Source of the DNA: Prevotellaceae bacterium
Lineage (GTDB): Bacteria > Bacteroidota > Bacteroidia > Bacteroidales > UBA932
Length of the DNA stretch: 35,992 nucleotides
Reading direction: 5' to 3'
NCBI GenBank assembly: GCA_031263185.1
Contig: JAISGH010000233.1
Span: 1 to 35,992 of the forward strand
Shown: positions 1-35,992 of the stretch, piece after piece
Layout of the letters: every line of letters begins with the position of its first letter
Position numbering within the stretch: the first letter of the stretch is position 1
Program-made: the position numbers and the translations under genes
Notes under the pieces: model-generated
Databases searched by the model: none
What the model saw: the letters and a program-made list of their open reading frames with translations, nothing else
Told to the model about the DNA's origin: nothing

Positions 1-334
1 CTTGCTGCTTTTCAAAAAAGTTGTTTAACCATTTGAAAGCTTTCAATCTCGCTTTCTTTTACATCAATTTCGGCTTTGTCTGAGTTAGCATACTTTGGAG
101 AACACCTCCGTTATTTTAAGTAAGAACGAAATTATCTATCGGCAAAGGTAGCTATTTTTTGCTCTGCTGCGTTTTTTGCGGTAAAAAATTCTGCTGCTTA
201 GCCCCTGATTTTGCCCCTTTCCCTTCATTCGCCTCCAACTTTACAGCCGTTTTACAGAAAAATGCAATATTTTCGCACGGCAGCGCTCCTTCTTGCCGTA
301 ATTTTGCCGCACACTTTGATTGAGGTTTGAGGCA

Positions 335-3300
335 ATGAATATGCGAATTTTCACACTGATTTTCCTTTCTCTACTATCACCGCTTTTTTCGGCAAAAGCT
401 CACTACTTCCGCTCGTACAAGGTGGAGGACGGGCTGTCGCACAACAGCGTGTGGGCGGTTATGCAGGATTCGCGCGGCTTTATGTGGTTCGGCACAAACG
501 ACGGTTTAACCCGCTTTTCCGGCAAAAGCTTTAAGGTGTATAAGCGCCTGCCGAGCAACCCCGCCTCTCTCGGCAACAACTTTATCCACTGCTTAACGGA
601 GGACAGCAAGGGGCGCTTTTTTGTCGGCACCAAGCAGGGGCTTTACCTTTTTGCGCTCGAAACGGAAGAATTTTCGGCTGTCGACTTGGGCGAGGCGGTG
701 AGCGTGAACGCCGTGACGGAGGACACCGACGGCAACATCTACGTTGCCACCCACGGGCAGGGCGTTTTTCTGCTGAACGCCGATTTGTCCGTAAGCCGGC
801 ATTTTACGCCAAGGAACAGCAACCTGCCGACAGGCTACGTATGGACTATAGCGCAGGACCACTTTGGGGGCGTGTGGCTCGGCACGGTGGGCAGCGGCCT
901 GATTTTTTTCAACCGGCAGGACGAAACGTTTACCCCCATCCCCTCCGAAAAGGAGTTTGGCGCCGTTTACAGCATTTTTGCCAACCGCGACAACCTCTGG
1001 CTCGGGCTGGGCGAAGGGCTGGGGTGCTACAACTTTCGCACCAAAAAGCTCTCGCGCTACGCCACGCCGCGCCTGCAAAACGTAAAATCTATCATTGAAT
1101 TTTCCGACCACGAGCTCATTATGGGTTCGGACAGGGGGCTGGTGGTTTTTGACCGGACAACGGAAACATTCGACCTGCTGAACGCCAGCTCCAGCTTCGA
1201 CAACCTGACCGACAAGTCGATTTTTGCCATTGCCCGCGACCGCGAAGGCGCGTTCTGGATTGGGACGTACTTTGGCGGCGTGAACTACTTTTCGCCCGCC
1301 ATCAACAGCTTTGCCTACTTCTACAGCACGCCCGAGGGCGAGCAGACGAAAAACATCGTCAGCAGCTTTGCCGAAGACGCCGACGGAAAAATTTACGTCG
1401 CCACGCACAACGACGGCCTGTCGGTGTTCAACCCGCAGACTTCGCGCTTTGAGCGCCAAGTCTACAACCTTGACTACCACGACATCCAAACCCTGCTGCT
1501 CGACGACAAAAAGCTCTACACCGGATTTTACGGCAAGGGCATTGCCGTGCTGAACGCGCAGCAGGGGCGCGTTACCGGCGGCGCCGAGCTGAAGGCGCTG
1601 ACCGCCGTATCGGTTACGTACATCTACAGAACGGCAAAGGGCGATATTCTGTTCTGCTGCGAAGACGGCACGCGGGCGCTGTCGGCCGACGGCGAGGTTT
1701 CGGCGCTGAGCTACCTCGCAAACAAGCCCGTAAAGTGCGTTATCGAAGATTTGAGCGGCGCGCTGTGGTTTGCTACACATGCCGGCGGGCTGCTGCACGT
1801 GTCGGCCGACGGAAAGCAGACGTGGTTTGTAAACGACCCGAGCAACCCGCGCTCGCTCCCGAGCAACAACGTGAACTGCGTTTTTCAGGACTCCAAATTC
1901 CGCGTATGGGCCGGCACGGAGGGCGAAGGGCTGGCGATGTTCAACCCGAAAACGGGCGACTTTGAAACCATCTACAACGAAGCGTCGGGGCTGCCCTCCA
2001 ACATCGTTTACTCCATCCTCGACGATGCCGAGGGCAACGTTTGGGCAAGCACCGCCGGCGGCTTGGTGCGCATTGCGGACAACCACGTTTCCACATTCGG
2101 GTTTATCAGCAGCTTTGAGCGCATTGGCTACAACGCCAACTGCGCCCTGCGCACCCGCGACAACCGCCTGTACTTTGGCGGCACAAACGGATTTATCGTA
2201 TTCAATCCCAAAGAAATCATCGTCAACAACGCAAAGCCGGCGGTAGCCATTACCGACTTTCAGGTTGCCGGAAAACCGCTTGCGGCGTGGCGCGACGGCG
2301 GCAAAAAAATCACGCTGAAGCATAGCCAATCTACGTTCAGCTTCGATTTTGTGTCGCTCAGCTACCTCTCGCCCGCGCAAAACTGCTACGAATACATGCT
2401 CGAAGGGTTTAACAAGGAGTGGATTAGGGGCACGGAAAACCGCGCAAGCTACATGAATATTCCGCGCGGCAGCTACGTTTTTCGCGTACGCGGCTCGAAC
2501 AACGACGGCGTGTGGAGCGATACAGCCGAGCTGCACGTGCGCGTGAAGCCCGCCTTTGGGCTGTCGCCGCTGATGATTACGTTTTACTTTTTGCTTGCCG
2601 CCGGCGTGGCCTACTACCTGCTCCTGCAGTACAAGCGCCGCCTTGACGTAAAAAACCGCGAGAAGCTGGTAAAAGTTCAGGCGGACAAGGAGAAGGAAAT
2701 TTACGAGGCAAAAATCGAGTTCTTCACCAACATTGCCCACGAGATACGCAACCCGCTATCGCTCATTGCCGCGCCGCTCGAAACCATTCTCGCTTCGGGC
2801 GACGGCACCAAGCAAACGCGCCGCAACCTTGAGGCCATTGAGCGTAACGCCAACCGCCTGCTGCAGCTTGTCAACCAGCTGCTCGACTTCCGTAAGGTTG
2901 AGGAGGATATGTTCCACTTTTGCTTTCGCCGCCAAAACGTGGTGCAGATAGCGCGCGAGGTGTACAGCCAGTACCGCCAAAACGCCGAAATGGCGGGCAT
3001 ACAAATGGAGCTGGTGGCCGAGCAGGAAAGCATTGAGTGCCGCGTGGACAGAGAAGCCGCCTACAAAATTGTGAGCAACCTGATTTCCAACGCGGTGAAG
3101 TACGCAAGGGAGAAAATTACGGTAAGCGTGTATCGCTGCGGCGGCGAAAGCCACGATTTGCCGGAGCAAGCGGCGGGCGGCGAGGGCGAGCTGCTGGCCA
3201 TTTCCGTTGCCGACGACGGCGCGGGGATGGAGGATGCGTACCTGCAGAAGATTTTTGAGCCATTCTTCCAAGTTCACGACAAAAGCAACGGCGTGAAAAC

Positions 3301-4258
3301 CGGCTCGGGCTTGGGGCTGCCGCTGTCGCAGTCGCTGGCGGAGAAGCACGGCGGAAAAATCACCGTGCAGTCGGAGCTTGGCAAGGGAAGCGTGTTTACG
3401 CTGACGATACCGCTGATTGCCGGCGAGGAGGAAGAGGCGGAAGCGCCCCTCAGCCCACCGCACAAAGAGAAGAAAAAGTCCGCCCGCGAAAAAGAGGAGG
3501 ATGAGCTGAAAACTTCCCTCCTAATAGTTGAGGACAACACCGAGCTGCGCCAGTTCCTCGCCAACGCGCTCGAAAAAATTTACAGCGTTTACCAGGCGGA
3601 GAACGGCGTAAAAGCGCTGGAAGCGGTCGAGAAAGAAAGCATCGACATTATCCTCTCCGACATCATCATGCCCGAAATGGACGGCCTGGAGCTGAGCAAC
3701 CGCCTGAAAAACGACCCTGCCACGTCGTACATTCCCATTATCCTGCTTTCGGCAAAAACCGATACGCAGACCAAAATTGAGGGGCTGAAAAAAGGCGCCG
3801 ACGCCTACCTCGAAAAACCGTTTTCGGTAGAGCAGCTCAAGGCGCAGATAAGCAGCATTGTTGAAAACCGCGACCGCATGCGCGCCAACTTTCGGAAATC
3901 GCCGCTGGACTACTTCCGCAAAAACCGCGAAACGAACGAAAACAGCGCGTTTATCGAAAAGCTCAACAAGCTGATACTCGACAATATGCTGAACAAAGAT
4001 TTTTCCATCAACAATCTTTCGGAGCAGTTTTTTATGAGCCGGTCGAGCTTCCATAAAAAGATAAAAGGCGTTACGGGGGCAACTCCCAACGACTACATAC
4101 GCAGCGTACAGCTCACCAAAGCCGCCGAAATGCTTGCCTCCGGCAAGTACAAAATCAACGAAGTGTGCTACATGGTGGGCTTCAACACGCCGAGCTATTT
4201 TTCGAAAATGTTCTACGAGCAGTTTGGGAAGCTACCAAAAGAGTTTGTGAGTGAGTGA
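335..4258 (+). CDS. Hybrid two-component system sensor/regulator (HTCS): periplasmic beta-propeller repeats, Y_Y_Y, histidine kinase, receiver, AraC-type HTH
   Basis: 1312-aa ORF; signal peptide, repeated W.GT..G propeller motifs, FFTNIAHEIRNPLSLI H-box, GSGLGLPL ATPase, LLIVEDN...LSDIIMPEMDGLEL receiver, C-terminal AraC HTH. ORF track starts at 320; MNMRIF at 335 fits the signal peptide better. Confidence 0.95.
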   Translation: MNMRIFTLIFLSLLSPLFSAKAHYFRSYKVEDGLSHNSVWAVMQDSRGFMWFGTNDGLTRFSGKSFKVYKRLPSNPASLGNNFIHCLTEDSKGRFFVGTKQGLYLFALETEEFSAVDLGEAVSVNAVTEDTDGNIYVATHGQGVFLLNADLSVSRHFTPRNSNLPTGYVWTIAQDHFGGVWLGTVGSGLIFFNRQDETFTPIPSEKEFGAVYSIFANRDNLWLGLGEGLGCYNFRTKKLSRYATPRLQNVKSIIEFSDHELIMGSDRGLVVFDRTTETFDLLNASSSFDNLTDKSIFAIARDREGAFWIGTYFGGVNYFSPAINSFAYFYSTPEGEQTKNIVSSFAEDADGKIYVATHNDGLSVFNPQTSRFERQVYNLDYHDIQTLLLDDKKLYTGFYGKGIAVLNAQQGRVTGGAELKALTAVSVTYIYRTAKGDILFCCEDGTRALSADGEVSALSYLANKPVKCVIEDLSGALWFATHAGGLLHVSADGKQTWFVNDPSNPRSLPSNNVNCVFQDSKFRVWAGTEGEGLAMFNPKTGDFETIYNEASGLPSNIVYSILDDAEGNVWASTAGGLVRIADNHVSTFGFISSFERIGYNANCALRTRDNRLYFGGTNGFIVFNPKEIIVNNAKPAVAITDFQVAGKPLAAWRDGGKKITLKHSQSTFSFDFVSLSYLSPAQNCYEYMLEGFNKEWIRGTENRASYMNIPRGSYVFRVRGSNNDGVWSDTAELHVRVKPAFGLSPLMITFYFLLAAGVAYYLLLQYKRRLDVKNREKLVKVQADKEKEIYEAKIEFFTNIAHEIRNPLSLIAAPLETILASGDGTKQTRRNLEAIERNANRLLQLVNQLLDFRKVEEDMFHFCFRRQNVVQIAREVYSQYRQNAEMAGIQMELVAEQESIECRVDREAAYKIVSNLISNAVKYAREKITVSVYRCGGESHDLPEQAAGGEGELLAISVADDGAGMEDAYLQKIFEPFFQVHDKSNGVKTGSGLGLPLSQSLAEKHGGKITVQSELGKGSVFTLTIPLIAGEEEEAEAPLSPPHKEKKKSAREKEEDELKTSLLIVEDNTELRQFLANALEKIYSVYQAENGVKALEAVEKESIDIILSDIIMPEMDGLELSNRLKNDPATSYIPIILLSAKTDTQTKIEGLKKGADAYLEKPFSVEQLKAQISSIVENRDRMRANFRKSPLDYFRKNRETNENSAFIEKLNKLILDNMLNKDFSINNLSEQFFMSRSSFHKKIKGVTGATPNDYIRSVQLTKAAEMLASGKYKINEVCYMVGFNTPSYFSKMFYEQFGKLPKEFVSE

Positions 4259-4291
4259 ATGAGTGACGGGGCGCATGTAGAGACATGGCAT

Positions 4292-4389
4292 GCCGTCATT
4301 CCGAACGCAGTGAGGAATCTCCCTCCATCGGGCTACCCAAGTGCGGTGGGTGTAAAGAGGAGATTCCTCGCTGCGCTCGGAATGACGGC
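4292..4389. repeat. Interspersed inverted-repeat element (reads as HSERSEESP...CARNDG when translated)
   Basis: 31-bp arms 4292-4322 and 4359-4389 with 2 mismatches (GCCGTCATTCCGAACGCAGTGAGGAATCTCC). Confidence 0.85.
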
Positions 4390-4410
4390 GCAATGGGCGA
4401 GGCGAGGCAT

Positions 4411-4438
4411 GTAGAGACGTGGCGCGCCGCGTCTCTAC
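4411..4438. repeat. Small inverted repeat GTAGAGACG...CGTCTCTAC
   Basis: 9-bp perfect arms read directly; a partial copy of the GTAGAGAC motif also occurs at ~4277. Confidence 0.7.
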
Positions 4439-4490
4439 GGTGGCAGGGCGAGACGAAACTGATTTCAACGAAAATTCATGATAAAAAACT

Positions 4491-7400
4491 ATGAAAAATA
4501 TGAAAATCGTAAACCGTAATTTTTTAAACCGTAATTTTTTAAACCGTAAACCTGCCGCCTTTGCGCTCTGCGCTTTGCTACTTGCGCTAAATGCAGCGGC
4601 GCAGGGCAAGCTGGTTTCCGGCAGGGTTACCAACGAAAACAGGGAGCCGCTTATCGGCGTAACCGTTCAGGTCAAAGGCACAACCATTGGCGCTATGACC
4701 GATGCCGACGGAAAGTTTCAAATTCAGGTTCCCGACAAAAACGCCGTAGCAATATTTTCGTACATCGGCTACAATCGGCAGGAAATTGCGGTGGGAGAGC
4801 AGAGCGTACTCAACGTCGAGATGTCGGAGACCAACAACCTGCTCGAAGAAGTAGTAGTGGTTGGCTACGGTACGCAGAAAAAAGTGAACCTTGTGGGGGC
4901 GGTGTCGGCGGTTCAGGTAGATGAAAAAATTTCGGGGCGCTCCGTTCCCAACGTTTCGTCGGCCTTGCAGGGACTGATGCCGGGCTTGCAGGTTACGCAA
5001 AACTCCGGCATGGCGGGCAACAACTCGGCCTCGCTGCTCATCCGCGGACTTGGAACGGTGAACAACGCCAACCCGCTGATTGTGGTCGACGATATGCCCG
5101 ACGTGGATATTAACCGCATTAACATGAACGATATCGAAAGCATTTCGGTGCTGAAGGACGCCGCCGCCTCGTCGGTTTACGGCTCGCGCGCCGCCAACGG
5201 CGTTATCCTCATCAAAACAAAATCGGGGAAAAACGCAGGCAAAACGGGCGTTAACGTCAGCGCCTCCTACGCTTGGGAAAACCCTACGCAATCCTACGAA
5301 TTTATGGCCGACTACGCCCGGGCGCTGACGCTGCACCGCCTTTCGGCCATGACCACCAAGAGCGACGAAACCCAGACTTTTAAGCTCGGCACAATTGACG
5401 AATGGCTGGCCATGAGCATGATTGACCCCGTAAAGTACCCCAACACCGACTGGTTTGACCTGATTATGCGCACCGGCAGCATACAGAACTACAACATCTC
5501 GGCGAGCGGAAGCGACGAAAAGGCAAACTTCTTTGCCTCCATCGGCTACATGAAGCAGGAGGGGCTGCAAATCAACAACGACTTTGACCGCCTCAACCTG
5601 CGCTTCAACTTCGACTACAAGCTGTTTAAGAATATTACCACCGGATTTAAGTTCGACGGCAGCTGGAGCAACTACCAATTTGCGCTCTCCGACGGATTTA
5701 CCAGCGGCAGCGGCAGCGACTACAACATGGATATGCAGAACGCCGTTGCGGGAATTTACCCCTACGACGCCGAGCGCGACCTTTACGGCAGCGTGATGGC
5801 CTACGGCGAAGACCCTACCGCTTTCAACCCCGTGTCGTTTTTCAATACGCAGCTAAAGGAGCAAGACCGTCAGGAGGCAAACCTCTCCACCTACTTAGAT
5901 TGGGAGCTGCTGGCGGGGCTTACGGCGCACGTGGATTACAGCTTGAGCTACTACAACCAATTCAAAAAAGACGCGCCGATACCCAACCAGGCGTACAACT
6001 TCCAGACCGAAAGCTACACAAGCCGCTACTACGTGGGCAGCAACGCGGGCATTTCCAACACCACCAACACCGGCTACAAAACCCTGCTGAACGCCCGCCT
6101 GGGCTACACAAAAAAATTTGCCGACGCGCACGACCTGAGCGCGCTGTTTGTGTACAGCGAGGAATCGTGGTTTAACCGCTACCAGTACGCTTACCGCGCC
6201 GACCGCATTTACCCAACGCTCTCCGAAATCGACGCCGCGCTGACCACCACGCAGGCCACCGGCGGCAACTCCGACCGCGAAGGGCTGCGCTCATTCATCG
6301 GGCGCGTAAACTACACCGCATGGGACAAGTACCTGCTTGAAATCAACTTTCGCTCCGACGGATCGTCGAAATTTTATCAGGTGGGCGGCAACGCTACGGC
6401 CTACGGGTTTTTCCCCTCCGCCGCGCTTGGCTGGCGCTTTTCGGAGGAAAGCTTTATTAAGAACCTTACCGGAAAATGGCTCGCAAGCGGAAAGCTACGC
6501 TTCTCGTACGGCGGATTGGGGAACAACAGCGGCGTTGGCAAGTACCAGCAGCAGGTTGTATTAGACCAAAGCAACTACATGCTCGACGGCGCAATTGCCA
6601 GCGGCTTTGTGTACACAAAAATGCTGAACGAGGACTTGACGTGGGAATCGACCTACGTTGCCAACGCGGGGCTTGACCTGGCCTTCCTGAACGGAAAGCT
6701 CTACGCCGAGTTCGACTACTACGACCGCCTCACCCAGGGCATGTTGCTCGACTCGGACATGTCGCTTTTGCTCTCCGGCGCCTACGAAAAGCCTAAGGCA
6801 AACCTCGGCGACCTGCGCAACCGCGGCGTAGAGGCCAACATTACGTGGAACGACAGGGCCGGTGCGCTGGAGTATTCCGTCAACTTCAACGCCTCGTACA
6901 ACCGCACCAAGCTCGAAACGTGGAGCGAATACCTCGGCAAGGGATACGTTTTTCTCAACATGCCCTACCAGTTTGCCTATACCTACTTGGACAACGGCAT
7001 TGCGCAGACGTGGCAGGACGTTTACGACGCCGCCTCGCAGAACGCCGCCCCGGGCGACATTGTCCGCTTGGACGTGAACGGCGACGGGCGCGTTGACGGT
7101 AACGACAAGGTGGCCTACCCCGAATACCAGCGCAACCTGCCTACAACCAACTTCGCGCTCAACGCTTCGCTGGCGTGGCGCGGATTTGATTTTGCAATGC
7201 TGTGGCAGGGCGCAACCGGACGAAAGGATTTTTGGAAAAACAACTACAACGTTCTCACCCTGCCGGAGTACCGCTACGCCTCCACGTGGATGCACTGGAA
7301 CGAGCCTTGGAGCTACGAGCGCCGCAGCGCTGCCATGCCGCGCCTCGGCGGATCGGTCAACAACCGCGACGACGCCACGTTCTGGCTTGACGATATGAGC

Positions 7401-7613
7401 TACCTGCGCCTCAAAAATATTCAGCTGGGATATACGCTGCCAAAAAAATGGACGGAAAAGATAAAGGTCGAAAAATGCCGCATTTACGGAAGCGCCGAAA
7501 ATCTGCTCACCTTCACCAAGTACCGCGGCCTCGACCCCGAAAAGAACGGCAACGTAAGCGATATGTACCCGCTGTGCAAGTCGTACTCGATTAATTTGAG
7601 CATAGGATTTTAG
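4491..7613 (+). CDS. SusC/RagA family TonB-linked outer membrane protein
   Basis: Signal peptide, carboxypeptidase-like domain (VSGRVTNENREPLIGVTVQVKGT), TonB box region (VVVVGYGTQKKVNLVGAVSAV), plug and barrel to C-terminal F. Confidence 0.96.
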   Translation: MKNMKIVNRNFLNRNFLNRKPAAFALCALLLALNAAAQGKLVSGRVTNENREPLIGVTVQVKGTTIGAMTDADGKFQIQVPDKNAVAIFSYIGYNRQEIAVGEQSVLNVEMSETNNLLEEVVVVGYGTQKKVNLVGAVSAVQVDEKISGRSVPNVSSALQGLMPGLQVTQNSGMAGNNSASLLIRGLGTVNNANPLIVVDDMPDVDINRINMNDIESISVLKDAAASSVYGSRAANGVILIKTKSGKNAGKTGVNVSASYAWENPTQSYEFMADYARALTLHRLSAMTTKSDETQTFKLGTIDEWLAMSMIDPVKYPNTDWFDLIMRTGSIQNYNISASGSDEKANFFASIGYMKQEGLQINNDFDRLNLRFNFDYKLFKNITTGFKFDGSWSNYQFALSDGFTSGSGSDYNMDMQNAVAGIYPYDAERDLYGSVMAYGEDPTAFNPVSFFNTQLKEQDRQEANLSTYLDWELLAGLTAHVDYSLSYYNQFKKDAPIPNQAYNFQTESYTSRYYVGSNAGISNTTNTGYKTLLNARLGYTKKFADAHDLSALFVYSEESWFNRYQYAYRADRIYPTLSEIDAALTTTQATGGNSDREGLRSFIGRVNYTAWDKYLLEINFRSDGSSKFYQVGGNATAYGFFPSAALGWRFSEESFIKNLTGKWLASGKLRFSYGGLGNNSGVGKYQQQVVLDQSNYMLDGAIASGFVYTKMLNEDLTWESTYVANAGLDLAFLNGKLYAEFDYYDRLTQGMLLDSDMSLLLSGAYEKPKANLGDLRNRGVEANITWNDRAGALEYSVNFNASYNRTKLETWSEYLGKGYVFLNMPYQFAYTYLDNGIAQTWQDVYDAASQNAAPGDIVRLDVNGDGRVDGNDKVAYPEYQRNLPTTNFALNASLAWRGFDFAMLWQGATGRKDFWKNNYNVLTLPEYRYASTWMHWNEPWSYERRSAAMPRLGGSVNNRDDATFWLDDMSYLRLKNIQLGYTLPKKWTEKIKVEKCRIYGSAENLLTFTKYRGLDPEKNGNVSDMYPLCKSYSINLSIGF

Positions 7614-7615
7614 AT

Positions 7616-7636
7616 AATTAATAATTAACAATTTAA
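7616..7636. repeat. Heptanucleotide array (AATTAAT/AATTAAC/AATTTAA, 3 units)
   Basis: Period 7 read directly; ends 5 nt before susD ATG at 7642. Confidence 0.75.
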
Positions 7637-7641
7637 GAAAT

Positions 7642-9498
7642 ATGAAGCCTATTTTGAAGAAAATATCGTTGGGGACTTGGCTGTCGTTGGCTTTCCTGAT
7701 GCTACTGACGCTATCGGGCTGCAATGGCAACCTCCTCGACCAAAAATCAACCACGCAGCTGCCGGAGTCTGAGTTTTGGAGCTCTGTCTCCGATGCCGAG
7801 TCGGGGCTTAACGGCTTGTACTCCGATGTGCGCTACGTTTTCAACCGCGATTACTACCTCGACTCGCACGGCGAATTTGTGAAGTCGCGCGGCAACTCGT
7901 TTTTGGCAAAAAACTATCAGGGCGGCGCGTACGCGGGGCTTTGGGACCGCCAGCCGGTGAGCTACGGCGGCGGCTACGCCAACATGTACCAATTTTGCTA
8001 CGGCAGCGTTAACCGCGCAAACTACGTGATTGACAACGTGCAAAAAATGCTCGCCGAAACCGCTGGCGAATCGGACAAAAAGCAGCTGGAGCGCATTATT
8101 GCCGAAAGCAAGATGCTGCGGGCGCTGGTTTACTTCCGCCTGATTTCGATGTGGGGCGATGTGCAGTACTTCAATTTCCGCGTGTACAAAAACGAGGAGG
8201 TACAGCGCCTGCCACGCACGCCGATTGCCGCCGTCAAGGACAGCATTATCGCCGACTTAACGGAAGCTTTCGGCGCGCTTCCCGACAAGTCGGCTACCGT
8301 TGGCCGCGCCTCGAAGTACGCCGCGCTTGCCCTGCGCGGAAAAGTTTACCTCTACTGGGCCTGCTGGAATCATTACGGCTGGGACGAGCTCGACACCTTC
8401 ACGCCGAGTGAGGACGAAGCGACAGACGCCTACCGCAAAGCCGCCGACGACTTCCTGCACGTTATTGACGACTACGGCCTGACGCTTTTCCGCAACGGCG
8501 ATCCGGGCGAATGTGACACGCTCGGGAAAGCCGAAAAGCTGCCCAGCTACTTTGAGCTGTTTTTGCCCACCGCCAACGGCGACGACGAGTTTATCCTCGC
8601 CTTCAACCACGGCGGCGCCGGCACCAACCAAAGCGACGAGCTGATGCGCGACCTCGCGGGGCGCACCGTAGAGTATTCGCAGTGCTGGGTGTATCCCACC
8701 TTCAACATTGCCGACCGCTACCAGTCTACCCTCGACGGCGACTTTTGTCCGCCCTTGGAGCCGGCCAATCCCGCTAACGACCCCGCGGCGCGAACAAAGC
8801 CCAACTCTGCCGTCAACCCGCAGAGCTACGCCAACCGCGATTACCGCATGAAGGCATCAATTATGTGGGATTACGAAATGTGCATGGGCCTGTATGCGAA
8901 AAGAGAAACCGGATGGTCGCCGTTTATTTACAAAAATTGGGGGCAGCCCATCGAAATCGGCGGCCAAACCTACACCACCTACAACACCGACGGCACAAAT
9001 TCCGGCTACGTTTTCCGCAAATTTGTGCGCAGCTACGCCGGTCAGGAGCGCTCCGAAGGCGATTTCAGCTGGCCTGTCATCCGCTTGGCCGACGTGTACC
9101 TGATGTACGCCGAAGCCGACAACGCGCTAAACGGGCCGCAGCCAAAAGCCATTGAGCTGGTCAATAGAGTTCGCCACCGCGGAAATCTGCCCGCGCTGGC
9201 CGACGAAAAAACGGCAACAAAGGAGGTCTTTTTCGAAGCGATAGAGCAGGAACGCATTGTAGAGCTGCTCGGCGAAGGGCAGCGGATGTTCGATATTCGC
9301 CGCTGGCGAGCCATTGAGCGCATTTACGGCCAGCCATTCGGAGACGGCAAAAAAGTGTTCGATACGCACGGATCGGTTGTAAATCAATATTATGTAAATT
9401 TTAACGAGTATGCCTACCAGCGTTGCTACATTTTCCAAATCCCCGAATCGGAGCGCGACAAAAACCCGAATCTGTCACAAAATAAACCGTTTAGATAA
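7642..9498 (+). CDS. SusD/RagB family nutrient-binding outer membrane lipoprotein
   Basis: 618 aa directly after SusC; lipobox LTLSGC; C-terminal RQ.ERI.EL..EGQR.FDIRRW motif typical of SusD/RagB. Confidence 0.96.
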   Translation: MKPILKKISLGTWLSLAFLMLLTLSGCNGNLLDQKSTTQLPESEFWSSVSDAESGLNGLYSDVRYVFNRDYYLDSHGEFVKSRGNSFLAKNYQGGAYAGLWDRQPVSYGGGYANMYQFCYGSVNRANYVIDNVQKMLAETAGESDKKQLERIIAESKMLRALVYFRLISMWGDVQYFNFRVYKNEEVQRLPRTPIAAVKDSIIADLTEAFGALPDKSATVGRASKYAALALRGKVYLYWACWNHYGWDELDTFTPSEDEATDAYRKAADDFLHVIDDYGLTLFRNGDPGECDTLGKAEKLPSYFELFLPTANGDDEFILAFNHGGAGTNQSDELMRDLAGRTVEYSQCWVYPTFNIADRYQSTLDGDFCPPLEPANPANDPAARTKPNSAVNPQSYANRDYRMKASIMWDYEMCMGLYAKRETGWSPFIYKNWGQPIEIGGQTYTTYNTDGTNSGYVFRKFVRSYAGQERSEGDFSWPVIRLADVYLMYAEADNALNGPQPKAIELVNRVRHRGNLPALADEKTATKEVFFEAIEQERIVELLGEGQRMFDIRRWRAIERIYGQPFGDGKKVFDTHGSVVNQYYVNFNEYAYQRCYIFQIPESERDKNPNLSQNKPFR

Positions 9499-9524
9499 TT
9501 AACAATTAATAATTAACAATTAAT
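9497..9524. repeat. Heptanucleotide array (AATTAAC AATTAAT)x2
   Basis: Four 7-bp units read directly, ending at the next gene's start region. Confidence 0.85.
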
Positions 9525-9534
9525 GATTACGGAG

Positions 9535-9984
9535 ATGAGTACTTTTTCAAAAAAAATATCGCGGCTGTCCCTATTGTCCCTACTGTCCCTGATGTCCCTA
9601 TTGTCCCTACTGTCCCTGATAACACATGGATGCTCCGGCAGCTACCCCATCGACGAAGACGGGCTGCTTGTTACCGACCGCGCAGAGTGCTACGTGAGCA
9701 ACTTTGAGCTGCTCGGCACCGACCACCTCACCGTGCGCGTGGAGGGCGAGCTGCCTGCCATCGACACCGCTGCGGGTACGATAAGTATTAAGGCGAAATT
9801 CGGTACGGACTTAAAGCACCTCTACCCGCAGTTTTCGCTGGTAACAGATGCCAAGCTCGAACCGAAAATTACCGGCCTGACCGATTTTTCGGACCTTGAG
9901 CGCCCCCGCCAGTACACCGTTATTTCGGGCAACCGCAAAGTGCGGAAAACCTACACCATTTACGTTGAAGTAGAACATTTGTAA
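9535..9984 (+). CDS. PUL lipoprotein, SusE/DUF5018-like small surface lipoprotein
   Basis: ORF 9523-9984; lipobox LITHGCSG, ~110-aa beta-rich domain, position after SusD. Family name tentative. Confidence 0.65.
   Translation: MSTFSKKISRLSLLSLLSLMSLLSLLSLITHGCSGSYPIDEDGLLVTDRAECYVSNFELLGTDHLTVRVEGELPAIDTAAGTISIKAKFGTDLKHLYPQFSLVTDAKLEPKITGLTDFSDLERPRQYTVISGNRKVRKTYTIYVEVEHL
9567..9620 (+). repeat. In-frame tandem repeat: two perfect 27-bp copies, each three 9-bp GTCCCTNNN units
   Basis: GTCCCTATTGTCCCTACTGTCCCTGAT repeated exactly twice; encodes LLSLLSLM/LLSLLSLI in the signal peptide. Confidence 0.95.
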
Positions 9985-10002
9985 GCTGAAAAATTAAAGG
10001 AT

Positions 10003-11025
10003 ATGAAATCTCTTTCAAAAAAATTGCCGCCGCTGCTGCTGGCGTTTTTGCTGCCCCTGACCTCCTTGACGCCGTCGGGCTGCACCGAAAAAGACACGGA
10101 AGTTGCTTTGCTCAAAAACGACTGCCTCAAGCGCAGCGTTGGCCCCAACGTTGTCGGATTAGACATTGAATTTGCCTACGCCATGGCGACGCCCTACGGC
10201 GCAGGGCGTATCGTTTCGGCATGTGTGGAGGCCGACATTGCCGGCGCGCCCCAAACGTGGCTCGAGCACCGCTACTACCACACCGACCGCGAAACGGGCG
10301 CGGACGTGGGCATGACGGTCGGAAATCCTTCGGTGAACGACGGCAACCGCACCACCGTGGAGTTTACAGTTGATACCTGCGCCGCCACGCTGCGCTACTA
10401 CTACCGTATTCCCGAAGAGGCGCGCGGAAAAAGCGTTACCTTTACCTTTTCGGCAACGTCAAGCGCCGGCGAAACGGTTTCGATGAAAATGGGGCCTTAC
10501 GCAATTTCAAAAATGGACATTAAGAAAAATATTTCTGCGAGAAGCGCCGCCCGCTTTCTTTCCATTGAAGATATGGCGGTTTACAGCGCCGCAGACGCCG
10601 CCAAAATACCGGAAAAAATTGACTTGGTATACCTGCGCCCCGATGGTAGTAGCCCGTACTACGACCTTATTGGGCCGGCTTTTGTGTCGCCCGCTGCCGA
10701 CCCGCAGTATCGGCCCGGTGTAACATTGCCTGCAGGAGCGAACAACGACACGAAAATCCGCAAGGAGTACGGCGTACACGACCGCCATTTGGCTACCCTC
10801 GATGGCCCAAATGCCGTATCGTCGGGAGTTTTCATCGACGATGTTGATTTTGAAACAATCAAGCTCGACGATATGCCCGATTATGCGCTCGGTTTGCGGC
10901 AGTATTCCTGCCTGTGGGTAGAAACGCACGACGGACGGTACCGCGCGTTTATTTACGTTTCGGCTCTTAATGGCGAAGGGGTTTCGAGCTGCACAATTCA
11001 CATCAAAAGGTTGAAAATAAAATGA
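10003..11025 (+). CDS. PUL lipoprotein, DUF4466-like
   Basis: Lipobox LTPSGC; N-terminal NDCLKRSVGPNVVGLDIEFAYAMA resembles my memory of DUF4466; stop overlaps the next start (ATGA-type). Confidence 0.7.
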   Translation: MKSLSKKLPPLLLAFLLPLTSLTPSGCTEKDTEVALLKNDCLKRSVGPNVVGLDIEFAYAMATPYGAGRIVSACVEADIAGAPQTWLEHRYYHTDRETGADVGMTVGNPSVNDGNRTTVEFTVDTCAATLRYYYRIPEEARGKSVTFTFSATSSAGETVSMKMGPYAISKMDIKKNISARSAARFLSIEDMAVYSAADAAKIPEKIDLVYLRPDGSSPYYDLIGPAFVSPAADPQYRPGVTLPAGANNDTKIRKEYGVHDRHLATLDGPNAVSSGVFIDDVDFETIKLDDMPDYALGLRQYSCLWVETHDGRYRAFIYVSALNGEGVSSCTIHIKRLKIK

Positions 11026-12110
11026 AAATGACGCACCTGATGGCTATGCTGTCGCTTTTGGCAGGCAGCGCGGTGGCCGCTTGCGCTTCCTCCGCCATGC
11101 ACCCCGATAAGCAGCTCGAATTTGTAAAAACCCAAATCGAAGCGCAGCGCGAGCCGGTGTATTCGGCTTACCTGCAGCTAATCCGCTACGCCGACTCCGC
11201 TCTGAGCAAGCCTCAACATGCGCTTGCCGATTTCGCCGTACCGGGCTTCTACGACAAGCCGCATGAGCACCGCGCCACCTCGCTCGCCATTCAGCAGGAC
11301 GCTTTTGCCGCCTACGCCGCGGCGCTGGCCTACGCGCTTTCGGGCGAAGAAAAGTACGGCGCAAAGGCCGCTTACATCCTCAACGCATGGTCGCGGGTCA
11401 ACAAAAAGTACTCCGAGCACGACGGCGTTCTGGTAATGACTTACTCCGGCGCGGGGCTGATGATTGCCGCCGAGCTGATGAAGGATGCCGCGCTTTGGAG
11501 CGAAAGCGACAAAAACGAATTTCGCAAGTGGGTAGCCGGCGTTTACCAAAAAGCCGCAAACGAAATCCGCGCCACGCCGCACGTCAACAACTGGGCAGAT
11601 TGGGGGCGCTTCGGCTCGCTGCTGGCCGCCTCGTTTTTGGACGACAGCGCCGAGGTTGCCGAAAACGTTCGCCTGATAAAAACAACCCTGTTCGAAAAAA
11701 TTGCGCCCGACAGCAGTCTGCCCGACGAAACCAAACGCGGCGGCAACGGAATTTGGTACACCTACTTTTCGCTTGCCCCAATGACCGCCGCCTGCTGGGT
11801 GGCCTACAACCTGACAGACGAAAATCTGTTTGCGCTCGAGCAAAACGGCGTGTCTATAAAGGCGGCGCTGGATTACCTTGCCTACTACACCGACCACCCC
11901 GCAGCGTGGAGGTGGAGCAGCAACCCCAACACGCCCCGCCAAAAGGAAGAACCCTGGACGTACAACCTGCTCGAAGCAATGTCTGGCCTTTACGGCGACC
12001 AGCGCTACGCCGGGCAGGTAGGCGGCAAGCGCCCGCTCATCTACCCGCGCCACCACTTTGCGTGGACGTTCCCAACGCTGATGCCGCTGAATTTGAACTT
12101 TAGAAAATAA
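11022..12110 (+). CDS. Alginate_lyase-fold (alpha/alpha toroid) polysaccharide lyase candidate
   Basis: 362 aa, signal peptide/lipobox-like N-terminus, AYILNAWS, HVNNWADWG and helical repeats typical of the Alginate_lyase family; translationally coupled to the preceding gene. Confidence 0.75.
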   Translation: MKMTHLMAMLSLLAGSAVAACASSAMHPDKQLEFVKTQIEAQREPVYSAYLQLIRYADSALSKPQHALADFAVPGFYDKPHEHRATSLAIQQDAFAAYAAALAYALSGEEKYGAKAAYILNAWSRVNKKYSEHDGVLVMTYSGAGLMIAAELMKDAALWSESDKNEFRKWVAGVYQKAANEIRATPHVNNWADWGRFGSLLAASFLDDSAEVAENVRLIKTTLFEKIAPDSSLPDETKRGGNGIWYTYFSLAPMTAACWVAYNLTDENLFALEQNGVSIKAALDYLAYYTDHPAAWRWSSNPNTPRQKEEPWTYNLLEAMSGLYGDQRYAGQVGGKRPLIYPRHHFAWTFPTLMPLNLNFRK

Positions 12111-12204
12111 ACGACGTAGCATTTTTTACCGAGCGGCATTGAGCTGCGTCTTGGGCAAAAATTCTGTTACCGAGGAATTTTCGGTAGCTGCATCATCGAA
12201 GAGA

Positions 12205-12272
12205 GTACATTTCAAATTGTCGCTTTTGCTCATTCCTACGGGATTATTTAAAGCGACAATTTGGAATACACC
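12205..12272. repeat. Short palindromic MITE-like element (internally deleted relative of 26290-26484)
   Basis: TACATTTCAAATTGTCGCTTTTGCTCATTCC...TACGGGATTATTTAAAGCGACAATTTGGAATACACC; termini match the 26.3-kb element. Confidence 0.85.
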
Positions 12273-12460
12273 CCAGCGAAGATAATTTTTAGGAGAAAAG
12301 AATAAAAAAAACGATATTTGTAGCAAGTTATTTGAGGAAATGCAGCGCAAACCTCAAAAATGTTCGGTTGCCGTTTTGTTACCTTTATCGCCAAAACTAA
12401 AATTATCTACCTTTTATTCAATTATTTATATTTATAAAATAGCTTCTAAAATAAAAAAAT

Positions 12461-14713
12461 TTGAACATGAAAAAGCTGAAATTACTATTATTTGCCTGTA
12501 CGGCAGCATCGTCCGTTTCCGGACAAAGTTCCCTCCCCGTCTATTTGGACAACACGAAGCCCATTGAGCAGCGCATTGAGGACGCGCTCTCGCGTATGAC
12601 GCTGGAGGAAAAAGTAGCGATGTGCCACGCGCAGTCGAAGTTCAGCAGCGCGGGCGTAGCGCGGCTCGGTATCCCCGAAAACTGGATGAGCGACGGGCCA
12701 CACGGCGTTCGCCCCGAAGTGCTGTGGGACGAATGGAATCAGGCGGGCTGGACAAACGACTCCTGCATCGCTTTTCCCGCGCTGACCTGCCTTGCCGCCA
12801 CGTGGAATCCCGAAATGGCGGCAAGGTACGGAAAGGCAATCGGCGAGGAAGCCCGCTACCGCAACAAAAACGTGCTGCTTGGCCCCGGCGTAAATATCTA
12901 CCGAACGCCGCTTAACGGCCGGAATTTTGAGTATATGGGCGAAGACCCGTTTTTGGCTTCGCAAATAGTTGTGCCTTACGTTCGGGGGGTGCAGAGCAAC
13001 GGCGTGGCCGCTTGCGTGAAGCACTTTGCCCTCAACAACCAGGAAGCATACCGGCACGAGGTGAACGTGGAGGTGAGCGACCGCGCTTTGCACGAAATAT
13101 ATTTGCCGGCTTTCAAAGCCGCCGTTACAGAGGGAAAAGCCTGGGCGATTATGGGCGCTTACAACAAGTACAAAGGGCAGCACGCCTGCCACAATCAATA
13201 CCTTTTGGTTGATGTGCTGCGCAAAATGTGGCATTTCGACGGCGTTGCTGTCTCCGACTGGGGCGGCGTACACGATACGCGCGAGGCCATCTACAACGGG
13301 CTGGATATGGAGTTCGGCTCGTGGACAAACGGGTTGACCTGGGGCGAAAGCAACGCCTACGCAAGCTACTTTCTGGCAACGCCGTACTTGAAGCTGCTGA
13401 AGGAAGGAAAAGCAAGCGAGAAGGAGCTGGACGCAAAAGTGCGCAACATTTTGCGCCTCGCGTTCCGCACCACCATGAACGCCAACCGCCCCTTCGGCTC
13501 CTTCGGAACGCCGGAGCACGCGCTTATCGGACGGCAAGTTGCCCAGGAAGGTATTGTTTTGCTGAAAAATAGCCCTGCTACCCCAAAAAAAGAAGACTTT
13601 GTGCTGCCCATTGATTTCAGCAAAGCAAAAAAAATAGCCGTTATCGGCGAAAATGCCATTAAAGTAATGACCGTTGGAGGCGGAAGCTCTTCGCTGAAAG
13701 CAAAGTACGAGATTTCGCCGTTGGAAGGAATTAAAAAATATGCGGGCAACCGCGCCGAAGTGGTTTTTGCCCGCGGCTACGTAAATGATTTCTTGAGCAA
13801 AGAAGGCGGTATGAAGCACGACGGCATGGTAATCAACGACGTAGTTGACACGCGCCCGGCAGAAGAAATCACAGCCGAAGCTGTTGCTGCGGCTAAAAAT
13901 GCCGACGTGGTCATTTTCATTGGCGGGCTGAACAAATACGACGGTCAGGACTGCGAAGGCGGCGACCGCAAAGGGTTGGAGCTACCCTACGGGCAGGATA
14001 AAGTGATTGCAGCGCTGGCAAAGGCAAACAAAAATTTGGCGGTGGTAATTATTTCGGGCAATGCGGTGGCAATGCCTTGGGTAAATGACGCTCCCGCCGT
14101 TGTGCAGGCATGGTACAACGGCTCGGAAGCCGGCAATGCGCTCGCCGCCATTCTCACAGGCGAAGCAAACCCGTCGGGTAAGCTGCCGTTCAGCTTCCCC
14201 GTAGAGCTCAAAAACAACGGTGCACACGCTTTGGGGCAGTACCCGGGCGACAGCGCACCCGCCGGCTACCTGAACGAAAAATACAGCGAAGATATTTTTG
14301 TGGGCTACCGCTGGCTCGACAAGCAAAAAATAAAACCGTTGTTCCCCTTCGGGCACGGGCTGAGCTACACGAATTTTGAGTACAAAAACCTGAAAATTAC
14401 GGACAACGGCGAAACGGTCAGCGTAAACTTCGATTTGACAAACACCGGCAAGCGCGAAGGCAGCGAAGCGTCGCAGGTTTACGTTGCCTTGCCCGAAATG
14501 AAAATCGCAATGCCGGTAAAGCAGCTGAAAGGATTTGCCAAAACCCGCCTTTCGGCAGGCGAAACCCGCACGGTAGAAATCGCCATCCCCAAATCGCAGC
14601 TAAGCTATTGGGACGAAAGCAAAAACAATTTTGTAACCCCAACCGGAACATTTGAATTTCTCGCAGGAGCTTCGTCGGCAGACTTGCGGCTGAAAGGAAA
14701 ATTGAAATTCTGA
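12461..14713 (+). CDS. Glycoside hydrolase family 3 (beta-glucosidase-like)
   Basis: N-terminal domain, KHFALNNQE, nucleophile motif GVAVSDWGGVHD, GH3_C domain and FnIII-like C-terminus. Confidence 0.95.
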   Translation: MNMKKLKLLLFACTAASSVSGQSSLPVYLDNTKPIEQRIEDALSRMTLEEKVAMCHAQSKFSSAGVARLGIPENWMSDGPHGVRPEVLWDEWNQAGWTNDSCIAFPALTCLAATWNPEMAARYGKAIGEEARYRNKNVLLGPGVNIYRTPLNGRNFEYMGEDPFLASQIVVPYVRGVQSNGVAACVKHFALNNQEAYRHEVNVEVSDRALHEIYLPAFKAAVTEGKAWAIMGAYNKYKGQHACHNQYLLVDVLRKMWHFDGVAVSDWGGVHDTREAIYNGLDMEFGSWTNGLTWGESNAYASYFLATPYLKLLKEGKASEKELDAKVRNILRLAFRTTMNANRPFGSFGTPEHALIGRQVAQEGIVLLKNSPATPKKEDFVLPIDFSKAKKIAVIGENAIKVMTVGGGSSSLKAKYEISPLEGIKKYAGNRAEVVFARGYVNDFLSKEGGMKHDGMVINDVVDTRPAEEITAEAVAAAKNADVVIFIGGLNKYDGQDCEGGDRKGLELPYGQDKVIAALAKANKNLAVVIISGNAVAMPWVNDAPAVVQAWYNGSEAGNALAAILTGEANPSGKLPFSFPVELKNNGAHALGQYPGDSAPAGYLNEKYSEDIFVGYRWLDKQKIKPLFPFGHGLSYTNFEYKNLKITDNGETVSVNFDLTNTGKREGSEASQVYVALPEMKIAMPVKQLKGFAKTRLSAGETRTVEIAIPKSQLSYWDESKNNFVTPTGTFEFLAGASSADLRLKGKLKF

Positions 14714-14762
14714 AAAATCCAGCTATTGAATGTAAGCTCTATTAGCTATTCGGCGAACTTAT

Positions 14763-15554
14763 TCAGCGCTTCTCTCCTTCCAGCTCTTTGAAGTATCGGT
14801 ATGTGTTTACCGTCAGCTCGCCGGCAGCGGCGTCGTCGCAAATAATCATGCCGTGCGGGTGAATTTGGAGCGCGCTGATAGTCCACTTCTGACAGTACGC
14901 GCCCTCCACGCCGTGCTTCACCGCCTGCGCCTTGCTGCTGCCGGTGGCGAGGATGAGCACCTCCCGCGCTGCAAGTATGGTGCCTATGCCCACCGTCAGC
15001 GCGCTGCGGGGCACTGCGTTGATGTCGTTGTTGAAGAAGCGCGAGTTGGCCGCCAGCGTGTCGCAGGTGAGCGTTTTGATGCGGGTGAGCGAGGTGAGCG
15101 ACGAGAACGGCTCGTTGAACGCAATATGCCCATCGTTGCCCACGCCGCCCAAGAACAGGTCAATGCCGCCGTAGCCGGCTATCTTGGCCTCATAGCTGCG
15201 GCACTCCTCCTCCAAATCGTTGGCGTTGCCGTTGAGTATGTTCACATTTTCCGGCGGAATATCAACGTGCTTAAAGAGGTTGCTCCACATGAAAGAATAG
15301 TAACTTTCGGGATGATTTTGCGGCAACCCCACGTACTCGTCCATGTTGAACGTTACCACATTTTTGAACGATACCTGCCCCTGCTTGTGCGCCTTTATCA
15401 GCTCCCTGTACGTCTCCAGCGGAGTTGACCCCGTTGGCAGCCCCAGCACAAAGGGGTTGTCCGACTTTTTGCCATGCCTGTTGACGCTTGCTATGATGTA
15501 CGCCGCCGCGCGCTGCGCCACAACGGACGGGTCTTTTTCTATAGTTAATCGCAT
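14763..15554 (-). CDS. nagB: Glucosamine-6-phosphate deaminase
   Basis: [41 protein letters not shown]: canonical NagB motifs. Confidence 0.96.
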
Positions 15555-15595
15555 AATGTAAAAAAAAAATTTTCTTTGATAAATATTAGAGTTTA

Positions 15596-15706
15596 GAGTT
15601 TATATTCAATAGTTGGTTATTGTGCCAAAAATGATTTTGCTGCAACGGTGATGGACGCTTGCGCCGTCCCGCAGGGACGGCGCAAGCGTTTATTGAATAT
15701 AAGTTC
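15596..15706. repeat. Palindromic MITE-like element with perfect 15-bp core arms
   Basis: Core CGCTTGCGCCGTCCC-GCA-GGGACGGCGCAAGCG (15656-15688), outer arms TTATATTCAATA/TATTGAATATAA; left 75 bp recur at 28201-28275. Confidence 0.85.
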
Positions 15707-15772
15707 TATTCTTTATCTGCGAAAATCCGTCTAATCTGCGTCACCTGTGTGCTTTTGAGGCAGCGCTATCCC

Positions 15773-17716
15773 TCAAATCTCAATTCGTACAAACACCTCT
15801 ATTGCCTGATACTCTGCCATGCCCAGCTTGTCGTACAGGTGCGCAGTGTTTTGCGTTCTGTCTTCGGCGCGCTGCCAGAACTCTCTGGTGTCGCTGCCGG
15901 GGAATGGCACGATGTCCTTTTGCGAGAGGTGTCGGTAGATGGCATGTCGCTTTTTCACCATTTCTTCGGGGCTAAGCGGCACGGCCATGTCCACCACGCC
16001 CAAGTCCCACTCCTGCCACGCGCCGCGGTACAGCCACATTTGCACATCCTTTGCCCACTCCTCGCGCTTTACCGCCTGCATGGCCGCCAGCACCGCCTCA
16101 ATGCAGATGCGGTGGGTGCCGTGCGGGTCGGAGAGGTCGCCGGCAGCGTAGATTTGGTGAGGCTTTAGCTCGTTGAGCAGGCGCACCACGATGTCGATGT
16201 CCTCCTGCTGCAGCACTCCTTTTTTTATGCCTCCCGTTTCGTAGAACGGCAGGTTGAGGAAGTGCGCGTGTGTCTCCTCGTTCAGCCCAAACAGGCGCGA
16301 TGCCGCCTTTGCCTCGGCGCGACGTATGGCGGCCTTAATGTCGCGCAGCTCGCGAGGCTCCGGCTCTCCCGCCTTTTTGTCGGCGATAATTTTTTTCACC
16401 TGCTCAAACTTGTTGTCCAGCTTCAGCTCGCGGGCGGTATCCATAATCTGCAAAACAACATCATCGTGCACGGCAAAGTTCCCTGAGGTTTGGTAGGCTA
16501 CGTGCACATCGTGCCCCTGGTCAACGAGGCGCAAAAACGTGCCGCCCATTGATATTACATCGTCGTCGGGGTGGGGCGAGAAGATGAGCACTCGCTTGGG
16601 GAACGGCGCCGAGCGAACGGGTCGCGTTACGTCGTCGGCGTTGGGCTTTCCGCCCGGCCAGCCCGTAATGGTATGCTGCAAATCGTTGAATATGCCAATG
16701 TTTATCATATCGTAAGGTCCGGCGCTTTCGAGCAGCGGCCCCAGCGAATTTTCGATGTAGTCCTGATAAGTCAGCTTGAGGATTGGCTTTTTCGCCTCTC
16801 CGCAGAGCCACACTACGGCTTTTCGGGTAAACTTTTTTGTCCATTCGCAGGGGCCTACCAGCCATGGTGTTTGCTCGCGGGTGAGCTGCTCTGCGGCGGT
16901 TTCGTCAACCACCATCTCAATGTTGGGGTGGTTTTGCAGCAGCGAGGCGGGCAGCTGGTCTGTAACCTCGCCCTCTACCACCTTGCGCACTATGGAGGCT
17001 TTGCTCTCGCCCCATGCAAGCAGGAAAATGCGCCGGGCGTTCATAATTGTCCCCATGCCCATGGTTATAGCCAAAGCCGGAATGCTGCTGTAGCTGTGGA
17101 ACAGAGGCTGCAGCGATTCCCGCGTGGCGTGGTTGAGCTGCACCAGCCGCGTGCGCGACTTTGCGTAGGAGCCGGGTTCGTTAAACCCTATTTGCCCCTG
17201 CTCGCCCATGCCCATTATCATCAGGTCAATTTTGTGAATGTTGCTTTCAAACTGCTTGCAGTACTCCGACACCGTTTCAATCGGCGTTGTTCCGTCAAAG
17301 ATGTGGATGTTTTCGGGGCGGACGTTGACGTGGCTCAAAAAATCTTCGTGTATGCGGTAGTTCCGGCTTTGCTGCTCTGTTGCCTTGATGGGGTAGAGCT
17401 CGTCCAAGCTGTAGACCACTACATTTTCAAAGGACACCTCGCCTTTTTGGTAGCGCTTTACCAGCTCGCGGTACAGGCCTATTGGAGTGCGCCCCGTGCT
17501 CAGGCCAAGCACAAAGGGAGCGGGTTTGTCTTTGCCTTTTTCTTTGTCGCTATGGCTGTTAATCGTGCTTACAATGGCGTTGGAGAGGTACTGTACGCCG
17601 TCGTACTCGCTTTCGTAGATGCCGGTGCGTATTTTTTCGTATCGCTGCAAAATGTCGCTCGGCGTAGCGTCGGATATCAATCCGCCCTCCTTTGGCAGCT
17701 TATATCGTGTGTACAT
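15773..17716 (-). CDS. NagB-like domain fused to PIG-L/LmbE-type deacetylase
   Basis: N-terminal half NagB-like (GLSTGRTPIGLYREL, YSLDELYP, GEQGQIGFNEP); C-terminal half with FSPHPDDDVISMGG and DPHGTHR zinc-site motifs. Confidence 0.9.
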   Translation of the reverse strand: MYTRYKLPKEGGLISDATPSDILQRYEKIRTGIYESEYDGVQYLSNAIVSTINSHSDKEKGKDKPAPFVLGLSTGRTPIGLYRELVKRYQKGEVSFENVVVYSLDELYPIKATEQQSRNYRIHEDFLSHVNVRPENIHIFDGTTPIETVSEYCKQFESNIHKIDLMIMGMGEQGQIGFNEPGSYAKSRTRLVQLNHATRESLQPLFHSYSSIPALAITMGMGTIMNARRIFLLAWGESKASIVRKVVEGEVTDQLPASLLQNHPNIEMVVDETAAEQLTREQTPWLVGPCEWTKKFTRKAVVWLCGEAKKPILKLTYQDYIENSLGPLLESAGPYDMINIGIFNDLQHTITGWPGGKPNADDVTRPVRSAPFPKRVLIFSPHPDDDVISMGGTFLRLVDQGHDVHVAYQTSGNFAVHDDVVLQIMDTARELKLDNKFEQVKKIIADKKAGEPEPRELRDIKAAIRRAEAKAASRLFGLNEETHAHFLNLPFYETGGIKKGVLQQEDIDIVVRLLNELKPHQIYAAGDLSDPHGTHRICIEAVLAAMQAVKREEWAKDVQMWLYRGAWQEWDLGVVDMAVPLSPEEMVKKRHAIYRHLSQKDIVPFPGSDTREFWQRAEDRTQNTAHLYDKLGMAEYQAIEVFVRIEI

Positions 17717-17743
17717 AATATTATTTTTTTTTGGTTATAATCA

Positions 17744-17785
17744 TTTTTAGTTTTTAGTTCTTAGTTTTTAGTTTTTAGTTTTTAG
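17744..17785. repeat. Heptanucleotide array (TTTTTAG/TTCTTAG, 6 units)
   Basis: TTTTTAG TTTTTAG TTCTTAG TTTTTAG TTTTTAG TTTTTAG read directly, 28 nt upstream of the 17716 start (- strand). Confidence 0.95.
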
Positions 17786-17889
17786 TTCTTCTAAGCGGTT
17801 ACAAAAGTAAGTAAAAGAAATTACAAAGCAAACTTACGCTAACAAATAAATTACGGCAACCCAATCGGGGTGCACTGCAAGCGGGCTTG

Positions 17890-19101
17890 CTAATTTTGCC
17901 CTATTCCGAAAAATGTATTATTATTTAGCTTATAGTCCAGCATGAACGCAACATTTCCGAGCAATGGAGCGTGAGTGCCCATGGTGGAGGTGGTAATTTT
18001 GCAGCTTTTCAGTAGCTGCGGCAGCGCATACCGATTCAGGTGCTGCTGAATGGGGAAGAGCAGGTACTGCCCGGCGGCCGTGAGCTCTCCCCCCAAGATA
18101 ATCATTTCGGGGTTGAGCAGGTGCAGCATGATGGTAATGATCTTGCTCAGGTGCCCCGAAAGCTGCGAAAACAGGTTGATGGTGAAGGTGTCGCCGCTAT
18201 GCAGCGCCTGCAAAATATGCTGCAGGGTGAGGTAATTTCCGTTTTTGAGGTAGGTGCTTAGCACCGTTCCGGCACCCCCTTGTATGCCTTCCATTATCTT
18301 GGCAACAAGGGCCGACTCCGAAATTTCCGTTTCCAGGCAGCCTGTTTTTCCGCAGTAGCACTGCTTGTTGTTGTCAACAATGGGGATGTGGCCTATTTCT
18401 CCCACCATGCCGTCAAGCCCCATGTAGAGCTTTCCGTTCAGTATCATTCCCATTCCAATGCCGGTGCTGCCTATGTAGAGGTACAGCATATTTTCCACTC
18501 CCCTACCCAATCCTATGGTATGCTCTGCCAGCGTCATGGCATCCATGTCGTGCTGCACCAGCACGGGGTAGGGAAACATTTTTGAAAAAATTTCGGAAAC
18601 GGGGCGGTTAATGTTGCCAAAGTAGTTGTAGTTAATGCCCGAATTTTTGTCGGTTAGCCCGGGTATGGCAATGCTTATCCCCATAATCTGCTTGCGGTTG
18701 ACTTTGCTGTCGTTGATAATTTTGCGTACGCTTCGCTGCAATATTTTGAGCATTTCGTTGGGGGTGGTAATGCCAATGTTTACGGAGGTTACAAGGGTTA
18801 TGAGCTCATTGTGCAGGTTGGCTATGGCTACGCGCATGGTAAACCGCTCCACGCATACCACAATGCAGTAGGCGTAGTTGGCGTTGAGCGCGTAAGAGTA
18901 GGCGCAGCGCCCTCCGTTGGAGGCGGCTTTGCCTTTTACCACCAGCACCTGCTGGTACACCAACTCCTCCACTACCTTGCACAGCGTGGGGATGGTATAG
19001 TTGACGAGCTTGCGCAGCATGGGTATGGTTAGCTGCCCATGGTTGTACAAATGGCGAATGATGTCATTTTTAAGGGATTGAGGTTTGGATTGCATACGCA
19101 T
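17890..19101 (-). CDS. ROK family transcriptional regulator/sugar kinase (NagC-like)
   Basis: N-terminal wHTH, GISIAIPGLTD, EIGHIPI..., CYCGKTGCLETEIS (ROK zinc motif). Confidence 0.92.
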   Translation of the reverse strand: MRMQSKPQSLKNDIIRHLYNHGQLTIPMLRKLVNYTIPTLCKVVEELVYQQVLVVKGKAASNGGRCAYSYALNANYAYCIVVCVERFTMRVAIANLHNELITLVTSVNIGITTPNEMLKILQRSVRKIINDSKVNRKQIMGISIAIPGLTDKNSGINYNYFGNINRPVSEIFSKMFPYPVLVQHDMDAMTLAEHTIGLGRGVENMLYLYIGSTGIGMGMILNGKLYMGLDGMVGEIGHIPIVDNNKQCYCGKTGCLETEISESALVAKIMEGIQGGAGTVLSTYLKNGNYLTLQHILQALHSGDTFTINLFSQLSGHLSKIITIMLHLLNPEMIILGGELTAAGQYLLFPIQQHLNRYALPQLLKSCKITTSTMGTHAPLLGNVAFMLDYKLNNNTFFGIGQN

Positions 19102-19211
19102 AGAAAGTAAAGATTATTTATGTTGAACTTGTAAAAAAATTTACGGTTTAATTCTGTTATACTCCACATTATAAAAATATATTGCGAATGAGGACAGCTC
19201 AAAAGAGCCGC

Positions 19212-19748
19212 TCAATACTTGTCAACACTATAAATATCAGATAATTCTTTTCTTACTTTCTTCCTTAAATCCCCCGCCCTGTATCCGACGGTAATAAGCA
19301 AAGGCACTCTTTTTGACGACGGAACACCCAGCAGCTTCTTTACTTTTTTCTCGTTAAACCACCCTACCATGCACGTTCCAAGACCGAGATTGCTGGCTTT
19401 CAGGCAAAAATGGTAGGCTACTATGCCTACGTCTATCAATGTATATTCTTTTCCCTGCAAAACGCTTCCGATTTTCGAAGTAAAATTCGGCTTTTCAAGT
19501 ACCAACGCAACAACAGCAGGGGCATCGGCGCAAAATTTGTTGAGCCACATGCTTACGGCGCAGCCGCATACCTGCGTTTTAAGCGCGCTATCTCTGACAA
19601 TAATAAATTTCCATGGTTGGGCGTTACACGCCGAGGGAGCCTGCCCTGCAGAAATGATACATTCCATCAACTTTTCTTCTTCGACTGCTCTGCTTGCGTC
19701 GTACTTGCGGTCGCTTTGCCTCTCAAGAATCAGCTCGTCAAAATTCAT
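19212..19748 (-). CDS. Nitroreductase family protein
   Basis: RQSDRKYDASRAVEEEKL...APSACNAQPWKFIIVRD, GLGTCMVGWF...LLITVGY. Confidence 0.92.
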   Translation of the reverse strand: MNFDELILERQSDRKYDASRAVEEEKLMECIISAGQAPSACNAQPWKFIIVRDSALKTQVCGCAVSMWLNKFCADAPAVVALVLEKPNFTSKIGSVLQGKEYTLIDVGIVAYHFCLKASNLGLGTCMVGWFNEKKVKKLLGVPSSKRVPLLITVGYRAGDLRKKVRKELSDIYSVDKY

Positions 19749-19799
19749 GTGCGATTGTGATTGTGATCAAATTAATAATGCATGTACCGGCAGCAAACC

Positions 19800-20195
19800 T
19801 CAGTGCTTTTTTCCGATGCTGTAGTAGGATTCTTTACCCAGCTTGCCCCTGCAAAGGTAGAGCACAGCGTAGTACAGCGCAAGAACGCCCAGCGACGACA
19901 GCCCTGCAACGCCCTCCCCTACCCCTGCGGACAGCAGCAGCAAAAGGCACCCCAGCAAAATTACCACAGGCAGCAGGTAAACAAGCGCAACCGCCTTTTT
20001 GCCAAGCGACTGCTTCTCCACAACGCTAACCATTTCGCCTATTGAGAGCCTGTGCAGCCCCAAGGGCAGCAGTACAAAATCCTGCTCTGCGCCGGATGCT
20101 GATGCCCCCTCCTTTGCGGAAGGTTTAATGCGTACAAGGACGCCATTCCCGTCAATATTTTCAACAATACCTGTTTGCGAAACTTTTTGTGGCAT
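19800..20195 (-). CDS. RseC/MucC (SoxR-reducing system) family protein
   Basis: 131 aa: N-terminal small beta domain (VENIDGNGVLVRI...) then two TM segments; organisation as RseC. Confidence 0.75.
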   Translation of the reverse strand: MPQKVSQTGIVENIDGNGVLVRIKPSAKEGASASGAEQDFVLLPLGLHRLSIGEMVSVVEKQSLGKKAVALVYLLPVVILLGCLLLLLSAGVGEGVAGLSSLGVLALYYAVLYLCRGKLGKESYYSIGKKH

Positions 20196-20676
20196 ATACG
20201 GTTATACGTTTTTTAAAGAGTTAAGATACAAATATATCTTTCGCGGCGACATTACGCCTCTACCATTCACGAAAATAAAAAGTTTGACAAAGATATGAAA
20301 AATATCGGTTAAAATTTCATTGCCCGACAATAAAACAATTTTTTACCGCTACTAAAGCATTGCATAGTGAGGTCGGATGAGGTTATTTTGCAAAACTATA
20401 CCTCTGTACGGCATGGTATGGTTTTGCGCATTGCCCGTCAGGGCATTCATACATATCAAGGGCATTCATATCAATGGAACAGCAATTCAACTGAAAATCG
20501 TTGAAAACTTTTCGTAAAAAGTTGGATGGTTAAGGGAATTTTGGTTGTACTTTTACGGATATTTAAAAGTTGCCTGTAAGAAAGTTGCCCGTAAGTCTAT
20601 GTCGGTAAGTCTATGTCGAATTGTCATCGAGAAGATAAGCGTAAATGAAAGATTAATCATATAAAATAATAACATT

Positions 20677-21987
20677 ATGAAATCAAGGAAGATAACATTA
20701 ATTGCTTTATTATCGGTCATCTTTTTCAGCTGTTCCCAAGAAAAAATCGTAGAGCTCCCATTAACCGTACAAAATGGTTATGGCCCTTTCGTTGCTGGCT
20801 TAGGAGGATTTGCTCCAAATGCGGAAGATGAAAATAATCCCTGGTATAAAACGTACCTGAAAGTATTAAAATCTCCCGAAAACTTAACCGATACGAAATA
20901 TGGACATATCGAAACAAATATCTTTCAATCCATCTATCAAGATTATTTATTAGGCAACATTACGGACGAGTGGTATGAAGAATTACAGAGGAATAGTATA
21001 TTTGACACATTAAATCTTTCAAAAATACCTGTAAAAACTAAAATTGCTTTTGTCCTTGGAAAAGATTCGGACGGAACATTAAAGATGGCAATAGATGCGA
21101 ATAGCAATCTTGATTTAAGCGATGACGACTTATTTATTCCTCTTGAAATGAATTCTTTTGATTGGTCAAAAGAGGATTCATTAGCAAAGGTTTATGCAAT
21201 TAATGTCTCTTTCGAAACTTTTGTACACAATAAAGTAGCGCCTGTTAGCGCTCCGCTTTTTATAGTCTGCAATAGCCAAGACAATAGCTTTATGTGCAAT
21301 TTTTTGCAATATTCTACGGCCAAATTCAAAGGAGAGCAGATAGCAGTTTCTTCAAATAATTTTACAAACCTGTCCTACAACGACATAGGATTATTTTTGG
21401 TGCCTAACAACCTGAAAAATGGAGAGAAAGTTAAACGTGAAGCGATATACAGAAAGAATGAATACGTTGAAATCAAAGATGAAATCTATAAAATTTTAGG
21501 CGTAAATACCGATAAGAACGTGCTTGTATTGGAAAAAACCGATTCGCCAAAATTGCAACTATTTTCTACGCAAATAGGGTATAAAGCCTATCCTTTTCAA
21601 GGAGAAGAGCTAACCTCTAAAGCAACCATTTCATTGGAAAGTTTGAAAGGAAAGTATGTTTTGCTTGATTTTTGGGCTGAATGGTGTGGGCCATGTATAG
21701 GAGAATTTCCACATCTAAAAGAATTATACTCAAAAACAAACAGGGAAAAATTCGAGATTATCGGAGTAGCAGGAATTAGCTCGTTCGGTGGGGTCAAGAA
21801 GCTGATTGACAAACACGAGTTGACTTGGAATCAAATAATGTCGGACGACATAAATAAGATAATCGAAACCTATGGAATAAATTCTTATCCAACTACTCTT
21901 CTTTTAGATGCAGAAGGTATTATAATTGCAAAAGATCTAAGAGGAGATAAATTGGAAGAAAAAGTTTTAAGCCTGATTAGTGAATGA
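20677..21987 (+). CDS. TlpA-like thiol:disulfide oxidoreductase lipoprotein
   Basis: Lipobox VIFFSCS; C-terminal thioredoxin domain LLDFWAEWCGPCIGEFPHLKELY, SYPTTLLLD. Confidence 0.93.
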   Translation: MKSRKITLIALLSVIFFSCSQEKIVELPLTVQNGYGPFVAGLGGFAPNAEDENNPWYKTYLKVLKSPENLTDTKYGHIETNIFQSIYQDYLLGNITDEWYEELQRNSIFDTLNLSKIPVKTKIAFVLGKDSDGTLKMAIDANSNLDLSDDDLFIPLEMNSFDWSKEDSLAKVYAINVSFETFVHNKVAPVSAPLFIVCNSQDNSFMCNFLQYSTAKFKGEQIAVSSNNFTNLSYNDIGLFLVPNNLKNGEKVKREAIYRKNEYVEIKDEIYKILGVNTDKNVLVLEKTDSPKLQLFSTQIGYKAYPFQGEELTSKATISLESLKGKYVLLDFWAEWCGPCIGEFPHLKELYSKTNREKFEIIGVAGISSFGGVKKLIDKHELTWNQIMSDDINKIIETYGINSYPTTLLLDAEGIIIAKDLRGDKLEEKVLSLISE

Positions 21988-22144
21988 AAATATCGGTATA
22001 CAACTTTCGTATCAATATCATACCAAAAAGACTTTTCAGCATCGTATCATTTTCGTATATTTGCGGCTCAAATCGTATCAAAAATACCGCTAAAATTAAA
22101 ATCCCCAAATCCTCACTTGTGGGGTTTGGGGGGAAATGGGAATT

Positions 22145-22275
22145 TTAGAACTTAAAATGCCGTTTTGCCGCTCTGAAAACCTCTTCGTATTCGGGAATGT
22201 TGTGGATTTGAGAAGACAGCTTTTTTTGCCAGTCATGCCTAAATACGGTTTCTTTACTCAATGCTGTTCTATCAT
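22145..22275 (-). pseudogene. C-terminal relic of AbiEii-type nucleotidyltransferase toxin
   Basis: Directly downstream of AbiEi-like gene: frame reads NYDRTALSKETVFRHDWQKKLSSQIHNIPEYEEVFRAAKRHFKF*, resembling AbiEii C-termini; ATG at 22275 leads only to MIEQH*. Confidence 0.6.
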
Positions 22276-22281
22276 AATTTT

Positions 22282-23109
22282 TTAACTGTAAATTGGTAAA
22301 ATAATAGATTCTGTATCAAGGTTTTGTTGAATAGCCCAACGAAAATTTGTTTTGCCTTCTTTGGAATATGACGGTTCTAAAAGTACAAACGAATTTGTCC
22401 GTAATTTTTGCAGCTCGTCAATCGCTGCATTTTTGATTTCCAACAATTCGAGCAAAAAACCAATTCGCTTGATTACAGCCTGTGAATCAAAGAGTTTTGC
22501 GTATTCCAAAAGTTTTGAATAATCAATTTTTTCTTTTACTTTGTAAATTGCCTTTGTGATTTCGGTTATTCCTCCGGCATAATCGGGCTTGAACAGGCAG
22601 TCAATAATCGTTTTCTCTAAATCACTGCACTGCACACGATTAAAACTGTCAATCCAAGTTTTTTTATTGCCGAAAAAATGTTTTTCGTTGTGATAAACGA
22701 ACTGAAAAGGAATATTTTTTACAATCAGCGTTGATGGCTTAATTTGTTTATTTACAACGATTTGTTCTTTTAAATTGGGTTGCGTAGTGAGGGAATGAAT
22801 TTGCAGTGCCGAAAAATAGCCGATATAATATTCTGCCTCGCCAGCAAGATATTGAGCGAGCAAATGCCAATCGGGCATAAAAGTCGCAGCGTCTTGTTCA
22901 AAGGGAATTACATAGTAAAGCCCCTCTTTCACGCGCATCAGCAAACCGCGTTTGGTCATATTGCTCAACAACTGTTTCACAGCATCTTGGCTTGAATTCG
23001 ACAAAATTTGATATGCTGTATCAATACCGAAACAGACCGTTTTTTCTTCAATCAATCTGTCGAGCAATGCGTTTGCCTGAAATGATATGTTTTTATTTCT
23101 TATAGACAT
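22282..23109 (-). CDS. AbiEi-type antitoxin / transcriptional regulator
   Basis: N-terminal wHTH (DAVKQLLSNMTKRGLLMRVKEGLYYVIP), then ...YYIGYFSALQIHSLTTQ..., CSDLEKTIIDCLFKPDYAGGITE: AbiEi family layout. Confidence 0.88.
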   Translation of the reverse strand: MSIRNKNISFQANALLDRLIEEKTVCFGIDTAYQILSNSSQDAVKQLLSNMTKRGLLMRVKEGLYYVIPFEQDAATFMPDWHLLAQYLAGEAEYYIGYFSALQIHSLTTQPNLKEQIVVNKQIKPSTLIVKNIPFQFVYHNEKHFFGNKKTWIDSFNRVQCSDLEKTIIDCLFKPDYAGGITEITKAIYKVKEKIDYSKLLEYAKLFDSQAVIKRIGFLLELLEIKNAAIDELQKLRTNSFVLLEPSYSKEGKTNFRWAIQQNLDTESIILPIYS

Positions 23110-23111
23110 AT

Positions 23112-23130
23112 AGTGATTTCAAAAATCACT
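23112..23130 (-). promoter_or_regulatory. Operator-like inverted repeat AGTGATTT-CAA-AAATCACT
   Basis: Perfect 8-bp arms between the start codon (23109) and TATCTTTG -7 box (23132-23139, - strand). Confidence 0.65.
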
Positions 23131-23131
23131 G

Positions 23132-23139
23132 CAAAGATA
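23132..23139 (-). promoter_or_regulatory. Bacteroidetes -7 box TATCTTTG of the abiEi-like gene
   Basis: CAAAGATA on + strand; matches TAnnTTTG. Confidence 0.65.
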
Positions 23140-23209
23140 CAAAAATTTTTGGAATAAATTCTTATCAAAAACTTTGTAAGATATGAAAAATAAAGTATTT
23201 GACTTCACC

Positions 23210-24073
23210 TTACAGCGAATGATTTGATGTCAGGTGATGCTTCAGGTTTTTCCACGTTTTGATGCGCGCGCGTATGCTCCCCACCTTGATGGGCGCTTCG
23301 ACGTACACCGGTACGCGGTTGGCGTCGTCGGTAACCCAAAAAAACACTTGCTCCTTGCCCGTAAAAACGCTTCCGGCAATGAGGCTCGCCGAAAATTTCA
23401 GCGTTCTGAACTTGCCCACGCCCTTAACGTTAATCACCTCGGCGCCGTAAAGCTTGTAGCGGATGTTGTGCACCTCGTTGTCCATTGCCAGCTGCACGGT
23501 GTAGGTGGCGTTGACTTTCATTTTCGAAAAGTCGCAGCAGCGGTAGTAGTAAAAGATGGATACCACGTCGAAGGTGCAGGGCGTGAGGGGCAGCGTGTCG
23601 CGCTTGGCGGGCTGCGGCTTGTCGAGGCGCTGGGTGGAGGAGTATATCACCTCATGCTGCCGGTTGTAGTATCCGGCGCTGTTGCGCCGGTATCCTCCCT
23701 CGTCAATGGTGCGCTGCATGTAGAATGGTTGCAGCGTTTTGGCGTCTATTTTGGTGGAGAAGTAGTCGCGGACTTTGAAAAAATTGTCGAAAAAAGGGTA
23801 GGTTTTTCCGTTGACCTCAATGTGGTAGAAAGGCTTTTGGGTGGCTTCCACCAGCGAGGTCAAAAACTCAACCTCGCCCACGTTGAGCCATACACCCCAC
23901 GTGTAGCTGATGGTGTAGGTAACCTTTTCGCCCGCCTGAAAAACAGGCTCTCTACCCTGCAAGTCAAACAGCAGGCACTCGCTCTGAGCCGCCGCTGTGC
24001 CCGTAAGCAGCAGGGTAACTCCGGCTGCAAAAAGAAAAGTAGTAGCTCTGCAGGGCGTCATCATCGTCATCAT
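23210..24073 (-). CDS. DUF3108-like exported protein
   Basis: Signal peptide; FQAGEKVTYTISYTWGVWLNVGEVEF...; ...VFFWVTDDANRVPVYVEAPIKVGSIRA typical of DUF3108. Confidence 0.88.
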   Translation of the reverse strand: MMTMMTPCRATTFLFAAGVTLLLTGTAAAQSECLLFDLQGREPVFQAGEKVTYTISYTWGVWLNVGEVEFLTSLVEATQKPFYHIEVNGKTYPFFDNFFKVRDYFSTKIDAKTLQPFYMQRTIDEGGYRRNSAGYYNRQHEVIYSSTQRLDKPQPAKRDTLPLTPCTFDVVSIFYYYRCCDFSKMKVNATYTVQLAMDNEVHNIRYKLYGAEVINVKGVGKFRTLKFSASLIAGSVFTGKEQVFFWVTDDANRVPVYVEAPIKVGSIRARIKTWKNLKHHLTSNHSL

Positions 24074-24105
24074 ATAAAAGTTAATCGTTTAAAGGTTATT
24101 TTTTT

Positions 24106-26208
24106 TCAGCTGACTACGCTGTAATCCTTTGCGCTGCTCCTCAGCTTGACAAGGGTTTTGAGCAGCAGCTCATTTTTGCTGTCGCTTAGCAGCGGGTCGG
24201 CGTCCAGCACCTGCTCGGCAAATTGGCGCGCATACTCCAAAATTTTGCTGTCCGCTCCGAGGTTTGCAATGTGCAGGTTGAAGGCCATGCCGCTCTGCAT
24301 GGTGCCCTCAAGGTCGCCCGGGCCGCGCAGCTTGAGGTCGGCTTCGGCTATTTGAAAGCCGTCGTTGGTGCTGCACATCATTTCTATGCGGTGGCGGCTG
24401 TCGGCGCTGAGCTTCACGCCGCTCATCAGTATGCAGAACGATTGCTCGGCGCCTCGCCCCACGCGCCCGCGCAGCTGGTGCAGCTGGGCAAGCCCAAACC
24501 GCTCGGTACTTTCTATCACCATAACGCTGGCGTTGGGAACGTTGACGCCTACCTCTATAACCGATGTGGCCACCATGATGTGCGCCTCGCCGCGCACAAA
24601 CTCCTGCATGGCTTCCTCCTTTTCGGTGTTCTTCAGCTTGCCGTGCACCATGCAGACCCTGTACTTTGGCGCGGGGAATACCTGCGTAATCATTTCCCAG
24701 CCGTCCTGCAAGTTTTTGTAGTCCATTTTTTCGGACTCCCGTATGAGCGGATATACGACGTATATTTGCCTTCCGGCGGCGATTTGCTCGCGCATGAAGC
24801 CAAATACGCGGTCGCGCTTGCTGTCGAAAAAATGGACGGTTTTTATGGGTTTGCGCCCGGGTGGGAGCTCGTCTATGACCGACACGTCGAGGTCGCCGTA
24901 CAGGGTCATGGCCAGCGTACGCGGTATGGGCGTAGCCGTCATCACCAGAATGTGCGGCGGGTTTTCGCTTTTTTCCCACAGCTTGCCGCGCTGCGCCACG
25001 CCAAAGCGGTGCTGCTCGTCAATCACCACCAGCCCAAGCCGGCAAAAGCGCACGGTATCCTCTATCAGCGCGTGTGTCCCAACGAGGATGTGAATGTCGC
25101 CCTGCGCGAGCCTTTCGAGCAAGTTTTTGCGCTCTGCCTTTTTTGTAGAGCCGGTGAGCAGCGCTACGCTTACGTTCATGCTGTGCAGCATTTCGGTCAT
25201 GCTTTTGAAGTGCTGCGAGGCCAGAATTTCGGTAGGCGCCATGATGCAGCTTTGAAATCCGTTGCCGGCGGCAATGAGCATGCACATGAGCGCTACCATT
25301 GTTTTCCCGCTGCCAACGTCGCCCTGCAGCAGCCTGTTCATTTGCCGTCCGGAGCCTGTGTCGGCGCGGATTTCCTTGATAACGCGCTTTTGCGCGTTGG
25401 TCAGCTCAAACGGCAGGTTGTTGTAGTAAAAATGGTTGAACAGCTCACCCACCTGCGAAAAGCGAAATCCGTTGTTGGCTTTTATGCGCTTTGTGCGCGA
25501 GCGCAGGATGCTTAGCTCCACGTAGAACAGTTCCTCGAACTTTAGCCTGTCCTGCGCTTTTTTGAGCAGCTCCGGGCTTTGCGGAAAGTGGATGTTGAGC
25601 AGCGCCTCGCGAAGCGATACAAAGCGGTTGGCCTCAAGTATGTACTGCGGCAGCGTTTCCTCAATTTTGGGCAGCGCCATGCCCAGCAGCGCGCTTTGCA
25701 GGCGGCCGATGGTGCGCGTTCCCAGCCCCATATCCTTGAGCCGCTCGGTGCTGCCGTACACCGCCTGAATGTTGGAGGTTATCTTACCCTCCTCCTTCGC
25801 CATATCCTCCAGCTCGGGGTGCACGATGTTGAGCTTGCCGTTGAAGGAGGTTGGCTTGCCGAAAATGGTGTAAACGCTGCCTGCGTGAAGATTTTTTTGG
25901 ATAAACGAAATGCCCTTAAACCACACCAGCTCTATGCTTCCGGTGCTGTCGGCAAATATGGCGACGAGCCTTTTCTGCGCGGCGCTCACCTCGCGGAAGC
26001 CCAATATTTTCCCCTGAAGCAGTACGTATGGCAGGTCTTCGTTAACTTCGCGGATAGCGTATACGCGCGTTTTATCAACGTAGCGGAAAGGGAAATGGTA
26101 GAGCAGGTCGCCAAACGTGCAGATGCTGAGCTCCTTTTGCAGCAGCTCGGCGCGCTTGGGACCCACTCCGGGCAGAAACTTTACTTCGGTATCTAAAATA
26201 TACGTCAT
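24106..26208 (-). CDS. recG: ATP-dependent DNA helicase RecG
   Basis: FLPGVGPKRAELL, LLQGDVGSGKTMVAL, VIDEQHRFGVAQR, LHQLRGRVGRG. Confidence 0.98.
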   Translation of the reverse strand: MTYILDTEVKFLPGVGPKRAELLQKELSICTFGDLLYHFPFRYVDKTRVYAIREVNEDLPYVLLQGKILGFREVSAAQKRLVAIFADSTGSIELVWFKGISFIQKNLHAGSVYTIFGKPTSFNGKLNIVHPELEDMAKEEGKITSNIQAVYGSTERLKDMGLGTRTIGRLQSALLGMALPKIEETLPQYILEANRFVSLREALLNIHFPQSPELLKKAQDRLKFEELFYVELSILRSRTKRIKANNGFRFSQVGELFNHFYYNNLPFELTNAQKRVIKEIRADTGSGRQMNRLLQGDVGSGKTMVALMCMLIAAGNGFQSCIMAPTEILASQHFKSMTEMLHSMNVSVALLTGSTKKAERKNLLERLAQGDIHILVGTHALIEDTVRFCRLGLVVIDEQHRFGVAQRGKLWEKSENPPHILVMTATPIPRTLAMTLYGDLDVSVIDELPPGRKPIKTVHFFDSKRDRVFGFMREQIAAGRQIYVVYPLIRESEKMDYKNLQDGWEMITQVFPAPKYRVCMVHGKLKNTEKEEAMQEFVRGEAHIMVATSVIEVGVNVPNASVMVIESTERFGLAQLHQLRGRVGRGAEQSFCILMSGVKLSADSRHRIEMMCSTNDGFQIAEADLKLRGPGDLEGTMQSGMAFNLHIANLGADSKILEYARQFAEQVLDADPLLSDSKNELLLKTLVKLRSSAKDYSVVS

Positions 26209-26289
26209 AGCTGCGGCAAAGTTACATGAAATTCCTAAATTGGCAAGCGCCGAGTAAGAAGTAACCTTTCTATATATTAGAGTTTATAT

Positions 26290-26484
26290 GGGTGCATTTC
26301 AAGTTGTCGCTTTTGCTCATTCCGTAGGAATGAATCGCTCGGTAGAAAAGGCAACGTTCCGGTGGCTGTTGGCATCCCGTAGGGATGCATCCCTACGGGA
26401 TGCCAAAGAGAGGTATCATTCGTGTTTTCTACCGAGCGAATAATCCCTACGGGATTATTTAAAGCGACAATTTGAAATGCACCC
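26290..26484. repeat. Nested three-level palindromic MITE-like element (~195 bp)
   Basis: Outer 24-bp TIRs (23/24), inner perfect 15-bp arms 26335-26349/26425-26439, central perfect 34-bp palindrome 26371-26404. Confidence 0.92.
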
Positions 26485-26545
26485 ATTTTGAGTTATGTGA
26501 CGCCCCGAAAACTCCTGCAAGTTTTGCTTTGCGCCATAGCGCTCC

Positions 26546-27658
26546 CTACCGTATTTTCAAAAACATTTTTCCCGGCAAAGATTTAATTAGCCCGCCGAAC
26601 TCCAAGCAGAGCAGCGACGACGAAACTTGCGGCATGGATAGCCCCGTGCTGCGGCAAATAACGTCAATGCTTTGCGCTTCGGTAGCGGATAAAAATTCGA
26701 GCAGCTTTTTTTCGCTATCCGACAGCTCCGCCGCAAACAGCGGCAGCTGCACGGGCTTCTTTCGCGAAACGTCCCAGCTAAGGTTGTACGCCACGTCGGC
26801 AGCGCTTTCGATGAGGGCAGCTTTGTTGGTTTTGATGAGCTTGTGGCATCCCTCCGAGGCTTTGTCGCCCACGCGCCCGGGGAACGCCATCACGTCGCGG
26901 GCGTAGTCCACCGCCATGCTTGCGGTGATGAGCGCCCCGCCCTTCTCCGCCGACTCTACCACAATGGTAACGTCGGCCATGCCCGCTACAATGCGGTTGC
27001 GCCGCACAAAGTTGGACGGGTCCATCAGGCACCTCGAAGTAAAATCGCTCAGCAGGGCGCCTCCCTGCTGCACCATCTCCTGCGCAACGTTGATGTGCTG
27101 GGCAGGGTACACCATATCCAAGCCGTGCCCCACCACGGCAACGGTTGTCAGGCCGTTCTTGAGCGCGGCGCGGTGCGCGCAAACGTCAATGCCAAACGCC
27201 AGACCGCTCACCACAAGCGGCGCGTACACGCCCGCCAAGTCGCGCACCAGATTTTCGCACTGCTGCCTGCCGTAGGCGGTGGCGCTGCGCGTGCCCACTA
27301 TGCTTACCACCTTGGCAGCGTTGAGGTCTGCCGTACCCTTGGCGTACAGAACAAGGGGGCAGTCGTCGCAGTTGCGCAGGCGCTCGGGGTAATTTTTGTC
27401 CAAAAAGGAAAGCGCCTGTACGCCGTTTTTTGCCATGAACTCCAGCTCTTCGTCGGCGCGGTTGAGCGCGGTCTGCCGGGAGGCGGCAAGGGCGTTGGAG
27501 AGCGCCGGCCCCACGTCGGGGATGCGAAGAAGCGCCTTTGGCGACGCCGTAAGCACAGCCTCGGCGCTGCCGCAGTAGGCAATAAGCTGCTTGGCGGTAA
27601 TGCTGCCTACGCCGGGAATGAGCGTGAGGGCAATTTGGTATTGAAGCTCGGAGTTCAA
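26546..27658 (-). CDS. dprA: DNA-processing protein DprA
   Basis: HhH N-terminus; VSIVGTRSATAYG, SGLAFGIDVCAHRAAL, NRIVAGMADVTIVVESAEKGGALITASMA. Confidence 0.96.
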   Translation of the reverse strand: MNSELQYQIALTLIPGVGSITAKQLIAYCGSAEAVLTASPKALLRIPDVGPALSNALAASRQTALNRADEELEFMAKNGVQALSFLDKNYPERLRNCDDCPLVLYAKGTADLNAAKVVSIVGTRSATAYGRQQCENLVRDLAGVYAPLVVSGLAFGIDVCAHRAALKNGLTTVAVVGHGLDMVYPAQHINVAQEMVQQGGALLSDFTSRCLMDPSNFVRRNRIVAGMADVTIVVESAEKGGALITASMAVDYARDVMAFPGRVGDKASEGCHKLIKTNKAALIESAADVAYNLSWDVSRKKPVQLPLFAAELSDSEKKLLEFLSATEAQSIDVICRSTGLSMPQVSSSLLCLEFGGLIKSLPGKMFLKIR

Positions 27659-27865
27659 AATGTTTTGGAGTCGCGCTAAAAGGTAAAAGGTATGCTATTC
27701 TTAAAAAAACGGCAATCAAGGAAAAGCTGCATTTTCCGGTTTTGTGAAAAAAGCAGCAAAAGCTTCGGCTATCCCCCACATTGCAGAGCGCAAACTTACA
27801 TGAAAATCGCGAAATCTACAAGCGCATACGGTAGAATTTTTTTGCGGAAAAAGGCTCGCTTACCA

Positions 27866-28030
27866 ATAAAAAAAAGGCGAGGTATTACCCCCCGCCCCTG
27901 ATGTTTTCACAACGGAATAATCCTTATTGTGATTTTCTTGAAAAAATCTGTATCTTTGACATCGTCTTTGACATCAATAGCTGCGAAGTAACCATCAGCG
28001 ATAACTCTGCAGCTGTTTCGTCAAAGATTT
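27866..28030 (-). ncRNA. Candidate structured small RNA with own promoter and intrinsic terminator
   Basis: -7 box TACATTTG (28037-28044) with TTTG 18 nt upstream; 5'-end stem AUCUUUGAC/GUCAAAGAU; 10-bp hairpin AGCUGCaGAGU/ACUUcGCAGCU; CACAA/UUGUG hairpin; terminator GGCGGGG-GGUAAUA-CCUCGCC + U8. Confidence 0.6.
27868..27896 (-). terminator. Rho-independent terminator
   Basis: 7-bp stem GGCGGGG/CCUCGCC (one G-U), 7-nt loop, followed by 8 U on the - strand. Confidence 0.8.
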
Positions 28031-28200
28031 ATGCAGCAAATGTACAACAATATTTTCAAATGCAAAAAATAATTTGATTTTTTTGGCTAGATTTTTTTTG
28101 ATGGCGCTACGAAAATTTGATGACATCCTATTGTAATCAATATTTTTATTGCCTTTGGGGCAAAAAATGGTAGCCATTGATGATTATTTTTGCCCCAATA

Positions 28201-28275
28201 GAGTTTATATTCAATAGTTGGGCATTGTGCTAAAAATGATTTTGTTGCAACGGCGATGGACGCTTGCGCCGTCCC
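28201..28275. repeat. Truncated copy of the 15596 MITE-like element
   Basis: ~75 bp nearly identical to 15596-15670 (about 5 mismatches); right arm missing. Confidence 0.85.
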
Positions 28276-28357
28276 TACGGGTGGGGTGTCAAGAATTTTG
28301 ATATTTAAGATTATTTATCCGTTCCATTTTCTTACCTTTGCAAAAAAAAAATTAGAT

Positions 28358-28533
28358 ATGCATACAACAGACTGGAAAGTGTCGGCGCAAGAGTGGAAAA
28401 AAAGGCAGCTGCCCAAACGCATAAAACCAAAGCTTCTCGAAAGCGCATAAAAGAGATCAGCCAAAGTCGGGATGACTGGAAAAGGAAGGCCATTAGCCAC
28501 AAGGCTCGCGCTGATAAATATGAATTTGATTAA
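28358..28533 (+). pseudogene. Frameshifted small coiled-coil ORF resembling IS-associated accessory proteins
   Basis: MHTTDWKVSAQEWKK then, after -1 shift in A7 (28397-28403), KAAAQTHKTKASRKRIKEISQSRDDWKRKAISHKARADKYEFD*; promoter TACCTTTG at 28333. Confidence 0.55.
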
Positions 28534-28550
28534 AAAAAAACAAAAAAAAC

Positions 28551-28600
28551 AATTATCTAACTATCAAATATTTATAGCATCATATTTTTACATCACCACC
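28551..28600. repeat. 50-bp direct repeat, copy 1
   Basis: AATTATCTAACTATCAAATATTTATAGCATCATATTTTTACATCACCACC; 48/50 identical to 29601-29650. Confidence 0.95.
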
Positions 28601-28634
28601 TAAAAATTTTTGTCCAATTTGATGGCGCTTTTTA

Positions 28635-29480
28635 CTATGCAGCTAACTTTTCTAGCATATCAGGTTGGTGTCTATGGCTCCACGTAACAACATCAGCGCC
28701 TTTACTTTCAAGCGCACCAATATATTCCTGCCTTAATTCTTTTTCTATATCGTTTATAATTGCCAATCCTTTTAGCTGCTTGCCTGATATTTTTTCTCTT
28801 GCAGCTTTAATATCCTCCCAGCCAAATAAAAATGTTGGGACATTGATTTTATTGAGAGAATTAAAAGACTTAATAACTAACTCTTTTTGTTTTCCTGCAA
28901 TCTGAAAATCAAATGTAAATTCTATTCCTGTACTGCCTTTAGCAATGAATTGAGGTGTGTATATGATATTTTGCTCATCAAAGAATCCTCTTACATCTTC
29001 TTTAAACAAGGAAGATACGGTATGCTTGGCCAGCATTGCCATATCCGATATTTCAGAAATAGCGCATAACAAATTATGCTTTTTCTGATTGAAGTCTTTT
29101 TCTGTGCCTTCGGCTTGAAGCTCGTAACCATTTAGCATAATACCATAATTCAATAGTATCATATCAAGCCATTCTTTCCTTTTGGGTGATTGCATGATGG
29201 AAGAACCTACAAGTTTCAGATTAGAAAGAGTTTGTCCATCGTCTGACAGCATTATTCTACCATTATCCAATTTGGCGTATATTTCAATATTATCGTTGAA
29301 TAATCCTAAAAATGGCGTAGTTATTACATACCAACCAGTTTGCTCGTTTTTGGCGACTTGCGTACTATCTCTCAACCATTTATAATATTCTGTTACGCAA
29401 TTATTTATCCATGCATCATTCATAATCATAAAAGCAAGCAAATTCATCATCTTTTTCTGATAGCAATCCAAAGCGCTCAT
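28635..29480 (-). CDS. DUF1828/DUF1829 domain-containing protein
   Basis: ITTPFLGLFNDNIEIYAKLDNGRIMLSDDGQTLSNL (DUF1828-like) followed by ...FTFDFQIAGKQKELVIKSF (DUF1829-like). Start could be MNDAW further in. Confidence 0.8.
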   Translation of the reverse strand: MSALDCYQKKMMNLLAFMIMNDAWINNCVTEYYKWLRDSTQVAKNEQTGWYVITTPFLGLFNDNIEIYAKLDNGRIMLSDDGQTLSNLKLVGSSIMQSPKRKEWLDMILLNYGIMLNGYELQAEGTEKDFNQKKHNLLCAISEISDMAMLAKHTVSSLFKEDVRGFFDEQNIIYTPQFIAKGSTGIEFTFDFQIAGKQKELVIKSFNSLNKINVPTFLFGWEDIKAAREKISGKQLKGLAIINDIEKELRQEYIGALESKGADVVTWSHRHQPDMLEKLAA

Positions 29481-29592
29481 AAAAAGGATACTTTTGATGA
29501 ATTGTTATTTGCGGCAATAGATTACCTTCTTTGTTAATAATTTTTTTTGGCAATTTCAAAAGATAATCTGCTTGCTCTTTAGTCATGTTCAT
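29476..29592 (-). pseudogene. Short ORF upstream of DUF1828 gene, possible N-terminal fragment of a larger protein
   Basis: MNMTKEQADYLLKLPKKIINKEGNLLPQITIHQKYPFL*; one-base slip in T6 continues as PFYERFGLLSEKDDEFACFYDYE*. Confidence 0.4.
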
Positions 29593-29600
29593 AACTATAT

Positions 29601-29650
29601 AATTATCTAATTGTCAAATATTTATAGCATCATATTTTTACATCACCACC
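29601..29650. repeat. 50-bp direct repeat, copy 2
   Basis: AATTATCTAATTGTCAAATATTTATAGCATCATATTTTTACATCACCACC; exactly 1050 bp from copy 1. Confidence 0.95.
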
Positions 29651-29664
29651 ATCAAAGCAAAGAG

Positions 29665-29974
29665 CTATATACGAAATCCATATTTTTTGATTTCAGCCGT
29701 AATGGGCGTGTCAGCCAAAAAATCATCCTTCCGGTATGTGTGTGTTTCAATGATAGCTTCCGCTCCTTTTCTTAAAACCATCAGCCGGATGTCGGTATCG
29801 AATGATACGGCGTTATCGGGCAACACGAGGGGGCAATATCAATATCGCTGTCTTCGCTATAGGTTCCCTTTAGCGTACGAGCCGAAAATTCAAGCATCCA
29901 GCACGTCAAAGTTGTTTTGGCGTACCTTATTCAGGTAGTGTCGGCTTAGGCGTTATAGCATCGCTTTTATCCAT
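29665..29974 (-). pseudogene. Decayed nucleotidyltransferase (MNT-like) gene
   Basis: Across frames: RLSRHYLNKVRQNNFDVLDA[*]IFGSYAKG/TYSEDSDIDIA/VLPDNAVSFDTDIRLMVLRKGAEAIIETHTYRKDDFLADTPITAEIKKYGFRI*; GSYAKG...DSDIDIA is the NT motif. Confidence 0.85.
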
Positions 29975-30092
29975 ATCCTGATAATCTTAATTTTCTCTAT
30001 CCATTCAACGGCGTATTCGCGGGTGCAAAGCCGCATTTAATGCTGCAAAGGTAACATTATTACGCCGAAAACAAAACTTGCCGCGCCGCCGG

Positions 30093-31055
30093 CTACAGCA
30101 TTTTCCTCACCCTGAAAAAGATTAAGATGAGGCCTACGCTCAAGACCATGAGCAGTAGCGCAAAGGGGTAGCCCAAGCGCCAGGCGAGCTCCGGCATGGC
30201 GTGAAAGTTCATGCCGTAAATGCTGCTGATGAGCGTTGGGGGCATGAACACTACCGTTGCCACGGTGAAAATTTTTATTACCTTGTTTTGCTCAAGCGAG
30301 ATAAGCCCCATTACGGTATCCTGCAAAAATTCGAGCCGCTCAAAGGCAAAGTCGGCGTAGCTAACGAGCGAGCTGATGTCCTTGATGATAATGTTGAGCT
30401 TTGGCGTGGTATCGCTCGGGAAGCGGTCGCTTTTGAGTATGTTGCTCACCACCCGCTGCTTGTCGATGATGCTTTCGCGCATCATCATTGTATTTTCCTG
30501 TAGCCTGTTGATGGTCAGCAGCAGCTTGCTGTCAAGGCGGATTTCGGATTTGTTCTCAAAAGGCTGCTTGTTGATGACGGTAACCTCCTTTGCCAGCGCC
30601 TCCAGCATGTCGGCGTCAATATCTATGCGGCTTTCGAGGATGGATACCATGACGTGGAAGCAGGTAGGGTAAAGCCGGTGGTTGGCGTAAAGCCGCCGGA
30701 TGGTTTCGTTGAACGCCCTTAGCTCAAGCGAGCGGATAGAAACCAGCACTCCCTCGCACAAAATAAACGACACCTGCTCCGACGAGAGCCCGTGCTCCTT
30801 GTTGGCAAGCAAAAACGAGGTGTTGGCGTAAAGCGTACTTTCGGTTTCGTAGTAGCGCGAGCTGCTTTCTATCTCCTCCGCCCGCTGCTGAGTTTGCAGG
30901 TTGATGTTCAGAAACTCCTCAACGATGCTGCGCTCCTCAAGCGTTGGCGATATCATATCTATCCACAGCACCTCGTCGTAGCTCAGCTCGTTGAGCTGCG
31001 CTAAGGCGGTGCTGCTGGTAATGCGGCTATTTTCTTTGATATAGTAATTTACCAT
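30093..31055 (-). CDS. corA: CorA family Mg2+/Co2+ transporter
   Basis: C-terminal two TMs with YGMNF motif (ISSIYGMNFHAMPE). Confidence 0.95.
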   Translation of the reverse strand: MVNYYIKENSRITSSTALAQLNELSYDEVLWIDMISPTLEERSIVEEFLNINLQTQQRAEEIESSSRYYETESTLYANTSFLLANKEHGLSSEQVSFILCEGVLVSIRSLELRAFNETIRRLYANHRLYPTCFHVMVSILESRIDIDADMLEALAKEVTVINKQPFENKSEIRLDSKLLLTINRLQENTMMMRESIIDKQRVVSNILKSDRFPSDTTPKLNIIIKDISSLVSYADFAFERLEFLQDTVMGLISLEQNKVIKIFTVATVVFMPPTLISSIYGMNFHAMPELAWRLGYPFALLLMVLSVGLILIFFRVRKML

Positions 31056-31060
31056 TTGGG

Positions 31061-31102
31061 GATTTTGGATTTCAGATTTTGGATTTCATAATTCATAATT
31101 CA
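31061..31102. repeat. Heptanucleotide array (GATTTTG GATTTCA GATTTTG GATTTCA TAATTCA TAATTCA)
   Basis: Period 7 over 42 bp read directly; overlaps the mqnA 3' end and abuts the corA start. Confidence 0.85.
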
Positions 31103-31838
31103 ACAGCTTCTCCCGAAACAGCGCCATTCCCTCTCTTTTTGCGGTGTCGAGCGAGTAGCTGATGTTGTTCGTAAGGTAGCCGGCAACGTCAACGTCGGGG
31201 TAGCGGGGCTGCGCCTCGCGGCACACTTTGTCAACGTGGGTTACGCCAAGCTGCAGGGCTTCGTTGAGCAAGTCAACGGTGGCCGCCGGAACTTCTTTCC
31301 GCGCCGCCCATGCGGCAAATACAAACGGCTTTCCGGTGCAGGCTACCCACGCCTGCGCAAGGTCGTATACGCCGGTAAAGCGTCGGCGCGCGGCAAAAGT
31401 TTTATCGCCAATCAGCAGGTACCCTACCCCACCCTCAACTTTTTCCATACTGTCGTAGCGCTCAAGCGGCTTGAAGCGTGGACGGATGCGCCAGTATTCG
31501 TGCGCCAGCAGCTGCACCAGGGCGACCGACGTCCGCGAATGTGCATCCAAGTATATGGTGTGCAGCTGCTCCAACGGCTCGTGAGCAAAGACGGCTACCG
31601 AAGCCACCTCGCCCGCTGCGCCAATGCAGTAGTCGGTTACTATTTTAAAATCGGAGGTTTGAGGAATTGCCGCCACCGGCGCGAGCGCAATATCAGCCTG
31701 CCCGGAGAGCAACTTTTGGGCGCCAACGGCGGGAACATCCAGCGAAAGCGCTACGCTTTCGCTAAAAGGAGAATGATGAAGTCCATAAATAAAAGGCGCC
31801 GCGTTGAGGTACGCTAAAGCAGAAATATTCACCCTCAT
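31086..31838 (-). CDS. mqnA: Menaquinone biosynthesis protein MqnA-like (chorismate dehydratase)
   Basis: MRVNISALAYLNAAPFIYGL..., SRTSVALVQLL, GYLLIGDKT, YDLAQAWVACTGKPFVFAAW. Start moved from 31916 to 31838. Confidence 0.88.
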   Translation of the reverse strand: MRVNISALAYLNAAPFIYGLHHSPFSESVALSLDVPAVGAQKLLSGQADIALAPVAAIPQTSDFKIVTDYCIGAAGEVASVAVFAHEPLEQLHTIYLDAHSRTSVALVQLLAHEYWRIRPRFKPLERYDSMEKVEGGVGYLLIGDKTFAARRRFTGVYDLAQAWVACTGKPFVFAAWAARKEVPAATVDLLNEALQLGVTHVDKVCREAQPRYPDVDVAGYLTNNISYSLDTAKREGMALFREKLLNYEL

Positions 31839-31913
31839 TATTTGGCTTAACTTTTTGTGAATTAATACTTTCAATTTATCCCGAAGGCATAGGCTGATGT
31901 TTTGTTTATCCTG

Positions 31914-31921
31914 CAAAAGTA
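31914..31921 (-). promoter_or_regulatory. -7 box TACTTTTG for mqnA
   Basis: CAAAAGTA on + strand. Confidence 0.5.
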
Positions 31922-31981
31922 GTTTTTTTACTTCAGAACGAAAAATTAGGAGGAGAAATTGCGTGAAATTAACAAAAGCAT

Positions 31982-31989
31982 TATCTTTG
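31982..31989 (+). promoter_or_regulatory. -7 box TATCTTTG for korA
   Basis: Matches TAnnTTTG; lies inside the ORF-track extension, supporting the 32061 start. Confidence 0.6.
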
Positions 31990-32060
31990 CGCTTTATTTC
32001 TCTCCGAAGGTATATTCAACAATTGTAAAGACAACAATTATTAATGATTATTCTAATAAA

Positions 32061-33893
32061 ATGGCGATTTTAAACGAATGTAGCAGCATTGTGATTCGCT
32101 TTTCCGGCGACTCTGGCGACGGTATGCAGCTTACCGGAACGCTCTTTTCGGACACCTCAGCGCTGCTGGGCTACAGCGTGTCCACCTTCCCCGATTACCC
32201 CGCAGAGATACGCGCCCCGCAGGGTACGGTTGCCGGCGTATCGGGCTTTCAGGTGCACTTTGGCACGACTGCCGTCAACACCCCCGGCGACTACTGCGAC
32301 GTGCTGGTGGCCATGAACCCAGCCGCTTTCAAGGCAAACGCCAAGTGGATGAAAAAGGATGCCACCGCCATCCTCGACGCTGACGCCTTTGACGAGGCGC
32401 ACCTGAAAAAAGCAGGATTTTCGACCAACGACCCCGTAGCCGAGCTCAAGCTGGAGGGCTACAACATCATTTGGGCGCCCATAACCGCGCTGACCAAAGC
32501 CGCGCTGAAGGATTCGGGCGCCGACACAAAAACCATTGTGCGCTGCAAAAATATGTTTGCGCTGGGCGTTTGCTACTACCTGTTCAACCTGCCGCCGGAG
32601 CATACCGAGGATTACTTTGCAAGCAAGTTCAAGAAAAAACCGGCACTCATAGAAATCAACCGGACGGTGCTCAAGGGCGGCTACAGCTACGCCGCCAACA
32701 CCCATGCCTTTGCCAACACCTACAAGGTGGCTCCGGGGCAGCTGGCGCAGGGTACCTACCGCATCATCAACGGCAACGTGGCCACCGCGTGGGGGCTAAT
32801 AGCCGCCGCCGAAAAATCGGGGCGCCCCCTCTTTTGCGGCTCCTACCCTATTACCCCTGCCACCGGTATCCTCGAGGAGCTGGCAGCGCGAAAAGATTTG
32901 GGCGTAAAAACGCTGCAAGCCGAAGACGAAATTGCCGGCATCTGCACGGCCATAGGCGCCTCGTTTGCCGGCAACCTTGCCGTAACCACCACCTCCGGCC
33001 CCGGGCTTGCGCTCAAGGGCGAGGCGCTTGGCCTTGCCGTCATGGCGGAGCTGCCGCTGGTGGTAGTGGACGTGCAGCGCAGCGGCCCCTCCACCGGCTT
33101 GCCCACCAAGACAGAGCAGTCGGACTTAATGCAGGCGCTCTACGGACGGAATGGCGAAAGCCCTGCGGTAGTAATGGCGGCAAGCTCGCCGTCGGATTGC
33201 TTCAACGCTGCATTTTGGGCTGCAAAAATTGCCGTAGAGCACATGACGCCCGTTGTGCTGCTCACCGACGGGTACATTGCCAACGGCTCGGAACCCTGGA
33301 AAATCCCCAGCATGAAAGATTACCCTGCCATTGCCCCCCCCATTGCCCCCGAAGGCGAAACTTACCTGCCCTACCGGCGCGACGCGCAGCGGCTGGCAAG
33401 GCGCTGGGGTATTCCCGGCGCAAAAGGGCTGGAGCACCGCGTGGGAGGGCTGGAAAAGGATGCTCTCAAGGGCAGCATATCGCACGACCCCGAAAATCAC
33501 CAAAAAATGACCGATTTGCGGGCGGCAAAGGTGGCTAAAGTCGCCGACTTTATCCCAGACCTCAAGGTGGTAGGCGAACCTTCGGGCGACCTGCTCGTGG
33601 TTGGCTGGGGCGGCACGTACGGGCATCTCTTGTCGGCGGTAGCGCAGCTGCAATCGAGCGGCAAAAAGGTTAGCCTTGCGCACTTCGGCTACCTCAACCC
33701 GCTACCCAAAAACACAGAGGCGGTGTTGAGCCAATTCAAAAACATAGCAGTATGCGAGCTCAACATGGGGCAATTTGCCAGCCTGCTGCGCACGAAGCTG
33801 CCGCACATCCCCGTACAGCAGTACAACAAGGTGCAGGGGTTGCCGTTTACGGTGAGCGAGCTGGTACAAAAATTCAGCGAACTCCTGATGTAG
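32061..33893 (+). CDS. korA: 2-oxoglutarate/2-oxoacid:ferredoxin oxidoreductase, alpha subunit (gamma-alpha fusion)
   Basis: SIVIRFSGDSGDGMQLTG...; YPITPATGILEELA; AEDEIAGICTAIGASFAG; TTTSGPGLALKGEALG; start MAILNECSS. Confidence 0.95.
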   Translation: MAILNECSSIVIRFSGDSGDGMQLTGTLFSDTSALLGYSVSTFPDYPAEIRAPQGTVAGVSGFQVHFGTTAVNTPGDYCDVLVAMNPAAFKANAKWMKKDATAILDADAFDEAHLKKAGFSTNDPVAELKLEGYNIIWAPITALTKAALKDSGADTKTIVRCKNMFALGVCYYLFNLPPEHTEDYFASKFKKKPALIEINRTVLKGGYSYAANTHAFANTYKVAPGQLAQGTYRIINGNVATAWGLIAAAEKSGRPLFCGSYPITPATGILEELAARKDLGVKTLQAEDEIAGICTAIGASFAGNLAVTTTSGPGLALKGEALGLAVMAELPLVVVDVQRSGPSTGLPTKTEQSDLMQALYGRNGESPAVVMAASSPSDCFNAAFWAAKIAVEHMTPVVLLTDGYIANGSEPWKIPSMKDYPAIAPPIAPEGETYLPYRRDAQRLARRWGIPGAKGLEHRVGGLEKDALKGSISHDPENHQKMTDLRAAKVAKVADFIPDLKVVGEPSGDLLVVGWGGTYGHLLSAVAQLQSSGKKVSLAHFGYLNPLPKNTEAVLSQFKNIAVCELNMGQFASLLRTKLPHIPVQQYNKVQGLPFTVSELVQKFSELLM

Positions 33894-33930
33894 ACGATTT
33901 CCACTATCAACCTCAGTAACAGATAGTTAA

Positions 33931-34134
33931 ATAGAATTTTCCCAACCTTATTACTTCATTTCTCCTCCAATTAATGAGGTAATGAACTATTGTTATATTT
34001 ACTAATTAATTGCTAATGAGGCTGTTCCGTTAGATTAATCAGATAAAACCGAGCGCAGCGAGTTCACGAGCACTTTAAAAATAAACACGAGTGAGTAAAA
34101 TGAAGTTTTGCCAACTTTGCCGAACATCCAAAAT
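33931..34134. repeat. Degenerate direct repeat, copy A
   Basis: ATAGAATTTTCCCAACC..TTATTAC..CATTT..CTCC...TAATGAGGTAATGA...CTAATTAATTGCTAATGAGG...AAGTTTTGCCAACTTTGC; related to 35492-35645. Confidence 0.75.
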
Positions 34135-34326
34135 AAGGAGGTTTTCACTTCGCGTTTTGGGCTTACTGACGAAAAATACAAATTTTGCAACTTTCGTCAA
34201 TAAACATTCTTGGGCGCTAAAAATTAGTCGGTCGGTAGAGTTTTTTATTCCCGAACCGCAAGAGTACAACTTTTCAACATCCGTTAGGGAAATATCACAA
34301 TGAAAATCAGGATGAATTTATTTTCA

Positions 34327-34334
34327 TATCTTTG
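34327..34334 (+). promoter_or_regulatory. -7 box TATCTTTG upstream of NMO/FabK-like gene
   Basis: cataTATCTTTGcagc pattern upstream of 34366 start (position approximate to 1-2 nt). Confidence 0.55.
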
Positions 34335-34374
34335 CAGCTTAAAATAGTACAACGTTGTAGCACGTTTGAAAATT

Positions 34375-35445
34375 ATGAAATCGTTTTTTATAGGAAAAAA
34401 GGAGATATACCTGCCAATCATTCAGGGCGGTATGGGTGTAGGTGTTTCGCTTTCGGGCTTAGCCTCTGCCGTAGCCAACGAAGGCGGGGTTGGCGTTATA
34501 TCATGCGCCGGATTGGGGTTGCTGTACAGGCAGCATCCCTGCGATTACCTGAAAAACTGCATCTGGGGGCTTAAAGAAGAGCTTCGTAAAGCGCGAGAAA
34601 AAACCAAAGGCACAATCGGGGTGAACATAATGGTCGCCCTGTCGAACTATGCCGATATGGTTCGCACGGCGATAAGAGAAAAAGCTGACATCATATTCTC
34701 CGGCGCCGGCCTGCCGCTGGATTTACCTTCATACCTTACTGACGACAGCAAAACGCTTTTAGCTCCGATTGTTTCTTCGGCTCGCGCCGCTAAAATCGTC
34801 TGCGATAAGTGGCAGGCGAACTACAGCTATCTCCCCGACGCGATTGTGGTAGAAGGCCCAAAAGCGGGAGGACATTTGGGCTTCAAGCGAGAGCAGATTG
34901 AAGATGAATCCTACTCGCTTGAGCATTTGATACCGGAAGTAGTTGCCACCGCATCCCGCTACAGCGATAAGAAAACGATTCCGGTCATTGCTGCCGGAGG
35001 AATTTCGACGGGAGAGGATATTCTGCGCTTTATCCAGCTTGGAGCAATAGGAGTACAGATGGGCAGCATTTTTGTTCCAACCGCCGAATGTGACGCGTCG
35101 CCTGTTTTTAAGCAGGTTTACATTGACTCCTCGCAAAAAGATATGATGATTATTCAAAGCCCTGTCGGAATGCCCGGACGCGCTTTTGGCGGGAAATTTA
35201 TCCGCAGCGCGAGCGAAGGTAAGGAAAAGCCGAAAGGCTGCCCGTACCGCTGCATCAAGACTTGCGACTACACCAAAAGCCCCTACTGCATTATCAAGGC
35301 GCTTTATAACGCATTCAAAGGAAATATGGACAAGGGGTACGCTTTTGCCGGCGCAAATGCGTATCTTGCCGATAAAATCAGCAGCGTTAAGGAAGTGATT
35401 GCCAAGCTCAAAGATGAGTTTGAAGCCGCTCGAAAAAGGCAATAG
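34375..35445 (+). CDS. Nitronate monooxygenase / FabK-like FMN-dependent oxidoreductase
   Basis: IIQGGMGVGVS, VEGPKAGGHLGF, VIAAGGISTGEDI, GAIGVQMGSIF; C-terminal GCPYRCIKTCDYTKSPYC. ORF track starts at 34366; MKSFF at about 34375 is an alternative. Confidence 0.9.
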   Translation: MKSFFIGKKEIYLPIIQGGMGVGVSLSGLASAVANEGGVGVISCAGLGLLYRQHPCDYLKNCIWGLKEELRKAREKTKGTIGVNIMVALSNYADMVRTAIREKADIIFSGAGLPLDLPSYLTDDSKTLLAPIVSSARAAKIVCDKWQANYSYLPDAIVVEGPKAGGHLGFKREQIEDESYSLEHLIPEVVATASRYSDKKTIPVIAAGGISTGEDILRFIQLGAIGVQMGSIFVPTAECDASPVFKQVYIDSSQKDMMIIQSPVGMPGRAFGGKFIRSASEGKEKPKGCPYRCIKTCDYTKSPYCIIKALYNAFKGNMDKGYAFAGANAYLADKISSVKEVIAKLKDEFEAARKRQ

Positions 35446-35491
35446 CAAAATCCCATACTTTTACACCGGCAGCAATATATGGCTCGCGGAT

Positions 35492-35645
35492 TATAGAATT
35501 TTTCTAACCTTTATTACCTCATTTTTCCTCTGGTAATGAGGTAATGAGGTATTGTGTGTGTTCTAATTAATTGCTACTGAGGTTGTTTAGTTAGATAGAT
35601 TAGGTAAAAATAAAGTTTTGCCAACTTCGCTACAGAAATACAAAA
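35492..35645. repeat. Degenerate direct repeat, copy B
   Basis: TATAGAATTTTTCTAACCTTTATTACCTCATTTTTCCTC...GGTAATGAGG...CTAATTAATTGCTACTGAGG...AAGTTTTGCCAACTTCGC. Confidence 0.75.
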
Positions 35646-35655
35646 TCCTTATAAA

Positions 35656-35770
35656 ATGTACACTGCACAGGATTTTAAGAGCGATCAGGAGGTGGCTGGC
35701 GCTCGGGCTGCGACGACCACGCAGTATTGGCTTCGGCATAGCGGACGCTGCCTGAGTAGCAGTTGTGGCT
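35656..35770 (+). pseudogene. Decayed 5' fragment of korB (2-oxoacid:ferredoxin oxidoreductase beta subunit)
   Basis: MYTAQDFKSDQEV then, one base out of frame, WRSGCDDHAVLASA*RTLPE: alignable to the KorB N-terminus ...FKSDQxVRWCPGCGDHAVLA... Confidence 0.75.
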
Positions 35771-35785
35771 TAAAAAGAAAAAAAG

Positions 35786-35793
35786 TATCTTTG
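35786..35793 (+). promoter_or_regulatory. -7 box TATCTTTG
   Basis: AAAAAGTATCTTTGCACC upstream of the 35828 start. Confidence 0.6.
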
Positions 35794-35827
35794 CACCAAA
35801 TTGGCGCACATTAAAGCTTAAAAGTTA

Positions 35828-35992
35828 TGTTACGAGAGCAGCAAAAACGCTACCTCGATAAGGTGGACGATGGTGTAGAAATCCTTATCCATAGAGGGAA
35901 AAACAGTTCTTATAAAATTGTACCTATATCGGATAGCGATACGGGTATTGATAAAGAGCACATGCTCAGGCCGGATGCAGATTTAGCAAGGG
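35828..35992 (+). CDS. Phd/YefM-like antitoxin, truncated by window end
   Basis: MLREQQKRYLDKVDDGVEILIHRGKNSSYKIVPISDSD resembles YefM-family R.NQKKY.D.V..GE.V.I.RGKN..Y.L.P; open to the window edge. Confidence 0.65.

Follow-up and report, generated by a model that had tools for sequence, protein, structure and literature searches.

The minus-strand RNA encoded near dprA is, with high confidence from its sequence, a type II-C tracrRNA of orphan type, trans-encoded away from a CRISPR-cas locus. TracrRNAs pair with CRISPR RNAs to arm Cas9; a location near the cas genes or the array is usual for them, without being obligatory. The window, i.e. the whole stretch of 35 992 nt that was analysed, thus holds an RNA of known kind whose form is unusual, being characterized by its orphan site and a CRISPR-derived 5′ hairpin; most likely it is a trans-encoded tracrRNA or a recent duplicate of one. 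The sequence-only reading had proposed a novel, 6S-like RNA of unknown identity, but the 3′ ∼100 nt constitute the tracrRNA part. This identity is based on sequence homology with tracrRNAs that adjoin cas9, on complementarity to the genome's own repeats, on promoter and terminator motifs, and on an insertion relative to sister copies.

In a DNA search of 61 relatives, part 106–144 of the query matches tandem units ∼77 bp apart on several contigs of its own genome, and these units are CRISPR arrays. Part ∼126–205 gives single-site matches in many genomes, which share the core ACAATAAGGATTATTCCGTTGTGAAAACA and lie mostly beside cas9. With up to three mismatches tolerated, the core pattern occurs in 47 of 150 family genomes, and the reversed pattern, used as a control, in none of the 150. 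A cas9 RuvC-I motif stands divergent, 64–409 bp upstream, in 38 of the 64 distinct core copies, some of the remaining copies being cut by contig ends; most cas9-linked copies also carry a TAnnTTTG box 15–27 nt before the core. Annotated cas9 genes adjoin the core in Prevotella nigrescens (NZ_CP082843.1) and Persicobacter psychrovividus. A terminator hairpin with a T-run follows the core in nearly all tracr copies (62/64), with stem sequences that vary freely. In the window RNA as well, the core with its nexus hairpin, homologous to those found beside cas9 in relatives, is followed by a Rho-independent terminator.

The anti-repeat is complementary to the CRISPR repeats of its own genome, where a 47-nt repeat (GTTGTGAATTGCTTCAAAAAATCTGTATCTTTGACATCGTAAACAGC) alternates with spacers of 29–31 nt. 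It matches arrays on contigs C156, C135, C88 and C47, with predicted duplex energies of –46.7 and –50.6 kcal/mol with these repeats versus –20 ± 3 kcal/mol with shuffled ones (RNAduplex). In a cofold with the repeat, the 5′ hairpin is kept and the nexus is freed. Three mismatches interrupt the pairing of the window anti-repeat with the main array repeat, and the shorter anti-repeat of the orphan copy on contig C222 gives unbroken pairing. The array on C156 displays ten identical repeats. In genomes G011 and G020, tracr anti-repeats match the array at the same locus. Among the GTDB representatives scanned, a long anti-repeat of the TCAAAGATAC type directly before the core is found in only one other record, a cas9-linked tracrRNA. 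Collectively, cas9 linkage, core, terminator and anti-repeat:repeat complementarity indicate a type II-C tracrRNA.

Table 1. Features of the orphan tracrRNA gene, its flanking genes and further orphan copies (window positions unless a locus is named)
Feature	Position	Strand	Remarks
Bacteroidota-type promoter TTTG-N18-TACATTTG	28037..28066	-	From sequence; TTTG 28066-28063, TACATTTG 28044-28037
Degenerate forward CRISPR repeat (GTTGTACATTTGCTGCATAAATCTTTGACGAAACAGC)	28012..28048	-	Extends over the -7 box and the start of the RNA
5′ extension, long hairpin (UCUUUGACG...CAAAGA stem, inner AGCUGC/GCAGCU hairpin)	27965..28027	-	MFE fold; ∼84-nt insertion versus sister copies
TracrRNA anti-repeat	27926..27965	-	Complementary to positions 1-40 of the 47-nt repeat
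Invariant tracrRNA core ACAATAAGGATTATTCCGTTGTGAAAACA	27902..27930	-	0 mismatches to the 29-nt pattern
Nexus hairpin GGA-UUAU-UCC	27923-27914	-	Inside the core
Intrinsic terminator GGGGCGGGG-loop-CCUCGCC-U8	27866..27899	-	Terminator scan; stem 27899-27873
dprA	26546..27658	-	PF02481 E 9.4e-71, DprA_WH; downstream, same direction, outside the RNA
DUF1828/DUF1829 protein gene	28635..29480	-	PF08861 E 1.2e-21, PF08862 E 1.5e-21; upstream; no sign of belonging to the RNA
Orphan tracr copy G000:C47 (own genome)	L022:137-395	+	Degenerate array units fused directly before the core; upstream of a threonine-synthase-like frame
Orphan tracr copy G000:C222 (own genome)	L023:5520-5610	-	Upstream of a threonine-synthase-like frame
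Orphan tracr copy G008:C60	L058:3340-3520	-	Promoter and core separated by an unrelated structured leader of ∼100 nt

The minus-strand promoter, nested stems and terminator that had been read directly from the letters at ∼28066–27866 are all present (Table 1), and so are the individual motifs named there: AUCUUUGAC, the AGCUGC/GCAGCU hairpin, both GUCAAAGA copies, the CACAA/UUGUG hairpin and the terminator with its U8. An autonomous structured small RNA gene on this strand is well supported, both by the terminator, found by scan, and by folding: the 165-nt RNA has an MFE of –53.5 kcal/mol versus –32.8 ± 3.7 kcal/mol for 200 shuffles (z –5.6), no shuffle being as stable. The plus strand of the same region gives a fold z of –4.3. 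Homologues of the promoter precede two orphan copies, on C222 of the same genome (TATTTGAAAATATTGTTATACTTTTG) and on C216 of the sister species G005 (GTATTTAAAAATATTGTAGTACATTTG); this homology is taken from pairwise comparison, because the multiple alignment misplaces the window promoter owing to the insertion. A scan for sigma-70-type promoters found none, as expected for Bacteroidota.

Compared with the sister copies sharing its promoter, the window copy has ∼84 extra nt. This piece is missing from C222, G005:C216 and the cas9-adjacent copies, and in the first two the promoter runs directly into the anti-repeat, with which the RNA begins. The 5′ hairpin is found in one genome only: no significant similar sequence to the 5′ extension occurs among 60 relatives, its 26-nt centre has no other occurrence in its own genome and the spacer-like 30 nt have no second copy there at up to 3 mismatches. 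Local alignment of the extra piece and the –7 region with the genome's own 47-nt repeat scores 36, the best of 1000 shuffled repeats reaching 35. The arrangement consists of a forward repeat, then ∼30 nt, then a reverse-complement repeat that contains a tandem duplication of 12 nt and merges into the anti-repeat. The forward repeat ends with the AUCUUUGAC seen at the 5′ end of the RNA, and the two GUCAAAGA copies are the tandem duplication inside the reverse-complement repeat. A pair of inverted CRISPR repeats flanking ∼30 nt thus accounts for the 5′ stem and the hairpin as well as for both GUCAAAGA copies.

Alternative pairings of AUCUUUGAC had suggested a bistable fold. Both folds are possible in the model and lie ∼3 kcal/mol apart, at –53.5 kcal/mol with the proximal copy (27972–27965) and –50.4 kcal/mol with the distal one; the proximal pairing would be preferred and would leave the anti-repeat free. 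The 9-bp pairing with 27960–27952, given in the sequence-only reading, is the less stable one, and since CRISPR-repeat ancestry suffices to explain the 5′ features, a regulatory switch is not needed. Conservation in relatives holds for the RNA core and the terminator hairpin, but not at all for the 5′ part. Recombination of a tracrRNA gene with CRISPR repeats, as this locus suggests, agrees with the published proposal that tracrRNAs originate from repeats that were duplicated and relocated (PMC8730458). It is rather unlikely that orphan tracrRNAs whose 5′ leaders are CRISPR-derived or structured in another way (the window RNA and that of G008:C60, with its ∼100-nt leader) represent a Bacteroidales class of trans-encoded Cas9 cofactors or regulators, the leader controlling crRNA pairing or giving a tracr-L-like repressor.

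The genes of the window include dprA, recG, the DUF1828/1829 gene and corA, and a protein with an AbiEi-like antitoxin domain (PF09407) is encoded at 22282–23109 (minus strand). Neither cas9, cas1 nor a CRISPR array occurs within the window; arrays and cas9 remnants are found on other contigs of the same genome, in an assembly that is 87% complete. On contig C125 (L084:8381-9900), cas9 breaks off after 409 aa, ahead of the beginning of a cas1 reading frame that is itself truncated, and this type II locus is decayed. The contig end interrupts the cas9 of C140, which has a variant tracrRNA of its own. With no complete cas9 on either contig, the window copy may be in use, be kept as a spare or be decaying as a relic. 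Alignment with the sister species G005 reaches only to window position 27850, where a different gene follows, and no other genus member matched across dprA. A leader conserved with dprA can therefore be rejected.

Besides the window copy, its genome carries two further orphan tracr copies, on C222 and C47. Orphans also occur on G005:C216, between recN-like and guaB-like genes (named by eye from translations), and on G008:C60, flanked by a HAD-phosphatase-like gene on one side and a glycosidase-like gene on the other. All four resemble the window copy in core, terminator and lack of a cas9 neighbour. C222 and G005:C216 share its promoter without the 5′ hairpin, whereas C47 has array units at the place of this hairpin.

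The presumed course of events, from transcription through RNase III processing to Cas9 loading, with a recombination event in its ancestry, can be outlined as follows. The transcript would start near 28030 at the Bacteroidota promoter and end at the terminator near 27866. Its anti-repeat would pair with the repeats of crRNA precursors made from arrays elsewhere in the genome. By established type II biology, RNase III would trim the anti-repeat:repeat duplex, and the nexus hairpin and tail would dock the crRNA into Cas9. The 84-nt 5′ hairpin would have entered between promoter and anti-repeat when the gene recombined with CRISPR repeats, and probably folds alone without blocking crRNA pairing.

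Whether such a function persists can be questioned, as the RNA could be a relic, i.e. a fragment of a duplicated tracrRNA or array left after the cognate type II-C system decayed. This reading is a sub-case of tracrRNA identity as regards ancestry and a rival only as regards present function; it is a serious possibility, though not the probable one. The truncated cas9–cas1 remnant on C125 speaks for it, as do the three tracr copies in one genome, with C47 fused to degenerate repeats, and the absence of the copy beside dprA in the sister species G005. The window copy, however, retains an intact promoter, core and terminator, with no mismatch in the 29-nt core, and the ten identical repeats of the C156 array suggest recent activity. 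Another reading, quite improbable, takes the RNA as a tracr-L-like natural single guide, in which the 5′ extension is a repeat mimic and the RNA itself directs Cas9 to a promoter, as in S. pyogenes. In its favour, the anti-repeat is preceded on its 5′ side by an element resembling a forward repeat, pairing of the 5′ strand with the distal anti-repeat is feasible and the related loci of G054 and G006 look tracr-L-like. Yet the transcript predicted from 28030 lacks a lower-stem mimic (GUUGUG) and a guide 5′ of it. Only the distal anti-repeat can pair, instead of a guide and repeat mimic pairing with the lower anti-repeat (UCACAA), and in the MFE fold the CACAA of the core is paired with its own UUGUG. 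The sequence upstream of the repeat-like element, compared with the genome's own cas9 promoters (C125 and C140), gives nothing above chance, a comparison from which the intact cognate promoter may be missing, and by eye no good promoter occurs further upstream.

Readings unrelated to CRISPR fare worse. A new 6S-like or other Rfam-type regulatory RNA, suggested by the size and the autonomous promoter and terminator, is scarcely credible: Rfam families, 6S among them, give no match at gathering score, relaxed matches are at chance level (best E 0.098, a eukaryotic snoRNA) and the conserved part is accounted for by the tracrRNA identity. A search for tRNAs and tmRNA found none. A non-CRISPR RNA of this type is refuted by cas9 linkage and repeat complementarity. 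Equally remote is a protein-coding region with the frame DGYFAAIDVKDD..., which the sequence-only reading had kept as an alternative. A short open frame is present, but no conserved frame is seen among relatives, the 5′ part is not conserved, and what is kept in unrelated contexts is the RNA core and the terminator hairpin.

Single-guide-like RNAs with the same core are found elsewhere. On contig G054:C81, a phage by its portal protein, replication and processivity genes, an RNA resembling a fused single guide (L060:3880-4010, minus strand) is composed of ATATGCAATAGGT, then a CTTAAATTC-ATAA-GAATCTAGG hairpin, the tracr core and a terminator. Its guide-like word also occurs upstream of the tracrRNA of the G054 genome, with a 12/13 match (ATATGTAATAGGT) in the cas9 promoter region. 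Through this RNA, the phage possibly turns the host Cas9 into a repressor of the cas9 gene. Nine Riemerella phage records, including PJR4 (PQ820060.1, near 43184–43215; L131:2455-2560, plus strand), RAP44, CRP2 and CRP34, contain a non-coding element that has a guide-like 5′ end, a TTATGAAATG-loop-CATTTCATAA hairpin and the tracr core, like a natural single guide RNA; no description of it was found in the literature searched. On G006:C192, from the genus of the window, a stand-alone guide with repeat mimic and terminator lies upstream of the tracrRNA (L019:891-1000, plus strand). With its last 10 nt, the guide matches a site on the other strand between tracr and cas9, and the element resembles cas9 autorepressor guides. 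On G054:C68 (L003/L037), the tracr core of a type II-C-like locus is preceded, 77 nt upstream, by a repeat mimic TTATGATAAGCTAATTTGTA with a short guide. The guides at the host loci of G054 and G006, tracr-L-like or stand-alone, look directed at the region of the cas9 promoter. These phage and host RNAs may merit their own study more than the window RNA.

With the tracrRNA identity, a false candidate for a new RNA class is removed. With a simple 29-nt pattern, type II-C tracrRNA genes of Bacteroidales can be detected, including genes duplicated away from cas9, and no Rfam family recognised them here. As compared with known Bacteroidota II-C tracrRNAs (Riemerella anatipestifer, PMC5006608; Prevotella nigrescens, NZ_CP082843.1), the window RNA has the same core, terminator, promoter type and anti-repeat to a 47-nt repeat. 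In R. anatipestifer, where the repeat also has 47 nt, the anti-repeat TGAAAGCAATTCACAA lies upstream of cas9 and is of the same sequence type (PMC5006608). The window RNA differs by the lack of an adjoining cas9, by its extra 84-nt 5′ hairpin and by an anti-repeat of ∼40 nt versus ∼16–25 nt in the cas9-linked RNAs. With tracr-L of type II-A Streptococcus (PMC11417352; PMC8730458), it has in common a structured 5′ extension with repeat-like sequence, but its predicted transcript lacks a guide with lower-stem mimic and a convincing Pcas match, and it is a II-C RNA distant from the cas locus. The G054:C68 locus, in turn, is tracr-L-like though II-C-like, whereas tracr-L is described for type II-A (PMC11417352).
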